DNA of 64,000 nucleotides, from the NCBI RefSeq assembly GCF_900110855.1, contig NZ_FOFA01000002.1:124001-188000 (forward strand), in the 5' to 3' direction. Below, piece after piece: positions 1 through 64,000 of the stretch. A program made the position numbers and the translations under genes. This stretch comes from Microlunatus flavus. Lineage in GTDB: Bacteria > Actinomycetota > Actinomycetes > Propionibacteriales > Propionibacteriaceae. Every line of letters begins with the position of its first letter. Positions within the stretch are counted from its first letter, which is position 1. Below the pieces are notes generated by a model that made no database searches, was not told the origin of the DNA, and saw only the letters and a program-made list of their open reading frames with translations.

Positions 1-130
1 ATACGGATGATCCCTGCCCCCCGTCGTCGGCCGCCACGTCGGGCGGCCCAGGTGATCTTCTCCCGCGGGGAGACCCTGGTTGCGACGAGGTCTGCCACGG
101 CCCGCGCGGGACCGGACGCGATGGCAGAGT

Positions 131-430
131 GTGCGCGTGCTCTACGTGGTCGTCTACGCCGTCGCCGAGGGCGGGGCCGAGCAGATCGCCGAGGTCTACC
201 CGCGCCACCGCGCCTATCTCGACGACTTCGCGCGGACCGGGCAGGTGGTGCTCATCGGCCCGATGCTGCCCGCGCCCGCCAGCGGGTCGATGGCCGTGTT
301 CCGCAGCCCGGAGGCCGCCGAGGCCTTCCCGCAGGGCGACCCCTTCGTGCTCGAGGGCCTGGCCGTGCCGTCGGCCGTCCGCGAGTGGGACGCGCTGGAG
401 TTCCCACCGCCCACGCTCGCCCAGGGCTGA
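131..430 (+). CDS. YciI-like (YCII-related) protein
   Basis: This encodes about 99 residues of a small alpha/beta barrel protein of the YCII-related family, whose biochemical role is usually unknown. The N-terminus (VRVLYVVVYA) is a first beta strand. The middle holds HRAYLDDFARTGQVVLIGPM, which matches the family pattern of an HxxxL helix followed by a strand and glycine turn. The end has a FVLEGLA-type strand. I chose GTG at 131; GTG at 137 is equally possible and no clear ribosome-binding site is seen. The gene converges on the gamma-carbonic anhydrase gene on the other strand, 30 nt away. Confidence 0.75.
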   Translation: MRVLYVVVYAVAEGGAEQIAEVYPRHRAYLDDFARTGQVVLIGPMLPAPASGSMAVFRSPEAAEAFPQGDPFVLEGLAVPSAVREWDALEFPPPTLAQG

Positions 431-460
431 TCGCGGTCCGACCCCGGCCCCGACGCGCGC

Positions 461-982
461 TCAGCGCGGCGCGGCCGCCCGGTGGCCGCGGGCGAGCACC
501 TCGTACGCCTCCGCGTTGCGCACGATGTGCGCGCGCTCGTCGTCGGTGAGGGTGCGGCGGACCTTGCCGGGGACGCCGGCCACGAGCGACCGGGGCGGCA
601 CGACCGTCCCCTCGAGCACGACCGCGCCAGCCGCGACCAGCGACCCGGTGCCGATGACCGCGCCGTTGAGGACGGTGGCGTTCATGCCGATGAGGCAGTG
701 GTTCTCGATCGTGCAGCCGTGCACGACGGCCGCGTGGCCGACGCTGACGCCGAGCCCGATCAGCGCCGGGAAGTCGGTGTCGGTGTGGACCACGACGTTG
801 TCCTGGAGGTTGGTCCCGCGGCCCACGACGATCTCGGCCATGTCGCCGCGCAGCACCGCGCCGTAGAAGACGCTCGAGCGGGCGTGCAGGCGCACCTGCC
901 CGACGACGGTCGCGTTCTCCGCGAGCCAGGTGGTCGCGTCGAGGACGGGCTCGTGGTCGGCGTACGGGAGCACCAGGGGCAC
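461..982 (-). CDS. gamma-carbonic anhydrase family protein (left-handed beta-helix)
   Basis: This 173-residue protein is built of hexapeptide repeats (about residues 15-135) and belongs to the YrdA/PaaY branch of gamma-carbonic anhydrases. The three zinc-ligand histidines are visible as H66, H83 and H88 with the family spacing of H-x4-H for the last two. Carbonic anhydrase activity is possible but unproven, since many members are uncharacterised. The start is GTG at 982. A TAGGGT hexamer at 989-994 lies 6 nt upstream, which suggests a leaderless transcript separate from selB, whose stop is at 1009. Bicarbonate/CO2 handling next to a formate dehydrogenase system is suggestive only. Confidence 0.88.
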   Translation of the reverse strand: MPLVLPYADHEPVLDATTWLAENATVVGQVRLHARSSVFYGAVLRGDMAEIVVGRGTNLQDNVVVHTDTDFPALIGLGVSVGHAAVVHGCTIENHCLIGMNATVLNGAVIGTGSLVAAGAVVLEGTVVPPRSLVAGVPGKVRRTLTDDERAHIVRNAEAYEVLARGHRAAAPR

Positions 983-1008
983 GCGTTCACCCTAGTGGGC
1001 GCGACTTT

Positions 1009-2796
1009 TCACCGGCCCTTCACCCTCCGGTGGCCGGCGTCGACGCGCACCGTCCAGCCCCGGCGGTCGAGGTGCTCGAGCAGCGGGATCGCGACCCGGC
1101 GGGTCGTGCCGAGGGCGAGGCGGGCCTCGCTGGTCGTGAAGGGCTGGGGCAGCGCGGCGAGCTCGCGCATCGCCCGCGCCGGTCCGTCGGGGAGCAGGAC
1201 CATGTCCGGCGCGAGCCGCACCACCCGCCCGACCCGTTCGGCGGCGGCGAGCTCGGGCACGCCGAGGCCCCAGGCGTCGAGATCCGGACGTTCCGGGGCG
1301 AGGAACGGGTGGGCTCCGAGGTGGGCCTCGAGCCTGGTCATCCCCACCTCGGCGGGACCCAGGTCGCGGTCGTCGCCCGGTCGCCCGACGCGACCGTCCG
1401 CGTACGCCAGGCCCGCGGCCTCGACGAGCGGGGCCAGCAGGGACCGGTCCGGCAGGCCGAGGCGGCGCCGGGCGGCGTCGGCGGTGAGCCGGGGGTCGAG
1501 CGGGGTCCGGGCCGCCTGCTCGTCGACCGCCGCAGCGAGGTCGGCGGCCCAGCGGTCCCAGGTGGCCGGGTCGACGAACCAGCCGGCGACCGTACGGACG
1601 CGGGAGGTGTCGGCGGTGGGCACGCCCGCGGCGACGAGGTCGGCGGCCCGGGCGGCGCCGGCCCGGCGGACCCGGTCGGCGAGCACCGCGGCGGGCTCGT
1701 CGGCGTGGGCGAGCTCGCGGGCGCGGGCCGCGGCGGCACCGCGACGGTTCAACGGCGGTGGGGCCACGTCGAGCACGACGGCCCCCGCGGCGACCGCGTG
1801 GCGCCCGGGGTCGCGCAGCACGAGGCGGTCGCCCGGCTCGACCGGGAGGGGGTGGTGCAGGGTCAGCCGGACCAGCTCGTCGTCCAGCGGGCGGAGCCGG
1901 ACGGGCACGGCGGCGGTGCCGAGGTGCGCGACGAGCTCGGCGGGCAGGTCGGCGGCGCGCGCGTCCGGGTCGTGGGGCCGCACGCGGACGTCGAGCAGGT
2001 CGGTGGTGGGCCAGGCGCCGGGTGTGAGCAGCGCGTCACCCCGGCCGACGTGCTCGACGTCGACGCCGCGGAGGTTCACGGCGACGCGGGCGACGGCGGG
2101 CACCTGCGGCACGTCGGCCCCGAGGGACTGGAGCCCGCGGACGGTGACCTCGCGCTCTCCCAGGGCGAGCAGGTCACCCTCGCGCAGGGTGCCGGCGCCG
2201 AGGGTGCCGGTGACGACGGTTCCCGCGCCGCGGATCGTGAAGGCCCGGTCGACCCAGAGCCGCACCCGGCCGTCGGTGCGCGGGGCCGGCAACGTTCCGA
2301 CGAGGTCGAGCAGCGCCGCCCGGAGGTCGTCGAGCCCGGCGCCAGTGGCGCCGGAGACGGCGACGGCGGGCACGGCGCCGAGGCTGGAGCGGGCGATGCG
2401 TTCCCGTGCCTCGGCCGTCGCGGGGCCTGCGCCGGCGAGGTCGCTGCGGGTGACGACGAGCAGCCCGGTGGTCAGCCCGAGCGCGTCGACGGCGGCCAGG
2501 TGCTCCTCGGACTGGCGCCGCCAGCCCTCGTCGGCCGCGACGACGAACATCACGGCGGGCGCCGGGCCGAGCCCGGCCAGCATCGAGGCGATGAACCGTT
2601 CGTGCCCCGGCACGTCGACGAAGGCGAGCTCGGTGCTGCTGGGACCCTCGCCCACGCGCGTCCACGCGTAGCCGAGGTCGATGGTCATGCCGCGGCGCTT
2701 CTCCTCGGCGAAGCGGTCGGGCTCCATGCCCGTCAGGGCGCGGACCAGGGTCGACTTGCCGTGGTCGACGTGGCCGGCGGTGGCGACGACGTGCAC
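1009..2796 (-). CDS. selB: selenocysteine-specific translation elongation factor SelB
   Basis: SelB is the cytoplasmic GTPase that carries Sec-tRNA to ribosomes paused at a UGA with a SECIS hairpin. The 595-residue protein begins with the G1 motif GHVDHGKS at residues 8-15. It continues with switch II DVPGHERF and a TRSD element at the G4 position, followed by EF-Tu-like barrels. The C-terminal half resembles the winged-helix region that binds SECIS RNA. The GTG start at 2796 lies 1 nt after the selA stop, so translation is probably coupled. The longer open frame upstream overlaps selA and is rejected. Its client in this window is the formate dehydrogenase gene at 17994-21452. Confidence 0.95.
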   Translation of the reverse strand: MHVVATAGHVDHGKSTLVRALTGMEPDRFAEEKRRGMTIDLGYAWTRVGEGPSSTELAFVDVPGHERFIASMLAGLGPAPAVMFVVAADEGWRRQSEEHLAAVDALGLTTGLLVVTRSDLAGAGPATAEARERIARSSLGAVPAVAVSGATGAGLDDLRAALLDLVGTLPAPRTDGRVRLWVDRAFTIRGAGTVVTGTLGAGTLREGDLLALGEREVTVRGLQSLGADVPQVPAVARVAVNLRGVDVEHVGRGDALLTPGAWPTTDLLDVRVRPHDPDARAADLPAELVAHLGTAAVPVRLRPLDDELVRLTLHHPLPVEPGDRLVLRDPGRHAVAAGAVVLDVAPPPLNRRGAAAARARELAHADEPAAVLADRVRRAGAARAADLVAAGVPTADTSRVRTVAGWFVDPATWDRWAADLAAAVDEQAARTPLDPRLTADAARRRLGLPDRSLLAPLVEAAGLAYADGRVGRPGDDRDLGPAEVGMTRLEAHLGAHPFLAPERPDLDAWGLGVPELAAAERVGRVVRLAPDMVLLPDGPARAMRELAALPQPFTTSEARLALGTTRRVAIPLLEHLDRRGWTVRVDAGHRRVKGR

Positions 2797-2797
2797 G

Positions 2798-4108
2798 TCA
2801 GGCCCCGTCGGCCCCGGGCAGCCGGACGGCGCGCACGGCGCCGGCCACGCGGGCGTCGTCGGCGGGGTCGACGCAGCGCAGGTCGACCAGGCAGCGGCCG
2901 CGCTCGACGCGGGTGACGACGGCGGCCCCGGTGCGCAGGGCGGCGGCGTACGCGGTCGGCAGGGCGACGGCCCAGCCGGGCAGCTCCAGGCCCGGGGCTC
3001 CGCCGCCGCCGACGGCGCCGGCGCTGGGGACGACCTCCGCACCGAGACCGTCGAGGGCGGCGGCGAGGGCGTCGCAGCGTCGCCGCAGGTCGTCGGGGTC
3101 GGCGTGCAGGCCCGCCCAGGTCGGCGTCCGCGGTCCGCGCAGCGTCGCCTCGAGCGCCGCGAGGGTGAGCTTGTCGACCCGGAGCGCCCGGGCGAGCGGG
3201 TGGCGTCGCAGGCGCTCGACCACGGCCGTACGCCCGAGGAGGAGCCCGGCCTGCGGTCCGCCGAGGAGCTTGTCGCCGCTGCCGGTGACGAGGTCGGCGC
3301 CCACGCGGAGGGCGGTGTCGGCGTCGGGCTCGTCGGGGAGCAGCGGCTCGGGGACCAGCAGCCCGCTGCCGAGGTCGGCCACGACGGGCACGCCCAGCCC
3401 GGCGAGCGCGCCGACGTCGACGCTGGAGGTGAAGCCGTCGACGCGGAAGTTGCTGGGGTGGACCTTGAGGATGCAGCCCGTCCCGGGGCCGACCGCGTCG
3501 GCGTAGTCGGCGAGGTGGGTGCGGTTGGTGGTGCCGACCTCGCGCAGCCGTGCGCCGGTGGAGGCGATCAGGTCGGGCAGGCGAAAGCCGTCGCCGATCT
3601 CGACGAGCTCTCCACGGCTGACCACGACCTCGCGGCCGGCGGCGAGGGCTGTAGTGGCGAGGACGAGCGCCGCGGCGCCGTTGTTGACCACGTGCACGGC
3701 CTCCGCCGCGGGGACGGCGTCGGCCAGGGCCGCGAGGGTTCCGCGGCCGCGGCGGGCCCGGGAACCGTCGGCGAGGTCGAACTCGACGTCGGTGTAGCCG
3801 GCCGCGGCGACGAGCGCCTCGACGGCGGCGGGGGAGAGCGGGGCGCGGCCCAGGTTCGTGTGCAGGACGACGCCCGTCGCGTTGATCACCGGGCGGGTGC
3901 TGGCGGCGGCGCGGGGCAGGGCGGCGACCGCGGCGTCGGCGACGGCGTCGGGCGCCAGCTCGCCGGAACGGGCCCGCTGCTGCGCGGCCACGACGGCGGC
4001 CTTGACGAGGTCTGGGCCGAGCCGGGCGGACGCGTCCTGCAGGCGGGGGTCGGCGAGCACGCGGTCGGTGCGCGGGACCAGGCGCCGGGGGTCTGCCGTG
4101 GTGCTCAC
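2798..4108 (-). CDS. selA: L-seryl-tRNA(Sec) selenium transferase SelA
   Basis: SelA converts seryl-tRNA(Sec) to selenocysteyl-tRNA(Sec) with selenophosphate and pyridoxal phosphate. The 436-residue length is close to the family norm. The signature SGDKLLGGPQAG is present, with the PLP-binding lysine at K280. The fold-type I N-terminus contains NATGVVLHTNLGRAPLS, typical of bacterial SelA. The start is GTG at 4108. A TAGGAT hexamer at 4116-4121 sits 7 nt upstream and shares its TAG with the stop codon of the channel gene, so selA may have its own leaderless promoter as well as read-through from the tRNA-Sec side. selB follows 1 nt downstream. Confidence 0.96.
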   Translation of the reverse strand: MSTTADPRRLVPRTDRVLADPRLQDASARLGPDLVKAAVVAAQQRARSGELAPDAVADAAVAALPRAAASTRPVINATGVVLHTNLGRAPLSPAAVEALVAAAGYTDVEFDLADGSRARRGRGTLAALADAVPAAEAVHVVNNGAAALVLATTALAAGREVVVSRGELVEIGDGFRLPDLIASTGARLREVGTTNRTHLADYADAVGPGTGCILKVHPSNFRVDGFTSSVDVGALAGLGVPVVADLGSGLLVPEPLLPDEPDADTALRVGADLVTGSGDKLLGGPQAGLLLGRTAVVERLRRHPLARALRVDKLTLAALEATLRGPRTPTWAGLHADPDDLRRRCDALAAALDGLGAEVVPSAGAVGGGGAPGLELPGWAVALPTAYAAALRTGAAVVTRVERGRCLVDLRCVDPADDARVAGAVRAVRLPGADGA

Positions 4109-4118
4109 GGCCCCGATC

Positions 4119-5201
4119 CTAGGAAGGCGACGCGAACGGGGCCGGTGACGGAGCCGTCCGGGCGGGCGGGACGAGCTCGACGCGCTGGCGGGGCAGCGAC
4201 GCGGCGTCCGCGTCGTCGCGGGCCCAGGCCACCAGGCCCTCGCGCACCCGGCACCGCAGGTCGAACAGGGTCGAGGCGTCCGCGGCGGTGACGAGGACGC
4301 GGATCCGGACCAGCCCGCCGGTCGCGTCGGTCACCTGCAGCGACTTCGTCCGCCCGTCCCACAGCGTCGTGGTCTCGAGGATCTCGTCGAGCCGGGTCCG
4401 GAGCCCGTCGACGTCGGTGCGCCAGTCCAGGTCGAGCTCGACGGCGCCGAGGAGCTCGGAGGTCCGGCGGGTCCAGTTCTCGTACGGCTCCTTGGTGAAG
4501 TAGCCGCAGGGCAGCACCAGGCGGCGGTCGTCCCACAGGTGGACCACGACGTAGCTGAGCGTGAGCTCCTCGATGCGGCCCCACTGGTTGTCGACCACGA
4601 CGACGTCGTCGATGCGGATGGCGTCGGAGAAGGCGAGCTGGATGCCGGCGAAGACGTTGGCCAGCGTGGACTGGGCCGCGACCGCGCCGACCACGCTGAG
4701 CAGGCCGGCCGACGCCAGCAGGCTCGCGCCGACGGCCCGTACGCCGGGGAAGCTCAGCAGGGCCGCGCCGAGCGCGATCAGCACGACGAGCGCGACGGTC
4801 AGGCGGCGGATGACGAGCACCTGCGTCCGCAGCCGGCGCGCGTTGCGGTTGTCGGTGACGTCGGTGCGGTAGCGCTGCAGCCCGAGGTCCTCGAGGAAGA
4901 GGAGCAGCGCGCCCACGAACCACGCCACGGCACCGATCGAGAGCAGGCGGAGCACGAGCTCGACGCCCTCCCAGATGTTCGGGGTGACGTCCTGCGGTCG
5001 CGACGTCCGGCAGACGACGGCGATCACCAGGACCACGGCCAGGAGCCGGAACGGCACGGCGGTGTAGCGGGACAGCTCGCCCGCGACCGGCCAGCGCCGC
5101 GAGAGCAGGTGCGCGACGACGTGGACGACCACGACGCCGACGAGGGTCACGAGCAGGGCGATCAGGAGGGTGAGCGCGAAGTCGGTGAACGGGACAGCCA
5201 T
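4119..5201 (-). CDS. MscS-family mechanosensitive channel protein
   Basis: This 360-residue inner-membrane protein has hydrophobic helices at about residues 5-30, 50-68, 80-105 and 130-190. A glycine/alanine-rich pore-lining helix (ASLLASAGLLSVVGAVAAQS) is followed by the beta-rich MscS middle domain, with FAGIQLAFSDAIRIDDVV and a WGRIEELTL strand. These are clear MscS hallmarks. The family gates ion efflux under membrane tension. ATG at 5201 starts 56 nt after the tRNA-Sec 3' end, and the TAG stop lies 10 nt before selA. It therefore sits inside the selenocysteine operon. No functional link between the channel and selenium is known to me. Confidence 0.88.
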   Translation of the reverse strand: MAVPFTDFALTLLIALLVTLVGVVVVHVVAHLLSRRWPVAGELSRYTAVPFRLLAVVLVIAVVCRTSRPQDVTPNIWEGVELVLRLLSIGAVAWFVGALLLFLEDLGLQRYRTDVTDNRNARRLRTQVLVIRRLTVALVVLIALGAALLSFPGVRAVGASLLASAGLLSVVGAVAAQSTLANVFAGIQLAFSDAIRIDDVVVVDNQWGRIEELTLSYVVVHLWDDRRLVLPCGYFTKEPYENWTRRTSELLGAVELDLDWRTDVDGLRTRLDEILETTTLWDGRTKSLQVTDATGGLVRIRVLVTAADASTLFDLRCRVREGLVAWARDDADAASLPRQRVELVPPARTAPSPAPFASPS

Positions 5202-5256
5202 GGCAGAAGGTTCCTCGCCCCGGCGCCGCACGGGAAGGGCGGTCCGCTGGGGGTGG

Positions 5257-5352
5257 TGGCGGAGGCGGACGGGAATCGAACCCGCCAAGCCGAGGTGCTC
5301 GGCTTCACCGGTTTTGAAGACCGGGAGGGCCACCAGGCGCCTGTACGCCTCC
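5257..5352 (-). tRNA. selC: tRNA-Sec (anticodon UCA)
   Basis: This 96-nt tRNA-Sec gene includes an encoded CCA end. The acceptor begins GGAGGCG and pairs with CGCCTCC, and the discriminator is G. The anticodon stem-loop is CCGGT-CTTCAAA-ACCGG with anticodon TCA, which reads UGA. A long variable arm forms an AGCCGAG/CTCGGCT hairpin. The T arm is GGGTTCGATTCCC. The D stem can form about 6 bp with a mismatch, as in tRNA-Sec. Long variable arm, UCA anticodon and extended acceptor separate it from tRNA-Ser and tRNA-Leu. A TACGCT hexamer at 5360-5365 is a likely -10. The mscS-like gene, selA and selB follow on the same strand. Confidence 0.96.
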
Positions 5353-5461
5353 GTGGGCGAGCGTAGCCGTTAGGTGGAGGTCCGGTCCGGGAGCGGACCC
5401 TTCCGCGGGCGGGACCTCCGGACCGAGGATGGGCAGGAGCCGGACGACGGAGGAGGGCGCG

Positions 5462-5704
5462 ATGGCGGTGGCGCGACGGGTGCTGCTGGTCGTCGCCCTG
5501 CTCGCCGTCGTCGTCGGCCTGCTGCTTCTGGTGCGGGCGGGCGCCGCGGCGCGCGAGCAGGCGTGGGTCGACGGCTGCGTCGCCGACGGCGGCTGGGTGG
5601 CGACGACGCCGGCCGACACCGCGAACCCGCTGGTCGTCCACACCGGTCACCCCGTGCTCAGCTGCGTGAGCGAGACCGGCGTGGTGGTGTCCGTCCGGGA
5701 CTGA
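5462..5704 (+). CDS. small exported or membrane-anchored protein, unknown
   Basis: This encodes an 80-residue protein with a basic start (MAVARR), a strongly hydrophobic segment at about residues 7-24 (signal anchor or signal peptide), and a short extracytoplasmic tail. The tail contains two cysteines (VDGCVADGG and LSCVSET) that could form a disulfide. I do not recognise the family. A purine-rich GGAGGAGGG sequence lies 7-15 nt before the ATG at 5462. The gene diverges from tRNA-Sec and converges on the CotH-like gene, with a strong hairpin between the two. Confidence 0.6.
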   Translation: MAVARRVLLVVALLAVVVGLLLLVRAGAAAREQAWVDGCVADGGWVATTPADTANPLVVHTGHPVLSCVSETGVVVSVRD

Positions 5705-5729
5705 CCCCGCCCCGCGGCGCTGCACGCCC

Positions 5730-5765
5730 GGCAGCGGGCCCCGGCTCGCACCGGGACCCGCTGCC
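5730..5765. terminator. bidirectional terminator-like hairpin
   Basis: GGCAGCGGG (5730-5738) pairs perfectly with CCCGCTGCC (5757-5765). An inner CCCGG/CCGGG pairing extends the stem past a small bulge. It lies between two convergent genes and probably serves both. No T tract follows, as is usual in high-GC actinobacteria. Confidence 0.65.
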
Positions 5766-5786
5766 CGCTCGGCGGGTGCTGCTCGC

Positions 5787-7430
5787 TCAGCGGTACTGGT
5801 CGTCCATCCAGCTGATGCGCTTCTTCAGCCAGCCGCGGAGGTAGCTGACCTCCTTCGACCACGAGCCCTTCACGACCTGGGCCTTGCTGAGGTGGCTCTT
5901 GACCGACCACTTGTCGAAGTTCGCGTCGGCCGACCTCGCGATCACCGTCCGCTGGGCGGCCAGGAAGGCGTCCTCGCCCTTCAGCTGGGGGTAGACCTCC
6001 TTCCACCGGGCCCGTACGGCCCTGCGGAAGTCGGGGTCGTCGTTCAGTCGGTTGAACCAGGTGCTGCTCGACTGCTTCGCCGAGGTCGCGACCGGGTTCT
6101 TGAGGTACCACCCGGTGGGGCTCACCGTGCCCCCGGCGCGCCTCGCGGAACCTTCGGCGAGGTCGTAGTCCCACATCGGCCCGAAGTGGAGCTTGCCGCC
6201 GCGCGGCTTGTACATGTAGACGCTGGCCCACATGTTGCCGTCGACGGGCTTGGTCAGCTCCTGGGCGAGGTAGTAGTCGACCGCCGACTTCTCGTCGATG
6301 TAGGCCTTCCACCCCTTCGTGTCGCTCTTCCAGCTCGACCCGTACAGCGCCTTGTCGGTCGCGTCGAGGTAGGAGTTGACGTAGCTGACCTGCTTCTTGG
6401 TGATGCCGGTCCCGTCGTCCTCGTCCTCCGGCTCCTTGATGCCCACCCAGCCGCGCCTGCCGGCGTGCACGTTGTGGTCCGCGTCGTGACGGAAGTCCCA
6501 CTCGAGCAGGTAGCCGCCGGTGACGTTCGGCTCCCGGTCGTTCGCGCCCGTCGGGTCCTCGGAACCGTTCACGAGCTCGTCGATGGCCACGCGGTCGTCC
6601 GCGATCGTGATCCGCTCCACGAGGAGGTAGCTGCCGCGGTACGAGCCGTTGACGTAGAGGTCGACCGGTGCCGACCTCGGCGTCCAGCCCAGGTTCGTCA
6701 GCTTCGACCCCAGGTCGAAGGCGGCGCTCTCGCGCAGCAGCGAGCGGTCGTACGCGTTGGCGATCAGCGCCCACTTCTTGCTCTTGCCCATGCCGCACAG
6801 GTCGGTCTTGGCGTCGAGCTTGACCGTGAAGGACTTCTTCGCGAAGGTCCACGAGTAGTTGCCGCGACCCTTGGCGATGACGTGCGACTGCGTCGGCACC
6901 GCCGTGCACCTCGGCAGCGCGGAGCTGGCGGTCATCGTGAACTGGCCCTCGAAGTAGCGCTTGCGCGTGTTGATCGAGTGGCCCTCGTTGGTGTTCAGGT
7001 AGACGGTCGACAGTCCGGTGCGCTTGGTGGTCGCCGGCGCGGCGAACGTGACCTCGTTCGAGACGACCTGGTCGTCGGAACCCGTTACCGCCCGGTAGCG
7101 GTGCTCGACCTCGAGCGGGTCGTCGAGGGCGAAGGTGACCTCGCCCTGCGCGTCCTCCTTCGCGGTGTCGAGCGTCTTCCAGGTGGGCTTCGTGACCTCG
7201 TCGGTGTTGGTGGTGACGAGGGTCAGCGCCTGGAGCCGGACGGTCGCCCCCTTCTTCGCCGGCGTCACGTGCGCCGTCGCGCTCGCCTGCGTCCCCGAGC
7301 TGTTGCTCCTGATCGCGTCGAGCCCGATCGCGGGCCCGGCCGCCGCCGCCCCGTCGACCATCGCCCCGGCCCCCACCACCGCGCCGACGGCCACCGCGAC
7401 CAGCAGCCCTCGTCCTCGTCCTCGTCCCAT
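5787..7430 (-). CDS. secreted CotH-kinase family protein
   Basis: This 547-residue protein has an N-terminal signal peptide: basic MGRGRGRG, a hydrophobic stretch to about residue 28, and an AAAAG-type cleavage region. An Ig-like domain (about 30-140) carries TVRLQAL-type strands. The CotH region follows (about 150-540), with GRGNYSW followed by KKSFTVKL, ALIANAYDRSLLR, RGSYLLVERI, KPVDGN and GPMWDYD. CotH of Bacillus spore coats is an atypical protein kinase that phosphorylates coat proteins; the role in an actinobacterium is unknown. I chose ATG at 7430 because a GGAGGGGG sequence precedes it. The gene is divergent from selD. Confidence 0.85.
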   Translation of the reverse strand: MGRGRGRGLLVAVAVGAVVGAGAMVDGAAAAGPAIGLDAIRSNSSGTQASATAHVTPAKKGATVRLQALTLVTTNTDEVTKPTWKTLDTAKEDAQGEVTFALDDPLEVEHRYRAVTGSDDQVVSNEVTFAAPATTKRTGLSTVYLNTNEGHSINTRKRYFEGQFTMTASSALPRCTAVPTQSHVIAKGRGNYSWTFAKKSFTVKLDAKTDLCGMGKSKKWALIANAYDRSLLRESAAFDLGSKLTNLGWTPRSAPVDLYVNGSYRGSYLLVERITIADDRVAIDELVNGSEDPTGANDREPNVTGGYLLEWDFRHDADHNVHAGRRGWVGIKEPEDEDDGTGITKKQVSYVNSYLDATDKALYGSSWKSDTKGWKAYIDEKSAVDYYLAQELTKPVDGNMWASVYMYKPRGGKLHFGPMWDYDLAEGSARRAGGTVSPTGWYLKNPVATSAKQSSSTWFNRLNDDPDFRRAVRARWKEVYPQLKGEDAFLAAQRTVIARSADANFDKWSVKSHLSKAQVVKGSWSKEVSYLRGWLKKRISWMDDQYR

Positions 7431-7527
7431 GTCCCGGCCCCCTCCGGTCACCACCGGTCAGCACCGACCGGTGTCGGTCGACGGTAAGGACGAGCGGCGC
7501 CGGCGCGGGCCGGTTCGCGAGCAGGTC

Positions 7528-7563
7528 AGGACCAAGGGCCATGACGCTCGGGACCAAGGTCCG
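7528..7563. promoter_or_regulatory. two DosR/DevR-like boxes upstream of selD
   Basis: Box 2 (7550-7563) reads GGGACCAAGGTCCG and fits the DosR core pattern GGGAC-N4-GTCC. Box 1 (7528-7541) reads AGGACCAAGGGCCA, a weaker copy with the same centre. Their centres are 22 bp apart, two helical turns, which is the usual spacing of paired DosR sites. They lie about 80-115 bp upstream of the selD start. DosR controls hypoxic and anaerobic genes in mycobacteria. No dosR gene is visible here, so assigning a regulator is inference. Confidence 0.45.
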
Positions 7564-7631
7564 CCCAGCACAGACGTCGGGCGTCCGGCCGGGCCCGGCT
7601 GGAGGCACCGGGACGGTGCCGGGCGCCTGAC

Positions 7632-7637
7632 TACGGT
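7632..7637 (+). promoter_or_regulatory. -10 element of selD (leaderless)
   Basis: TACGGT ends 7 nt before the selD GTG at 7645, which would place the transcription start at or next to the start codon. No good -35 hexamer is seen 17-18 nt upstream, which fits dependence on an activator at the upstream boxes. Confidence 0.45.
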
Positions 7638-7644
7638 TGGGCAC

Positions 7645-8652
7645 GTGACGGCGACCCTCGATCTGAAGACCGGGCCGATCAGGCTCACCCAGTACGCGCA
7701 CGGCGGCGGCTGCGCCTGCAAGATCCCGCCGGGCGAGCTCGAGGCCGTGGTCGCCGGGCTCACGCCGTGGTCCGACGCGAACCTGCTCGTCGGCCTCGAG
7801 AGCGGCGACGACGCCGCCGTCGTCCGCATCGAGGGCGACCGCGCGATCGTCGCCACCACCGACTTCTTCACCGCGGTCGTCGACGACGCGTACGACTTCG
7901 GCCGCATCGCCGCCGCGAACGCCCTCTCCGACGTCTACGCCATGGGGGCGACCCCGCTCGTCGCGCTGAACCTGGTCGGTTGGCCCCGCGACGTCCTGCC
8001 GCTCGAGCTGCTCGGAGAGGTGCTGCGCGGCGGGCTCGACGTCGCCCGCGAGGCCCACGTCCACGTCGCCGGCGGCCAGAGCATCGACGACCCCGAGCCC
8101 AAGTACGGCATGGCCGTGACCGGGATCGCCGACCCCGCGAGGCTGCTGCGCAACGACGCCGCCGAGCCCGGCCTGCCCGTCAGCCTGACCAAGCCGCTCG
8201 GCGTCGGGGTCCTCAACAACCGGCACAAGGCGACCGGCGAGGTGTTCCGCAACGCGATCGACTCGATGGTCCGGCTCAACGCCGACGCCTCCCGCGCCGC
8301 GCTCGCCGCGGGCGTCCGGGCGGTCACCGACGTGACCGGCTTCGGGTTGCTCGGGCACGGCTACAAGATGGCGCGCGCCTCGGGCGTGACCCTCGTGGTC
8401 GACCACACGAAGGTCCCGTACCTCGACGGGGCCCGGGAGGCGCTGCGCGACGGCTTCGTCAGCGGCGGCACGCGGCGCAACCTCGACTGGGTCCGCCCGC
8501 ACCTCGCCGCGGACGGCGTCGACGAGGGCGAGCTCCTGCTCCTCGCCGACGCCCAGACCAGCGGCGGCCTGCTGGTCGTCGGTGAGGTCCCCGGCGCTCC
8601 GGTGGTCGGCGAGACCGTCGCCGCCGGCGAGCATGGGATCGTGGTCCGGTGA
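7645..8652 (+). CDS. selD: selenide, water dikinase SelD (selenophosphate synthetase)
   Basis: SelD makes selenophosphate from selenide and ATP, the selenium donor for SelA. The 335-residue protein has the full N-terminal catalytic loop GGGCACK. C23 and K26 correspond to E. coli C17 and K20, so it is a cysteine, not a selenocysteine, form. AIR-synthase-like elements follow: ADDAAV-type GDDAAVV, TTDFFTAVVDD and NALSDVYAMG. DVTGFGLLGH comes later. The GTG at 7645 is chosen because it begins just before the catalytic loop and lies 7 nt after a -10 element. The stop overlaps the next gene by 4 nt (GTGA). Confidence 0.96.
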   Translation: MTATLDLKTGPIRLTQYAHGGGCACKIPPGELEAVVAGLTPWSDANLLVGLESGDDAAVVRIEGDRAIVATTDFFTAVVDDAYDFGRIAAANALSDVYAMGATPLVALNLVGWPRDVLPLELLGEVLRGGLDVAREAHVHVAGGQSIDDPEPKYGMAVTGIADPARLLRNDAAEPGLPVSLTKPLGVGVLNNRHKATGEVFRNAIDSMVRLNADASRAALAAGVRAVTDVTGFGLLGHGYKMARASGVTLVVDHTKVPYLDGAREALRDGFVSGGTRRNLDWVRPHLAADGVDEGELLLLADAQTSGGLLVVGEVPGAPVVGETVAAGEHGIVVR

Positions 8653-9008
8653 TCAGGAACGTCGTCCTCGGCCGCATCGACCCCGACGCCACCGAGGAGG
8701 TGCGCTTCGGCCTCGACACCGGCCTGCTCGGCCTCGCCGGCATGCGGCCCGCCGGGCTCGTCGGGCCCATGCGGATCGGCTTCGACGCCGGCCTGCGCGA
8801 GGGCGGCTGGAGCTTCGCCATCACCAACGACTGGGTCGACGCGGCGGCGTACCAGGCCTACGACGTCGACCCCGAGCACGGCGAGTTCCGCGCGCTGGTC
8901 GGGCGGGCGTGCCTCGAGGTCGCCCGCGTGCAGTTCGAGACGCCGGACCTGCCGCCGGACGACCACGACCCGGCCCTGCCGACCGACCCCGAGCCCCTCG
9001 GTCTGTAG
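8649..9008 (+). CDS. Dabb-family (stress-responsive alpha/beta barrel) protein
   Basis: This 119-residue protein starts at a GTG that overlaps the selD stop by 4 nt and is therefore probably translationally coupled. It shows the dimeric alpha/beta-barrel pattern of the Dabb family: a first strand IRNVVLGRI, a GLREGGWSFAIT strand and a YQAYDVDPEH segment. These proteins are small ligand-binding or enzyme-like barrels and mostly uncharacterised. Coupling to selD may reflect shared regulation, not shared chemistry. Confidence 0.75.
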   Translation: MIRNVVLGRIDPDATEEVRFGLDTGLLGLAGMRPAGLVGPMRIGFDAGLREGGWSFAITNDWVDAAAYQAYDVDPEHGEFRALVGRACLEVARVQFETPDLPPDDHDPALPTDPEPLGL

Positions 9009-9011
9009 CGG

Positions 9012-9644
9012 GTGCAGACCTTCCTCCCGTACGCCGACTTCGAGGCCTCGGCGCGGGTCCTCGACCTCAAGCGGCTGGGCAAGCAGCGCGTCGAGGTCAT
9101 CCAGATCGTGCGTGCGCTCACGGTGCCGGGCTACGCCTGGAAGTCGCACCCCGCCGTGCTCATGTGGCAGGGCCACGAGGAGGCGCTCGGGCGCTACGGC
9201 CTCGTGATGTGCGACGTGTGGGTCGAGCGCGGGTTCGACGACACGTGCGCGGGCACGATCGTCGACGACCTGGCCGCGTACGGGGTCACCGAGATCCGCA
9301 CCGAGGAGGCGCTCCGCGAGGCGGGCGCGCTGCCGGCGTGGGTCGAGGACGAGCACGTGCTGGAGAGCCACCGTTCGGCGCTCGTCCGCAAGGACCCGGA
9401 ACGCTACGGGCCGTTGTTCCCCGACGCCCCGGCCGACCTGCCGTACGTCTGGCCGGTCCGCTCGCCCGCCGTGGTCGAGGCCGAGCAGCGCAAGGCGGAG
9501 AACGCGGTCAAGCGCGAGCAGCGCCGCCGCGAGAAGCTGGCGCTCGAGATCGAGAAGCAGCGCCGCGCCCGGAGCGCCGCGGCGAAGCGGGGCGCGAAGA
9601 CGCGGGCGGCGAACCGGCGCGCGGCCCAGCAGCAAGGCCTCTGA
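9012..9644 (+). CDS. MSMEG_6728-family protein (endonuclease V-like fold suspected)
   Basis: This 210-residue protein begins QTFLPYADFEASARVLDLKR and contains LGKQRVEVIQI and SHPAVLMWQGHEEAL. That pattern is typical of an actinobacterial family I know as MSMEG_6728, which resembles the pyrimidine-dimer glycosylase/endonuclease V helical fold. Nuclease activity is unproven. The last 55 residues are a charged lysine/arginine-rich coiled tail (KAENAVKREQRRREKLALE) that could bind nucleic acid. The GTG at 9012 lies 3 nt after the Dabb stop, so selD, Dabb and this gene form one operon. Confidence 0.7.
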   Translation: MQTFLPYADFEASARVLDLKRLGKQRVEVIQIVRALTVPGYAWKSHPAVLMWQGHEEALGRYGLVMCDVWVERGFDDTCAGTIVDDLAAYGVTEIRTEEALREAGALPAWVEDEHVLESHRSALVRKDPERYGPLFPDAPADLPYVWPVRSPAVVEAEQRKAENAVKREQRRREKLALEIEKQRRARSAAAKRGAKTRAANRRAAQQQGL

Positions 9645-9755
9645 CCCGGCGCGCCCGAGTACGCGGCCCGTGGGAACGGCCAGTCACGGGTTCGCGGACC
9701 TGCCCCGCACCTTCGCCCGAGGCTTACGGTCGCTGCCCACCGAGAGGGGAGCGAG

Positions 9756-10217
9756 ATGAGCGTCGTCGCCGGAGACCTCGACCTGCTGGCCGACCCGCTG
9801 GCCGTCGAGCTGCTGGGCTCGCGGCTCCCGGCCCGGCTCGCCTACCTCTGGACCGACGAGACGCCGCGGGTCGTCCCGGTCTGGTTCCACTGGACGGGGA
9901 GCGCGCTGGTGATCGGCAGCCCCGCGCGGGCGCCCAAGCTCGACGCGCTCGAGCGGCACCCAGAGGTCGCCGTGACGATCGACTCCGACGCGTGGCCCTA
10001 CCGGGTGCTGTCGGTGCGCGGGACGGCCGTGGTGACCCGGCTCGACGACGTCGTGCCGGAGTACGCGGCCGCCGCCGAGCGCTACCTGGGCCCCGACGCC
10101 GGGCAGGCCTGGGTCGCGTCGTTGCGCGGCCAGCCCATGGGGCGGGTCGAGATCACCCCGCGCTGGGCGAACCTCCTCGACTTCGAGCACCGTTTCCCCA
10201 GCGCGCTGTCGGCCTGA
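9756..10217 (+). CDS. pyridoxamine 5'-phosphate oxidase-like split-barrel protein
   Basis: This 153-residue protein has the split-barrel FMN/F420-binding pattern. It includes ARLAYLWTDETPRVVPVWFH near residue 30, ALVIGSPARAPKLDALERHP and VSVRGTAVVT-type strands. Related actinobacterial proteins are F420- or FMN-dependent reductases of unknown substrate, and some members lack a cofactor. GAGAGGGGAGCG lies directly before the ATG at 9756, so the start is well supported. It converges on the histidine kinase gene with only 7 nt between stops. Confidence 0.75.
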   Translation: MSVVAGDLDLLADPLAVELLGSRLPARLAYLWTDETPRVVPVWFHWTGSALVIGSPARAPKLDALERHPEVAVTIDSDAWPYRVLSVRGTAVVTRLDDVVPEYAAAAERYLGPDAGQAWVASLRGQPMGRVEITPRWANLLDFEHRFPSALSA

Positions 10218-10224
10218 CCCGCGC

Positions 10225-11601
10225 TCAGGCCGGCAGGCGGAGACGGAACCGCGCCCCGCGCTCGGACGGGAGCAGCGTCAGCGATCCGCCGTGCGCCTCG
10301 GCGATGCCGCGGGCGATGGAGAGGCCGAGGCCGGAGCCGCCGCCCGAGCGGGAGGGGTCCAGGCGGACGAGGCGCTCGAACACGCGCTCCGCGTCGGCGG
10401 GCGGGACGCCGGGCCCGTCGTCGGACACGTCGACGACGGCGGCGTCCTGCTGACGGCTCAGGTCGAGGACCACGTGCCCGCGGTGGCGGGTGGCGGCGAG
10501 GGCGTTGTCGACGAGGTTCGTGAGCACCTGGGTCAGCCGGTCGGGGTCGGCGGTGACGCCGCCGGCGTGGCCGACCACCTCCAGGCGGGCGTCCGGGTGG
10601 CCGAGCCGGGCGACCTCGACCACGCCCGCCGCCACGGCTCCGAGGTCCACCGGGACCCGGTGCAGCTCGAGGCCGGAGTCGATGCGGGCCATGGTCAGCA
10701 GGTCGTCGGCGAGGCGGCTGGCGCGCCGGGCCTCGCGGATGACCGTCACGCTCAGCTCCTCGCGCTGGCGGCGGTCGTCGGTGCTGCGCAGCAACCGTTC
10801 CGCGGCGGCCTGGACCCCGGCGAGCGGCGTGCGCAGCTCGTGGGCGGCGTCGGAGAGGAACGCCCGGAGCCGGTGCTCGGCCCGCTTGGCCTGACGTTCG
10901 GCGCCCTCGACCTCGTCGAGCATGGCGTCGAACGCCGACGCCGCCTGCCCGAGCTCGGTCCCGGGCCGGTCGGGCCGCAGCCTCGCGCCGCGATCGCCGG
11001 CGGTGATGGCGCGGGCGGTGGCGGTGACCTGGTCGAGCGGGCGGAGCGCGCGGTTGACGACCGGCCGCAGCGCGAGGGCGGCGAGGGCGAGCAGCACCAG
11101 TCCCGCGACCGCGAGCGTCGTCCGGACCTGGTCGAGGGTGCGCTGGACGTCGCCGGAGTCGGCGAGCAGGACGAGCGTGCTGCCGTCGGACAGACGTTCG
11201 GTGACCGACAGGATCTTGCCCTGCTCGCGGACCGGACCCTTGGGTCCGCCGCTCGGGCCCGGAGGTGGACCCGGCGCCGTCGAACCGGCGCCGCTCGGCG
11301 CCAGCGGACCCTTGCTCTCCACCTGGCCGGAGCTCGTGGTCAGCGTGACCGAGACGCCGTCGCCCTCGAGCCGGTCGACGAGGGTCTGGATGTCGACCTG
11401 CCCGACGAGGTAGGTGGCGTAGGTCGCGCGGTCCTGCAGCCGCTGCCTCAGCTCGCCCTGCAGCCGGGCCCCGAGCGCGAGGTCGGTGGCCACGGCGAGC
11501 ACGACCAGCATCGCGGCGATGAAGAGCAGGACGGTGATCGTCACCCGGTTGCGCAGCGAGCGGGTCCGCAGGCCGCCCGTCGGCACCTCGACGCGGCTCA
11601 C
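10225..11601 (-). CDS. sensor histidine kinase (HisKA/HATPase, two TM segments)
   Basis: This 458-residue membrane kinase pairs with the response regulator just upstream. TM1 is at about residues 18-40 and TM2 at about 163-182, flanking a sensor region with a GP-rich linker (about 100-125). A HAMP domain covers about 183-235. The H-box FLSDAAHELRTPL gives phosphorylated H254. The HATPase has NLVDNAL (N box), DDGPGVP and GGSGLGLSIA (G boxes). The GTG at 11601 overlaps the regulator stop by 4 nt. The signal sensed is unknown, but the sensor domain is extracytoplasmic. Confidence 0.92.
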   Translation of the reverse strand: MSRVEVPTGGLRTRSLRNRVTITVLLFIAAMLVVLAVATDLALGARLQGELRQRLQDRATYATYLVGQVDIQTLVDRLEGDGVSVTLTTSSGQVESKGPLAPSGAGSTAPGPPPGPSGGPKGPVREQGKILSVTERLSDGSTLVLLADSGDVQRTLDQVRTTLAVAGLVLLALAALALRPVVNRALRPLDQVTATARAITAGDRGARLRPDRPGTELGQAASAFDAMLDEVEGAERQAKRAEHRLRAFLSDAAHELRTPLAGVQAAAERLLRSTDDRRQREELSVTVIREARRASRLADDLLTMARIDSGLELHRVPVDLGAVAAGVVEVARLGHPDARLEVVGHAGGVTADPDRLTQVLTNLVDNALAATRHRGHVVLDLSRQQDAAVVDVSDDGPGVPPADAERVFERLVRLDPSRSGGGSGLGLSIARGIAEAHGGSLTLLPSERGARFRLRLPA

Positions 11602-12281
11602 CGGGGCGCCCGCAGGACGTAGCCGAGCCCGCGGGACGTGTGGATCAGGCGCGGTCCGTGCGCCTCGATCTTGCGGCGCAGCGCGCTGATGTGCACCTGC
11701 ACGAGGTTGTCGGCGTAGTCGTCGTAGCCCCACACCTGGGTCAGGATCTGCAGCGTCGACACCACCCGGTCGCGGTTCTCGGCGAGGAAGACCAGCAGGC
11801 GCAGCTCGGTCGCGGTGAGCTCGACCTCCACGCCGCCGCGGGTCACGCGAGCGGCGGCGGGGTCGACGAGGAGGTCGTCGACCTGGATGGTGCCCAGGGT
11901 GACGCCGGCGCGACGCAGGACGGCCCGCGTACGGGCGAGCAGCTCGGACGTGGCGAACGGCTTGACCACGTAGTCGTCGGCGCCCGCGTCGAAGCCCCGC
12001 AGCCGGTCGTCCACCTCGTCCCGCGCGGTCACGATGATCACGGCGGCCGGGGTGCGGGAGCGGACCACGCGGCTGAGCGTGGGTCCGTCGCGGCCCGGCA
12101 GCATCCAGTCCAGGACCACGAGGTCGGGGCGGAACCGGTCGAGCTCGGCCTCCAGGTCGCGCCCGTCGGGGAGGCCGCGCACCTCGTAGCCGGCGTCGCC
12201 CAGGGAGCCGACGAGCGCCTCCTGGATCGCCGCGTCGTCCTCGACGACGAGCACGCGTGCACTCCCTCCCGACCTGGTCAC
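11598..12281 (-). CDS. OmpR-family response regulator
   Basis: This 227-residue protein has a receiver domain with acidic pocket E14-D15-D16, phosphoacceptor D58 (VVLDWMLPG) and a YVVKPF lysine. A winged-helix DNA-binding domain follows, with LTATELRLLVFL and VHISALRRKIE. GTG at 12281 is given here; an in-frame GTG at 12254 preceded by GGGAGGGA would remove nine residues and is also plausible. The gene diverges from a proline-rich protein gene. Mirrored CTTGAG-N5-CTTCAG boxes in the shared intergenic region suggest autoregulation and control of that neighbour. Confidence 0.93.
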   Translation of the reverse strand: MTRSGGSARVLVVEDDAAIQEALVGSLGDAGYEVRGLPDGRDLEAELDRFRPDLVVLDWMLPGRDGPTLSRVVRSRTPAAVIIVTARDEVDDRLRGFDAGADDYVVKPFATSELLARTRAVLRRAGVTLGTIQVDDLLVDPAAARVTRGGVEVELTATELRLLVFLAENRDRVVSTLQILTQVWGYDDYADNLVQVHISALRRKIEAHGPRLIHTSRGLGYVLRAPR

Positions 12282-12305
12282 GGGAGCCAGTGTGGCGTCA
12301 CCGGG

Positions 12306-12360
12306 CTGAAGAACACCTCAAGAAGCCAGGCCCGGCCGGTCGGCTTGAGGGCGGCTTCAG
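12306..12360. promoter_or_regulatory. mirrored OmpR-type direct-repeat operators
   Basis: On the plus strand CTTGAG (12344-12349) and CTTCAG (12355-12360) are separated by 5 nt, an 11-bp repeat period. On the minus strand the same CTTGAG-N5-CTTCAG occurs (12322-12317 and 12311-12306). The two boxes face away from each other toward the two divergent genes. An 11-bp direct repeat is the usual recognition pattern of OmpR-type dimers. Binding by the regulator at 11598-12281 is inference. Confidence 0.6.
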
Positions 12361-12427
12361 GTTCGCTCCGCAGATTCGACCTCGAGCCCGCCACCGCGGT
12401 GGGGAACGAGACGACGAGGAGAGTCCC

Positions 12428-13162
12428 ATGGACCACCACGACGAGGACCCGGCCGAGCAGCTGCGCCGGGCGCAGGCCCGCCACGAGGCCGACCGGGCCG
12501 ACGCGAGCCGCTACGAGTCCCTGGACAGCCACGACACGCAGGAGATCCCGGTCGTGCGCGGCCGTACGCACCGGGGTCGTCGCTGGGCGATCGGCGGCGC
12601 GGTGGCGGCCGTCCTCGCCGCCGGCATCGCGGTGCCGGCGCTCGCCGCCGGCGGCGGCCAGACCGAGGGCGGGGGCGCGCCCGCCCAGGTGCAACCCGCC
12701 GACGCCGGGACGCCGAGCCCTGACGCGAGCGACGCCCCGACCGGCGCGCCGACGGACGGCGCGACCCCGCCCGCACCGCCCTCCGGTGCGCCGACCGACC
12801 AGCCGTCGACCGCACCGGCCGACGGTCCGGCGGGTGGCCCGGCGGGACCCGGCGGCTGCCCGCCCGCGCCACCGGCTCCCGGGAAGGACGCGCCGAAGCC
12901 GCCGGCTCCGGGGAAGGACGCGCCGACGCCGCCGGCTCCGGGGAAGGACGCGCTGAAGCCGCCGGCTCCGGGGAAAGACGCGCCGACGCCGCCCGCTCCG
13001 GGCAAGGACGCGCCGAAGCCGCCCGCTCCGGGCCAGGACGCGCCCACGCCACCGGCTCCGGGCCAGGACGCACCGACCCCGCCCGCCCAGGGTGGGGCCC
13101 CGACCCCGCCGGCCCCGCCGTCGGACGCCCCCAGCGCCCCGGCGCCGACCACCGGCAGCTGA
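12428..13162 (+). CDS. proline-rich repeat protein with one TM segment
   Basis: This 244-residue protein has a charged cytoplasmic start (MDHHDEDPAEQLRR), a hydrophobic helix at about residues 59-77 (signal anchor), and an extracytoplasmic region almost entirely of Pro, Ala, Gly, Asp and Lys. Seven near-identical decapeptides of the form PPAPGKDAPK/T lie in residues 148-217. No domain is recognised; the tail looks like an extended cell-wall spacer. ATG at 12428 follows a GACGACGAGGAGAG sequence. It diverges from the OmpR regulator and shares its operator region, so it is a likely target of that two-component system. Confidence 0.75.
   Translation: MDHHDEDPAEQLRRAQARHEADRADASRYESLDSHDTQEIPVVRGRTHRGRRWAIGGAVAAVLAAGIAVPALAAGGGQTEGGGAPAQVQPADAGTPSPDASDAPTGAPTDGATPPAPPSGAPTDQPSTAPADGPAGGPAGPGGCPPAPPAPGKDAPKPPAPGKDAPTPPAPGKDALKPPAPGKDAPTPPAPGKDAPKPPAPGQDAPTPPAPGQDAPTPPAQGGAPTPPAPPSDAPSAPAPTTGS
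12869..13078 (+). repeat. seven 30-bp tandem repeats inside the proline-rich gene
   Basis: Seven consecutive 30-bp units encode PPAPGKDAPK, with K/Q at position 6 and K/T at position 10. A degenerate eighth copy follows. Units differ by only a few bases. Because each unit is a multiple of three, loss or gain of units would keep the frame, so the length could vary between strains. Confidence 0.85.
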
Positions 13163-13212
13163 AGGACGCCGCTGAAGGACGGCCGTCGAACGACGGCCGC
13201 TGGACGACGGAC

Positions 13213-13243
13213 GACCGGCCGCACCCCGAGGGTGCGGCCGGTC
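13213..13243. terminator. bidirectional terminator hairpin
   Basis: A perfect 13-bp stem, GACCGGCCGCACC (13213-13225) with GGTGCGGCCGGTC (13231-13243), has a 5-nt loop. It lies between the convergent proline-rich and fasciclin genes. Confidence 0.8.
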
Positions 13244-13282
13244 GCCGGTCTCCGGTGGTCCGCCGTGGCGGACCGGCTCAGC

Positions 13283-13924
13283 TCAGGGCAGGTCGACCGG
13301 GCGCAGCACGCGGTCGATGCCGTGCGCGATCTGGACGTTGCCCTTGTTGATGTTGATCTTCACGATCCGCGGGTTGCGGTCGTCGGTGTCGGCGTCCACG
13401 AGGTAGACGCGGTGGTGGCGGGTCACCTTGACCTTCAGCGTCGCGCCCGGAAGGGCGGTCTGGAGGACGGCGCCGTTCGAGCGGAGCGCCTGCTTGTAGG
13501 TGATCGTCGTGCCCGGGACGACGTGGTAGAGGAGCACGGACTCGATCGTGTCGACGCCGAGCGTGGTGGCCAGGTCGGTGAACACGGCCTTCTCGCTGCG
13601 GTAGTGCTTGCCGGTCAGGTCGTGGGCCAGTCGGCGGAACGCGCGGTCCGTCGGCAGGAACGCCGTCAGCGGGGTCTTGCCGTCGGCCAGCACGGCGACC
13701 GGGCTGTCGGGCTTGGCCGCGAGGACGGCGGCGACCGCGTTGTCCGCGATGTCGAAGTCGTTGGGGTTGTGGTCGAAGCCCGTGCCGTCCTTGGCGAGGA
13801 CGGTGGCGAGGCTCCGGGTGCCCAGCGGGTGCGGCTTCGGGTGCGCGCTCGCCGGCATCCCGAGCCCGACGAGCATGGTCAGGGCCGCGACGACGATCGC
13901 GACCACCCTCCGTGGTGCACGCAT
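13283..13924 (-). CDS. secreted fasciclin (FAS1) domain protein
   Basis: This 213-residue protein has a signal peptide (residues 1 to about 27, ending PASA-HP) and one FAS1 adhesion domain. The domain shows TAFLPTDRAFRRL, LLYHVVPG (the family H-box region) and a C-terminal GNVQIAHGIDRVLRP. FAS1 proteins mediate surface adhesion; in actinobacteria they are secreted or lipid-anchored. No lipobox cysteine is seen. ATG at 13924 follows AAGGAGATTCGC, a good ribosome-binding site. Upstream, an 8-bp inverted pair GCACCGTC (13986-13993) and GACGGTGC (14030-14037) may be regulatory. Confidence 0.9.
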   Translation of the reverse strand: MRAPRRVVAIVVAALTMLVGLGMPASAHPKPHPLGTRSLATVLAKDGTGFDHNPNDFDIADNAVAAVLAAKPDSPVAVLADGKTPLTAFLPTDRAFRRLAHDLTGKHYRSEKAVFTDLATTLGVDTIESVLLYHVVPGTTITYKQALRSNGAVLQTALPGATLKVKVTRHHRVYLVDADTDDRNPRIVKININKGNVQIAHGIDRVLRPVDLP

Positions 13925-14093
13925 GCGAATCTCCTTCGATCCGGTAGTGGTGCTCGGGGGTTCCTGAGCAAGATTCAGGGCGGATGCACCGTCATTTAAG
14001 GCATCGGTCGGTACAGGACGCGCACGAACGACGGTGCCTGCGGTGGCACGATCAGGTGTCTAGACGTCCCGACAGGTCGACCGCTGAGCTGTC

Positions 14094-14128
14094 CGCCCGC
14101 CGTGCACCGTCACGGTGCACGGCGGGCG
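14094..14128 (-). terminator. terminator of the formate dehydrogenase operon
   Basis: A perfect 16-bp stem, CGCCCGCCGTGCACCG (14094-14109) with its complement at 14113-14128, has a 3-nt loop. It begins 8 nt after the stop of the transporter gene at 14137. This is the strongest hairpin in the window. Confidence 0.85.
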
Positions 14129-14136
14129 AGAAGTTC

Positions 14137-15480
14137 TCAGCGGCGAGCGGCTCCGGCGCTCCCGGCGCCCAGCGAACCTTCGCTTGCGCTCTGCCGGGTC
14201 CGCGGGATGCGGGTGATGATCGGCAGGACGATCGCGACCAGCGCGATGATGCCGATGACCGTGTACGCGCTGGAGTAGTCCTTGTCGCCGCCGATCAGAG
14301 CCGCGGCGATCAGCGGGCCGACCACGCCGCCGAGGCTCCAGCCGATGAGCATCAGGCCGTAGATCCCGCCGGCGTGCTTGACGCCGAAGAAGTCGCCCGC
14401 CGTGGCGGGCATGGTGCCGAACGCGCCGCCGTAGCAGAGGTAGACCAGCGCGGCGAGCACGAAGAACAGCACCGCGTTGTGCACGTGCGGGATGAGCAGG
14501 ATGCAGACGCCCTCGATCGCCAGGATCGCGATGAAGGTCGTCATCCGGCCGAGCTTGCCCGAGACTGCGGCCCAGAAGATCCGTCCGGCGCCGTTGAACA
14601 GCCCGAGGGCGCCGACCGCGGCTGCGGCGGCCGCGGCGGTGTAGCCCGAGATGTCGATGAAGCTCGTCGTCGCCTGCGAGATGAAGGCGATGCCGGCGAG
14701 CACGGCGAGGGTGAGGATCGCGGCGAGGGCGTACCACTGCCAGGTCCGCAGCGCCTCGCCCTGGGTGTAGTCGCGCCCGCTGTCGACGACCTTGCCGGAG
14801 GTGGCCGGGGTCCACCCCGGCACGGTGTAACCCTCGGGCGGGTTGCGGAAGAAGAACGCACCCACGACGGCAGCGATCAGGTAGGCGATGCCGAGCGGCA
14901 GGAACGCGGCCGTCGGGACGTCCGGGTTGTTCTTGATCAGGGCCTGCGCGATGGGCGCGGTGACGACGGCGCCGAAACCGAACCCACCCACCGCGAGCCC
15001 GGTGATGAGGCCGCGGCGGTCCGGGAACCACTTCTGCAGCATCGCGATCGGCACGATGTAGGCGAGCCCGAGGCCGAAGCCGGCGAGAACGCCGTAGCCG
15101 ATCACCAGGATCGGCAGCTGGTCGCCGTTGCGGGCGAAGGACGCCACGATGACGCCGATGCCGTAGAGCACCGACCCGATCAGCGCGACGATCTTCGGGC
15201 CGCGGCGGTCCTGGATCCGGCCGCCGATGTAGGTGCCGATGAAGATCATCCCGATCGCCACCTCGAAGGGCAGCGTGGCCTCGGGCTTGCTCAGCTTGAA
15301 GGCCGCGGCCTTCTGCAGCGCGGAGCTGAAGACGCTCCAGGCGTAGACGGCGCCGAGGGACAGCTGCATGAGCAGCGCGGCGACGACGAGCCCCCAGCGT
15401 CCACGGGTCGGGTTGCCGGCGGCGGCGGTGCCGGAGCCCGCGGACGCGGGCGAAGCGGGAGGTGTGGTGGCCGAGCTCAT
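14137..15480 (-). CDS. OFA-type MFS transporter (oxalate/formate antiporter family)
   Basis: This 447-residue membrane protein has about 12 hydrophobic helices. It carries OFA-branch hallmarks of the major facilitator superfamily: LGAVYAWSVF in TM1, GRIQDRRGPK in the 2-3 loop, and MLQKWFPDRRGLITGLAVGGFGFG around TM4-5. ATG at 15480 overlaps the stop of the NrfD-like gene by 4 nt, so it is the last gene of the fdh operon. By position it probably moves formate, or a related anion, into the cell for the dehydrogenase. Substrate assignment rests on family and context, not on residues I can read. Confidence 0.9.
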   Translation of the reverse strand: MSSATTPPASPASAGSGTAAAGNPTRGRWGLVVAALLMQLSLGAVYAWSVFSSALQKAAAFKLSKPEATLPFEVAIGMIFIGTYIGGRIQDRRGPKIVALIGSVLYGIGVIVASFARNGDQLPILVIGYGVLAGFGLGLAYIVPIAMLQKWFPDRRGLITGLAVGGFGFGAVVTAPIAQALIKNNPDVPTAAFLPLGIAYLIAAVVGAFFFRNPPEGYTVPGWTPATSGKVVDSGRDYTQGEALRTWQWYALAAILTLAVLAGIAFISQATTSFIDISGYTAAAAAAAVGALGLFNGAGRIFWAAVSGKLGRMTTFIAILAIEGVCILLIPHVHNAVLFFVLAALVYLCYGGAFGTMPATAGDFFGVKHAGGIYGLMLIGWSLGGVVGPLIAAALIGGDKDYSSAYTVIGIIALVAIVLPIITRIPRTRQSASEGSLGAGSAGAARR

Positions 15481-16808
15481 CGAGCGGTCTCCTGGGTGTG
15501 GCTGGTGGGGTCGGTCCTCTGTGCGTCGTCCGCGGAGGGCCCGGGCCGGACGCTGGTGGGAGGAACCGTCGGCTCACGGCCCGCAGCCTGGGCGGCGCGC
15601 TTGGCGTCGAGCCGCTCCCGCTGCGGGACGACCGTGTACTTCGGGTCCCGCGCTGACTCCTGCCCCGCTTCGAACACGCCGAAACGGGTGCAGACCGAAC
15701 CCGCGACCAGGGCGAGCCCGCTGACGACGGCGCCGGCCCGTGACCGGCGGCCGAGGAGCAGCGCTCCCGTCGCACCGGCGGCGGTGAGGATCTTGCTCGC
15801 GCGCATGAGCCGGCCGGGCGTCCCGTGGTGCAGGGCCTCCGCCGAGAGCCCCATCGAACCCTCCATGCGGTGCTCCACCACGAGCTCGGCCGTGGCACCG
15901 ATCACGGCGAGCGCCCGGGCCGGGCCGGACTCGGCGAGAGGGGCGAGGACCATGGCCATCCCGCCCGAGGCGGCCGCGGCCGAGCCGACGAAGACGAAGG
16001 GCAGCTCGCGGTGCGCGTCGTGCCACGCCGGCGTCGAGGTGTCGGTGAGCAGGACCGCGGTGTACGAGGCGACGGCCGGGGCGAACGTGGCGGCGGCGAG
16101 CCCGGCCGGCCGGGCCGCGAGGTCGACGAGGTCGCTGAGCACGCCGAAGCGCCAAGGCAGGACCTTCAGCACCTCCGAGCCGGCGGCGAGGATCGCGAAC
16201 GGTCCGTACGCCGAGAGGATCCAGGTGCCCACCGACATCGGCGAGGTCGGCTTGAAGACCCGCAGCATGTTGTAGAAGCGCTCCGGCCGGCCGAGGTCGT
16301 GCACCAGCGCGAGAAGGCTGGTGGTGATCCCCGCCGCCGCGACGATGCGGGCGTTGCGGCGCAGGTGCGGTCGCCCGCTCAGGTCCGCGCCGGCGGCGAG
16401 CAGCGACGAGCCGCCCGCCAGGCCCCCGGCGAACAGGTAGAAGGGGATGTCGGCCTCCCACGGGGTGGCCTTGACGACCGGGCGCCCGTAGTACGACGTG
16501 AACGTCGCGTCCGGGACCATCAGCTCCTCGGCGCGACCCTTGCGGCGCCGTCCGCTGGCCTTGCCGCCGCCCTTCTTCTCGCTGCTGCCGCTGTCCCGCC
16601 GGCCACGCCCCCCGCCGCCCGTACGCCGGGCGGTCGCGCTGGCGCTGCCCTGGCCCTCGGTGCCCGGGACGGCGCGGATGCCCACGTCGAAGGCGCGGTC
16701 GCCGTCCTCGCGCTCAGGGTTCGACGCCTTGCTTCCGGCGTCCTGCTGCCCGAGCTGGTAGTCGACGTCGCGGTCGTCGGAGCGCGTGCCGTCCGGGTCC
16801 GGGCTCAT
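15477..16808 (-). CDS. NrfD/PsrC-like membrane subunit of formate dehydrogenase
   Basis: This 443-residue protein is the probable quinone-facing membrane anchor of the complex. The C-terminal 330 residues hold about 8 hydrophobic helices, with ADIPFYLFAGGLAGGSSLLA and DLGRPERFYNMLRVFKPTSP. That motif is typical of NrfD/PsrC quinone oxidoreductase subunits. The first 115 residues are unusual: polar, low-complexity and rich in Gly, Arg, Lys and Ser (RGRRDSGSSEKKGGGK), with no predicted helix. ATG at 16808 overlaps the fdhB stop by 4 nt. Anchoring on the cytoplasmic face is likely because FdhA lacks a Tat signal. Confidence 0.87.
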   Translation of the reverse strand: MSPDPDGTRSDDRDVDYQLGQQDAGSKASNPEREDGDRAFDVGIRAVPGTEGQGSASATARRTGGGGRGRRDSGSSEKKGGGKASGRRRKGRAEELMVPDATFTSYYGRPVVKATPWEADIPFYLFAGGLAGGSSLLAAGADLSGRPHLRRNARIVAAAGITTSLLALVHDLGRPERFYNMLRVFKPTSPMSVGTWILSAYGPFAILAAGSEVLKVLPWRFGVLSDLVDLAARPAGLAAATFAPAVASYTAVLLTDTSTPAWHDAHRELPFVFVGSAAAASGGMAMVLAPLAESGPARALAVIGATAELVVEHRMEGSMGLSAEALHHGTPGRLMRASKILTAAGATGALLLGRRSRAGAVVSGLALVAGSVCTRFGVFEAGQESARDPKYTVVPQRERLDAKRAAQAAGREPTVPPTSVRPGPSADDAQRTDPTSHTQETAR

Positions 16809-17992
16809 CGCCGGCCCGCCACGAAGGCCGTGGCCGCCGCCGCGACGAGGCCGAGCGCGGCGAAGCCCGCGTTCTTCCACATCCGCGGCAGGTCGGCCGT
16901 GGTCACGACCGGGTCGGGCGGGAAGCCGTACACCTCGGGCTCGTCGAGGAGCAGGAAGAACGCCCCCGCCCCGCCGACGCCGCCGTCGGGGTCCTCGGCG
17001 TAGAGCTGGGCGCCCATGACGCCGGCCGCCTGCAGGGTCTCGACCCGCTTCTGCGCCCGCTCGCGCAGCTCGTCGACGTCGCCGAACTGGATCGACTGCG
17101 TCGGGCACGCCTGGGCGCAGGCCGGGGTCAGGTTCTCGCTGAGCCGGTCGTAGCAGAGGGTGCACTTCTGCGCGACACCGTGGTTCTTGTTGGCCAGGTC
17201 GTCCTTGGGCTTGTTCTTGTCGCCGATGCGGCGGTCGATCACGCCGAAGGGGCACCCGGCGACGCAGTAGCCACAGCCGTTGCAGACGTCGTCCTGGACG
17301 ACCACCGTGCCGAACTCCGTGCGGAACAGCGCGCCCGTCGGGCACACGTCGAGGCACCCCGCGTTGGTGCAGTGCTTGCAGACGTTCGAGGCCATCAGCC
17401 AGCGGAAGTCGGTGCGCTCGCCCGCATCCGGAGACGCGCTGGGCAGGTCGAAGGCCGGCATGCCCAGGTCGACCAGCGGCTTGTCCTGCGCAGGGGCCGG
17501 CTTCAGGGAGCCGAAGAGGTCCAGCCCGCTGTGGTCGGCGCCGGCGCTGCCGTCGAAGTCGCCGCCGATCTCGCCCAGCAGCACGGCGCGCCCGACGGAC
17601 GGCTCGGCGTACGACGTCGTCTCGGGGACCCCGATCGTCACGCCCGTCGTCTGCCCGCCGAGCGGCTTGCGCTGCTCGATGAACTCGACGTGGCGCCAGG
17701 TGCTCGCGCCGAGCGCGCCGGTGTTGTCGTACGAGCTCCCGAGCAGCTCGTAGATGCCGTCCTGCGGCACCCCGTTCCACTCCTTGCACGCCACCTCGCA
17801 GGCCTTGCAGCCGATGCAGATCGAGGTGTCGGTGAAGAAGCCCTTGCGCGGCGGGTGCTCCTCCCAGCCGGCCCGGACGGCGGGGCCGCCCGGCTCGACC
17901 GAGGTGAAGGCCTGGTCCGGCCCGCGGTGGGCGTCCGGCTGACCGACGGGGGAGGTGGTCAAGGCCTGTCCTGAGCTCGTCGAAGGATCCAC
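16805..17992 (-). CDS. formate dehydrogenase iron-sulfur (beta) subunit
   Basis: This 395-residue ferredoxin-like subunit passes electrons from FdhA to the membrane. Four cysteine clusters are visible: CIGCKACEVAC (C59, C62, C65, C69), CKHCTNAGCLDVCP, CNGCGYCVAGCP, and CTLC with a distal CAQACP. This fits four [4Fe-4S] clusters as in FdnH. A C-terminal hydrophobic helix (about 372-392, AALGLVAAAATAFVAG) would anchor it to the membrane. The GTG at 17992 lies 1 nt after the fdhA stop. The first codons are made of a dispersed 23-bp repeat (17965-17987), so an alternative start just after it, such as TTG at about 17962, is possible. Confidence 0.93.
   Translation of the reverse strand: MDPSTSSGQALTTSPVGQPDAHRGPDQAFTSVEPGGPAVRAGWEEHPPRKGFFTDTSICIGCKACEVACKEWNGVPQDGIYELLGSSYDNTGALGASTWRHVEFIEQRKPLGGQTTGVTIGVPETTSYAEPSVGRAVLLGEIGGDFDGSAGADHSGLDLFGSLKPAPAQDKPLVDLGMPAFDLPSASPDAGERTDFRWLMASNVCKHCTNAGCLDVCPTGALFRTEFGTVVVQDDVCNGCGYCVAGCPFGVIDRRIGDKNKPKDDLANKNHGVAQKCTLCYDRLSENLTPACAQACPTQSIQFGDVDELRERAQKRVETLQAAGVMGAQLYAEDPDGGVGGAGAFFLLLDEPEVYGFPPDPVVTTADLPRMWKNAGFAALGLVAAAATAFVAGRR
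17965..17987. repeat. dispersed short repeat, copy 1 (inside the fdhB 5' end)
   Basis: Read on the minus strand, the element is CCTTCGACGAGCTCAGGACAG plus flanks. It matches copy 2 at 48832-48852 at 20 of 21 positions. This sequence is a common dispersed repeat in actinobacterial genomes, from general knowledge. Here it encodes PSTSSGQ just after the fdhB start codon. Confidence 0.8.
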
Positions 17993-17993
17993 G

Positions 17994-20900
17994 TCAGCTG
18001 CGCTCCTGCTTGTTCATCGAGCCCTTGGCCCCGGTGGCCCCGTCGGGGCCGCCGATGACGTCGCCGTCGAGGTCGTCCCGTGTGACGCGCCGGTGCTTGC
18101 CCTCGGCGTCCTCGGGCGGGGTGCGGTGCTCGTTGCCGGTGGCGAGCGTGACGCCCGCCCGGGCGCGGTGCGCCGCCACGTACTCGAGCAGCGCCGGGCC
18201 GCGCGGGCGCCGTCCGGGCTGGATGTCGCAGGAGGCGACCTTCGTCTCCTGGATGTGCACGTTGGCGTCGAGCGTGACCCCGAAGAGGTCGTTGGCCGAG
18301 TCGCCGGAGACCAGCGCCTGGTCGCCCTGGCCCCAGTGGTAGGGCAGGCCGATCTGGTGCACCGTGCGCCCCGCGATCCGCAGCGGGGTGACCCGCTCGG
18401 TCACCAGCACCCGGGCCTCGATGGCCGTGCGGGCGCTGATGATCGTCGCCCAGCCCAGGTTCTCCAGACCGCGCTCGCGGGCCAGCTCGGGGCTGACCTC
18501 GCAGAAGAACTCGGGCTGCAGCTCCGACAGGTAGGGCTGGAAGCGGCTCATGCCGCCGGCCGTGTGGTGCTCGGTGAGCCGGTAGGTCGTGAACACGTAC
18601 GGGTAGAGCTCGACGCCGGGCTCGTCGCCGGACGGGTTCTGGTAGTTGTCCTTGCGCGGGAAGACCTCGCGCGTCGGGTTGGCCTGCTGCCGGTACATCG
18701 GGTTGCTGACCGGCGACTCCTGCGGCTCGTAGTGCGTCGGCATCGGGCCGTCGAGCAGCCCGGCCGGCGCGTAGAGCCAGCCCTTTCCGTCCGCCTGCAT
18801 GATGAACGGGTCGTCGCCCGCGAGGCCGTCAGGACCGGAGGCACCTTCCTCGGGCCGGTACGACGGGGCCTTGCCGACCTCGAAGTCCGGCACGTCGTGC
18901 CCGGTCCACTTCTTGGCCTCCTCGTCCCACCAGACGTACGCCTTCTTCTCGCTCCACGGCTTGCCCTCGGGGTCGGCCGAGGCGCGGTTGTAGAGCGTGC
19001 GGCGGTTCATCGGCCAGGCCCAGCCCCACTCCGGGGCGACCCACGACTGCTCGCGGCCCGGCTTGCGCCGCATGGCCTGGTTGACCCCGTCGGCGAAGAC
19101 TCCGGTGTAGATCCAGCAGCCGCCCGAGGTGGAGCCGTCCGGCTTCATCTCGTTGAACGTGTTCAGCGGCTGGCCCGCCTTGTCCCCGGACAGGTGGAAG
19201 CCGTTGATCTCGGCCAGCACCGCCTCGGCGGAGATCTCCCCGTCCTCGTCCAGCGGGTAGTCCCAGGTCAGGTCGAGGATCGGCCGGTCACGGTCGTCGG
19301 TCGAGCCCGCCAGCCGCTGCCGGATCTTCTGGCCCAGCAGGTAGAAGAACTCCAGCTCGCTCTGGGCGTCACCGGGCGGGTCGACCGCCTTGTGGTGCCA
19401 CTGCAGCATCCGCTGCGTCTGGGTGAAGGTGCCGCCCTTCTCCACGTGCGAGGCCGCGGGGAAGAAGAAGACCTCGGTGTCGATCTCGTCGGTCTTGAGC
19501 TCGCCGGTCTCGATCTCCGGCGCGTCGGACCAGAAGGTCGCCGACTCGATGAGGTTGAGGTCGCGGACCACGAGCCACTTGAGGTGGGACAGGCCCATCC
19601 GCTGCATCTTGCCGTGGGCGGAGCCGACGGCCGGGTTCTGCCCGAGCAGGAAGTAGCCGTCGATCTCGTCGCGCAGCATCGACATCACCGTCGCGTACGT
19701 GCCGTGGTCGCCGGTCAGGCGCGGCATGTAGCCGAAGGCGAAGTCGTTCTCCTCGGTCGCCGCGTCGCCCCACCACGCCTTGAGCAGGCTGACGGTGTAG
19801 CTCTTGGCGTTGACCCAGAAGCCCTTCTGGTCCGGGCTGGCGATCTCGGCGACGTACTCGTCGAGGGAGTCGTGCGGTCCGACCTTGGGCATCGGCAGGT
19901 AGCCCGGCAGCAGGTTGAACAGCGTCGGGATGTCGGTCGAGCCCTGGATGCTGGCGTGACCGCGCAGGGCCATGATCCCGCCGCCCGGACGTCCCATGTT
20001 CCCCAGCAGCAGCTGGATGATCGCCGAGGTCCTGATCATCTGCACGCCCACCGTGTGGTGCGTCCAGCCGACCGAGTAGACCCAGGCGGTGGTCTTGTCG
20101 CGGCCGCTGTTCGCGGTCACGGCCTCGCAGACCTCGAGCAGCTGCTCCGGGGAGATGCCGCAGGTCTCCTGCACCATCTCGGGGGTGTAGCGGGCGAAGT
20201 GCCGCTTGAGCACCTGGAACACCGTGCGCGGGTGCTGCAGGGTCTCGTCGCGCCTGACCTCGGAGTGGTCCAACGAGGCGCCGTGGCCGCCCATCTCGTA
20301 CCCCGCGCTGCGGTCGCTCTCCGATTCCTCGGACTCGCTGCCTCCGGTCGCGCCGGAGCCGCCGCCCTTCTCCTCGCCACCCTCGTCGTCCTTGGCCGGG
20401 TCGGACGCGGGCCCGCCGCCGGCGGAGTGCTCGCCGACGCCCTCGTACGACCAGCTGGACGTGTCGTAGGTGCCGGTCTCCGGGTCGTAGCCCGAGAACA
20501 CGCCGTCGAGGTCGTCGACGTCGACGAAGTCCTCACTGACCAGGGTCGCCGCGTTGGTGTAGGCGACGACGTAGTCGTGGAAGTACTTCTCGGTGCTGAG
20601 GATGTAGTTGATGATCGCGCCGAGGAAGGCGATGTCGCTGCCCGCCCGGATCGGGACGTGCGTGTCCGCCACGGCCGACGTCCGCGTGAAGCGCGGGTCG
20701 ATGTGGATGACCTTCGCACCCCGCGCCTTGGCCTCCATCACCCACTGGAACCCGACGGGATGGCACTCGGCCATGTTCGAGCCCTCGATGACGATGCAGT
20801 CAGACTGCTGGAGGTCCTGCAGGAAGCCGGTGGCACCGCCACGGCCGAACGAGGCTCCCAGACTGGGAACCGTGGCGCTGTGTCAAATACGCGCCTGGTT

Positions 20901-21452
20901 CTCGATCTGTATGGCGCCCAGCGCGGTGAAGAGCTTCTTGATCAGGTAGTTCTCTTCGTTGTCGAGGGTGGCGCCGCCGAGCGCGGCGATGCCCATCGTC
21001 CGGCGCAGCGGCCGACCCTCGTCGTCGGTGTCCTGCCAGCGCTTGCGGCGCGACTCGACCATCCGGTCGGCGATCATGTCGGTCGCCTGCTCGACGCCGA
21101 TGCGCTCCCACTGCCTGCTGCGCGGGCGGCGGTAGAGCATCGTCGTCGCGCGGCCGGGGGAGTTCACCAGCTGCTCGCTGGCCGAGCCCTTGGGGCACAG
21201 CCGGCCGCGGGAGACGGGGGAGTCCGGGTCGCCCTCGATCTGGGTGACGTGGCCGTCCTTCACGAACACGCGCTGGCCGCAGCCGACCGCGCAGTACGGG
21301 CAGACGCTCTGCACGACCTTGTCGGCCGTCGCCGTGCGCGGCGTGATCGCCCGCGTCCTCGGCGACTGCACCGCGTTGCCGCGGCCCAGCGGGTCGCCTC
21401 CCGTGAGCTGCCGCAGCACCGGCCACTCCAGGAACGTCTTCTTGATGTCCAC
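17994..21452 (-). CDS. selenocysteine-containing formate dehydrogenase catalytic (alpha) subunit
   Basis: This 1152-residue molybdopterin enzyme oxidises formate to CO2. It is interrupted by an in-frame TGA at 20883-20885, read here as selenocysteine 190. The flanks QARI-U-HSATVPSLGASFGRG match the conserved active-site Sec of the FdnG family, and a SECIS-like hairpin follows at once. The N-terminal [4Fe-4S] ligands are C51, C54, C58 and C86. An acidic Gly/Ser/Glu-rich insert fills about residues 335-395. No twin-arginine signal is present, so the enzyme is probably cytoplasmic. GTG at 21452 follows AGGAGG. fdhB follows 1 nt downstream. Treating it as two genes or a pseudogene would be wrong given selA, selB, selC and selD nearby. 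Confidence 0.95.
20838..20885 (-). promoter_or_regulatory. Sec codon and SECIS-like hairpin of fdhA
   Basis: The TGA (20883-20885) is followed by an outer 7-bp stem, GCCACGG (20870-20876, minus sense) with CCGTGGC (20838-20844). After 15 nt comes an apical hairpin, CCC-AGUCU-GGG (20857-20867). The order CGGUU, hairpin, GUCU loop and its distance from UGA closely mirror the E. coli fdhF SECIS, whose loop contains GGUCU. SelB would bind the apical loop to direct Sec insertion. Confidence 0.85.
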
Positions 21453-21469
21453 GCTCGCCTCCTGCGGCG

Positions 21470-21496
21470 ACCTTAACCCCGCTGCACGGGTGGCAA
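21470..21496 (-). promoter_or_regulatory. candidate fdhA promoter
   Basis: On the minus strand TTGCCA (21496-21491) and TAAGGT (21475-21470) form -35 and -10 candidates with a rather short 15-nt spacer. The start codon at 21452 would follow an 11-nt leader holding the AGGAGG site. A 6-bp palindrome CCACGC-N3-GCGTGG (21504-21518) just upstream could be an operator. Confidence 0.35.
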
Positions 21497-21542
21497 ACGG
21501 GGGCCACGCGCCGCGTGGTGCACGAGCGGTACCGGCAGGACG

Positions 21543-21599
21543 CGAGCGGTACGCCTTCTCGGTCGTACGGCGGTCCTGAGCGGGAAGGCGTACCGCTCG
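21543..21599. repeat. 16-bp inverted repeat between the PIG-L-CNB gene and fdhA
   Basis: CGAGCGGTACGCCTTC (21543-21558) is perfectly complementary to GAAGGCGTACCGCTCG (21584-21599) across 25 nt. A further direct copy of CGAGCGGTAC begins at about 21523. It could terminate the PIG-L-CNB transcript, bind a regulator of the fdh operon, or both. The 197-bp gap holds no gene. Confidence 0.7.
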
Positions 21600-21649
21600 G
21601 CGGAGGGCGCGCACGTGAGCCGCGGTAGGAGGGGTGCCGGCCGCGGGCC

Positions 21650-22822
21650 TCAGGGGACGACGGCGAAGTGCTCGGTGCCCAGGAGGGGGCCGAGGACCTG
21701 GACGGGCAGGAGCTCGGGGTCGAGCGCGTACTGGGTGCGGTGGGCGACGAGCGCGGCGATCTTGCGTCGGAGGGCGTCGGGGCCGACGTCGATCGAGAGC
21801 TCGGTCTGCGCACCGTCGGGCGCGGTGGAGGAGATCGGGGGCGGGTTCGGCGGGGTGCTGCGCTCGGCGGGCGCGACGACGGCGGTGGTGCCGCGGGCGG
21901 CCGACAGGTCGCGACCGCGCGGGGCGAGGACGAAGCACGTGACGTCGTCGTGGGCGATGACGTGGGCGTTGCGGGGACGGTTCGTGGCGAGGCCCTCCTC
22001 GCCGACGAACGACCCCGGCCCGACGGTCGCGACGGTGCGCAGCTCGCCGTCGGCCGACTCGCGCACGACGTCGACGCGGCCCGAGAGGATGCAGAACAGC
22101 TCGTTCGGCGGCTCGCCCTGCTCGATGACGTACGACCCGGCCGGGAACCACTGCACCTGCAGGTGGTCAGCGGCGAAGCCGAGCATCGACGAGCCGTCGG
22201 CGAAGAGCCGCAGCGCGTTGGCGAAGCCGGCGGTCCCGACGAAGCGCTGCTCGCCCGAGGTGAGCCACTCGACGAGCAGGTCGAGCAGCAGCCGTTCCTG
22301 CGGGGGGAACCGTGCCTGCAGCACCCGGGGCCGTACGGCGAGGTGCTCGCGTGCGGCGAGAACGGCCCGGGCCGACATGGTGTGGTCGGGGTGGCCGAAG
22401 GCTCCGTCGTCGCCGAACGTCACCACGACGTCCGGCGCGAGCCGCTCGAGGACCGGCAGCACCACCGCGGTGACCTCCTCGAGCGGCATCCGCCCGAGCA
22501 CGCCGTCGCCCAGGTCGAAGGACTCGACGTGGCCCACCCCGAGCGCGGCGCCGGAGGCCGCGAGCTCGGTGGCCCGTACGGCGCCCAGGGTGCGTCGGGT
22601 GGCGGCGGCGGAGTCCCGGATCTGGCCGGCGTCGCCGCGCGTCAGCGACACGACGGCCGTCTGCGCACCGGCCGCGGCCGCGCGGGCGATGGTGCCGCCG
22701 ACGCAGAAGACCTCGTCGTCGGGGTGGGCGAACAGCCCGAGGACCCGCAGCGGCCGGTCGCGCAGGACCGCCGAACCCCAGAGGCCGTCCAGGTCGTCGT
22801 CGGCGGCAAGTTCCGAGGTCAT
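21650..22822 (-). CDS. PIG-L (LmbE-type) deacetylase fused to a cyclic-nucleotide-binding domain
   Basis: This 390-residue fusion starts with a zinc-dependent de-N-acetylase of the PIG-L family. The metal motif AHPDDE (H33, D35, D36) is present, with a later GHPDHTMSAR supplying the third ligand. These enzymes remove acetyl groups from amino sugars, as in mycothiol synthesis. From about residue 222 a CNB domain follows: FPAGSYVIEQGEPPNELFCI and a phosphate-binding cassette GEEGLATNRPRNA with the key Glu and Arg. A C-terminal tail is unassigned. TACGGT lies 9 nt before the ATG. Activity controlled by cyclic nucleotide is inference. It diverges from the DUF2652 gene. Confidence 0.87.
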   Translation of the reverse strand: MTSELAADDDLDGLWGSAVLRDRPLRVLGLFAHPDDEVFCVGGTIARAAAAGAQTAVVSLTRGDAGQIRDSAAATRRTLGAVRATELAASGAALGVGHVESFDLGDGVLGRMPLEEVTAVVLPVLERLAPDVVVTFGDDGAFGHPDHTMSARAVLAAREHLAVRPRVLQARFPPQERLLLDLLVEWLTSGEQRFVGTAGFANALRLFADGSSMLGFAADHLQVQWFPAGSYVIEQGEPPNELFCILSGRVDVVRESADGELRTVATVGPGSFVGEEGLATNRPRNAHVIAHDDVTCFVLAPRGRDLSAARGTTAVVAPAERSTPPNPPPISSTAPDGAQTELSIDVGPDALRRKIAALVAHRTQYALDPELLPVQVLGPLLGTEHFAVVP

Positions 22823-22938
22823 GGCCCGGACACCGTAGCCCGCCCGGACCGGCGCCGTTCCCGGTCCGGGACCGGTGGTCGGCGAACAGTGGAGCGGGAT
22901 GCATCGACGCCGGCGCGGGCAGTTGCTACGTTCCGCCG

Positions 22939-23655
22939 ATGGCGACCCGTCGCGAGCTCCTCCTCATCGCCGACATCGGCGGCTACACGGACTACATGCA
23001 GTTCCACCGCAGCGTCCTGGGCCACGCCGAGGCCGCCACCCGCCGCATGCTCGACAAGATCGTCGACGCGGTCCCCGGCTTCCGGCTGGTGGAGATCGAG
23101 GGCGACGCCGCGTTCCTGGCCCGCGACGTCGGGGGCCTCGACGGGCCGGCCGTCTTCGCCGCCGTCTCCAGCGCGGCCCGGGCCATGCACCGCGCGTTCC
23201 ACGCCGAGCGGCGCCACATCGAGCTGAACCTCTGCCCGTGCGGGAGCTGCACCGCGACCAACGGCCTCAAGCTCAAGTTCGTCGCGCACGTCGGCGAGGT
23301 GGCCACGCAGACGATCCGTCGCCGGACCAAGCTGGTCGGGCTGGACGTCATCCACGTCCACCGCCTGCTCAAGAACCCGGTGACGCTCCCGGAGTACCTG
23401 CTGGTCACCGACGAGCTGCGCGCCGACGCCGGCGCGGCCGCCGACGGGCTGCCGCTGGAGCCGCTGGCCCTGGACCTGGAGGGCATCGGGGCGACGCGCG
23501 CCCACGTGGTGGCGCTGAGCGCCCTGCCGCCGCTGCCCGACCTGCCCGACCCGCGGTGGCCGCGCCGGGTCGCGAGCACGTTCGCAATGGTCGGCCGGGG
23601 CCTGCCCCACGTCCTGCCGCGGCGCACGGCCCGCGGGCTCGCGTCGACCGGCTGA
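22939..23655 (+). CDS. DUF2652 protein, class III nucleotidyl cyclase-like
   Basis: This 238-residue protein has LLLIADIGGYTDYM at its start and EIEGDAAFL at residues 52-60. D12 and D56 match the two metal-binding aspartates of class III cyclases. KLKFVAHVGEV and LVGLDVIHVHRLLKN resemble the GIHxG and G..VN.AARL segments. The transition-state Asn is replaced (VIHVH), although R142 remains, so activity is uncertain. An insert CPCGSC (C99, C101, C104) could bind metal. TACGTT lies 6 nt before the ATG, suggesting a leaderless transcript. Two CNB-domain proteins flank it on the opposite strand. Confidence 0.8.
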   Translation: MATRRELLLIADIGGYTDYMQFHRSVLGHAEAATRRMLDKIVDAVPGFRLVEIEGDAAFLARDVGGLDGPAVFAAVSSAARAMHRAFHAERRHIELNLCPCGSCTATNGLKLKFVAHVGEVATQTIRRRTKLVGLDVIHVHRLLKNPVTLPEYLLVTDELRADAGAAADGLPLEPLALDLEGIGATRAHVVALSALPPLPDLPDPRWPRRVASTFAMVGRGLPHVLPRRTARGLASTG

Positions 23656-23664
23656 CCTCCGGCC

Positions 23665-25275
23665 TCAGGCGGGCGGGGCCGCGTCGCGCGCCCGTACGCG
23701 GCCCACGGCGTCGGCACCGGCCGAGGCGCTGACGGGGTAGCCGGTGACGGCGGTGAGGAAGTGGGCGCGCCCGAGGACCGCGACCTCCACGGCGGCGTCG
23801 GCGGGCGCCCGGACGGTCGCCGTGCGCGGCTCGTCGCCGAGCAGCGCCACCTCGCCGAAGCCGTCGCCGGGACCGAGGACGTTGACGACGCGCCCGTCGC
23901 GGACCACCTCGGGTCGGCCGGTCTCGACGACGTAGAAGGCGTCGCCCACCTCGCCCTGCTCGACCACGGCCTGTCCGGCCGGCACCCGCCGGTGGGCCAG
24001 GCCGGCGCCGAGCTGCTCGATGGTCGCCGCCGGCAGCACGGCGAGCATCGGGACCGCCTGCAGGGTGGCGATGTCGGCGTCGCGGACCCGCAGCTGCGTG
24101 TCGAGCCGGCGCAGCGCGGGCAGCGCGACGAGCACGGCGAGCGGGGCCAGCACGCCGACCACGACGAGCGCCGGCCGCAGGCCGAGCCCGTCCACGAGAG
24201 GCGGGGCCACCAGGCCGCCGAGCGCGACGCCGAGGGTGAGGACGGCCTCGAACCCGGCGAACATCCGCGCCAGCACCCGCTCGTCGGTGAGCCGGGCCAG
24301 CATGGTGAAGCCGGCGACGTCGATCAGGGCGTTGCCCACCCCGACCAGGCCGAGCAGCGCGATCACCGGCGCCTGCTCGGGCACGAGCGCCAGGAGCGCG
24401 ACCGGCCCACCGAAGGTGGCCACGCCGACGCCGAACCAGCTGCCGAGGCCGCCCCGGCGCACGAGCCGGAACGCGCAGAGCGACCCGAGCACCCCGCCCG
24501 CGCCGACGGCCGCGCTCAGGACGCCGACGCCGGGTTCCCCGGTCCGGAGCAGGTCGATCGCGACGGCGACCGTGAACACGGTGAGAGCCCCGCGGGTGAA
24601 GGTCTGCACCACGCCCAGACCGGTGATGAGCGCGAGGCGCCGGTCCGCCCCGATGGTGGCGAAGCCCTCGACGACGTCGCGGGCGGGGGAGCGGCGAGCG
24701 GGACCGGCCGACCGGGGCGGTGCGTCGTACGGCAGCGCCACGACCACGAGGCCCGCGAGCAGCGACAGGCCCGCGCAGACGGCGAAGACGACCGCGGGCC
24801 CCGTGGTCGCGAGCAGCGCGGCGGCCACGACCGGCCCGCCGAGGGTGGCCGCGGAGTCGAGGAGCCCGCGCACCGCGTTCGCCGACGTCAGCTCGACGGG
24901 CGACCGGGCGAGGGCGGGGAGCAGCGCGGAGTGCGCCGGCCGGAACAGCGCGAGCGCGACCGTCGCCACGACCGCGCAGCCGTAGAGGGCGGCCCCGGGG
25001 GCGTCGAGCGCGGTGACGACCGCGGCCGTCCCGAGCGCCGCCGCCCGGACGAGCCCGATGGTCACGAGCACGCGCTCGCGGCGCACCCGGTCAGCGACGG
25101 TCGCGAGGAACGGCGTCAGTAGCGCCGCCGAGGCCATCCGGACGGCGGTGACGACCCCGACCGCCGCGACCCCGCCCTGCGCGAAGGCCACCACGGCCAG
25201 CGCGACCATGAACGCCGCCTCGCCCGCCCACATCGCGGCGAAGGACACGTGCGCCCGTCGCAGCACCGGGGTCAC
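23665..25275 (-). CDS. MFS transporter fused to a C-terminal cyclic-nucleotide-binding domain
   Basis: This 536-residue protein has 11-12 hydrophobic helices over residues 1 to about 405, as in the MFS. A soluble CNB domain lies at about 415-520. The CNB shows VPAGQAVVEQGEVGDAFYVV and a canonical phosphate-binding cassette FGEVALLGDEPRTATV with Glu and Arg present. Ligand-gated transport is the obvious hypothesis; the substrate is unknown. The start is GTG at 25275, overlapping the preceding gene by 4 nt. Its stop is only 9 nt from that of the DUF2652 gene, in convergent arrangement. Confidence 0.87.
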   Translation of the reverse strand: MTPVLRRAHVSFAAMWAGEAAFMVALAVVAFAQGGVAAVGVVTAVRMASAALLTPFLATVADRVRRERVLVTIGLVRAAALGTAAVVTALDAPGAALYGCAVVATVALALFRPAHSALLPALARSPVELTSANAVRGLLDSAATLGGPVVAAALLATTGPAVVFAVCAGLSLLAGLVVVALPYDAPPRSAGPARRSPARDVVEGFATIGADRRLALITGLGVVQTFTRGALTVFTVAVAIDLLRTGEPGVGVLSAAVGAGGVLGSLCAFRLVRRGGLGSWFGVGVATFGGPVALLALVPEQAPVIALLGLVGVGNALIDVAGFTMLARLTDERVLARMFAGFEAVLTLGVALGGLVAPPLVDGLGLRPALVVVGVLAPLAVLVALPALRRLDTQLRVRDADIATLQAVPMLAVLPAATIEQLGAGLAHRRVPAGQAVVEQGEVGDAFYVVETGRPEVVRDGRVVNVLGPGDGFGEVALLGDEPRTATVRAPADAAVEVAVLGRAHFLTAVTGYPVSASAGADAVGRVRARDAAPPA

Positions 25276-25526
25276 GTGACGGTCACCCGTACCGGGAGCA
25301 CGGTCATCGCCACGCCGGCAGCGTCGGACTGCGTGGCGACCACGACGTAGCTCCCGGCCTGCGTCGCCCGTACCTGCGCGGCGTCGCCGGCGTCGACGAG
25401 GTCGAGCTCCTCGGGCAGCTCCAGGGACCAGCCCAGCGCCGGGTCGCCGGGCGGGACGAGCGGCAGCGTGACGGGCTCACCCACGGTGCCGTGGACCTCG
25501 ACCTCCAGGCGGGGTTCCTGCGTCAC
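25272..25526 (-). CDS. small beta-rich protein, possibly inhibitor I42 (chagasin)-like
   Basis: This 84-residue all-beta protein lies upstream of the MFS-CNB gene and is coupled to it by a GTGA overlap. GTVGEPVTLPLVPPGDPALG followed by W and a closing VLPVRVTVT strand resembles the NPxTGY-type loops of chagasin-like cysteine-protease inhibitors. The match is weak and no signal peptide is seen. GAGGAGGG lies 6 nt before the GTG at 25526, supporting this start over the longer open frame. Confidence 0.55.
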   Translation of the reverse strand: MTQEPRLEVEVHGTVGEPVTLPLVPPGDPALGWSLELPEELDLVDAGDAAQVRATQAGSYVVVATQSDAAGVAMTVLPVRVTVT

Positions 25527-25673
25527 CGCTGCCCTCCTCGTCACCAGCCGCACGGCTCTGCCACAGGGTGACGGCTGGCGCGCCCGGGCGCAACGATCTG
25601 GACACGAAGCCGCGCGTGCCGCGGTCCCGGTGCGCGGCGGCCGGGAGCATGGGGCGACCCACGAGGAGGACCC

Positions 25674-26219
25674 GTGTCGAACGACCACCCGTCGCCCTGG
25701 TCGCTCGCGGGGCACCAGCAGGGCTGGCCACCGGCTCCCGGACAGGCCCCGCCCTCACAGGGGTACGCGCCCGAGCCGCCTCCGGCGCCGCCGCAGCTCG
25801 CCCCCTTCGTGGCCCCGCACCCGATCGAGGTGCGGCTGCTGGGGCACGTCGGCGCGGGTCGCGGGCTCGCGGTGACCGGCGTCGTGCTCGGCGCGGCCGC
25901 GCTCCTGGCCGCCCTGCTCGCGCTCCTGGTCGCGCTCTTCGCATTCGGCGTCGGCGCCGATCCCGGCCCCGGGACGTACGGGCTGCGCGGCACCCTCGCA
26001 CCGGTCAAGGGCGTGGTGGCGGGGACGGCCCTCGCCGACGAGGTGAGCCGCAAGATCACCGAGGACGGCGGGGTGCCCGAGGGCCTGGCCTGCCCCGTGG
26101 AGGTGAAGGTGGCGCAGGACGTGACGGCGGTCTGCCACGGCACCGACTACGGCGACCCGGCGACCTTCGTCGTGTTCTTCGAGGACGCCCGCGGCGCCTA
26201 CACGCTGCTCGAGGTCTGA
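25674..26219 (+). CDS. single-pass membrane protein with DUF4333-like domain
   Basis: This 181-residue protein has a proline/glutamine-rich cytoplasmic start (residues 1-55), one long hydrophobic helix (about 65-93), and an extracytoplasmic C-terminal domain. The domain contains a CPVEV and VTAVCHG cysteine pair, typical of DUF4333-like domains of actinobacterial envelope proteins, and probably forms a disulfide. Function is unknown. The start is GTG at 25674, preceded by GAGGAGGACCC. It converges on the NarL-type regulator with 6 nt between stops. Confidence 0.7.
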   Translation: MSNDHPSPWSLAGHQQGWPPAPGQAPPSQGYAPEPPPAPPQLAPFVAPHPIEVRLLGHVGAGRGLAVTGVVLGAAALLAALLALLVALFAFGVGADPGPGTYGLRGTLAPVKGVVAGTALADEVSRKITEDGGVPEGLACPVEVKVAQDVTAVCHGTDYGDPATFVVFFEDARGAYTLLEV

Positions 26220-26225
26220 GCGGGC

Positions 26226-26894
26226 TCACGCACCGGGGACGGTGGCGACGCCGTTCTGGTAGGCCCAGACCACGGCCTGGAGGCGGGAGCGCACCCCGAG
26301 CTTGGGGAGCATCCGGGCGAGGTGCGACTTGACCGTCGACACCTCGACCACGAGGGCGGCCGCGATCTCCTCGTTCGACATGCCCTGCGCCAGCAGCAGC
26401 AGGATGTCGTGCTCGCGCGGGGTCAGCAGGTCCGACCCACGAGCGGCGGTGACCGGCTGCAGACGCCGGCGCTGGACGAGCTCGGCCACCACGCGCCGGG
26501 TCAGCGTCGCGTCGAGGGTGCCGTGGCCGGCCGCGACCTGGCGCACCGCCGCGGCGATGGTCGCCGGGTCGCTGTCCTTGAGCAGGAACCCCGACGCGCC
26601 CGCCTCGAGCGCCCCGAAGACGTAGTCGTCGAGGTCGAAGGTGGTCAGCACCAGGACGGGCACGAGCGGGTCGGCGTCGGGCCCGCACAGCGCGCGGGTG
26701 ACCTCGATCCCGTCCAGGCCGGGCATCCGGATGTCGAGGCAGGCGACGTCCGGGACGAGCGCGCGGGCCTGAGCCAGCGCCTCGAGGCCGTCGGCCGCAG
26801 TCGCCACGACCTCGAGGTCGGGCTCGGCGTCGAGCAGGGCCGACAACCCCTCGCGCACCAGCGCCTGGTCGTCGGCCACCAGGACCCTGATCAT
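26226..26894 (-). CDS. NarL/LuxR-family response regulator
   Basis: This 222-residue regulator has receiver pocket D8-D9, phosphoacceptor D54 (ACLDIRMPG) and a FLLKDS lysine. A LuxR-type HTH follows, with LTPREHDILLLLAQGMSNEEI and VSTVKSHLARML. ATG at 26894 overlaps the stop of the cognate kinase by 4 nt. The much longer open frame upstream is a shadow of the kinase gene. It is the third gene of a CPBP protease, kinase, regulator group. Confidence 0.93.
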   Translation of the reverse strand: MIRVLVADDQALVREGLSALLDAEPDLEVVATAADGLEALAQARALVPDVACLDIRMPGLDGIEVTRALCGPDADPLVPVLVLTTFDLDDYVFGALEAGASGFLLKDSDPATIAAAVRQVAAGHGTLDATLTRRVVAELVQRRRLQPVTAARGSDLLTPREHDILLLLAQGMSNEEIAAALVVEVSTVKSHLARMLPKLGVRSRLQAVVWAYQNGVATVPGA

Positions 26895-28177
26895 CGGACG
26901 ACCTCCTCGCGGGCCGGCGGCGGGTCGACCCGGCCCTCCTTGGCGAACCGCACCCGGACCTGCCAGCCGCCGGCGGCCGTCGGACCGTGGGCGAGGGTGG
27001 CCCCGACGAGGTCGGCACGCTCCCGCATCCCCACCAGCCCGAACCCGCGCCGCCCGGCGGGGGCGGGAACGTCCGGCGCGTCGTTGACCACCGTCACCAC
27101 GGTCGCGTCGGGGGCCCGGTCGTCGACCTCCACCGTGACCGGCGCGCCGGGAGCGTGCCGCGTCGCGTTGGCCAGCGACTCCTGCACGATCCGGAAGGCC
27201 GCCAGCTGGGCGATCGGGCCGACGCGCTCGCCGAGCGCGACGCCGGGGGCGCTCAGGACACGGAGCTCGACGGGGGTCCCGGCCCTCCGGCTCGTCTCGA
27301 CGAGCTCGGGGATCCCGGCCAGCGAGTGCACGCCCCGGCTCGCGTCGGTGTCGGTCCGCAGCAGCCCGACCAGGCGGCGCAGGTCCTCCAGGACCGCGCC
27401 GCTCTGCTCCCGCACGAGCCGTACGGACGCCTTGGCCCGGACCGGGTCCGTGTCGATCTGGCGCTCGATCGCCGCCGCCATCACCGAGATGCCGGAGAGG
27501 TGGTGCGCGGCGATGTCGTGGAGCTCGCGGGCCATGGCTGTCCGCTCGTCGGCGACCGCGGCCCGGACCAGCGCCTCCTGCTCCCGTTCCGCGGCCCGCG
27601 ACCCCTGACGGCGGGCCTCGCGGGCGTCGCGCCGTGCTCCGAGGGCAGCGGCCACGAGCAGCGGCACGCCCACGGCGCCGACCGCCTGGAGCACGCCCGT
27701 CGTCAGCGCCGGCCCCAGGCGCGCGCCGAGCCCGACGAGCGCCGCGAGGGTCTCGTCCGCGACGACGAGCAGGGCGGTGGCGGACAGGGGAGCGACCAGC
27801 GCGCCGAGGGGGCGGGCCAGCACCGCGAGGAAGGTCGCCACGGTGACCGCACCGCTGGTCAGGCTGAAGAGGTCGCCGGTCCCCGCCAGCGTCAGGGGCA
27901 GCGCGAGCGCCGCGGCGGCCACGGGGGTGGCGCGCGGCCAGGGGCGCGAGCCCAGCAGGGCGACGCCCTGCAGCGTGATCGTGGCGAGGACGGCCCACCA
28001 AGGCGCCGAGCCCGGGGCCGGCAGCGCGCTCGGCGTGCTCGGGTCGACCCCGTCGAGCCACGGGAGCCCGACGAGCACGGCGACCAGGACCACCCAGGTG
28101 CCCAGCGCGACGCGCCAGGACGTACGGCGGAGCGCCCGCCCGGGCAGGAGCCCGGACGGACGCTCGGCGCTGCTCAC
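26891..28177 (-). CDS. NarL-type (HisKA_3) sensor histidine kinase
   Basis: This 428-residue membrane kinase has about 5-6 N-terminal hydrophobic helices (residues 22-180), a coiled linker (ARRQGSRAAEREQEALVR), a dimerisation/H box ELHDIAAHHLSGISVM with H220, and an HATPase_c domain (FGLVGMRERADLVGATL). I prefer GTG at 28177 because TAGGGT (28185-28190) lies 7 nt upstream. GTG at 28186 would add three residues but overlaps that hexamer. The lack of a periplasmic loop suggests membrane or intracellular sensing. It partners with the regulator at 26226-26894. Confidence 0.9.
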   Translation of the reverse strand: MSSAERPSGLLPGRALRRTSWRVALGTWVVLVAVLVGLPWLDGVDPSTPSALPAPGSAPWWAVLATITLQGVALLGSRPWPRATPVAAAALALPLTLAGTGDLFSLTSGAVTVATFLAVLARPLGALVAPLSATALLVVADETLAALVGLGARLGPALTTGVLQAVGAVGVPLLVAAALGARRDAREARRQGSRAAEREQEALVRAAVADERTAMARELHDIAAHHLSGISVMAAAIERQIDTDPVRAKASVRLVREQSGAVLEDLRRLVGLLRTDTDASRGVHSLAGIPELVETSRRAGTPVELRVLSAPGVALGERVGPIAQLAAFRIVQESLANATRHAPGAPVTVEVDDRAPDATVVTVVNDAPDVPAPAGRRGFGLVGMRERADLVGATLAHGPTAAGGWQVRVRFAKEGRVDPPPAREEVVR

Positions 28178-28187
28178 GCCCGGCACC

Positions 28188-29123
28188 CTAGGTCAGCTCG
28201 TCGCGACGTGCCGCCGGGTAGCCGAGGCGTCCGCGGGTCGCGACGAGGAGCACCACGGCGGCGATCGCGGCCACGACGGCCTGGGCCTGGAGCGTGCGGG
28301 CCGGGTCGAGGGTCGGGAACATGTCGAACCAGACGACGGAGGCGAAGTTGTTCACGCCGACGTGCAGCAGCATGGTCAGCGGCAGGCTCTGGCCGGTGCG
28401 GTTGAAGAACCACGACACCACCACGTTGAACGAGACGCAGAAGGCCGTGAAGACCAGCGGCTCGGTCCACCGCACACCCGGCCAGCCGCCCCAGTCGGCG
28501 GTGAGGAACAGCGGCATGTGCCACAGCGCCCACAGCGGACCGAGCAGCATCGTCGCGCGCAGCGGGCCGAACCTGGCCTGCAGCCGGGGCAGGGCGAAGT
28601 CGCGCCAGCCGGGCTCCTCGGCGAGGCCGGTCGTGACCATCTGCAGCAGCAGCCCGGGGACGTAGAGGGCGAGCACGGTGAGGGACGGGGCGACGACCTG
28701 GCCGCCGGAGAACACGGTGCCGGCGACGACGAACGCGGCGGGCACCGCGAGCAGCGCGACTGCGTACCAGGTCCAGCGGACGCGCCAGCGCCACAGGCGG
28801 GCGGCCCAGCGCCGCAGCCCGGCCCGTCCGTCGGCCACCGCCGTGACGATGAGGGCGGACGTGATGGGGCCGAGGTAGGCGCCGGGGAGCACTCCGGTCA
28901 GCTGGGTGGACCCGAGGACGCGGGGGAAGTGGAAGCCCCACACCCCGAGGCCGTCGGCGGAGAGCACGAGCGGCGTCCAGGCCGTCCAGCTCAGGAGGTT
29001 CGCGAGGAGGAAGAAGCTCAGCAGCGGGTGGCGCTGCACGAGGCCGGCGAGGCCGGTCCGTGGTGGGGCGCTCCCGGGTCTCGTCGATGTCGTCGGGGCT
29101 GGTTCTGCGGTCGTGGTGATCAT
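28188..29123 (-). CDS. CPBP-family intramembrane glutamic protease
   Basis: This 311-residue membrane protein has about 8 helices and the CPBP (CAAX protease/Abi) motifs: EEPGWRDF (catalytic glutamates and Arg), WALWHMPLF, and HVGVNN. Such proteases cleave membrane proteins and often confer bacteriocin immunity or regulate signalling. TAGGTT lies 6 nt before the ATG, a probable leaderless start. The kinase gene starts 11 nt after its stop, so the protease may process or sense with that two-component system. Confidence 0.88.
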   Translation of the reverse strand: MITTTAEPAPTTSTRPGSAPPRTGLAGLVQRHPLLSFFLLANLLSWTAWTPLVLSADGLGVWGFHFPRVLGSTQLTGVLPGAYLGPITSALIVTAVADGRAGLRRWAARLWRWRVRWTWYAVALLAVPAAFVVAGTVFSGGQVVAPSLTVLALYVPGLLLQMVTTGLAEEPGWRDFALPRLQARFGPLRATMLLGPLWALWHMPLFLTADWGGWPGVRWTEPLVFTAFCVSFNVVVSWFFNRTGQSLPLTMLLHVGVNNFASVVWFDMFPTLDPARTLQAQAVVAAIAAVVLLVATRGRLGYPAARRDELT

Positions 29124-29243
29124 GCTTCGAACCTAGGAATCTGCGCGCTCCCGCACAGGAGCCGAACGGGCGAACCCCACGGGTGCCATCGAAAGGTGCA
29201 AGCGCTCCGGGAAGGTTCCCGCGCGCCGGGCAGGATCGTGCGC

Positions 29244-30320
29244 ATGAGCGTCTCCGCCGGCCCGACCGACGACCAGCAGGTGTCGCGCCGCTCGGCCGTC
29301 CTCGCGGTGGCGATCGCCCTGGCCGTCGCGGCGACCGGGCTGCTGTGGGCGAAGTGGCTCCCGTACGCCGACCGCGCTGGTGCGGTGGCCGCGTCGCGCA
29401 CGTGGAAGGGGTCGTCGCTCCTCGCGCTGGGGGCGGGGGAGAACCCGTTCGCCCGGGCGTGGGACTTCACGCTGGCCTACAGCGGCGCGGTCTGGAAGGC
29501 CCTGGTGGTCGCCCTGGTCGTCGCCGCCGCCGTGGACGCCCTGGTCCCGAGGCGGTGGCTGGTCGCGCTCCTCGGGCGGCGGACGCCGCTGGGCGGTTCG
29601 GTGGCCGGCGGGCTCGCCTCGCTGCCCGGGATGATGTGCACCTGCTGCACCGCGCCGATCGCCGTGACGCTGCGCCGCTCGGGCGTCCCGCTGCCGGCCG
29701 CGATCGCGTTCTGGCTCGGCAACCCCGTGCTCAACCCGGCCGTCCTGGTCTTCCTCGCGCTGCTCGCCCCGGGTTCCTGGGTCGCGGTCCGTGTCGGCGT
29801 CGGGGTGCTGCTGGTCGTCGGCTTCTCCGCCCTCGTCGGCGTCTGGGTGTCGCGGCGCCGCGGCGCGGACGTGCCGGCCGCGGAGGAGGCGGTGGCGCGG
29901 GCGGCCGACGAGCCCTTCGCCTGGCGCGACGTACCGCGACGGTTCCTGGGCCGCCTCGCGCGGCTGGCCGTGGTCCTGGTGCCCGAGTACCTGCTCGTCG
30001 TGTTCCTGGTCGGGCTCGTCGGGCCCCCGCTCGCCGGGGTGTTCGGCCAGGGCGGGGCGCTGGCGGTCCTGCTCGCCGCCCTGGTGGGGACGCTGCTCGT
30101 GCTGCCGACCGGCGGCGAGATCCCGATCCTGCTCGGCCTCTCCGCCGCCGGGGCGAGCGCCGGCCTGCTCGGTGCGCTGCTCATCGCGCTGCCCGCCGTC
30201 AGCCTGCCGTCGGCGGTCATGGTCGGCCGCGCCCTCGGCTGGCGGGCGACCGCCGCCACGGCCGGGGCGACCGTGGTCGCCGGTCTGGTCGCGGGTGGGC
30301 TGCTCACCGCCTTCGCCTGA
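29244..30320 (+). CDS. ArsP/DUF318-like permease
   Basis: This 358-residue permease has about 8 TM helices. The signature GMMCTCCTAPIAVTLRRSG, with a Cys-x-Cys-Cys run, and FWLGNPVLNPAVLVF are typical of the permease family that includes organoarsenical exporter ArsP. The second half repeats the pattern with LPTGGEIPILLGLSAAGASAG. The substrate is unknown; thiol-reactive metalloid compounds are plausible because of the cysteines. ATG at 29244 has a modest AGGA 10 nt upstream. No ars genes are nearby. Confidence 0.82.
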   Translation: MSVSAGPTDDQQVSRRSAVLAVAIALAVAATGLLWAKWLPYADRAGAVAASRTWKGSSLLALGAGENPFARAWDFTLAYSGAVWKALVVALVVAAAVDALVPRRWLVALLGRRTPLGGSVAGGLASLPGMMCTCCTAPIAVTLRRSGVPLPAAIAFWLGNPVLNPAVLVFLALLAPGSWVAVRVGVGVLLVVGFSALVGVWVSRRRGADVPAAEEAVARAADEPFAWRDVPRRFLGRLARLAVVLVPEYLLVVFLVGLVGPPLAGVFGQGGALAVLLAALVGTLLVLPTGGEIPILLGLSAAGASAGLLGALLIALPAVSLPSAVMVGRALGWRATAATAGATVVAGLVAGGLLTAFA

Positions 30321-30335
30321 GCGTTCCGCCGGTTC

Positions 30336-30394
30336 TCTCCCGCTCGACGGCGCTGAGGGGCCTCAGGAAGGGTCCCGACCCGACGAGCGGGAGA
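30336..30394. terminator. hairpin after the permease gene
   Basis: TCTCCCGCTCG (30336-30346) pairs with CGAGCGGGAGA (30384-30394), a perfect 11-bp stem. A further GGTT/AACC pairing extends it. The 37-nt loop is long. It lies 15 nt after the permease stop. Confidence 0.6.
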
Positions 30395-30444
30395 AAACCC
30401 GGGCGCCGCTGTAACGCCGGCCGGCCGGGGGACGATGAAGAGGT

Positions 30445-30494
30445 CGAGAGTCAGCGGCTACCTGAACCCCCGAGCAGGCATCCGCTGACTCTCG
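30445..30494. terminator. hairpin between convergent permease and hydrolase genes
   Basis: CGAGAGTCAGCGG (30445-30457) pairs perfectly with CCGCTGACTCTCG (30482-30494). An inner CCTG/CAGG pair makes a two-tier stem. It lies 37 nt after the serine hydrolase stop on the minus strand. Terminator is the simplest reading; a small structured RNA is a possible alternative. Confidence 0.6.
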
Positions 30495-30531
30495 TCATGT
30501 CTCCAGGCGGAACGCTTCGCGAGGCTTCGCG

Positions 30532-31728
30532 TCAGCCGACGACCGAGCGGACCGCACCGACGAGCGCCGCCCAGCGCGGGTCGCCCTGCGGTCCGATGTC
30601 CCGCATCAGGCTGCAGACGTAGCCGAACCCCACGCCCAGCTCCGGGTCGGCCAGCCCGAGCCGTGCGCCTGCACCCGTGTGCCCGTACGACGACGGCGTG
30701 AAGCCCGGCATGCTCGGCGACGACAGCTGGTAGCCGAGCCCGAAGCGGATGTCCGGACCCGCCGTCCCGCTCTCCACCAGCGTCTCGACGTCGTCGGTGC
30801 GGGGCGTCGTGACCAGGGCCCGCGTGGCGTCGCCGTAGAGGCGCACCCCGTCGACGGGGGCGAGCGTCGCCGCGTACATCGTGGCCAGGGCGCGGGCGTC
30901 CGTGACCGCTCCGATCGCCGGTCGCTCGGCCGCGAGGTCCGCGCGGACGGCGTCGAGGTCGTCGGGGTCGGGGGCCATCGGCGGGTTCTCGCGCAGGGCC
31001 TGGAGGCGGAGGTCGGCGTACGAGCCGGGCTCGGGCGTGCCGGCCTGGTCGGCGTCCATGGGGCTCGAACGCTCCCACCGGCCCGGCACGACGCGGTCGA
31101 CGAGCTCGGGCGGCAGACCCATCCAGAGGTCGACGCCGAGCGGTCCGGCGATGCGCCGGCGCACGTGGGCGCTGATCGGCTCGCCGGTCGCCCGGGTGAC
31201 GATCGCGTCCAGCAGGGTGCCGTACGTGACCGGGTGGTAGGCCATCGCCGTGCCCGGCTCCCACCAGGGCGTTCCCCCGGCGAGCAGGGCCGTGACGGCA
31301 GGGCCGCGGTGCAGGTCGAGGCCGTGCAGTCCGCTGCCCAGCGGCGGGTAGGGCTGGCCGGCCGTGTGCGAGGCGACCATGCCGACGGTCGTGCGCTCCT
31401 TGCCCGAGGTGCCGTACTCGGGCCAGTACGCCGACACCAGCGCGTCGGGATCGAGCGCGCCCTCCTCGACGAGCATCGCGAGAACCGTCGCGGTGACGCC
31501 CTTGCTGCACGACGCGACGACCGTCAGGGCGTCGGCGCTCATCGGCCGGTCGCGGACGCAGTCCGTGCCGGCGACGAGGTCGACGACGAGCCGGCCGCCG
31601 TGGTGCACGGCGACGGCGGCGCCGTCCTCGCCCGGGTCGTCGAAGTTCCGCCGGAACGCGTCCGCCACGGCGCCCCAGCCCTCGGCGACGCCGCCGGTCA
31701 CGTCCAGGTCCGTCCGTACGGTGCTCAT
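30532..31728 (-). CDS. serine beta-lactamase-like hydrolase (class C fold)
   Basis: This 398-residue protein belongs to the beta-lactamase/esterase family. The SxxK motif is S73-C-S-K76. A tyrosine region AYHPVTYG and a late HTGAG segment fill the expected YxN and HxG positions. No signal peptide is visible, so it is probably a cytoplasmic esterase or peptidase and not an antibiotic-degrading enzyme. ATG at 31728 is chosen because it begins the conserved N-terminus. It diverges from the small membrane protein at 31803. Confidence 0.85.
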   Translation of the reverse strand: MSTVRTDLDVTGGVAEGWGAVADAFRRNFDDPGEDGAAVAVHHGGRLVVDLVAGTDCVRDRPMSADALTVVASCSKGVTATVLAMLVEEGALDPDALVSAYWPEYGTSGKERTTVGMVASHTAGQPYPPLGSGLHGLDLHRGPAVTALLAGGTPWWEPGTAMAYHPVTYGTLLDAIVTRATGEPISAHVRRRIAGPLGVDLWMGLPPELVDRVVPGRWERSSPMDADQAGTPEPGSYADLRLQALRENPPMAPDPDDLDAVRADLAAERPAIGAVTDARALATMYAATLAPVDGVRLYGDATRALVTTPRTDDVETLVESGTAGPDIRFGLGYQLSSPSMPGFTPSSYGHTGAGARLGLADPELGVGFGYVCSLMRDIGPQGDPRWAALVGAVRSVVG

Positions 31729-31802
31729 GACCGCGACGCTAGCGCCACGGTCTGCCACGCTCGGGTCCGTCGGCCCGCCCCCACGACCCCACGAGGACCA
31801 CC

Positions 31803-32093
31803 GTGACCCTCCCGAACCTCGTCGGCCTGCTCGGCGTCGCGGCGTACCTGACGGCGTACGCGCTGCTCCAGCTCAACCGCCTCGGCAGCCACGACCGGCG
31901 TTACCTGACGCTCAACGCGGCCGGGTCGGCGCTGATCCTGGTCTCGCTGGTCTACGACTTCAACCTGCCCTCGTTCGTCACGCAGGCGGCCTGGCTGGTC
32001 TTCACCGCCGTCGGGTTCGTGCGGAGCCGGGGTGAGCTTCGCGCGACGGCGACCGGTACGGACAACCCGCCTCCGCCGTCGGTGCGCGGGTAG
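31803..32093 (+). CDS. CBU_0592-like small membrane protein
   Basis: This 96-residue protein has three hydrophobic helices. The segments GVAAYLTAYALLQLNRL, YLTLNAAGSALILVSL and FNLPSFVTQAAWLVFTAVGF match the CBU_0592 family of unknown function. The start is GTG at 31803 after CACGAGGACCACC. Its TAG stop is also the first three bases of the TAGGGT hexamer proposed as -10 of the next gene. Confidence 0.75.
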   Translation: MTLPNLVGLLGVAAYLTAYALLQLNRLGSHDRRYLTLNAAGSALILVSLVYDFNLPSFVTQAAWLVFTAVGFVRSRGELRATATGTDNPPPPSVRG

Positions 32094-32104
32094 GGTCGGG
32101 CGTC

Positions 32105-33592
32105 GTGCCGACCACCCCCGCAGCGAGCCCTCGCGACCGGATCGCGGTCCGGCTGGAGACGGTGCCGGTCGACGTGTCCGACCCGCTGGCGGCGTACGTC
32201 GCGCTGCGTGACCTCGTGGGCGTCGAGCAGGTGTTCCTGCTGGAGTCGCTCGCCGGTCCGGTCGCCGACACCCGCGCCTCGCTCGCCGGTGTGACCGGGC
32301 TGCTCGAGGTGCAGGTCCACCGGGCGCGAGTGACGTTCACCGGCGTGCCCACCCTCGTCGAGCACGCGCGCGAGGCGCTGCGGGCCGGCGGGGTCACCGA
32401 CGCCGACGACCGGCTGACGAGCGACGCCGGCCTCTTCGACCTGCCGCGGGTCCTGGACGCGACGTTCGACGTCGAGCGCGACCCGGGACGCTTCGGCTTC
32501 GGGCTCATGGTCTTCCACGGCTACGACGCCGTGCGCTACATCGAGCGGCTGCCGCGCCTCATCGCCGACCCCCCGGAGCCCGCACCCGACGCGGTCTTCG
32601 CCCTGGTCCGCGCCCTGGTCGAGATCGACCCGACCGAGCAGACCGGCCGGCTCACGCTCGCCTCGGGCCCGGGCTGGCCCGAGCTCGACCTCGCCGCCGT
32701 CGTCGGCGCCCTCGAGGTGCTCCCCGAACCGTTGCCCGCGCCGGTCGTCCCCGCCCCGGACGGCGTCAGCGACGACACGACGCGCGAGGAGTTCGTCTCC
32801 CACGCCGAGCAGGCGCTCGAGCACATCCGCGTCGGCGACATCTACCAGGTGCAGGTCGGTCACGCGATCACCGTGCGCACGCAGGCCGACGAGCTCACGG
32901 TCTACCGCCGCATGCGCGAGCGCAACCCCAGCCCCTACATGAGCCTGCTGCCCATCGCCGGCCGTGTCGTCATCGGCGCCAGCCCGGAGCTGTTCCTGCG
33001 GCTCGAGGGGCGCACGGCCACCATGCGCCCGATCGCCGGGACCGCCCGCCGCAGCGGTGACGCCGCGCGCGACGAGCTCGCGGTCGAACGTCTGCTGTCC
33101 GACCCCAAGGAACGCGCCGAGCACGTGATGCTCGTCGACCTGTGCCGCAACGACATGGGCCGCGTCTCGGTCGCCGGGTCGGTCTCGGTCGACGACTTCA
33201 TGGTCATCGAGGCCTACAGCCACCTGTTCCACATCGTCTCCAGCGTCAGCTCCGAGCTGCGCGCGGAGCACGACGTCTACGACCTCATCCGCGCGAGCTT
33301 CCCGGCGGGGACGATGACCGGCGCGCCCAAGGTCCGGGCGATGGAGATCATCGAGGCCCTGGAGACGAGCCGGCGCGGCCTCTACGCCGGATCATTCGGC
33401 TTGATCGGGTTCGGTGGCTGGACGATCCTGGGCCTGGCGATCCGCATGACGGTCCGCACCGGGGACTCGTACGTGCTGCGGGCCTCGGCCGGAGTCGTGG
33501 CCGACTCGACGCCGGACGGCGAGTGGGCGGAGACGCTGACCAAGATGGGGGCCGCCTACTGGGCGGTCACGGGAGAGGAGCTGGTCTCGTGA
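32105..33592 (+). CDS. chorismate-binding synthase component I (anthranilate synthase TrpE or PabB type)
   Basis: This 495-residue enzyme joins the glutamine amidotransferase that follows to aminate chorismate. The C-terminal chorismate-binding half has RNPSPYMSLL, FLRLEGRTATMRPIAGTARR, DLCRNDMGRVS, FPAGTMTGAPKVRAME and an AGSFGLIGFGG segment. An LLES sequence near residue 47 resembles the tryptophan feedback site, which favours anthranilate over 4-amino-4-deoxychorismate. No other trp genes are nearby, so the pathway is not certain. GTG at 32105 lies 8 nt after TAGGGT, which overlaps the preceding gene's stop codon. Confidence 0.85.
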   Translation: MPTTPAASPRDRIAVRLETVPVDVSDPLAAYVALRDLVGVEQVFLLESLAGPVADTRASLAGVTGLLEVQVHRARVTFTGVPTLVEHAREALRAGGVTDADDRLTSDAGLFDLPRVLDATFDVERDPGRFGFGLMVFHGYDAVRYIERLPRLIADPPEPAPDAVFALVRALVEIDPTEQTGRLTLASGPGWPELDLAAVVGALEVLPEPLPAPVVPAPDGVSDDTTREEFVSHAEQALEHIRVGDIYQVQVGHAITVRTQADELTVYRRMRERNPSPYMSLLPIAGRVVIGASPELFLRLEGRTATMRPIAGTARRSGDAARDELAVERLLSDPKERAEHVMLVDLCRNDMGRVSVAGSVSVDDFMVIEAYSHLFHIVSSVSSELRAEHDVYDLIRASFPAGTMTGAPKVRAMEIIEALETSRRGLYAGSFGLIGFGGWTILGLAIRMTVRTGDSYVLRASAGVVADSTPDGEWAETLTKMGAAYWAVTGEELVS

Positions 33593-34215
33593 AGGCCGTC
33601 CTGATCGACGCGTACGACAGCTTCGTCTACATCATCGAGCAGTACCTGGCCGAGCTCGGCGCCGAGCCGGTCGTGATCCGCTCCGACCCCGGCAACACCG
33701 ACCGCGTCCGCGACCTCGCGCCCGACGTGCTGGTCCTGGGCCCGGGTCCCGGGCACCCGCTGGACTCCGGCCACGTCGAGCTCGTGCGCGAGTTCGCCGG
33801 CCAGGTGCCGCTGCTCGGCGTCTGCCTCGGCCACCAGGCGATCGGGTGCGCGTACGGCGCGACCGTCAGCCCGGCCGCGCACATCATGCACGGCAAGACC
33901 AGCACGCTCGACCACGACGGCCGCGGCATGTTCCGCGCGGCCGACCGCGACCAGGTCGTCACGCGCTACCACTCGCTGGTCGTCGAGGACGCGACGCTGC
34001 CCGCCGAGCTCGAGGTCAGCGCCCGCAGCCGGGACGACGGCTACATCATGGCCATGCGGCACCGCGAGCTGCCGGTCGAGTCGGTGCAGTTCCACCCGGA
34101 GTCGATCACCACGCAGGCCGGGATCGGGCTGTTCCGCTCCTTCCTCGAGACCTACGTGGCCGAGCGGACGGGCGAGGAGCCGCTCGCCCCGCGCGACCCC
34201 TCGCGAGCGCCCTGA
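33589..34215 (+). CDS. glutamine amidotransferase component II (TrpG/PabA type)
   Basis: This 208-residue class I glutamine amidotransferase supplies ammonia to the component I upstream. The catalytic triad is visible as C79 (GVCLGHQ), H169 and E171 (QFHPES). VLGPGPGHP forms the oxyanion strand. GTG at 33589 overlaps the component I stop by 4 nt. Its own stop overlaps the next gene by the unusual CTGA, so three genes appear translationally coupled. Confidence 0.93.
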   Translation: MKAVLIDAYDSFVYIIEQYLAELGAEPVVIRSDPGNTDRVRDLAPDVLVLGPGPGHPLDSGHVELVREFAGQVPLLGVCLGHQAIGCAYGATVSPAAHIMHGKTSTLDHDGRGMFRAADRDQVVTRYHSLVVEDATLPAELEVSARSRDDGYIMAMRHRELPVESVQFHPESITTQAGIGLFRSFLETYVAERTGEEPLAPRDPSRAP

Positions 34216-36761
34216 CCGCCCCGGCCGCCGGGCGGTCCCTGGCCGACCTGATCCCCGCCGAACCCGGTCCGGACGCCACGTACGAGGCCTTCACCGGTTG
34301 GCTGGAGAGCCGCGGGCTGACCCCGTACACGCACCAGACCGACGCGCTCATCGAGCTCGTCAGCGGTGCGAACGTGATCCTCTCCACCCCCACCGGCTCG
34401 GGGAAGTCGCTCGTCGCCACCGGGGCGGAGTTCGCGACGCTGGCCAAGGGCGGCCGCACCTTCTACACCGCGCCGATCAAGGCCCTGGTCAGCGAGAAGT
34501 TCTTCGACGCCGTGGCCACCTTCGGCCACGAGCGGGTCGGGATGATGACCGGCGACGCCAGCGTCAACCCGACGGCGCCGATCATCTGCTGCACCGCCGA
34601 GATCCTCGCCAACCTGGCCCTGCGCCAGGGCGCGGACGCCGACGTGGCGTGCGTGGTGATGGACGAGTTCCACTACTACGGCGACGTCGACCGCGGCTGG
34701 GCCTGGCAGGTGCCGCTCATCGAGCTGCCGCGCGCGCAGTTCCTGCTGATGTCGGCGACGCTGGGTGACGTCAGCCGCTTCGAGAGCGAGCTGACCCGCC
34801 GCACCGGCCGGCCGACCTCGACGATCAGCTCGGTGGAACGTCCGGTGCCGCTCCACCACCGCTACGTCACGACCACGCTGCACGAGACGGTCGAGGAGCT
34901 GCTCGAGACCCACCAGGCGCCCGTGTACGTCGTCCACTCCAGCCGGGCCGCCGCCGTCGAGCAGGCGCAGGCGCTGACCAGCCTCAAGATCAGCAGCCGC
35001 GAGGAGAAGGACCAGATCGCGGCGCTGATCGCGGACTTCCGCTTCAGCGCCGGCTTCGGCAAGGTCGTGTCGCGCCTGGTCCGGCAGGGGATCGGGGTGC
35101 ACCACGCCGGGATGCTGCCCAAGTACCGCCGCCTCGTCGAGCGCCTCGCGCAAGCGGGGCTGCTCAAGGTCATCTGCGGCACCGACACCCTCGGCGTCGG
35201 GATCAACGTGCCGATCCGCACCGTCCTGATCGCCTCGCTGAGCAAGTACGACGGGACGCGGGCGAGGCTGATGACGGCGCGCGAGTTCCACCAGGTCGCG
35301 GGCCGGGCCGGCCGGGCGGGCTTCGACACCAGCGGCCAGGTCGTCGTGCAGGCGCCCGACCACGTCGTCGCCAACGAGAAGGCGCTGGCCAAGGCGGGCG
35401 ACGACCCCAAGAAGCGGCGCAAGGTGGTGCGCAAGAAGCCCCCGGAGGGGACCGTCGGCTACGGCCTGCCGACCTTCGAGCGCCTCGTCGACGCGCCGCC
35501 CGAACCGCTCTCCTCCCACTTCAAGGTCACCCACGCGATGGTGCTCGACGTCGTCGCGCGGCCGGGGGACTGCTGGGCGGGCATGCGGCACCTGCTGCTC
35601 GACAACGACGACCAGCCCTCCGCCCGCCGCGGGCACGTGTCTCGCGCGCTGGCCATCTACCGCGGCCTGCGCGAGTCCGGTGTCGTCGAGCAGCTGCCCG
35701 AGCCGGACGCCGAGGGCCGCACGGCCCGGCTCACCGTCGACCTGCAGCGCGACTTCGCGCTCAACCAGCCGCTGTCGCCCTTCGCGCTGGCCGCGCTGGA
35801 CCTGCTCGACCCGGACGCCGAGACGTACGCCCTCGACGTGGTGTCGGTGATCGAGGCGACGCTCGACGACCCGCGCCCGATCCTCATGGCCCAGCGCGAC
35901 CGGGCGCGGCGCGAGGCGATCGACGCCATGAAGGCCGAGGGCGTCGAGTACGAGGAGCGCGTCGTCCTCATCGAGGACGTCACCTGGCCCCGGCCACTGG
36001 CCGAGGTGCTCGAGGTGGCGTTCGCCGCGTACGCGAAGAGCAACCCGTGGGTGCTGGACGAGCGGCTCTCGCCCAAGTCGGTCGTCCGCGAGCTGTTCAG
36101 CGAGGCGATGACGTTCAGCGAGTTCGTGGCGCGCTACGGGCTGGCCCGCTCCGAGGGCCTGGTCCTGCGCTACCTGTCGGACGCGTACAAGGCGCTGCGC
36201 CAGACGGTTCCGGAGGACCGGCGGACCGAGGCGTTGACCGACCTCGTGGTGTGGCTGGGCGAGCTGGTCCGGCAGGTCGACTCCAGCCTGCTCGAGGAGT
36301 GGGAGCGGCTGTCCCACCCGGAGAACGCGGACGAGGGCGTGCTCGTCGACACGGCGCTGGAGCCGCCGCCCCCGGTCACCGCCAACACCCGCGCGTTCCG
36401 GGTGCTCGTCCGCAACGCGCTGTTCCGCCGGGTCGAGCTGGCGGCGCGGCGGCAGTGGTGGCCGCTCGGCGAGCTCGACGGCGCCGACGGCTGGGACGCC
36501 GACCGCTGGGCGGCGGCGTTCGAGCCCTACTACGCCGAGCACGCGGCGATCCTCACCGGTGCGGACGCGCGCGGCCCGGCGCTGTTCGAGGTCGCCGAGG
36601 AGCCCGGGCTGTGGCGGGTGCGCCAGGTCGTCGACGACCCCGAGGGCGACCACGACTGGGCGGTCAGCGCGACGGTCGACCTGGCCGCGAGCGACGAGGC
36701 GGGAGAGGCGGTCGTGCACGTGACCTCCGCCGCGCGCCTCGAGGGCTTCACCCGGGGCTGA
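34212..36761 (+). CDS. Ski2/HelY-like DEAD/DEAH-box helicase with DUF3516 domain
   Basis: This 849-residue ATP-dependent RNA/DNA helicase has Walker A TPTGSGKS (59-66), Walker B DEFH (151-154) and SAT (181-183). Helicase C motifs HHAGMLPKYRRLVE, GTDTLGVGIN and QVAGRAGRAG follow. The C-terminal half is a DUF3516-type region (about 440-849). No ATG, GTG or TTG lies in frame between the trpG-like stop region and motif I. The only NTG candidates are CTG codons, and CTG at 34212 makes a CTGA overlap with the upstream stop. I take this as the start. A role in RNA metabolism is inferred from the family. Confidence 0.88.
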   Translation: MTAPAAGRSLADLIPAEPGPDATYEAFTGWLESRGLTPYTHQTDALIELVSGANVILSTPTGSGKSLVATGAEFATLAKGGRTFYTAPIKALVSEKFFDAVATFGHERVGMMTGDASVNPTAPIICCTAEILANLALRQGADADVACVVMDEFHYYGDVDRGWAWQVPLIELPRAQFLLMSATLGDVSRFESELTRRTGRPTSTISSVERPVPLHHRYVTTTLHETVEELLETHQAPVYVVHSSRAAAVEQAQALTSLKISSREEKDQIAALIADFRFSAGFGKVVSRLVRQGIGVHHAGMLPKYRRLVERLAQAGLLKVICGTDTLGVGINVPIRTVLIASLSKYDGTRARLMTAREFHQVAGRAGRAGFDTSGQVVVQAPDHVVANEKALAKAGDDPKKRRKVVRKKPPEGTVGYGLPTFERLVDAPPEPLSSHFKVTHAMVLDVVARPGDCWAGMRHLLLDNDDQPSARRGHVSRALAIYRGLRESGVVEQLPEPDAEGRTARLTVDLQRDFALNQPLSPFALAALDLLDPDAETYALDVVSVIEATLDDPRPILMAQRDRARREAIDAMKAEGVEYEERVVLIEDVTWPRPLAEVLEVAFAAYAKSNPWVLDERLSPKSVVRELFSEAMTFSEFVARYGLARSEGLVLRYLSDAYKALRQTVPEDRRTEALTDLVVWLGELVRQVDSSLLEEWERLSHPENADEGVLVDTALEPPPPVTANTRAFRVLVRNALFRRVELAARRQWWPLGELDGADGWDADRWAAAFEPYYAEHAAILTGADARGPALFEVAEEPGLWRVRQVVDDPEGDHDWAVSATVDLAASDEAGEAVVHVTSAARLEGFTRG

Positions 36762-36812
36762 GTCGTCGGAGCCTGATCCGTCCGACCCCGAGCCGTCGGG
36801 CAGGGTGTCGGG

Positions 36813-37103
36813 ATGGAGCGGGAGTTCGAGGGCGTGCTCGTCGAGTGGCGCGGGCCGGCGCCCTTCCACTTCGTGCGGGTGCCCGACGAGATCTGCGACG
36901 ACCTCCGCCAGGTCGCACCGCTCGTCAGCTACGGCTGGGGCATGGTGCCGGCCCGGGTGGTCGTCGGCGCCAGCACCTGGGAGACGTCGCTGTACCCCAA
37001 GGACGGCGGCTACCTCGTCGGGGTGCGCGACCGCTACCGCCGGGCCGAGGGCCTGGCGGTCGGCGACCGCGTGGTGGTGCGGCTCGAGGTGGATACGCCG
37101 TAG
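36813..37103 (+). CDS. DUF1905-domain protein
   Basis: This 96-residue small beta-barrel protein begins with EFEGVLVEWRGPAPFHFVRVP and has the GWGMVPARVVVG and GGYLVGV strands of the DUF1905 family. No function is established. In some genomes the domain is fused to YdeI-like proteins. It starts at ATG 36813, 51 nt after the helicase stop; GTCGGGATGGAGCGGGAG offers no clear ribosome-binding site. Confidence 0.8.
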   Translation: MEREFEGVLVEWRGPAPFHFVRVPDEICDDLRQVAPLVSYGWGMVPARVVVGASTWETSLYPKDGGYLVGVRDRYRRAEGLAVGDRVVVRLEVDTP

Positions 37104-37183
37104 GCCGTCCGGCCCCGCGCTGCTGGCGCCGGGAGGCGCGGTCGCCGGTGCCAGACTGACGCGAGACCCAGCGAGGAGGACGC

Positions 37184-37609
37184 ATGCCGGAGAAGGGCAG
37201 CGAGGCCGAGGACATCGAGGAGAACCGCCTCCCGAGCACGCTCGAGCGCTCGGACCAGAAGGCCAAGGACACCTACGCCGAGACGCTGGCGTCCGCCGAG
37301 GACCAGTACGGCGACGGATCGCGGGCGCACCGCACCGCGTGGGCGGCGGTCAAGCACACGCACGAGAAGGTCGGCGACCACTGGGAGCCGAAGGAGGAGA
37401 ACGGTCCGTCCGACGCGAAGGCCGCGGGCGGCCTCGACACCGACGCCGAGACCCGTGGCGGGGTGGACGCGAACGCCACGAAGGAGCACCTCTACGAGCT
37501 CGCCAAGAAGGCCGGCGTCGAGGGCCGCTCGTCGATGACCAAGGACGAGCTCGTCGACGCTCTGCGGAAGGCGAACGACCGCGCCACGGCGAGGGCTCGG
37601 AAGCGCTGA
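37184..37609 (+). CDS. ChaB-domain protein with C-terminal SAP/Rho-N-like motif
   Basis: This 141-residue protein has a ChaB domain at about residues 14-75 (LPSTLERSDQKAKDTYAETL and HRTAWAAVKHTHEK). A polar linker and a short helical SAP/Rho-N-like module follow at 105-133 (KEHLYELAKKAGVEGRSSM and LVDALRKAN), which may bind nucleic acid. It ends in a basic tail. ChaB was first linked to a cation antiporter in E. coli, but actinobacterial members are uncharacterised. GAGGAGGACGC precedes the ATG at 37184. Confidence 0.82.
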   Translation: MPEKGSEAEDIEENRLPSTLERSDQKAKDTYAETLASAEDQYGDGSRAHRTAWAAVKHTHEKVGDHWEPKEENGPSDAKAAGGLDTDAETRGGVDANATKEHLYELAKKAGVEGRSSMTKDELVDALRKANDRATARARKR

Positions 37610-37615
37610 CCTTCC

Positions 37616-37631
37616 TGTGACGCAGGTCACC
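37616..37631. promoter_or_regulatory. CRP-like palindrome upstream of the alkyltransferase operon
   Basis: TGTGACGCAGGTCACC fits the CRP pattern TGTGA-N6-TCACA except for the last base. It lies 93 bp upstream of the first alkyltransferase gene and just after the ChaB gene. A CRP-family regulator is not visible here, so this is a candidate only. Confidence 0.35.
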
Positions 37632-37723
37632 TGGTCAACGACCTCACGTTCCGGCCGCGCTACGCGACTACCTCGTGACTGGCCCCGGGAGCCGACCCGG
37701 GCCGCAGGCTGAGGGAGCGCAGG

Positions 37724-38356
37724 ATGACGGCGACAGTGGAGCGCGGGACGACGGGCACGGCACCGGGGACGACGCGGCGGCAGGCGACGGTGGCGACGGG
37801 CCTGGGTGAGGTGACGCTCGTCGCGCAGGAGGACACCCTCGTCGGGATCTACTTCGCCGAGCACGCGCCGGCCCCGGACCGCACGGCGTTCGGGGTGGAG
37901 GTCGACGCCGACGAGGACCGGGTGCTGCGCGTCGCGGCCGAGCAGCTGTCGGAGTACGTCGAGGGCAGCCGCGAGCGGTTCGACCTGCCGCTCGAGCCCC
38001 TGGGCAGCGACCGAGCACGGGAGGTGTGGCGCCTGGTGGCCGCGGTGCCGCGCGGAGAGACGACGACTTACGCCGCCCTCGGCCGTGCGGTCGGCGTCGG
38101 GCCTCGCGCGGCGGGCCAGTTCGTGGCGCGCAACCCGCTCTGCGTCGTCGTTCCCTGCCATCGCGTGGTGGCCTCCGATGGGCGCCTCACGGGTTACGCC
38201 GGCGGCGTGGACCGCAAGCGGCAGCTGCTCGAGCTGGAGGGGGCGCTGCCGGAGGGGGCCGTGACGGTTCCGCGACCGGCGACCGCCGACGCGTCGCCGG
38301 GCAACGGGCCTGAGGCGAGCGGCGAGGCGTCTGCCATCCCCGGGGCCGCAGGATGA
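37724..38356 (+). CDS. methylated-DNA-[protein]-cysteine S-methyltransferase, copy 1
   Basis: This 210-residue suicide enzyme repairs O6-alkylguanine. The active-site motif VVVPCHRVV places the acceptor cysteine at C145. The DNA-binding helix region shows TTYAALGRAVGVGPRAAGQFV with the arginine finger region. The C-terminal 30 residues are low-complexity. GGGAGCGCAGG precedes the ATG at 37724. It overlaps the second copy by 4 nt. A CRP-like site lies upstream. Confidence 0.92.
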   Translation: MTATVERGTTGTAPGTTRRQATVATGLGEVTLVAQEDTLVGIYFAEHAPAPDRTAFGVEVDADEDRVLRVAAEQLSEYVEGSRERFDLPLEPLGSDRAREVWRLVAAVPRGETTTYAALGRAVGVGPRAAGQFVARNPLCVVVPCHRVVASDGRLTGYAGGVDRKRQLLELEGALPEGAVTVPRPATADASPGNGPEASGEASAIPGAAG

Positions 38357-39018
38357 CGGAGCAGCCGGACGAGCGACCGGGCCAGCAGCCGGACGGGTCA
38401 GACGGGCCAGACGGGTTCGTGGACGAGCGGTTGGCGGAGGCCCACGGTGCGCCCGCAAGCCACCTCGAGCGGCTCCTCGGGCGCCTGGTCGCCGCGGCCG
38501 ACGGGCGCGACGAGGTCGACGTCGGCTACCGGAGCGTCGACGGGCCGGTCGGGCCGCTGCTGCTGGCGGCGACGCCGGCGGGGCTGGTGCGGGTGGCGTT
38601 CGCGAGCGAGGGCGAGGACGCCGTCCTGCAGGAGCTCGCCGACCGGGTGAGCCCGCGCGTTCTGCCCCTGGCCGGGCGGCTGGACGAGACGGCCCGCGAG
38701 CTGGAGGAGTACTTCGCGGGGCGGCGAAGGCGCTTCGACGTCGCGCTGGACTGGCAGCTGGCGGGTGGGTTCCGCCGGACGGTGCTCGGGCACCTCGCGG
38801 TGGACGTCGAGTACGGGCGGACGACCTCGTACGCCGGCCTCGCCGCCCTGGCCGGGAGCCCGCGGGCGGTGCGGGCGGTGGGCACCGCCTGCGCGACGAA
38901 TCCCCTGCCCGTGGTGGTGCCGTGCCACCGGGTCGTGCGTTCCGACGGATCGATGGGTCGCTACCGCGGGGGCGAGGAGGCCAAGCACGCCCTGCTCGAG
39001 CTGGAGGGCGTGCGCTGA
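38353..39018 (+). CDS. methylated-DNA-[protein]-cysteine S-methyltransferase, copy 2
   Basis: This 221-residue protein is paralogous to the gene just upstream and coupled to it by an ATGA overlap. The active site VVVPCHRVV puts the acceptor at C191. The DNA-binding segment TSYAGLAALAGSPRAVRAVGTA is intact. An N-terminal region of about 50 residues is extra and polar. The two copies have diverged, so they may repair different adducts or one may be regulatory as Ada is in E. coli, although no Ada-type DNA-binding domain is present. Confidence 0.92.
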   Translation: MTEQPDERPGQQPDGSDGPDGFVDERLAEAHGAPASHLERLLGRLVAAADGRDEVDVGYRSVDGPVGPLLLAATPAGLVRVAFASEGEDAVLQELADRVSPRVLPLAGRLDETARELEEYFAGRRRRFDVALDWQLAGGFRRTVLGHLAVDVEYGRTTSYAGLAALAGSPRAVRAVGTACATNPLPVVVPCHRVVRSDGSMGRYRGGEEAKHALLELEGVR

Positions 39019-39021
39019 GGC

Positions 39022-39039
39022 CGCCCGCTCACGCGGGCG
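39022..39039 (+). terminator. short hairpin after the alkyltransferase operon
   Basis: CGCCCGC (39022-39028) pairs with GCGGGCG (39033-39039) across TCAC, starting 4 nt after the stop codon. The rest of the 176-nt gap to the SDR gene holds a second GC-rich hairpin near 39121-39147 and no gene. Confidence 0.6.
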
Positions 39040-39194
39040 ACCTCAGCACAGGTGCCGTCGAGACCTCGGACCTCAGACTCCGACCGCCGGTCTCAGGCGT
39101 CGGCCGACCGTGACCAGCTGACCGCCGCCGGCGCCAGGGCCGGCGGGAGGGGGTGGGTAAGAAGTGGGCGGAGGGTTCGAGCGAGAGGCCGGGC

Positions 39195-40013
39195 TCAGCC
39201 CTGTGCCTCGAGGGCGACGGGCTGCCACTCGTTCCACTGGGCGAGGCGCGACTCGTAGTCCTTGGTCGCGATGCCGAGCGGGGCTTCGCCGAAGAAGACG
39301 CGCAGCGGCGGCTGCTCGGCGTCGACGACCTTGAGCAGGGCGCGGCTCGAGGCCTCGGGGTCCCCCGGCGTCTGCCCACCGCGGCGGGCGCGGCCGGCCT
39401 CGCGGGCGGGCTCGTAGGCGGGGTTCTCCTCGCTGCGCTTGGCCGACGGGCCGGACCAGTCGGTCGAGAACCCGCCGGGCTCGACGAGCGTCACGTGGAC
39501 GCCGAAGGGCGCGACCTCCTGGGCGAGGGCCTGGCTGATGCCCTCGAGCGCCCACTTGGAGGCGTGGTAGGCGCCGATGCCCGGGAAGGCACTGATCCCA
39601 CCGATGGAGGAGACCTGGATGATGTGGCCGGAACCCTGCTCGCGGAGGTACGGCAGCGCGGCCTGGGTGACCCAGACGGCGCCGAAGAGGTTCGTCTCGA
39701 GCTGGGCGCGGAGCTCGTCCTCGCTCAGCTCCTCGACCATGCCGAAGTGGCCGTAGCCGGCGTTGTTGATGACGACGTCGAGCCGCCCGAAGTGGTCGTG
39801 CGCCTGCGTGACCGCCGCCCGGTCGGCGTCACGGTCGGTGACGTCGAGCTGGAGGGGGAGAAGCGCGTCGCCGTACTTCTCGACCAGGTCGTCGAGCGTG
39901 GAGGTGTCGCGCGCGGTCGCGGCGACCCGGTCGCCGCGCTCGAGGGCGGCGATCGACCACTCGCGGCCGAAGCCGCGGGAGGCGCCGGTGATGAACCAGA
40001 CCTTGTCAGACAC
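39195..40013 (-). CDS. short-chain dehydrogenase/reductase (classical SDR)
   Basis: This 272-residue NAD(P)-dependent oxidoreductase has the glycine motif TGASRGFG (residues 9-16), NNAGYG and the catalytic YHASK with upstream SSIGG serine. The C-terminus has a variable substrate region. The substrate cannot be read from the sequence. Start GTG at 40013 follows GGAAGGACACCTC. The 211 nt upstream hold no gene; a CCCGGT/ACCGGG inverted pair at about 40075-40110 is the only structure seen. Confidence 0.9.
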   Translation of the reverse strand: MSDKVWFITGASRGFGREWSIAALERGDRVAATARDTSTLDDLVEKYGDALLPLQLDVTDRDADRAAVTQAHDHFGRLDVVINNAGYGHFGMVEELSEDELRAQLETNLFGAVWVTQAALPYLREQGSGHIIQVSSIGGISAFPGIGAYHASKWALEGISQALAQEVAPFGVHVTLVEPGGFSTDWSGPSAKRSEENPAYEPAREAGRARRGGQTPGDPEASSRALLKVVDAEQPPLRVFFGEAPLGIATKDYESRLAQWNEWQPVALEAQG

Positions 40014-40224
40014 GAGGTGTCCTTCCGTCGTGGCGAAGGACTTCCTGCCCTGCGCCGTACGACAGGCGACAACCCGGTCCCGGCAGGCTTTATGCCCGTC
40101 GGAACCGGGTCGGCAGGCCGACCCCGGCCCGTCGTGCTCCCCGCACGTCTGGTCCAGCGGCCCTCGGGCTCGTCGGTCGAGGACCGCGTGGCCGTCGCCG
40201 GGAGCCCCGGCGACGCGGGAAGGG

Positions 40225-40716
40225 CTACTTGGTGCGGTCGGCGATCCGCGTCGCGGTCAGCGTCGAGCCGTCCTTGGTGGCGACGACCCGCACCTTGTCG
40301 CCGGTCTTCACGTCGCCGATCGCCGCCTTCTCCTTGGCCTGACGGACCTTGGTCTTGGCGTCGACCACGTAGGTGGCGCTGAAGCCGTCCTTGCTCTTCA
40401 CCGTGATCGAGGTGCTGCTGGCGGCGGTGACGGTCCCGCGCTGGAAGTCGACCACCTTGTGCTTCTTGCCGCCGAGGGTGACCTCGCCGTGGAGCGCGCG
40501 GCGGGTGAGGTCGCCCTTGCGCTTGTGGTCGCCCTTGCCCGGCTTGGTGGCCGGCTTCGCCGGGCTGGCGCCGGTGGTCGGCGCGGCGGTCGCGCTGCTC
40601 GTCGGGCTCGCCGTCGGGCTCGTGGACGGGTCCGCCGAGGCCACACCGACGCCGACCGCGCCCGCGAGGGCGATCGTCGACAGGGCGGTGGCCAGGATGA
40701 CCGTGGGCTTCTTCAT
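40225..40716 (-). CDS. secreted DUF5666-domain protein
   Basis: This 163-residue protein has a clear signal peptide (MKKPTVILATALSTIALAGA, cleavage near ASA-DP at about 29). A Pro/Thr/Ser-rich linker and a small beta-barrel of the DUF5666 type follow, with GTVTAASSTSITVKSKDG and TYVVDAKTKVRQ. Function is unknown. GGAGGACATCG precedes the ATG at 40716. About 94 bp upstream is CTTCAG-N5-CTTCAG, the same 11-bp repeat type seen at the two-component system at 12 kb, so it is a candidate target of that regulator. Confidence 0.82.
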   Translation of the reverse strand: MKKPTVILATALSTIALAGAVGVGVASADPSTSPTASPTSSATAAPTTGASPAKPATKPGKGDHKRKGDLTRRALHGEVTLGGKKHKVVDFQRGTVTAASSTSITVKSKDGFSATYVVDAKTKVRQAKEKAAIGDVKTGDKVRVVATKDGSTLTATRIADRTK

Positions 40717-40803
40717 CGATGTCCTCCAGCTCGTGCGGCACCACACCGGTCCCGCGACCTCGCCAGTCTCGGGTCGTCGTGCGCCGGACCGGAGCGGGCG
40801 TAG

Positions 40804-40826
40804 GGGTTGCTTCAGCAACCCTTCAG
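40804..40826. promoter_or_regulatory. CTTCAG-N5-CTTCAG repeat with hairpin upstream of the DUF5666 gene
   Basis: CTTCAG at 40810-40815 and at 40821-40826 have an 11-bp period, like the boxes at 12306-12360. The same bases form a 7-bp hairpin, GGGTTGC-TTCA-GCAACCC (40804-40821), which could end the exporter transcript whose stop is at 40902. Operator and terminator readings are both possible. Confidence 0.45.
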
Positions 40827-40901
40827 CCACGGCGGTCACGACCTTGCGAGCGGCGGGAGCGTCTGCGTGCCGACGCGTCGGACGCGGTGGGAGGGCCGGT
40901 C

Positions 40902-42218
40902 TCAGGCGGGCGCCTGGGGCGGCTCGAGGGAGTCCGGCTCGACGAGGCGGCTGCGGTGCAGGGCGGGGACGGCCACGCCGAAGAACATGGCCGCGGCCAC
41001 GACGCTGCAGGAGAGCGCCACGATCCCGAGCGGTACGGCGGTGTCCTCGCCGGCCAGCCCCACGAGCGGGGCCACGACCGCGCCCATGACGTACTGGCCG
41101 AGGCCGAGCAGCGAGGACGCCGCGCCCGCGCGGTCGGGGTAGTCGGCCAGGGCCAGCGCCGTCGAGGTCGGGAAGACCAGCCCGAGCGCGCTGACCATGA
41201 CGAACAGCGACGCCAGCAGCGGCCACAGGCCGAGGCCGACGAGGACGGCGACGGCGAGGCCGGCGGAGCCGAGGAGGTTCATGAGCAGCCCCGTCGCCAT
41301 CACCCGGTGCGGGCTCCAGCGGTGCGCGAGCCGGGCACCGAGCTGCCCGAAGACCATGATGCCGAGCGCGTTGGCGCCGAAGGCGAAGGAGAACTGCTGT
41401 GCGGAGAGCCCGTAGAGGCGCTGCAGGACGAAGGTCGCACCGGCGATGTAGGCGAACATCGACGCCCCGGCGAAGCCCGCGGCGAGCACGACCGCCACGA
41501 AGAGCCGGTCGCCCAGCAGGGTGCGGAAGCTCCGCAGCGTGTCGCGCACCCCACCGGCGCGCCGGCGCTCGGGGGGCAGCGACTCGGGCACGCCGAACAC
41601 CCCGGCCGCGAGGAGCACCACGCCGAAGCCGGCGAGCACCAGGAAGATCCCGCGCCAGCTCGTCACCAGCGCGAGCTGCCCGCCGATGACGGGGGCGAGG
41701 ATCGGCGCCAGCCCGTTGACGAGGATCAGGCGGGAGAAGATGATCACCAGGCGGCGACCCGAGTAGAGGTCGCGCGCGACGGCGCGGGCGATGACGATGC
41801 CGGCCGCGCCGGCCAGGCCCTGGACGAGCCGCAGCACGACCAGCACCTCGATCGTGGGGGCGAAGGCGCACGCGGCCGAGGTGAGCAGGTAGACGACCAG
41901 CCCGACGACGAGCGGGCGCCGCCGCCCGAACTGGTCGGACAGCGGGCCCGCGACCAGCTGGCCGAGGGCCAGCCCGAGCAGGCAGGCCGTGATCGACAGC
42001 TGGGCGGCCGAGGTCGAGGACCGCAGGTCGGTGGCCAGCGCGGGGAGCGCCGGCAGGTAGAGGTCGAGCGAGATCGGCCCGAACATCGACAGCATCCCCA
42101 GCACGACCACCAGCCGGACGGTGGAAGCCGAACCACCGGTCGGCTCCGAAGACGAGGACGGACGCGACAGGTCCGGCCCGGCGGGTGCGGGGCCGGAAGG
42201 AGCGGGCTCGGAGGGCAC
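40902..42218 (-). CDS. Bcr/CflA-family MFS multidrug exporter
   Basis: This 438-residue membrane protein has 12 hydrophobic helices. It has Bcr/CflA hallmarks: FGPISLDLYLPALPALATDL in TM1, GPLSDQFGRRRPLV in the 2-3 loop, and the VQGLAGAAGIVIARAVARDL segment in TM4. A polar N-terminus of about 32 residues is extra. GTG at 42218 is the chosen start. The family exports drugs such as bicyclomycin and also cysteine or sulfonamides; the substrate here is unknown. It diverges from the Nramp gene. Confidence 0.9.
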   Translation of the reverse strand: MPSEPAPSGPAPAGPDLSRPSSSSEPTGGSASTVRLVVVLGMLSMFGPISLDLYLPALPALATDLRSSTSAAQLSITACLLGLALGQLVAGPLSDQFGRRRPLVVGLVVYLLTSAACAFAPTIEVLVVLRLVQGLAGAAGIVIARAVARDLYSGRRLVIIFSRLILVNGLAPILAPVIGGQLALVTSWRGIFLVLAGFGVVLLAAGVFGVPESLPPERRRAGGVRDTLRSFRTLLGDRLFVAVVLAAGFAGASMFAYIAGATFVLQRLYGLSAQQFSFAFGANALGIMVFGQLGARLAHRWSPHRVMATGLLMNLLGSAGLAVAVLVGLGLWPLLASLFVMVSALGLVFPTSTALALADYPDRAGAASSLLGLGQYVMGAVVAPLVGLAGEDTAVPLGIVALSCSVVAAAMFFGVAVPALHRSRLVEPDSLEPPQAPA

Positions 42219-42346
42219 GGATCACCGTAACCGCGTGCCCGGGCCGTGGCGGGTCCGTCTCTTGGTGCCCCGCGCGCAGGCCGCGGCGGCTGGTTACCCT
42301 CTCGTCCGCGAGCGGGCGGCGGGTGAGAAGGGTGGGGGAGCAGCGG

Positions 42347-43573
42347 GTGCTGGTGCAGCGGGAGCGGATCGAGCGCCTGCGCGCAGGCTCACGCCTGCTC
42401 GGGCCGGCCTTCGTGGCGGCCGTCGCCTACGTCGACCCCGGCAACGTCGCCACGAACACAGCCGCGGGGGCGGCGTACGGGTACCTGCTGCTGTGGGTGC
42501 TCGTCGCGGCCACGCTGATGGCGGGGCTGGTCCAGTACCTGTCGGCGAAGGTCGGCTGGCTCACGGGCCGCTCGCTGCCCGCCCTCGTCGGCGAGCGCAA
42601 CGGCACCTGGGCGCGCCGCGCCTACTGGGCCCAGGCGGAGGTGGTGGCCGTCGCCACCGACCTCGCCGAGATCGTGGGCGGGTCGCTGGCCCTGAACCTG
42701 CTCTTCGGGCTGCCGGTCGTCGTGGGCGCGGTGATCACGACGGTCGTCAGCACCGCGCTGCTGCTCCTGCAGAGCCGTCGGCGCCAGAAGCTCTTCGAAC
42801 GGGTCGTCACCGGGATGCTCGGGGTCGTCGCCGTCGGGTTCCTCGCCGGGCTCGTGCTCGACCCGCCTGACCCCGTGGCCGCGGTCGGCGGCCTGCTGCC
42901 GCGCCTCGACGGCGCCGACAGCGCGCTGCTGGCCGTGGGCATGCTCGGGGCGACGGTCATGCCGCACGCCGTCTACCTGCACTCCGCCCTGGTCGGCGAC
43001 CGGCACGGCCGGGCCAGCGCCGACGACGCCCGCAGCGTGCTGCGCGGCGTCCGGCTCGACGTCACCCTCGCCATGGTCCTGGCGGGCGCCGTCAACATCG
43101 GGATGCTCCTGGTGGCGGCGACGACGCTCTTCGGGCTCACCGTCACCGACCTGCCCGACGCCGTCGCGGGCATCAGCGACCGGCTCGGGTCGGGTGTGGC
43201 GACGCTCTTCGCGCTCGGGCTGCTGGCCTCGGGCCTCGCGTCGACGTCGGTCGGCGGCTACGCGGGCGCCGTGATCACCGAGGGTCTGCTGCGCCGCCGC
43301 ATCCCGCTGCTCGTGCGCCGCCTCATGACGGCCGGCCCGGCGCTGGTGCTGCTCGCGTTCGGGCTCGACCCGACCCAGCTCCTGATCGGGTCACAGGTGG
43401 TGCTGTCGTTCGGCATCCCCTTCGCCCTCGTCCCGCTGGTGCGCATCGCCGCCGACGCCCGGCTCATGCACCTCGCGCCCACCGGCCGACGGGTGATCGC
43501 CGTGGCCTGGCTGGTGGTGGGGGTCGTCGTCGCGCTCAACGCGACGCTCGTGGTCCTCATCCTCCTCGGCTGA
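42347..43573 (+). CDS. Nramp-family divalent metal transporter (MntH-like)
   Basis: This 408-residue proton-coupled Mn2+/Fe2+ importer has the metal-binding motifs DPGN (residues 30-33, TM1) and MPHAVYLHS (205-213, TM6). It has about 11 TM helices. GGGGGAG lies 6 nt before GTG at 42347, which I chose; GTG at 42332 is an alternative five codons upstream. No manganese-responsive operator was recognised in the short divergent gap. Confidence 0.92.
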   Translation: MLVQRERIERLRAGSRLLGPAFVAAVAYVDPGNVATNTAAGAAYGYLLLWVLVAATLMAGLVQYLSAKVGWLTGRSLPALVGERNGTWARRAYWAQAEVVAVATDLAEIVGGSLALNLLFGLPVVVGAVITTVVSTALLLLQSRRRQKLFERVVTGMLGVVAVGFLAGLVLDPPDPVAAVGGLLPRLDGADSALLAVGMLGATVMPHAVYLHSALVGDRHGRASADDARSVLRGVRLDVTLAMVLAGAVNIGMLLVAATTLFGLTVTDLPDAVAGISDRLGSGVATLFALGLLASGLASTSVGGYAGAVITEGLLRRRIPLLVRRLMTAGPALVLLAFGLDPTQLLIGSQVVLSFGIPFALVPLVRIAADARLMHLAPTGRRVIAVAWLVVGVVVALNATLVVLILLG

Positions 43574-43705
43574 CCCGCGGTCCCGACCGCACCCGAGCCC
43601 CCGGGGAACTGCTGAGGAACGACCGTTGTCCAGCCGTCCCAGGTGTCGCCGGTCAGCGGTTCGTCGGGAGTGGGGGGCCCAGGGGGGAGGGCGGGAGGGC
43701 GCGCC

Positions 43706-44347
43706 TCAGCCCCGGGGGGACCACAGCGACGGCCAGCTCACGCCGAGGTCGAGCAGCAGCCGTCGCAGCAGGGGCAGGCTGATGCCGACGACGTTGTGGT
43801 GGTCGCCCTCGATGGACTCGACGAAGGGCCCGCCGAGCCCGTCGACGGTGAAGGACCCGGCCACCTCGAGGGGCTCCCCGGTCGCGACGTAGGCCGCGAC
43901 CTCGTCGTCGGTCAGGTCGGCGAACCGCACCACGGTCGACCCCACGCCCGCCCGGACGCGACGACCGTCCGCGTCGTGCACGACCACGTGGTGCCCGGTG
44001 TGCAGGACGCCGCTGCGGCCCCGCATGAGCCGCCAGCGCGCTGCAGCCGCCTCGGGGTCGTGCGGCTTGCCGTACGCCTCGCCGTCGAGCTCGAGCATCG
44101 AGTCGCACCCGACCAGGACGGTCGTCCGGTCGTCGTGCCCGAGGGTCGCGTCGACCGCCTCGGCCTTGAGCCGCGCCAGCTCCGCGACCAGGGCGGCGGG
44201 GTTCGCCGCGACCACGCCGGACTCGTCCACCCCGGAGACGACGACCTCGGGGTCGAGGCCCGCGGAACGCAGCGTCGCCAGCCGCGCCGGGGAGGCGGAG
44301 GCGAGGACGAGCCGTACGCCGCCGGGGCGGTCCGCCTGGACGCTCAG
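43706..44347 (-). CDS. Maf-family nucleotide pyrophosphatase
   Basis: Maf proteins hydrolyse non-canonical nucleoside triphosphates. This 213-residue protein has the N-terminal [19 protein letters not shown] and the conserved [11 protein letters not shown], with [16 protein letters not shown] and a late [14 protein letters not shown]. No ATG, GTG or TTG exists in frame before the essential LVLASAS strand. The only candidate is CTG at 44347, overlapping the DUF937 stop as CTGA, exactly as at the helicase gene. An error in the upstream DNA is the alternative. Confidence 0.88.
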
Positions 44348-44934
44348 CGCCGGCCACCGCCGAGCAGCCCACCGAGCACGTCGCCGAGACCGCCCTGGGA
44401 GCCGCCGCCCTGCCCGCCGAGGAGACCGCCCAGCAGGCCGCCGAGGCCGCCCGAGCCCGCCGCCTGGCCCTGACCCTGACCGCCCAGCAGGCCGCCGAGG
44501 ACGTCGGCGAGCCCGCCGCCCTGGCCCTGCTGGGCCTGGCCGCCGAGGCGCTGGGCCAGGTAGGAGAGCACGATCGGGGCGAGGATGGGCAGGAGCTTCT
44601 GCACCAGGCCCGTCTGCCCGCCGAGCGAGCCGCCGAGGGTCTGCGCGACCTCGTCGGTCTGGCCGCCGAAGATGTTGCTCACGATCTTGCTGCCGTCGCC
44701 CGGGTCGACCTGGGCGAGGTCGACCCCGCCGTCGACGAGGTCGGGCGAGTGCTGCCCGAGGGCGCCCGCGAGCGAGCTCGCGCCGGCCGGGTCCTGGGCG
44801 TTCGCGTGCAGCCCACCGAGCAGGGCGGGCAGGACCTGGCGGACCGCGGCCTCGGTGCTCTGCGGGTCGCTGCCGACGCGGCCGGCGAGGTCGGACATCG
44901 GCAGCGAAGCGACGATGTCGTCGATGGCGCTCAT
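44344..44934 (-). CDS. DUF937-family protein
   Basis: This 196-residue protein has an N-terminal helical DUF937 domain ([13 protein letters not shown] through [18 protein letters not shown], about residues 1-130). A glycine/glutamine-rich tail holds repeated GGLGGLLGG and VLGGLLGG units. The family is cytoplasmic and of unknown function. ATG at 44934 follows GACAAGGAGCGTGC. It is coupled to the Maf gene by a 4-nt overlap. Confidence 0.85.
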
Positions 44935-45005
44935 GCACGCTCCTTGTCGAGACGGGTGGTGAGGCGCCTCACGCTAGACCGCCGGTCCGCGAGGCGAGTG
45001 GGACG

Positions 45006-45238
45006 TCAGGCGCGGGCGGACCGACGCCAGGCGTCCGGCCCGGGGCGGCCGATGGTCTGCCAGCGGCGGGCCGACGCGGCCCACGCCGAGGGTCCCGCCG
45101 GCGGCGCCGGCCGGTCCTCGGTCGGGCGCATCCGGGCGGCGAGCACCACGCTCAGCGCCGCGAGCTCGACGTCGGTCGGCGTCCCGCGCACCACCCGGAA
45201 CAGCGGCTCCGGCGTCGCGCCCGCCTCCTGCTCCTCGC

Positions 45239-45242
<4 letters not shown>
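45006..45242 (-). CDS. acyl-CoA carboxylase epsilon subunit
   Basis: This 78-residue small subunit stabilises actinobacterial acyl-CoA carboxylase complexes. The [21 protein letters not shown] segment and the later [10 protein letters not shown] match the ACC_epsilon family. GTG at 45242 overlaps the beta-subunit stop by 4 nt. The biotin-carrying alpha subunit is not in the window. Confidence 0.88.
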
Positions 45243-46852
<1,610 letters not shown>

Positions 46853-46859
46853 AGCCGGT

Positions 46860-46892
46860 CACCCTAGCCCTCGGGCGCGGGCCACTAGGGTG
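46860..46892. promoter_or_regulatory. mirrored -10 elements of the divergent pccB and birA promoters
   Basis: CACCCTAG (46860-46867) and CTAGGGTG (46885-46892) are an 8-bp inverted repeat. Each half contains a TAGGGT pointing to its own gene, ending 6 nt (birA) or 8 nt (pccB) from the start codon. Both genes would be leaderless, and the two polymerases would compete for overlapping sites. Confidence 0.6.
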
Positions 46893-46897
46893 CCGAC

Positions 46898-47725
46898 GTG
46901 CCTGACGCCGATCCCCTCGTCCGCGCCACCCTGGCCGACGACCTCCTGCGGAGCGCCGGTCTGTGGCAGCGCATCGACGTCGTCGCCTCCACCGGCTCGA
47001 CGAACGCCGACCTCGCCGCCGCCGCCCGTGACGGCGCGCCGAGCGGAACGGTCCTGGTCGCCGACCACCAGTCGGCCGGTCGCGGCCGGCTCGGCCGCAC
47101 CTGGACCGCACCCCCCGGCAGCGGGGCGGCGATCTCGGTCCTGCTGCGGCCCGAGGTCCCCCTCGACCGCTGGACGTGGTTGCCGCTGCTGGCCGGCCTG
47201 GCCGTGAGCGACGCCCTGCGTCAGAGCACGGGTCTGCCCGCCGACGTGAAGTGGCCCAACGACGTCCTGGTGCTCGACCGCAAGCTCTGCGGCGTCCTGG
47301 CCGAGCGGGTCGACACCGCCGACGGGGCCGCCGTCGTGCTCGGCATGGGCGTCAACGTCCACCTCCGCGCGGACGAGCTGCCCGTCCCCACGGCCACGTC
47401 GGTCGACCTCGCCCGGGCCGAGCTCGGCGTGGCGGGCGTCCCGGTGTCGCGCACGGCGGTCGTCTCCAGCGTGCTGCGCTGCCTGGAGCGCGACGTGCGG
47501 CGCTGGGAGGAGGTGAGCGCGGTGGCCGAGGGCGACCCCGACGCCGTGGCGGTGGCCTACCGCGAGCGCTGCTCCACGCTGGGCCGCGAGGTCCGCGTCA
47601 CGCTCTCCGACGGCTCCGTCCTCGAGGGCACCGCGCGCGACGTCGACGCATACGGGCGGCTGCTCCTCGAGACCGAGGCCGGCACGCAGGTCCTGGGCGC
47701 CGGGGACGTGGTGCACCTGCGCTGA
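46898..47725 (+). CDS. birA: biotin-[acetyl-CoA-carboxylase] ligase
   Basis: This 275-residue ligase attaches biotin to carboxylase carrier domains. ASTGSTNADL, GRGRLGRTWTAPPG (biotinyl-AMP loop) and KWPNDVLV are intact, and a C-terminal SH3-like domain closes the protein. There is no N-terminal DNA-binding domain, so it is a ligase only and not a repressor like E. coli BirA. GTG at 46898 lies 6 nt after TAGGGT. Its divergent partner is the carboxylase beta subunit, a natural client-side gene. Confidence 0.95.
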   Translation: MPDADPLVRATLADDLLRSAGLWQRIDVVASTGSTNADLAAAARDGAPSGTVLVADHQSAGRGRLGRTWTAPPGSGAAISVLLRPEVPLDRWTWLPLLAGLAVSDALRQSTGLPADVKWPNDVLVLDRKLCGVLAERVDTADGAAVVLGMGVNVHLRADELPVPTATSVDLARAELGVAGVPVSRTAVVSSVLRCLERDVRRWEEVSAVAEGDPDAVAVAYRERCSTLGREVRVTLSDGSVLEGTARDVDAYGRLLLETEAGTQVLGAGDVVHLR

Positions 47726-47744
47726 ACGTGCCAGGCTGGGCCTC

Positions 47745-48203
47745 GTGGTCGCGCCCGACGTGAGCGTGTACGAGGCGGCCGGCGGCGAGGCCGGCATGCT
47801 GGCGCTGGCGCACGCCTGGCACGAGCGCGTGCTGGCCGACGAGGTCGTGGCGCACGCCTTCAGCCACGGCTACGACCCGCACCACACGCAGCGGCTGGCC
47901 GCCTACTGGGGCGAGGCCCTCGGCGGTCCGCCGACCTTCACCGACGCGTACGGCACCGAGTCCGACGTCGTGCGGATGCACAGCGGCAACGGGGTCCACG
48001 AGGAGATGGACGACCGGGCGGCCGCGTGCTTCGACGCCGCGCTGGATGACGTCGGCCTCGACGGTGAGCTGCGGACGACGCTGCACGCCTACTTCGCCTG
48101 GGCGACGCGGACGACGATGGCCGCCCACCCCGACTCGCCGGAGGACGTGCCCGACGGGCTGAGCGTGCCCCGCTGGTCCTGGAACGGCCTCGTCGCGGCC
48201 TGA
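47745..48203 (+). CDS. truncated globin-like protein
   Basis: This 152-residue protein resembles group II truncated hemoglobins. The helices contain LAHAWHERVL, LAAYWGEALGGPPTF, VRMHSGNG, with a candidate proximal histidine at H79, and RTTMAAHP. The C-terminus has PRWSWNG, like the conserved tryptophan region. The usual RGHP motif is absent (YGTESDV), so it is divergent. CAGGCT lies 7 nt before the GTG at 47745. An oxygen or redox role is a family-level inference. Confidence 0.78.
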   Translation: MVAPDVSVYEAAGGEAGMLALAHAWHERVLADEVVAHAFSHGYDPHHTQRLAAYWGEALGGPPTFTDAYGTESDVVRMHSGNGVHEEMDDRAAACFDAALDDVGLDGELRTTLHAYFAWATRTTMAAHPDSPEDVPDGLSVPRWSWNGLVAA

Positions 48204-48292
48204 CCCCGGTCCGACCGCCACCCCGAACCGTCCCTGAGGCTGGCGTCGGCCCGCTCGCGCGACCGGCTCCCGGCACGGCTCGCTGTGCCACC

Positions 48293-48814
48293 ATGGCTGG
48301 CGTGGGCCTGCCGTCGCGGATGCTGGGCGCCGACGAGCACGAGGTCCTGCACACCCGGACCCACGCCAAGGCGCTGGTCGGCCCTGCCCTCGCGCTGATC
48401 GGCACCGGCGCGCTGGTCGGCGCCGGCACCGCGGTGATCCCGTCCGACTACCGCCCCTTCGGCCAGGTCGTCGTCCTCGTGCTCGGTGCGGCGCTCGCCG
48501 GCTGGGCGTGCGTCCGGCCCTTCCTGCGCTGGCGGGCGACGACGTACTCGCTGACGAACCGCCGGCTCGTCATGCGCACGGGCGTGCTCACCCGGGTGAG
48601 CGTCGACCTGCCCCTGTGGCGCGTGACCGACGTGTCCGTCGAGCGCAGCCTCGGCGACCGGGTGCTGGGCTGCGGGACGCTGGTCGCCCGGACCGCGGGG
48701 GAGGGCGTCGTCGCCCTGCGCGACGTGCCCGAGGTGCAGCAGGTCCAGCGGGCGGTGACCGAGCAGCTGTTCGGCGAGCTGCAGGCGGCCCCGGCGCCCG
48801 GGGGTGCACGGTGA
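48293..48814 (+). CDS. bacterial PH-domain (bPH2) membrane protein
   Basis: This 173-residue protein has two TM helices (about residues 32-48 and 58-78) and a bPH2 domain. The domain shows TTYSLTNRRLVMRTGVLTR, LWRVTDVSVERS and RVLGCGTLVA, matching the YdbT-like family. Function is unknown. ATG at 48293 is chosen; an in-frame GTG three codons later is an alternative. It overlaps the GtrA gene by 4 nt. Confidence 0.85.
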   Translation: MAGVGLPSRMLGADEHEVLHTRTHAKALVGPALALIGTGALVGAGTAVIPSDYRPFGQVVVLVLGAALAGWACVRPFLRWRATTYSLTNRRLVMRTGVLTRVSVDLPLWRVTDVSVERSLGDRVLGCGTLVARTAGEGVVALRDVPEVQQVQRAVTEQLFGELQAAPAPGGAR

Positions 48815-49299
48815 GCCACCTGCCGCAGCCCCCTTCGACGGGCTCAGGACAGCGGGTGGAGCTGCCCGTCGACGAGCGCGTGTCGGCGCTGCCGCTGCGC
48901 ACCCAGCTGGTGCGGTTCGTGCTGACCGGCGGGCTCTCGGCGCTCGTCGACTTCGGCCTGCTCGTCCTGCTCATGCACGGGTTCTTGGGCGTGCCGGGGC
49001 TCGGCCACACGAGCGCCAAGGCCCTGTCCTTCGTCGCCGGCACGACCACGGCGTACCTGATCAACCGGCGCTGGACGTTCCGCGCGGAACCCTCCCGCAA
49101 GCGGTTCCTCGCCGTCGTCGTCCTCTACGCGCTGACCTTCGGCCTGCAGGTGGGCCTCTTCTCCCTGCTCTTCACCGCGCTCGCCCGGCAGGGCCTGGCG
49201 CTGGGCGTCGTGCAGCTCGTCGGCTTCGTCGTCGCGCAGGGCGTGGCGACCACCGTGAACTTCGTCGTCCAGCGTGCCGTGATCTTCCGCATCCGCTGA
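48811..49299 (+). CDS. GtrA-family membrane protein
   Basis: This 162-residue protein has four TM helices and the GtrA pattern: LVRFVLTGGLSALVDFGLL, KALSFVAGTTTAYLINRRWTF and a final VNFVVQRAVIFR. GtrA proteins help flip lipid-linked sugars, typically for cell-wall glycans. GTG at 48811 overlaps the PH-domain gene. Codons 8-14 (PSTGSGQ) are encoded by the dispersed repeat at 48832-48852, so the native start may have been nearby. Confidence 0.88.
   Translation: MSHLPQPPSTGSGQRVELPVDERVSALPLRTQLVRFVLTGGLSALVDFGLLVLLMHGFLGVPGLGHTSAKALSFVAGTTTAYLINRRWTFRAEPSRKRFLAVVVLYALTFGLQVGLFSLLFTALARQGLALGVVQLVGFVVAQGVATTVNFVVQRAVIFRIR
48832..48852. repeat. dispersed short repeat, copy 2 (inside the gtrA 5' end)
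   Basis: CCTTCGACGGGCTCAGGACAG matches copy 1 at 17965-17987 at 20 of 21 positions. In both genes the copy is just inside the start codon, in the same orientation and the same reading frame (PST-S/G-SGQ). Confidence 0.8.
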
Positions 49300-49310
49300 T
49301 CGCGCGGGGC

Positions 49311-49341
49311 TTGACCTGGAGCGCGCTCCAGGGTCGACGCT
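49311..49341 (+). promoter_or_regulatory. MerR-type promoter and operator
   Basis: TTGACC (49311-49316) is a -35. An 18-bp perfect palindrome CCTGGAGCG/CGCTCCAGG fills 49315-49332, and GACGCT (49336-49341) is a -10 candidate at 19-bp spacing. A long spacer around a dyad is the textbook MerR arrangement. The start codon at 49348 lies at the expected transcription start, so the mRNA is probably leaderless. Confidence 0.8.
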
Positions 49342-49347
49342 GAGGTC

Positions 49348-49809
49348 ATGACCACCACGACGGCACCCGGCCTGCTCATCGGCGAGGCCGCGCAGCTGGC
49401 CGGCCTGAGCGTCGACACGCTGCGCTACTACGACCGCGCCGGGCTCCTCGGTCCGCTGCACCGTGACACCGGCGGGCGCCGGGTCTTCGACCCCGGGGCG
49501 CTCGGGGTGCTCGACGTGGTGCTCCGGCTGCGCCGCAGCGGGATGCCCGTCGAGGACGTCCGCCGCTTCGCCGAGCTCCTGCGCGAGGGCGACGCCCGCC
49601 GCGAGGGCCGACTCCGGCTGCTGAGGGAGCACCGCGACCGGGTGCGCGACCACCTCGACGCCCTGCGCTCCGACCTCGCCGTCGTGGAGTGGAAGATCGC
49701 GGCGTACGAGGCCGCCGAGGCGGGTCGGCCCGAGCCCGAGCCCCCGGCCGGCTGGCCCGACCGGCGGGCCGAGCTCGGCGCCCTGCTCGACGGGCAGGAG
49801 CGGGCGTGA
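49348..49809 (+). CDS. MerR-family transcriptional regulator
   Basis: This 153-residue activator has the N-terminal winged helix (LLIGEAAQLAGLSVDTLRYY, DRAGLLGPLHRD) and a long coiled dimerisation helix (about 80-120). The C-terminus is short and has no obvious metal-binding cysteines, so it likely senses an organic ligand or redox state. It is preceded by an 18-bp operator in its own promoter and coupled by GTGA to the aldo/keto reductase gene, its likely target. Confidence 0.92.
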   Translation: MTTTTAPGLLIGEAAQLAGLSVDTLRYYDRAGLLGPLHRDTGGRRVFDPGALGVLDVVLRLRRSGMPVEDVRRFAELLREGDARREGRLRLLREHRDRVRDHLDALRSDLAVVEWKIAAYEAAEAGRPEPEPPAGWPDRRAELGALLDGQERA

Positions 49810-50825
49810 CCACGCCGGTCGCGGGCACCCGCCGCCTCGGGGAGCGCGGGCCGGAGGTGTCGGCCCTCGGGGTGGGCACCTGGGCCCTCGGCGGACCGTT
49901 CACCGTGGACGGCCGCGACGCCGGCTGGGGCGAGGTCGACGACGACGTCAGCATCGCCGCCCTGCACGCCGCGTTCGACGCCGGCGTGACCCTCGTCGAC
50001 AGCGCCGCGCTGTACGGCTGCGGCCACAGCGAGCGGGTCGTCGGCCGGGCGCTGACGGCGCTCCCGCCGGCCCGGCGCGACCAGGTCGTCGTGGCCACCA
50101 AGTTCGGCAACACGATGGACGAGGAGACGCGGACGGGGACGGGCCAGGACGTCTCGCGCGCCTCGGTACGGGCGGAGTGCGCGGGCAGCCTGCGCCGACT
50201 CGGCGTGGAGGCGATCGGGCTGTTCCAGCTGCACGGCGGCGCCGGGTCGCCGGCGCAGGCCGAGGACGTGGTCGCCACGCTGACCGAGCTCATCGACGAG
50301 GGCAGCGTCCTCGCCTTCGGCACCGCGCAGGACGAGCCGTACGTGGTGGAGGCGTTCGCGGCCTCGCCGCACTGCCGCAGCATCCAGAGCCAGGCGAACG
50401 TCTTCGGCTGGGACCCGGCCGTCCTCGACGCCGCCCACCGCCACGGCCTGGCCGTGCTCGCCCGCTCGCCGCTGGCCATGGGCCTGCTCAGCGGCAAGTA
50501 CACCGCCGAGCGCCGCCCCGCTCCCGGCGACGTCCGGCTCGACACGCCCTGGTGGGACTACTTCGACGAGGGCGCCATGCAGGACTGGCTGGCGCGCCTC
50601 GACCGGGTCCGCGAGCTCCTGACCGTCGGCGGGCGCAGCCTGGTCCAGGGGTCGCTGGCCTACCTGTGGGCGCTCGACCCGGTGGTCGTGCCGCTGCCCG
50701 GCATCCGCACCCCCGCGCAGGCGGTGGAGAACGCCGGCGCGCTGGCGCAGGGGCCGCTGCCCGCCGACGTCGCCGACGAGGTGACCCGGCTGCTCGCCGA
50801 CTCCCCGGGGCGTCGCGCCGCCTGA
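49806..50825 (+). CDS. aldo/keto reductase
   Basis: This 339-residue NADPH-dependent reductase has a TIM-barrel fold. The catalytic set appears as D in LVDSAALYG with the Tyr, K in VVATKFGNT, and H in FQLHGG. The C-terminal loop has VPLPGIRTPAQAVEN for cofactor binding. The substrate is unknown. GTG at 49806 overlaps the MerR gene by 4 nt, which suggests that the regulator controls it. Confidence 0.93.
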   Translation: MTTPVAGTRRLGERGPEVSALGVGTWALGGPFTVDGRDAGWGEVDDDVSIAALHAAFDAGVTLVDSAALYGCGHSERVVGRALTALPPARRDQVVVATKFGNTMDEETRTGTGQDVSRASVRAECAGSLRRLGVEAIGLFQLHGGAGSPAQAEDVVATLTELIDEGSVLAFGTAQDEPYVVEAFAASPHCRSIQSQANVFGWDPAVLDAAHRHGLAVLARSPLAMGLLSGKYTAERRPAPGDVRLDTPWWDYFDEGAMQDWLARLDRVRELLTVGGRSLVQGSLAYLWALDPVVVPLPGIRTPAQAVENAGALAQGPLPADVADEVTRLLADSPGRRAA

Positions 50826-50875
50826 CCGGGGAGGGCTCCGACCGCGGGTTCCGGAGGGTTCGGCAGGCTGGTCCG

Positions 50876-51352
50876 GTGGAGGTCGTGGCGCTCGGTCCGG
50901 ACGACTGGCGGCGGTGGCGGGCCCTGCGGCTCGCGGCGCTGGCCGACGCGCCGCACGCCTTCGGGTCCACGCTGGCCGGAGCGCTCGCGGCGGACGCCGA
51001 GGCGTGGTGGCGGGCGCGCCTCACCACGGTCGCGCACAACCTGGTCGTCGTGCGCGACGGGGTGGACGTCGCGATGGCCAGTCTCGCCGTGACCGACGAC
51101 GAGGCCGAGCTGATCTCGATGTGGGTGGCGCCGGGTGCGCGCGGCCGGGGCGCCGCCGACCGTGCCGTCGAGGCCGTCCTGGGGCTGGCCCGGGAGGTTC
51201 GTCCGGGACGTCCGGTCGTGCTGTCGGTCTACGCCGACAACGCCGCCGCCCTGCGGCTCTACGCCCGCCACGGCTTCGTCGACGTCGGCGTCTCGCCCGA
51301 CGACGAGCGGGAGCGGCGGATGGTCCGGCATGCCACCCCGCGCGCCGGATAG
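50876..51352 (+). CDS. GNAT-family N-acetyltransferase
   Basis: This 158-residue protein has the GNAT fold. LISMWVAPGARGRGAADRAV is strand 4 plus the acetyl-CoA-binding pyrophosphate loop, and SVYADNAAALRLYARHGF is motif B. The N-terminal half has FGSTLAGAL, typical of acetyltransferases acting on small amines or peptides. The substrate is unknown. CAGGCT lies 6 nt before the GTG at 50876. Its TAG stop opens the -10 of purK. Confidence 0.87.
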   Translation: MEVVALGPDDWRRWRALRLAALADAPHAFGSTLAGALAADAEAWWRARLTTVAHNLVVVRDGVDVAMASLAVTDDEAELISMWVAPGARGRGAADRAVEAVLGLAREVRPGRPVVLSVYADNAAALRLYARHGFVDVGVSPDDERERRMVRHATPRAG

Positions 51353-51363
51353 CCTTGCGCCGC

Positions 51364-52536
51364 GTGACGACCTCCTCGCCCGTACGTCCCTTCGTCGTCG
51401 GGATCGTCGGCGGCGGGCAGCTGGCCCGGATGATGTACGAGGCCTCGATCGGGCTGGGCATCCGCGTCGCGCTGCTCGCCGAGGGCCCCGACGTCTCCGC
51501 CGCCCAGGTGGTGCACGACGTCACCGTCGGCGACTACACCGACCACGACACGCTGCGGGCCTTCGCCGAGCGCTGCGACGTGATCACCTTCGACCACGAG
51601 CACGTGCCGACCGGGCTGCTGCGCGACCTCGAGGCCGCCGGGATCGCGGTGCGCCCGGGCCCCGACGCGCTCGTGCACGCCCAGGACAAGGTCGTCATGC
51701 GCGACCGGCTCAGCGCCGCCGGCATCCCGTGCCCGGCCTACCGCGTCGTCGCGGACGCCGACGCGCTGCGCGCCTTCGCCGACGAGGTCGGCTGGCCGAT
51801 CATCGCCAAGACCTCGCGCGGCGGCTACGACGGCAAGGGCGTGTGGAAGATCGACGCACCCGATCAGGCCGACGAACCGTTCGCCGCGCTCGGCGGGCTG
51901 AGCGCCGGGGCGGAGATCCTCGCCGAGGAGTTCGTCGACTTCGCCCGCGAGCTCAGCGCCCTCGTCGTGCGGGCGCCGTCGGGGCAGGCGGTCGCGTACC
52001 CCGTCTCGGAGTCGGTGCAGCGCGACGGCATCTGCGTGGAGACCACGACCCCGGCTCCCGGGCTCACCGAGGAGCAGGCCGTCGCCGCGCAGGCGCTCGC
52101 GCTGCAGGTCGCCGGCGAGCTCGGCACGGTCGGCGTCCTGGCCGTCGAGCTGATGGAGCGCCGCGACGGCACCGTCGTGGTCAACGAGCTGGCGATGCGG
52201 CCGCACAACACCGGGCACTGGAGCATCGACGGGGCGCACACCTCGCAGTTCGAGAACCACCTGCGCGCCGTCCTCGACCTGCCGCTCGGCGACCCCGGCA
52301 CACGGGACGACTGGACGGTCATGGCGAACGTCCTCGGCGGCAGCGAGCCCGACCTGCCCTCGACCCTGCTGCACTGCTTCGCGCGCGACCGCCGGCTGCG
52401 CGTCCAGCTCTACGGCAAGGAGGTCAAGCCCGGGCGCAAGGTCGGGCACGTGACCACCTACGGCGACGACCTGGTCGAGGTCCGCCGCCGCGCCCGGCAC
52501 GCCGCCGGCTACCTGATGGGGGACCCGAATGCCTGA
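51364..52536 (+). CDS. purK: N5-carboxyaminoimidazole ribonucleotide synthetase PurK
   Basis: This 390-residue ATP-grasp enzyme carboxylates AIR to N5-CAIR with bicarbonate and ATP in purine synthesis. It has [12 protein letters not shown], the [17 protein letters not shown]-grasp loop and [27 protein letters not shown] at 51364 lies 8 nt after TAGCCT, whose TAG is the stop of the GNAT gene. It overlaps purE by 8 nt. Confidence 0.96.
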
Positions 52537-53077
52537 GTCGACGACGTCCGAGGCCCGCGACGACCCGACCAGCTCAGGGCGCGTCCGGGTCGGGATCGTC
52601 ATGGGCTCGGACTCCGACTGGCCGACCATGCAGGCCGCGGGCCAGGCGCTGGAGGAGTTCGGGATCGCGTACGAGGCCGACGTCGTCTCCGCGCACCGGA
52701 TGCCCGACGCGATGCTCGCCTGGGGCCACGGCGCGCACGCGCGCGGGCTCGAGGTCGTGATCGCCGGGGCCGGGGGAGCGGCGCACCTGCCCGGCATGCT
52801 CGCCGCGGTCACGCCGCTGCCGGTGATCGGCGTGCCCGTGCCGCTCAAGCACCTGGACGGGCTCGACTCGCTGCTGTCGATCGTGCAGATGCCCGCCGGC
52901 GTCCCCGTCGCGACCGTCTCCGTCGGCGGGGCCCGCAACGCGGGCCTGCTCGCCGTCCGCATCCTCGCCGCCGGCGACCCGGACCTCACCGCGAAGGTGC
53001 TGGCGTTCCAGGACGACCTGCGCGCCGCGGCGCAGGCCAAGGGCGAGGTGGTCCGCCGTGCCGTCCGCCCCGGCTGA
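52529..53077 (+). CDS. purE: N5-carboxyaminoimidazole ribonucleotide mutase PurE
   Basis: This 182-residue class I PurE converts N5-CAIR to CAIR, following Pur[22 protein letters not shown] and [15 protein letters not shown] form the active site. A polar 20-residue N-terminal extension is present. ATG at 52529 overlaps purK. The downstream EI24 gene overlaps its end by 20 nt. Confidence 0.96.
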
Positions 53078-53867
53078 GGCGCTCGGCGGGGCCGCGCTGC
53101 TCGGGCGTGGGGCGTCGTTCCTGCTGCGCCGGCCGCGGCTGTTCTGGCTGGGTGCGCTGCCGCCGCTGGTCACCTCGGTCGTCTTCGTCGTCGCGCTCGT
53201 GCTGCTGGTCGCCGAGCTGCCGGCGCTGACCGGCTGGCTGACGCCGTTCGCGCAGGGCTGGTCGGAGGGGATGGCGCTCACGGCCCGGATCGTCGTCGGG
53301 ACCCTCCTGGTCGGCGGGGTCGTGCTGCTCATGGTGCTCGTCTTCAGCACCCTGACCCTGGCGATCGGCTCGCCGGTCTACGACAAGATCAGCGAGGCGG
53401 TCGACCGCGCGCACCCCCGGGCCCCGGAGCCGCTCGACGAACCGCTGCGGACCGGCGTCGCCCGCGCCGTGCGCCAGAGCGTCGCCCTCGTGCTCGTCTC
53501 GGCGGCCGGGGCGCTCGTGCTCTTCGGCGTCGGCTTCGTGCCGGTGGCCGGCCAGGTGGTCGCCGCCGTCGGCGGGGCCTTGTTCGGCGGCTGGATGCTG
53601 GCGATCGAGCTCGTCGGCAGCCCGCTCGAACGGCGCGGCGTGCTCACCCTCGCCGAGCGTCGGCGCACCCTGCGCCGGCGCCGCTGGCGCAGCCTCGGGC
53701 TCGGGGTGCCGTCCTTCCTGCTGCTGTCGATCCCCTTCGTCGCGGTCGTCGTCTTCCCCGTCGCGACGGCGGCCGGGACCCTCCTCGCCCGCCAGCTCCG
53801 CAGCGAGGCGACCGACCTGCCCGAACGCTCGTCAGAGAGCCGGCTCCGACAAGTTACCGACCAGTAA
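53058..53867 (+). CDS. EI24/CysZ-like membrane protein
   Basis: This 269-residue membrane protein has about 5-6 hydrophobic helices. [20 protein letters not shown] and the later [13 protein letters not shown] and [10 protein letters not shown] resemble the EI24/CysZ family, whose members include sulfate transporters. Transport of sulfate is not established here. GTG at 53058 overlaps purE by 20 nt. Its last codons contain an operator for the next gene. Confidence 0.82.
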
Positions 53868-53882
53868 CTTCGGGGGTACGCT
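53851..53882 (+). promoter_or_regulatory. operator and promoter of the acyl-CoA dehydrogenase gene
   Basis: AAGTTAC (53851-53857) and GTAACTT (53864-53870) form a palindrome with a 6-bp centre, overlapping the EI24 stop codon. TTACCG (53854-53859) and TACGCT (53877-53882) are -35 and -10 with a 17-nt spacer, and the ATG at 53889 is at the expected start. A TetR-type repressor site is likely by form. The repressor is unknown. Confidence 0.65.
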
Positions 53883-53888
53883 GCCCGT

Positions 53889-55061
53889 ATGGTCTCCACC
53901 GTCGAGGACCGTGTGGAGCTGTTCAGCCCCACCGAGGAGCACGAAGCGATCCGCGCCGCCGTGCGCGAGCTGTGCGACGACAAGGTCGCACCCCTGGCCG
54001 CCGAGGTCGACGAGCGCGCCGAGTTCGGCTGGGCGTCCTACGAGGCCCTGCGCGCCGGTGAGTTCCACGCGCCGCACGTCCCCGAGGTGTACGGAGGGGT
54101 CGGCGCCGACGCGCTGGCCACCGCCATCGTCATCGAGGAGGTGGCCCGCGCCTGCGCCTCGACCTCGCTGGTCCCGGCGGTCAACAAGCTCGGCAGCCTG
54201 CCCTGGGTGCTCGCGGGCAGCGAGGAGCTCAAGCGGGCCTTCCTGCCGCGGGTGGCCAGCGGCGAGGCGATGGTCAGCTACTGCCTCTCGGAGTCCGAGG
54301 CCGGCTCCGACGCGGCGGCGATGCGGACCCGGGCCGTCCGCGACGGCGACGGCTGGGTGCTCGACGGGGCCAAGCGTTGGATCAGCAACGCCGGGGTCTC
54401 GGAGCTCTACACCGTCTTCGCCGTCACCGACCCGGACGCCCCGCGCGGCAAGGGCATCAGCGCATTCGTCGTCGAGAAGTCCGACGCCGGCGTCTCCTTC
54501 GGCGCCCCGGAGAAGAAGCTCGGCATCAAGGGCTCACCGACGTGCGAGGTCTACCTCGACCGGGTGCGGGTCCCCGCCGACCGCCTCGTCGGGGAGGAGG
54601 GTGGCGGCTTCGCCCTGGCCATGCGGACCCTCGACCACACCCGCGTGACCATCGCCGCGCAGGCCGTCGGCATCGCCCAGGGCGCGCTCGACGCGACGCT
54701 GGCCTACGTCGCGGAACGTCAGCAGTTCGGCCGCGCGGTCGCCGACTTCCAGGGCGTGCAGTTCATGCTCGCCGACATGGGCATGCGCATCGAGGCCGCG
54801 CGCCAGCTCACGTACGCCGCCGCCGGGCGCTCCGAGCGCGACGAGGACGACCTCACGTGGTTCGGGGCGAGCGCCAAGTGCTTCGCCTCCGACGTGGCGA
54901 TGCAGGTGACGACGGACGCCGTGCAGCTGTTCGGCGGGTACGGCTACACGCACGACTACCCGGTCGAGCGGATGATGCGCGACGCCAAGATCACCCAGAT
55001 CTACGAGGGCACCAACCAGGTGCAGCGCGTCGTCATGGCGCGCCAGCTGCTGCGGCGGTAG
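53889..55061 (+). CDS. acyl-CoA dehydrogenase
   Basis: This 390-residue FAD enzyme introduces the first double bond in acyl-CoA beta-oxidation. SYCLSESEAGSDAAAM and WISNAGVSELYTVFAV line the FAD site. FGRAVADFQGVQFMLADMG and a terminal QIYEGTNQVQR with the catalytic Glu are present. Substrate chain length cannot be told. Its own operator/promoter lies directly upstream, and no other beta-oxidation gene is next to it. Confidence 0.95.
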   Translation: MVSTVEDRVELFSPTEEHEAIRAAVRELCDDKVAPLAAEVDERAEFGWASYEALRAGEFHAPHVPEVYGGVGADALATAIVIEEVARACASTSLVPAVNKLGSLPWVLAGSEELKRAFLPRVASGEAMVSYCLSESEAGSDAAAMRTRAVRDGDGWVLDGAKRWISNAGVSELYTVFAVTDPDAPRGKGISAFVVEKSDAGVSFGAPEKKLGIKGSPTCEVYLDRVRVPADRLVGEEGGGFALAMRTLDHTRVTIAAQAVGIAQGALDATLAYVAERQQFGRAVADFQGVQFMLADMGMRIEAARQLTYAAAGRSERDEDDLTWFGASAKCFASDVAMQVTTDAVQLFGGYGYTHDYPVERMMRDAKITQIYEGTNQVQRVVMARQLLRR

Positions 55062-55099
55062 TCCTCGCAGGCGCCCCGTGCGCTGCGCTCACCGGCCGG

Positions 55100-56004
55100 T
55101 CAGTACCGGTGGAAGTAGGTGGCCAGCTGCTCGGCCGAGCGGAAGCCGGGGCAGACCACGTCGAAGTCCGAGCGGCTGTTCCACCACCGGGCGAGGACGA
55201 CGTCGCCGCCCTGCACCGACGTGGTGCGGCACTTGGCCAGCGCGGTCGACCGCTTGGCGGGGCCGACGGTGCGCCACTCCGGTGCGTGGTAGCGCGCGCT
55301 GCCGACGAGGTGCTGCCACGGGTCGATGCTGGCGTAGAAGCCGTACGACAGGCCCGCGTCCCGGTACGCACGCAGGGCGCCGTCGAGCGCCGCCTTGTCG
55401 TGCTTCTTGCTCTTCGACCACGGCGCCGGAGCGCGGGAGTACTCGACGTCGACCCAGATGAACGACGCCTCCAGCCCGACCTCCTTCATGCTGGCGACGT
55501 CGACCATGGCCTGGGCGTAGCCGGTGTTGCGCAGCCGGCTGCTCTTGGTCGTGCCCGCGTAGGGCCCGTGGTGCCGTACTTCTTGAGCAGCTTGGCGGTC
55601 GGGTAGGTCATGAACGCGTACGGAGCGGTCCACACGTGGTGCTTCTTGGCCCAGTCGACGTGCTTCTGCAGGCACGGGTTGGGGTAGAAGCCCGGACCGT
55701 TCGTGAGCCCGATGACGACGAAGTCGCTCTTCTTCGAGGGCATCGGGTTGCCGAGGGTGGGCCGCGACGGGATGCCCATGCCCTTGGGGCAGCTGGGCCA
55801 GGAGATGTCGTACCCCTGGGGCACGTGCGCCTTCGACGACGAGGACGACGCCGAGCTGGTCGCGACGGCAGCCGGCTGGGAGACCCCCTGGATGGGGGCC
55901 GGGTCGGCGAGGGCGGGAACGGTCGCGGACGCGGCGCTCGCGACGACGAGCGTGAGCGTGGTGGCGGCCACCCGCAGGCGGCGGAGCAGGGAGTGCGCGG
56001 GCAC
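55100..56004 (-). pseudogene. frameshifted secreted glycoside-hydrolase-like (TIM-barrel) gene
   Basis: Two frames encode one protein. The N-terminal frame has a signal peptide (VAATTLTLVVASAASATV), then GYDISWPSCPKGMG and FVVIGLTNGPGF, ending KKYGTTGP. The C-terminal frame resumes at YAGTTKSS and holds EASFIWVDVEYS and GLSYGFYASIDPWQ. The shift falls at about 55562-55570, where restoring one G in a short G run rejoins the frames. The fold resembles GH25/DUF1906-like secreted proteins. Loss of one base in a homopolymer could be a real mutation or a sequencing error. GTG at 56004 is the presumed start. Confidence 0.8.
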
Positions 56005-56108
56005 AGGTGGGGGGTCCTGACGTGGGAGGGGCGGTCCCCCCCGGACCGTCCGTCGGCCGCGCGCGGCGCGGCGGGTCGGCGACGCGCCGACCGAGGTCAC
56101 CGTAGCGA

Positions 56109-56127
56109 CCGCGGGCTGCCCCCGCGG
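56109..56127 (-). terminator. hairpin after the SDR-hydrolase operon
   Basis: CCGCGGG (56109-56115) pairs with CCCGCGG (56121-56127) across CTGCC, 54 nt after the SDR stop at 56181. It also lies upstream of the frameshifted gene. Confidence 0.5.
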
Positions 56128-56180
56128 TTGTTCCGCTGGTTCCGACGACTACCGCACGGATGCGGGTCGGGTGTGCCGTC

Positions 56181-56966
56181 TCAGACGGTCGGGGTGAGCC
56201 CGCCGTCGATGACGACGTCGGCGCCGGTGACGTTCCCGAGCCGGTCGCTGGCCAGCACCGCGACGAGGTCGGCCACCTCCTCCGGCCGGGTGAACCGTCC
56301 GGTGACGCCCTGCGCCGCCGCCTGCGCGGCGACGTCGCCCGCGCTCGCGCCGTGGGACCGGCCGACGGTCTCGGCGACCCCGCCGGCCCCCAGCCAGAGG
56401 TCCGTGGCCACCGGTCCCGGACTGACCGTGTTGACGCGGATGCCCTCCGCCCCGAGCTCCTTGGACAACGACTTGCCGAGGTTCGTCAGGGCCGCCTTCG
56501 CCGCGGAGTAGTCGACGACGAGCGGGTCGGCGAGGAAGGCGTTGACCGAGCTGATCGTGACGACCGACCCGCCGCCCCGGCGCCGCAGCTGCGGCACGGC
56601 CGCACGGACCATGCGCACCGCGGCCATCAGCGTCAGCGTCAGGGTCGCCTGCCAGTCGTCGTCGCCGACGGAGCCGAAGCCGCCTGGCCGCGGGGACACT
56701 GCGCCGGCGTTGTTCACGAGCACGTCGATCCCGCCGAGCGCGGCCGCCGCCTCCGCGAGCGCCGTCGGGCCCTCCGGGGTGCTGAGGTCGACCGGGACGA
56801 AGTGCACCCGGCCGCCGGCCACGAGACCGGGGAGGTCGGCACCCTGGTGCCGGGCGCCCGCGACGACGGTCGCGCCCTCCTCGACGAGCCGGCGGGTGAC
56901 GGCCAGCCCGATCCCCTTGCTGGCCCCGGTGACGACCGCGATCCGGCCGTCCAGGTGGAGGTCCAT
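56181..56966 (-). CDS. short-chain dehydrogenase/reductase (3-oxoacyl-ACP reductase-like)
   Basis: This 261-residue NAD(P)-dependent oxidoreductase has TGASKGIG (13-20), NNAGAV, SSVNAF, and the catalytic YSAAKAAL. The C-terminus VTGADVVIDGGLTPTV is typical of FabG-like SDRs. ATG at 56966 overlaps the hydrolase stop by 1 nt (TGATG). It is the second gene of an operon under the TetR regulator at 57911. Confidence 0.92.
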   Translation of the reverse strand: MDLHLDGRIAVVTGASKGIGLAVTRRLVEEGATVVAGARHQGADLPGLVAGGRVHFVPVDLSTPEGPTALAEAAAALGGIDVLVNNAGAVSPRPGGFGSVGDDDWQATLTLTLMAAVRMVRAAVPQLRRRGGGSVVTISSVNAFLADPLVVDYSAAKAALTNLGKSLSKELGAEGIRVNTVSPGPVATDLWLGAGGVAETVGRSHGASAGDVAAQAAAQGVTGRFTRPEEVADLVAVLASDRLGNVTGADVVIDGGLTPTV

Positions 56967-57796
56967 CAGGCCTGCTCGGCCGGGGTGCTGCGCGGCGCGA
57001 GGCCCTGCGTGGCCAGCCACGACACCACGAGGTCGGCGACCTCGGGCCAGCCGTGGTCGATCGTCAGCGAGTGCCCGCGGTCGGGCAGCTCACGCAGCTC
57101 GGTGAGCGCAGAGGAGCGGTCGTAGAGCCGAAAGGTCGCGCGCGCCGACACCGCGGGGACGGTGTGGTCCCGACCGCCGGCGATCACCAGCAGCGGTCCG
57201 CGGGGGCTCCGCGCGGTGTCGACGGCCGCCTCGCTCGTCCGGCTCAGGTTGGCGGTGGCGGCCTGGAAGAGCGGCCGGCCGGGCGAGGGGATCGTCCACC
57301 GCTCGTGCAGCGCGTCGGACTCGGCCGCGCTGAGCGCGTTGCCGAACGCGTACCGGAACTGCTCGCGCGTGAGCGAGACGGCCCGGTTGCGGTTCGCTGG
57401 GTTGCGCAGCACCGGCCACGAGCTGCGCAGCGAGGAGAGCGGGACCGGCTTGACGCCCTTGATCGGGGCCGGGTCGATGGCGACCCCCGCGGCCCCGACG
57501 CCGAGCCCGAGCAGCTTCTGCACGACGAGCCCGCCGAAGGAGTGCCCGACCAGGATCGGGGGCTCGGGCAGCGCGGCGACGAGCCGTCGGTGGTGCTCGA
57601 CGACGTCGTCGATGCCGTGGCCGGCGACGGCCCGGGGGTCGGCCCGGGTGGCCTCCACCGTGGGGCTGTCGCCGGGCCAGCCGGCGGCCGAGGCGGCGTA
57701 CCCCTCGCGCTCGAGGCGTTCGACCCACGGCTGCCAGGAGCTGGCGTGCAGCCAGAGCCCGTGGACGAGGAGGACGGGCGGTGCGGTGCTGGTCAT
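56966..57796 (-). CDS. alpha/beta hydrolase
   Basis: This 276-residue hydrolase has VLLVHGLWLHASSW (oxyanion region), the nucleophile elbow GHSFGG, IAGGRDHTVP (catalytic Asp region) and RGHSLTIDHGW (catalytic His). The substrate is unknown. ATG at 57796 is chosen because the following residues begin the conserved core. Its promoter region contains the AGACC-N4-GGTCT palindrome, so it is probably repressed by the divergent TetR protein. Confidence 0.9.
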   Translation of the reverse strand: MTSTAPPVLLVHGLWLHASSWQPWVERLEREGYAASAAGWPGDSPTVEATRADPRAVAGHGIDDVVEHHRRLVAALPEPPILVGHSFGGLVVQKLLGLGVGAAGVAIDPAPIKGVKPVPLSSLRSSWPVLRNPANRNRAVSLTREQFRYAFGNALSAAESDALHERWTIPSPGRPLFQAATANLSRTSEAAVDTARSPRGPLLVIAGGRDHTVPAVSARATFRLYDRSSALTELRELPDRGHSLTIDHGWPEVADLVVSWLATQGLAPRSTPAEQA

Positions 57797-57826
57797 GGGC
57801 GCTCCCGAGCTGCACGGAACCGGAGT

Positions 57827-57840
57827 AGACCGACTGGTCT
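57827..57840. promoter_or_regulatory. TetR-type operator
   Basis: AGACCGACTGGTCT is a perfect palindrome with a 4-bp centre in the 114-bp region between the hydrolase and the TetR gene. Position and form fit an operator for the divergent regulator. Confidence 0.65.
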
Positions 57841-57910
57841 CTCCACGTGTACGGAGTATGGCGTGGCCGGGCCGCGGCCCGCAAGGGTCCGAGCGGGGCA
57901 GACTGGGCGC

Positions 57911-58564
57911 GTGAGTGCCCCCGCCGTGCAGGAGCGAGGAGGACCCGCGTCGCCCGCGCGCGAGCGGATCCTCGTCACCGCGGACCGGCTCTTCTACGGC
58001 ACCGGCATCCGGGCCGTCGGGGTGGAGCGCGTCATCACCGAGGCCGGCGTCGCCCGGATGACCTTCTTCCGCCACTTCCCGAGCAAGGACGACCTGGTCG
58101 TGGCATTCCTCGCGCGCCGGGTGGGTACGGCGCAGGAGGCGCTGGCGCGGGTGCGGGCGGAGCACCCGGGGGAGCCCCGCAGGGTGCTCGAGCACTTCGC
58201 CGCGCAGGTGTCGGACGAGGCCGGTGTGGCGGAGTTCCGCGGGTGCGAGTTCGTCAACACCGCCGCCGAGTTCTACGACTCCACGCACCCGGTGCGCCGC
58301 GTGGTCGCCGACCACCGCGCCTGGATCACCGAGCGGCTGGCCGAAGCGCTGACGGGGCTCGGGCACCCGGCGCCGCGGCGGACCGCCGAGCTCCTGCTCA
58401 TGCTGCGGACGGGTTTCATCGTCGCCAGCTCGCTCGAGGGCCTGACCAGCGGCGACGCCGAGTTCGAGCGGGCCTGGTGGCTCCTCGTCGGCGACCCACC
58501 TGATGGAGACGCTGGGACATCCTGTGAACCTGCTCAGGCTGGGGAGAACTCCGCCGGCGGGTGA
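57911..58564 (+). CDS. TetR-family transcriptional regulator
   Basis: This 217-residue regulator has an N-terminal HTH (RERILVTADRLFYGTGIRAV, VARMTFFRHFPSKDDLV) and an all-helical ligand domain with CEFVNTAAEFYD. GTG at 57911 is the chosen start. The gene diverges from the hydrolase-SDR operon and shares a palindrome with it. The last residues run past the usual family end into a polar tail. Confidence 0.92.
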   Translation: MSAPAVQERGGPASPARERILVTADRLFYGTGIRAVGVERVITEAGVARMTFFRHFPSKDDLVVAFLARRVGTAQEALARVRAEHPGEPRRVLEHFAAQVSDEAGVAEFRGCEFVNTAAEFYDSTHPVRRVVADHRAWITERLAEALTGLGHPAPRRTAELLLMLRTGFIVASSLEGLTSGDAEFERAWWLLVGDPPDGDAGTSCEPAQAGENSAGG

Positions 58565-58580
58565 CCGGGACCGGGTGAGA

Positions 58581-60254
58581 ATGCCGGTCATGACGACCGG
58601 GCAGGACCCCGCCCAGCTCTTCGGGCCCCCTCCGACGAGCGCCACGCAGCAGCAGCTCTTCACCGGCGGCTCGGTCCTGCAGACCCGGACCGGCGTCGCC
58701 GCCGCGGCCGACGCGTGGTCGGTCGGCGCCATGAACCTCGACCTCGACGACCTCGCCGTCGACCTGCTCGAGGCGTCCATGCGGCGTCCGGGTCCGCAGC
58801 CCGACCACGCGCCCGGACGGCACGCCTCCGCGCTGATGATGGCCGGCCGCTACGCCGACGCGCTCGCCGTGCTGCCGGCGGGGCTCGTGCTGCCCGACCC
58901 GGGCAGCGACGACCTGCAGCGCGACCACCTCGTGCAGGCGACGTGCCGCGCCGCCCTCGGCGACGACGGTGCGCTGCTCTGGCTGCGTCAGGCCGCTCCG
59001 CTGATCTCGGCGACCGACTGGGCCGGCTACATCGCGCACTGCCTGCTGCGGGTGGGTGACGCCCGGGGCGACCTGGAGCTCGCGGGGGCGTCGCTCGCCC
59101 AGCTGCAGCGGCTGGGCGACCGGGGGCGTCGGGTCGTGCCGCGGATGGCGGCCGACGTGGTCGCCTCCCGGCCCCGGTCGGCTCCCGCGGGTCGCGCCGG
59201 CCGCGGCCGCCTGTGGGGCTCGAACCGGGACCACCCGGCGGCCGTGGCTGTCCGGGAGGCCGCCGACCGGCTGCGCCTGGCGACGGACCTGCTGCACGGG
59301 CCCTCGGAGTCCTTCGTCTCCGACCCGGGCCTGGTGCTCGAGACCGCCGAGCGGCTGCGCCAGGGCGGCGACCCCCAGGGCGCCGCGCTGCTGCTGCACG
59401 CCGTCGATCGCACCAACCCGCACGTGCGCCGCGTCGAGGAGGCGCTGGCCACGTACGTCCCGCCCGGGGCGTACGGGCGCCGTCGGCTCCGCCGAGCGCT
59501 CCTGCTGACCCTGGCCGGGATCGCGTTCCTGGTCAGCGGGCTCACGGGCCACCCGATGGTCGCGGTCGTGGCGGCGCTGGTCGTCGGCGGCGTCGAGATC
59601 TTCGCCCGCGAGCCGGGCCTCGACCGCTTCGGCACGAACGTGCTGGCCGAGTACGCCGAGAAGGCGGGGATCCGCCCGTTCTGGCTGCTCCCGCGCTCGG
59701 TGGCGGACGAGACGCCGGTCGCCGGGACCCGCCGACGGTCACCGCTCGTGCTGGGCGTCGTCGCGCTGGCTCTCGGCGCGGTGGTCTTCCCCGGCGCGTG
59801 GGACGCGGCCGCGGAGCACGGCACGGGGACCTCCTGGCTCACCTCGCCGGGGCTGACCAGCTTCCTCGTGTGGGTCGTGCTGTTCCCGGTCCTGGTCACC
59901 TGGGCGGTCAGCCTGCTGCCCGGCCGGCGCCTCGGCTACGTCGTGCCGCGCCTCAGCGCCGCGCAGACCGACTGCCAGTGCCGCCGCTTCACGGGCCTGT
60001 CCGGCCCCTTCGCCTTCGCGTACGCCGCCGGCCACCTGACGCCGCTCGCGACGCCGCCGGAGCTCGAGCCGGCCCTGCGCCGGTTCTCACCGCTACCGCC
60101 GTCGGTCAGCGGCTGCCCGATGACGGGCGCCGCCTGGCTCGTGCTCATCCTCGGACCCGAGAACGGCAGGCTCCTGCTCCGCAGCCCCATCGGGACGTTC
60201 CCGGACCCGGAGGAGCGGCCCGACGACTCCCTGCCGACGGGGCAGTACCTCTAG
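58581..60254 (+). CDS. large membrane protein of unknown function
   Basis: I do not recognise this protein. The 557 residues split into a soluble helical, TPR-like N-terminal half (about 1-300, with repeated AxxL patterns such as MMAGRYADALAVLPAGL) and a C-terminal half with about 4 TM helices (about 312-350 and 400-460). It ends with a cysteine-containing region (TDCQCRRFTGL and SGCPMTGAAW). ATG at 58581 or 58590 are both possible starts. It lies just after the TetR gene on the same strand, so co-transcription is possible. Confidence 0.6.
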   Translation: MPVMTTGQDPAQLFGPPPTSATQQQLFTGGSVLQTRTGVAAAADAWSVGAMNLDLDDLAVDLLEASMRRPGPQPDHAPGRHASALMMAGRYADALAVLPAGLVLPDPGSDDLQRDHLVQATCRAALGDDGALLWLRQAAPLISATDWAGYIAHCLLRVGDARGDLELAGASLAQLQRLGDRGRRVVPRMAADVVASRPRSAPAGRAGRGRLWGSNRDHPAAVAVREAADRLRLATDLLHGPSESFVSDPGLVLETAERLRQGGDPQGAALLLHAVDRTNPHVRRVEEALATYVPPGAYGRRRLRRALLLTLAGIAFLVSGLTGHPMVAVVAALVVGGVEIFAREPGLDRFGTNVLAEYAEKAGIRPFWLLPRSVADETPVAGTRRRSPLVLGVVALALGAVVFPGAWDAAAEHGTGTSWLTSPGLTSFLVWVVLFPVLVTWAVSLLPGRRLGYVVPRLSAAQTDCQCRRFTGLSGPFAFAYAAGHLTPLATPPELEPALRRFSPLPPSVSGCPMTGAAWLVLILGPENGRLLLRSPIGTFPDPEERPDDSLPTGQYL

Positions 60255-60270
60255 TCCTGCGGCGCCGGCA

Positions 60271-60304
60271 CCACCCGGACCAGGCCTGGGCCCGGTCCGG
60301 GTGG
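60271..60304. terminator. bidirectional terminator hairpin
   Basis: CCACCCGGACC (60271-60281) pairs perfectly with GGTCCGGGTGG (60294-60304), an 11-bp stem between convergent genes. Confidence 0.75.
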
Positions 60305-60312
60305 TCGAGCCG

Positions 60313-63252
60313 CTAGCGCCGCCCGGACGCCACCGCGGCCACGTCCGGTGCCGCCGAGCCGCTGCCGTAGACCACGAGCTCGGCCAGGGACATGTAGACG
60401 CAGCCGTCGTACGCCCCGTCGGGGCAGTTCGTGGCGAGGTCGGGGACCTGGGGAGAGAGCGCTGTGAAGCGGACGAACCGGGTCCCGGTCGAGCCCTTGA
60501 CCGCGATCTCGTTGAGCCGGCCGCGGTCCTCGGCGGTGAACGTGCCCTCCGAGACCGTCGTCCAGGCCTTCAGGTCGGGCGACGTCTCGATGCGGTAGTC
60601 GCCGGTCGACGCGGACCCGGCCACGCCGCAGGTCGCGGCGGGGTCGACGGCCACCGCCTGGACGTCGACGGCGGCCGGAAGGGCCACCACGAGGGCCTTG
60701 GGGGTCGGCTTGTTCGTCGGGACCTCCTCGTCCCCGCTGGTGGTCACCCAGCCCGTGCCGAGGCTGGTGTCGAGCGCGGCGAGCGGGCCGCAGCCGTACG
60801 GGGTGAAGTCCGGACCTCCCGCCGAGACGACCTGAGCACCCCCGTTCGCGGCCGCCCAGTCGCGTCGCAGCGCGTAGTCGACCTCGGCCCCGTCCGTCGT
60901 CACCGTGGCGGTCCTGGAGGCCGGCAGGTAGCCGGCGGGAGAGGTCAGCACCACGGGGTAGGTGCCGGCCGCCACGTGGTCGATCCGGTAGCGGCCGTCG
61001 GCGTCGGTGCGCGCGGTGTAGTCGCCGCCGAACCCGGAGTCGTGTCCGCCGACCGCCACCCGCACGTCGGCGAGGCCGAGCCCGGTGACGCTGTCCGTCA
61101 CGCGGCCCGTGATGGCCGCCCGCGGCGTGCTCTTGCCCGGCGGGCGGGAGAAGTCCTCGACCGGTCGGGCGTCGGCCGCGTCCGTGGTGCCGGCGAAGAA
61201 GCCCATGCCGCGGTGCGCGAAGACCTTCCAGACGGTCTTGGTGTGCTTGCCCTTGTAGACCGCGAGGTCGGCCTGGACGATCGCGTTGCGCATGTCGAGG
61301 AAGCTCGGGTCGGCGGGGGAGAGCTCCATGGCCCGGGTGACGAGCGCCCCGGTGACCTTGTGGCCGAGCGTGCGCCGCAGGTCCCACAGCGTCTGGCCCC
61401 AGATCTCCCCGGACGCGTGCACCTCCGCCTCGCCGATCACGGCGGAGAGCTCGCCGTAGGTGTAGCCACCACGGCTCCCGTCCAGCCGGGTGCAGGCCTC
61501 GGACGTGGTGCCGACCGGGCAGTCGATCGGCATGGTCCGGATCAGCGACTGTCCGGCTGCGACGTAGCGGCCGGTGAGGATCTCCCCGGCGGCCGAGGTG
61601 TCCCGCTCGAACCCGGAGTGCACGAGGTAGTCCTGGGCGTAGTAGTCGCTCCAGGCCTCACCCATGGACCCGGCCTGGACGCTGTTCAGGGTGCTGGTGC
61701 CGGTCGCGTCGACCACCAGGCGGTTCGACAGGCCGTGGGTGTACTCGTGCAGGATCACGTCCGCGTCGAACGCGCTCGAGGCCGGCACGAAGGGGTCCTC
61801 GTCGTCGGTGGCGCCCGGCGCGTGGAAGAGGTACATCTGCATCGTCGGCGGCGTGCCGTCCGGCGGCGTCGACATGTTGGCGTTGTCCACGTGGTTGGCG
61901 TCGGGCATGTCGCCGTCGGTGGCCGCGCCGTCGAGGGCGTTGAGCTGCACCGCGTCGCCGCCGCGGGCCTCGAAGTTCCCGGCCGACCGGGTGAAGCCGA
62001 ACGGCTTGGCCTTCAGGTAGTCGTGGTAGCGGCTCGTGAAGTAGAAGCCCTGGGTCACGTCGGCCTCGCGGTTGACCTTCCAGGAGCCCTTCTCGGTCGG
62101 GTCCCAGGTGCACACCGTGGTCGCGCAGAAGGCGGAGCCGGTGGTGAAGGGCGTCAGCCGGTACTGGGCCCCGTCGCCCGAGCGGCCGGGCACCGGCACC
62201 GCCTCGCCCGGGTTCTGCAGGTCGTCGTCGTTGATGTCGGACCAGGCCGCCACGTAGGTGCCCCCGGCGAGGGTCTCGGCGTCCTTGCCCAGGTAGCCGG
62301 CCTTGACCAGGTTGCGGCGGTGCTGCTCGCCCCCACGTGGGGCGCCGGGGTAGTTGTCGTACACGAGGGCGTCGCCGTTGGCGAAGTCGACGAGGTCGTG
62401 GCGCAGCAGGACCGCCCCCGAGGAGGCGTCGATCACGTGCTGGTAGTCCAGCGTCCCCCCGGCCTGCACCCGCGTGGACCAGCCGCGGCGCAGCCCGCCC
62501 GGCGTGAGGAACCAGACGAGCGAGGCCGAGTCCCGGTTGGCCCAGACCGACCGCGCGCCCTTCCGGGTCTGGCGCACGTCGGCCACGCGGCCGCCCACGT
62601 CGGTCGCGGCGGCGCGCCGTGACTGGTCGGCGGAGACGGTGGCGGGCCCGGCGGCCGCGGCCTGGTTGGCCAGGTCCTCGATCGGGGCGCCCTCGAGGGA
62701 GATGATCTCGCCGCGCTTGGTCACGTTGGCCTTCAGCCCGTTGCCGAAGACGGGGACGCCGCCGACGACCTGCACCCAGGACAGGTGGCGGATCCCGGCG
62801 ACGTCCTTGTAGTTCTTGCGCAGGACCAGCGTGTCCAGGTCACCCGGCTGGAGCCCCAGCTCCGTCGCGTGCTTGCGCAGGTAGCGGAGCACGACCTTCT
62901 CGGCGCTGGAGCCGGACCGGCCGGTGAGGAAGCCGTCGAGGCGCGCCAGCATGCGGGGCGTGCCCGTGAGCGGGTCCAGCTGGACGACGGCCTGGTCGCC
63001 GAGCACCGCGCGCCAGCGCTCCTCGGCGGCGGCGGTTCCGGGGCGCGAGCGCTGCTGGGCGCCCGGCTGGGCCGCGCCGCCGGCGGAGCGAACGTCGAGG
63101 TCGCCCTTGCGCTCGGGCTTCGACGGGGCGGACGGGGACGGCTTGCCCGGCCCGAGCGGCGTCGCCCCGGCCGGGACGGGTCCCGCGGCCAGGAGCGAGG
63201 AGGCGCAGAGCGCCCCGGCGAGCAGGGGGATCAAGCGGCGACGACGGTGCAC
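60313..63252 (-). CDS. secreted M36 (fungalysin-type) metalloprotease
   Basis: This 979-residue secreted zinc protease has a signal peptide (about 1-31), an FTP/propeptide region and a catalytic domain with HEYTHG (H502, E503, H506). GSMGEAWSDYYA carries the third zinc ligand. A carboxypeptidase-regulatory-like beta domain (GRVTDSVTGLGLADVRVAV) and a C-terminal discoidin-like region (about 840-960) follow, for surface or sugar binding. GTG at 63252 follows GAGGAGCACC. Extracellular proteins are its expected substrate. Confidence 0.93.
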   Translation of the reverse strand: MHRRRRLIPLLAGALCASSLLAAGPVPAGATPLGPGKPSPSAPSKPERKGDLDVRSAGGAAQPGAQQRSRPGTAAAEERWRAVLGDQAVVQLDPLTGTPRMLARLDGFLTGRSGSSAEKVVLRYLRKHATELGLQPGDLDTLVLRKNYKDVAGIRHLSWVQVVGGVPVFGNGLKANVTKRGEIISLEGAPIEDLANQAAAAGPATVSADQSRRAAATDVGGRVADVRQTRKGARSVWANRDSASLVWFLTPGGLRRGWSTRVQAGGTLDYQHVIDASSGAVLLRHDLVDFANGDALVYDNYPGAPRGGEQHRRNLVKAGYLGKDAETLAGGTYVAAWSDINDDDLQNPGEAVPVPGRSGDGAQYRLTPFTTGSAFCATTVCTWDPTEKGSWKVNREADVTQGFYFTSRYHDYLKAKPFGFTRSAGNFEARGGDAVQLNALDGAATDGDMPDANHVDNANMSTPPDGTPPTMQMYLFHAPGATDDEDPFVPASSAFDADVILHEYTHGLSNRLVVDATGTSTLNSVQAGSMGEAWSDYYAQDYLVHSGFERDTSAAGEILTGRYVAAGQSLIRTMPIDCPVGTTSEACTRLDGSRGGYTYGELSAVIGEAEVHASGEIWGQTLWDLRRTLGHKVTGALVTRAMELSPADPSFLDMRNAIVQADLAVYKGKHTKTVWKVFAHRGMGFFAGTTDAADARPVEDFSRPPGKSTPRAAITGRVTDSVTGLGLADVRVAVGGHDSGFGGDYTARTDADGRYRIDHVAAGTYPVVLTSPAGYLPASRTATVTTDGAEVDYALRRDWAAANGGAQVVSAGGPDFTPYGCGPLAALDTSLGTGWVTTSGDEEVPTNKPTPKALVVALPAAVDVQAVAVDPAATCGVAGSASTGDYRIETSPDLKAWTTVSEGTFTAEDRGRLNEIAVKGSTGTRFVRFTALSPQVPDLATNCPDGAYDGCVYMSLAELVVYGSGSAAPDVAAVASGRR

Positions 63253-63382
63253 GGTGCTCCTCGGGGTGGGGCGTCGCTCGCACCGTACGGCTGAGGATCT
63301 GCTGTGGGAAGGCTTTGAGTCCGCTGTCTTGCGGGAGCCGCCCGTGCGCCCCTTCGCCCGAGCGCCTGCTACGCCCGTGCGC

Positions 63383-64000
63383 CTACTTCGCGAACCGCCC
63401 GAGCTTCGAGGTGTCGCCCCGGGCGATCTGGGAGAACAGGTCGTCGGCCGCGGAGGCGTCCCACAGCACCGCGGAGCCGACCGGCGAGGCGAAGCCCGGG
63501 TCCGACACCGGAACGGTCAGCGTGAACCCGTCGCCGGCCGAGACCGTCCGCAGGGCGAGCCCGGCCCGTGCGGTGTCGACCACGGTGGTGTCGTCGCCGA
63601 CCTTGATGGCCGACGCGGTGGCCGTGGAGAGCTGCCAATAACGGACGGGGTTCAGCTGCGTCGCCGGCGAGGCGGCCTTCGCGGCCACGGCGGAGAGCAT
63701 GGCGCGTTGCCGCTCGACCCGGCCGAGGTCGCCGCGGGGGTCGGCCTTGCGCATCCGCACGTAGCCGAGCGCCGTCGTCCCGTCCAGGGTCTGGCAGCCC
63801 TTCTCGAGGTCGAGGTGGGAGTCGCGGTCCTTGATCGCGGACGGGATGCACATCCGGATCCCGTCGAGGGCGTCGATGACGCCGACGAACCCGCCGAACC
63901 CGACCTCGGCGTAGCCGTCGACCCGCAGCCCGGTGGCCTGCTCGACGGTCTGGACGAGGAGCTCCGGCCCGCCGATCGCGAAGGCGGCGTTGATCTTGTT
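63383..64000 (-). CDS. LytR-CpsA-Psr (LCP) family protein, 3' part
   Basis: The frame stays open to the window edge, so only the C-terminal 205 residues are seen. INAAFAIGGPELLVQTVEQATG and VGFGGFVGVIDALDGI are LCP hallmarks, followed by CIPSAIKDRDSHL and TALGYVRMRKADPRGDLGR with the conserved arginines. LCP enzymes attach glycopolymers to peptidoglycan. The start, membrane anchor and upstream neighbours lie outside. Confidence 0.92.
   Translation of the reverse strand, partial: NKINAAFAIGGPELLVQTVEQATGLRVDGYAEVGFGGFVGVIDALDGIRMCIPSAIKDRDSHLDLEKGCQTLDGTTALGYVRMRKADPRGDLGRVERQRAMLSAVAAKAASPATQLNPVRYWQLSTATASAIKVGDDTTVVDTARAGLALRTVSAGDGFTLTVPVSDPGFASPVGSAVLWDASAADDLFSQIARGDTSKLGRFAK

What the first reader, a model, noticed from the sequence alone, without database searches (positions are those of the whole stretch)
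21650..25275. Possible local cyclic-nucleotide module: DUF2652 cyclase-like gene flanked by two CNB-domain fusions
The sequence shows three adjacent genes. A DUF2652 protein has both metal-binding aspartates of class III cyclases (D12, D56) and a G..V....RL segment. A PIG-L deacetylase and an MFS transporter each end in a CNB domain with the Glu and Arg of the phosphate-binding cassette. Established knowledge is that CNB domains bind cAMP/cGMP and class III cyclases make them. Inference: the DUF2652 protein makes a nucleotide signal that gates deacetylation and transport. Against it, the transition-state Asn is missing in DUF2652 and a CPCGSC insert is present, so it could be a sensor or a degenerate enzyme.
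Basis: partly seen in the sequence, partly recalled or inferred. Interest (0 to 1): 0.75.

Follow-up and report, generated by a model that had tools for sequence, protein, structure and literature searches.

The report
Cyclase-like gene paired with nucleotide-gated effectors
In several families of actinobacteria, a gene shaped like an enzyme that makes cyclic-nucleotide signals sits beside a transporter, and sometimes a deacetylase, that carry the domain for sensing such signals, which suggests a small local signalling unit; whether the cyclase-like protein makes the signal is untested.

Summary
The three genes are real and where stated. One correction: the deacetylase does not end in its CNB domain; the CNB is nested inside PIG-L. 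The neighbourhood is conserved: a CNB lies within 4 kb of DUF2652 in 24 of 34 DUF2652-bearing genomes, in five gene orders. The PIG-L-CNB fusion occurs in 6 of 391 order genomes, each time beside DUF2652. The MFS-CNB partner differs between relatives whose DUF2652 is alike, so the link looks selected. The DUF2652 model has the class III cyclase fold. D12, D56, R142, a charge-swapped E52/K131 pair and CxCxxC are invariant in 26 of 26 CNB-linked homologues; the catalytic Asn is Ile. DUF2652 as a cyclase family, some with CNB neighbours, is published (PMC4886424). Not found in print: the MFS-CNB core pair, nested PIG-L-CNB, partner change. Catalysis, nucleotide and CNB binding are untested. Against strict dependence: 33 of 34 DUF2652-bearing genomes also hold a canonical cyclase, and some relatives keep MFS-CNB with DUF2652 broken or missing.

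The parts
21650..22822 (-). PIG-L deacetylase with nested CNB domain (390 aa)
   Evidence: Pfam PF02585 aa 30-157 and PF00027 aa 224-299; tail comparison
22352..22735 (-). PIG-L catalytic core (HPDDE aa 33-37, HPDH aa 144-147)
   Evidence: both motifs invariant in 8 of 8 aligned homologues
21926..22153 (-). CNB domain nested in PIG-L (PBC G-E275-E-G ... P-R284-N-A-H-V)
21665..21778 (-). PIG-L C-terminal segment that follows the CNB
   Evidence: aligns with the C-terminal part of 11 stand-alone PIG-L proteins
22939..23655 (+). DUF2652 class III cyclase-like protein (238 aa)
   Evidence: PF10851; AlphaFold2 mean pLDDT 80.1; Foldseek to CyaC 1wc1 E 1.3e-9
22972..22974 (+). D12, first metal-site Asp
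   Evidence: 26 of 26 CNB-linked homologues
23104..23106 (+). D56, second metal-site Asp
   Evidence: 26 of 26 CNB-linked homologues
23233..23250 (+). CPCGSC: conserved CxCxxC triad
   Evidence: 36 of 36 counted DUF2652 proteins
23665..25275 (-). MFS transporter with C-terminal CNB (536 aa)
   Evidence: PF07690 and PF00027
23749..23991 (-). CNB domain of the MFS protein (PBC F-G-E475-V-A-L ... P-R484-T-A-T-V)

Best explanation
A local cyclic-nucleotide module. DUF2652 is a divergent, soluble, probably homodimeric class III nucleotide cyclase. D12 and D56 hold the metals, the E52/K131 pair selects the base (GTP most likely, because Glu replaces the adenine-selecting Lys), and R142 stabilises the transition state. 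The CxCxxC triad probably binds a metal or senses redox or thiol state and sets activity. The cyclic nucleotide then binds the C-terminal CNB of the neighbouring MFS transporter and, where present, the CNB nested in the PIG-L deacetylase, gating transport and amide hydrolysis together. Shown here: gene content, conservation, cyclase fold of a model, nested CNB, change of partner. Inferred: catalysis, base choice, ligand binding, gating, role of the cysteines.
For: Neighbourhood: CNB within 4 kb of DUF2652 in 24 of 34 genomes, about 0.01 expected per genome. Five gene orders with the same content. PIG-L-CNB full fusion in 6 of 391 order genomes, all six beside DUF2652, then a gap from E 1.2e-195 to 1.5e-35, where matches cover only the PIG-L part (only 5 candidates per genome were scored); in 147 class genomes only the window's own genome had it. 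Change of the MFS-CNB partner: DUF2652 is 72-73% but MFS-CNB 34-37% identical between the window and G090/G095, and AU tests reject one clade for window plus G090/G095/G104 MFS-CNBs (p 1e-64) and for 31 linked or closely related ones (p 0.00077). Cyclase fold: Foldseek E 1.3e-9 to CyaC, 180 PDB chains at E <= 0.001, the 50 shown all being nucleotide cyclases. D12, D56, E52, K131, R142 in 26 of 26. No PF00211 match at E <= 0.001 in the window's genome although it has 5 CNB proteins, a CRP among them. In one Kribbella genome (G267) a canonical class III cyclase lies beside MFS-CNB and DUF2652, and a third, CNB-only protein lies nearby.
Against: The transition-state Asn is Ile in 36 of 36. 33 of the 34 DUF2652-bearing genomes, the five other DUF2652-bearing congeners among them, also have PF00211 cyclases that could supply the CNBs; 7 of 14 congeners without DUF2652 lack PF00211 too, so its absence in the window's genome is weak support. 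I found no activity data for any DUF2652 (listings). DUF2652 frames are broken beside MFS-CNB in G285 and G309, a short remnant is left in G387, and none was found beside the MFS-CNB of G326 or G102. 26 of 49 order genomes with an MFS-CNB query match have no DUF2652 hit; in 25 of them the match spans the CNB columns. The eight g43 and two divergent homologues have no CNB nearby among the listed matches. PBC Glu is Gln in 3 same-genus PIG-L-CNBs. The E/K swap is a single change on the tree. Profile-profile comparison with three cyclase domains was not significant (E 0.11), and no PDB chain matched the DUF2652 profile by sequence.
Confidence: 0.47

Rival explanations
1. DUF2652 is a catalytically dead class III fold that binds a nucleotide or metal and regulates the CNB effectors by direct contact or by sequestering nucleotide; the CNBs are loaded by nucleotide from elsewhere.
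For: Asn replaced by Ile in 36 of 36, an unusual E/K base-site pair and a Cys triad; canonical cyclases present in 33 of 34 carriers.
Against: Both metal Asp and the Arg are retained in 26 of 26 CNB-linked homologues; no PF00211 match in the window's own genome.
Confidence: 0.27
2. The CNB effectors answer to a cell-wide cAMP pool made by ordinary class III cyclases; DUF2652 is linked to them for another shared role (for example metal or thiol sensing).
For: 40 of 48 genomes tested, and 33 of 34 with DUF2652, have PF00211; MFS-CNB kept where DUF2652 is broken or absent.
Against: Own genome has no PF00211 match, and a REC-cyclase query gave no match there beyond query position 192 of 398, short of its cyclase part; the PIG-L-CNB fusion was not seen without DUF2652 in the genomes examined.
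Confidence: 0.2
3. The neighbourhood is inherited linkage or co-transfer without functional coupling.
For: Patchy distribution: 23 of 391 order genomes and 13 of 394 class genomes.
Against: Five gene orders and a different MFS-CNB partner beside similar DUF2652.
Confidence: 0.05

Closest known systems
DUF2652 nucleotide cyclase-like family (Ramakrishnan et al. 2016, PMC4886424; I read parts 1-3 of 6 of the text and found passages in the rest)
   Same: Same Pfam family, class III relation, metal Asp pair, E/K ('GC', Modestobacter among them) versus K/E ('AC/GC') base-site types, Asn lost; CNB genes reported as neighbours (Rv2561 with Rv2564 and Rv2565)
   Different: Their table of associated neighbours is mostly mycobacterial and has no MFS or PIG-L entry (it rests on five domain types); the MFS-CNB core pair, nested PIG-L-CNB and partner change do not appear in the parts I read
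MFS transporters with C-terminal CNB (noted in PMC10710835, passage seen, citing Willson 2019; Rv3239c and Rv3728 as examples are recalled, from no call)
   Same: Architecture of the transporter
   Different: Here tied to a cyclase-like gene; the passage seen names no cyclase partner
PIG-L deacetylases MshB, Mca, BshB1, BshB2
   Same: Family match and HPDDE/HPDH motifs
   Different: Far under the NCBIfam cut-offs (best 73.1 against 195.25 bits); carries a nested CNB
Class III cyclase beside an MscS-CNB channel (G090, L085)
   Same: Cyclase gene next to a CNB-fused membrane protein
   Different: Canonical PF00211 cyclase, channel instead of MFS

Membership tests
DUF2652 (PF10851) | Pfam score over gathering cut-off | tested here: met
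   119.5 against 22.1 bits
Class III nucleotide cyclase | cyclase fold | tested here: met
   predicted model only; Foldseek E 1.3e-9 to CyaC
Class III nucleotide cyclase | two metal-binding Asp | tested here: met
   D12 and D56, 26 of 26 CNB-linked homologues; geometry not measured
Class III nucleotide cyclase | canonical base-selecting pair (Lys/Asp or Glu/Cys) | tested here: not met
   E52/K131, charge-swapped
Class III nucleotide cyclase | transition-state Asn and Arg | tested here: inconclusive
   Arg142 present, Asn replaced by Ile138; some active cyclases lack Asn according to PMC4886424
Class III nucleotide cyclase | match to PF00211 or another cyclase sequence profile | tested here: not met
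   no PF00211 listed in the Pfam scan with limit E 10, whose filters drop most weak matches; hhalign E 0.11
Class III nucleotide cyclase | cyclase activity | not testable with these tools
   needs assay
CNB domain (PF00027), both proteins | Pfam cut-off and PBC Glu plus Arg | tested here: met
   scores 71.8 and 63.8 against 27.5 bits; E275/R284 and E475/R484; E275 is Gln in 3 same-genus homologues
CNB domain, both proteins | cyclic nucleotide binding | not testable with these tools
   needs binding assay
PIG-L (PF02585) | Pfam cut-off and zinc-site motifs | tested here: met
   106.2 against 28.2 bits; HPDDE and HPDH invariant in 8 of 8; their role as zinc site is recalled
MshB, Mca or BshB equivalogs | NCBIfam cut-off | tested here: not met

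The most novel reading that the evidence does not exclude
A new class of cysteine-triad cyclase with a charge-swapped base pocket (E/K) makes a dedicated cyclic nucleotide, perhaps cGMP or a non-canonical one, in response to thiol or metal stress; the signal switches on a deacetylase through a CNB nested in its fold and an MFS exporter through a C-terminal CNB, forming a cell-autonomous detoxification circuit.
Probability: 0.15. Interest if true: 0.8.

Novelty: new variant of a known kind. Interest (0 to 1): 0.55.

Why it matters
DUF2652 was predicted in 2016 to be a cyclase family, and I saw no activity test in the listings. This module offers a compact test system: the likely product can be read out by two linked effectors, one of them a soluble enzyme whose activity could be measured directly. 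A CNB nested in a PIG-L fold would be an unusual way to put deacetylation under second-messenger control. The uniform E/K pocket of CNB-linked DUF2652, against K/E in 9 of 10 homologues without a CNB neighbour, gives a testable rule for base choice.

Tried and rejected
Considered and rejected: (1) both proteins 'end' in CNB: true for MFS only. (2) The FDH gene to the left as part of the module: the FDH query had no match at E 1e-3 in any of the 15 loci. (3) DUF2652 as the general replacement for a missing PF00211 cyclase: 7 of 14 congeners without DUF2652 lack PF00211 too, and 33 of 34 DUF2652-bearing genomes have it. (4) Independent repeats of the E/K swap: one change on the tree. (5) PIG-L-CNB structure model: mean pLDDT 53.3, not used. 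(6) hhalign of DUF2652 against three cyclase domains: not significant, used only for residue correspondence. (7) No PDB chain matches the DUF2652 profile by sequence. (8) Plasmid searches: two distant DUF2652, no PIG-L-CNB. (9) Promoter and terminator scan: nothing found. (10) The REC-cyclase query in the own genome tests absence of a cyclase only weakly.

Rows dropped and limits: in the counts the duplicates L061 and L082 and the broken L071 were left out (39 aligned rows, 36 counted); L061 and L082 are from the same contigs as L024 and L023 (equal contig lengths). In the MFS tree L061, L082 and the partial L015 were left out; in the DUF2652 tree L061, L082, L071 and L017. The groups of the AU tests were named after the tree had been seen; the 31-row group includes L125-L127, which have no full DUF2652 beside them, and L128, a contig of G104 that I take to be the rest of its MFS gene; long branches are present. 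One search listed only its best matches, so zero CNB near ten DUF2652 genes holds for the listed matches only. Of the 24 loci L101-L124, 11 passed the motif filter.
Full report
What is there. DUF2652 and MFS-CNB are convergent (9 bases between their ends), DUF2652 and PIG-L-CNB divergent (116 bases). The window is part of a 4.79 Mb genome.

Correction to the observation. In the PIG-L protein the CNB is nested. Stand-alone PIG-L proteins carry, after the catalytic core, a segment with K..AL.AH.SQ; in the fusion this segment lies after the CNB (aa about 349-386), with the CNB at aa 224-299 between it and the core (11 stand-alone and 4 fusion proteins). HPDDE and HPDH are kept in 8 of 8. The CNB of the MFS protein is C-terminal. 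A structure model of the fusion was too poor to use.

Conservation of the neighbourhood. MFS-CNB lies within 2 kb of DUF2652 in six of six and PIG-L-CNB in three of six. In whole genomes DUF2652 is sparse: 23 of 391 in the order, 13 of 394 in a class sample that overlaps it. Of 34 such genomes 24 have a CNB within 4 kb of DUF2652 (G285 and G309 among them, whose DUF2652 frames are broken); the ten others are eight of genus g43 and two divergent homologues. The gene orders are: PIG-L(-) DUF(+) MFS(-) in the window; DUF(-) PIG-L(+) MFS(+) in G090, G095 and, mirrored, G104 (whose MFS gene runs off the contig); DUF(+) PIG-L(-) MFS(+) in Blastococcus; MFS(+) DUF(+) PIG-L(+) in two of four g30 (Kribbella) genomes; and MFS then DUF2652 on the same strand in the rest. 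Apart from these fusions and frames overlapping or joined to them in the clustering, no protein cluster within 7 kb was shared by more than 7 of the 36 loci clustered.

Converse test. A full PIG-L-CNB fusion was found in 6 of 391 order genomes, each beside DUF2652; the next match drops from E 1.2e-195 to 1.5e-35 and covers only the PIG-L part. In 147 class genomes only the window's genome had it. These searches scored only 5 or 13 candidates per genome. For MFS-CNB, 23 of 391 genomes have a match at E <= 1e-212. In 20 of them DUF2652 is adjacent, two of these (G285, G309) with broken frames; in G102, G326 and G387 it is not, with a short remnant in G387. At E <= 1e-60, 49 of 391 genomes match; these include the 23 with a DUF2652 hit and 26 without, and in 25 of the 26 the match spans the CNB columns (not checked by Pfam). 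So in the genomes examined PIG-L-CNB appears only with DUF2652, whereas MFS-CNB is a wider kind from which DUF2652 partners are drawn.

Change of partner. DUF2652 of the window, G090, G095, G104 and Blastococcus form one clade (100/100). Their MFS-CNBs do not: window and G090/G095 are 34-37% identical, against 72-73% for DUF2652, and AU tests reject one clade for window with its congeners (p 1e-64) and for 31 linked or closely related rows (p 0.00077). The groups were named after seeing the tree and long branches are present, so the exact placement is unsure. A different partner that still carries a CNB is hard to explain by inherited linkage.

The DUF2652 protein. The AlphaFold2 model (mean pLDDT 80.1, 7 sequences) matches class III cyclases: best CyaC of S. 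platensis, E 1.3e-9, target TM 0.76, and the 50 chains shown of 180 at E <= 0.001 are all nucleotide cyclases. By alignment D12 and D56 take the metal sites, E52 the adenine-selecting Lys, K131 the Asp, I138 the Asn and R142 the Arg (that comparison itself is not significant, E 0.11; the roles of the canonical residues are recalled and as given in PMC4886424). All are invariant in 26 of 26 CNB-linked homologues. In the eight g43 homologues the pair is K/E in seven and E/K in one, and in the two divergent ones K/E; CxCxxC and H117 are present in all 36 counted. The E/K swap counts as one change on the tree, so coupling is not shown by repeated events here. PMC4886424 reports E/K in Bacteroidetes and Modestobacter too and proposes GTP for it.

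Other cyclases. The window's genome has no PF00211 match at E <= 0.001, but it is the exception: 33 of 34 DUF2652-bearing genomes have one or more, while 7 of 14 congeners without DUF2652 have none. A canonical cyclase is therefore usually available to the CNBs. In Kribbella G267 one lies directly beside the module.

What is known. The DUF2652-cyclase relation, the E/K and K/E types, loss of Asn, and CNB neighbours in M. tuberculosis are in PMC4886424 (parts 1-3 of 6 read, other passages seen). MFS-CNB fusions are mentioned in PMC10710835 (passage seen). I saw no experiment on DUF2652 and no PIG-L-CNB report in the listings (15 of 22 papers shown), which cover open-licence PMC only.

Judgement. 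Functional linkage of DUF2652 and the CNB fusions: very likely. DUF2652 as an active cyclase feeding them: about even. A dead or sensing cyclase fold is the main rival. The idea of a thiol or metal-stress circuit rests on the Cys triad and on the mycothiol enzymes in the PIG-L family (recalled; weak NCBIfam matches) and is speculation.

Noticed in passing
window 17997-21461(-); 5257-5352(-): Formate dehydrogenase alpha subunit with an in-frame TGA that looks like selenocysteine (U193 of the frame read), and a tRNA-Sec gene in the same window: a selenoprotein locus.
   Followed up: partly
L024 4709-6355(-) and 11288-11878(+): Kribbella: a canonical class III cyclase lies beside MFS-CNB and DUF2652, and a third, CNB-only protein (197 aa) follows PIG-L-CNB.
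   Followed up: partly
L085 1-1920(+) and 1808-3364(+): G090: PF00211 cyclase gene followed by an MscS-type channel with CNB, another cyclase plus CNB-effector pair.
   Followed up: no
L020 4754-7141(-): Own genome: protein with a CNB followed by a histidine-kinase ATPase domain, a possible cyclic-nucleotide-gated kinase.
   Followed up: no
L071 about 7172-7707; L072 about 5413-5615; L125 about 8568-8651: Broken or remnant DUF2652 frames beside MFS-CNB genes; could be decay or assembly error.
   Followed up: partly
L016 455-1711(-): Divergent K/E-type DUF2652 in a congener carries a long C-terminal extension that looks like an SRPBCC (polyketide cyclase) domain by eye (not scanned); PMC4886424 names such a fusion in Bradyrhizobium.
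   Followed up: no
L137 5965-7098(+): DUF2652 gene of 377 aa on a Rhodobacterales plasmid, no CNB gene annotated within 6 kb of the match.
   Followed up: no
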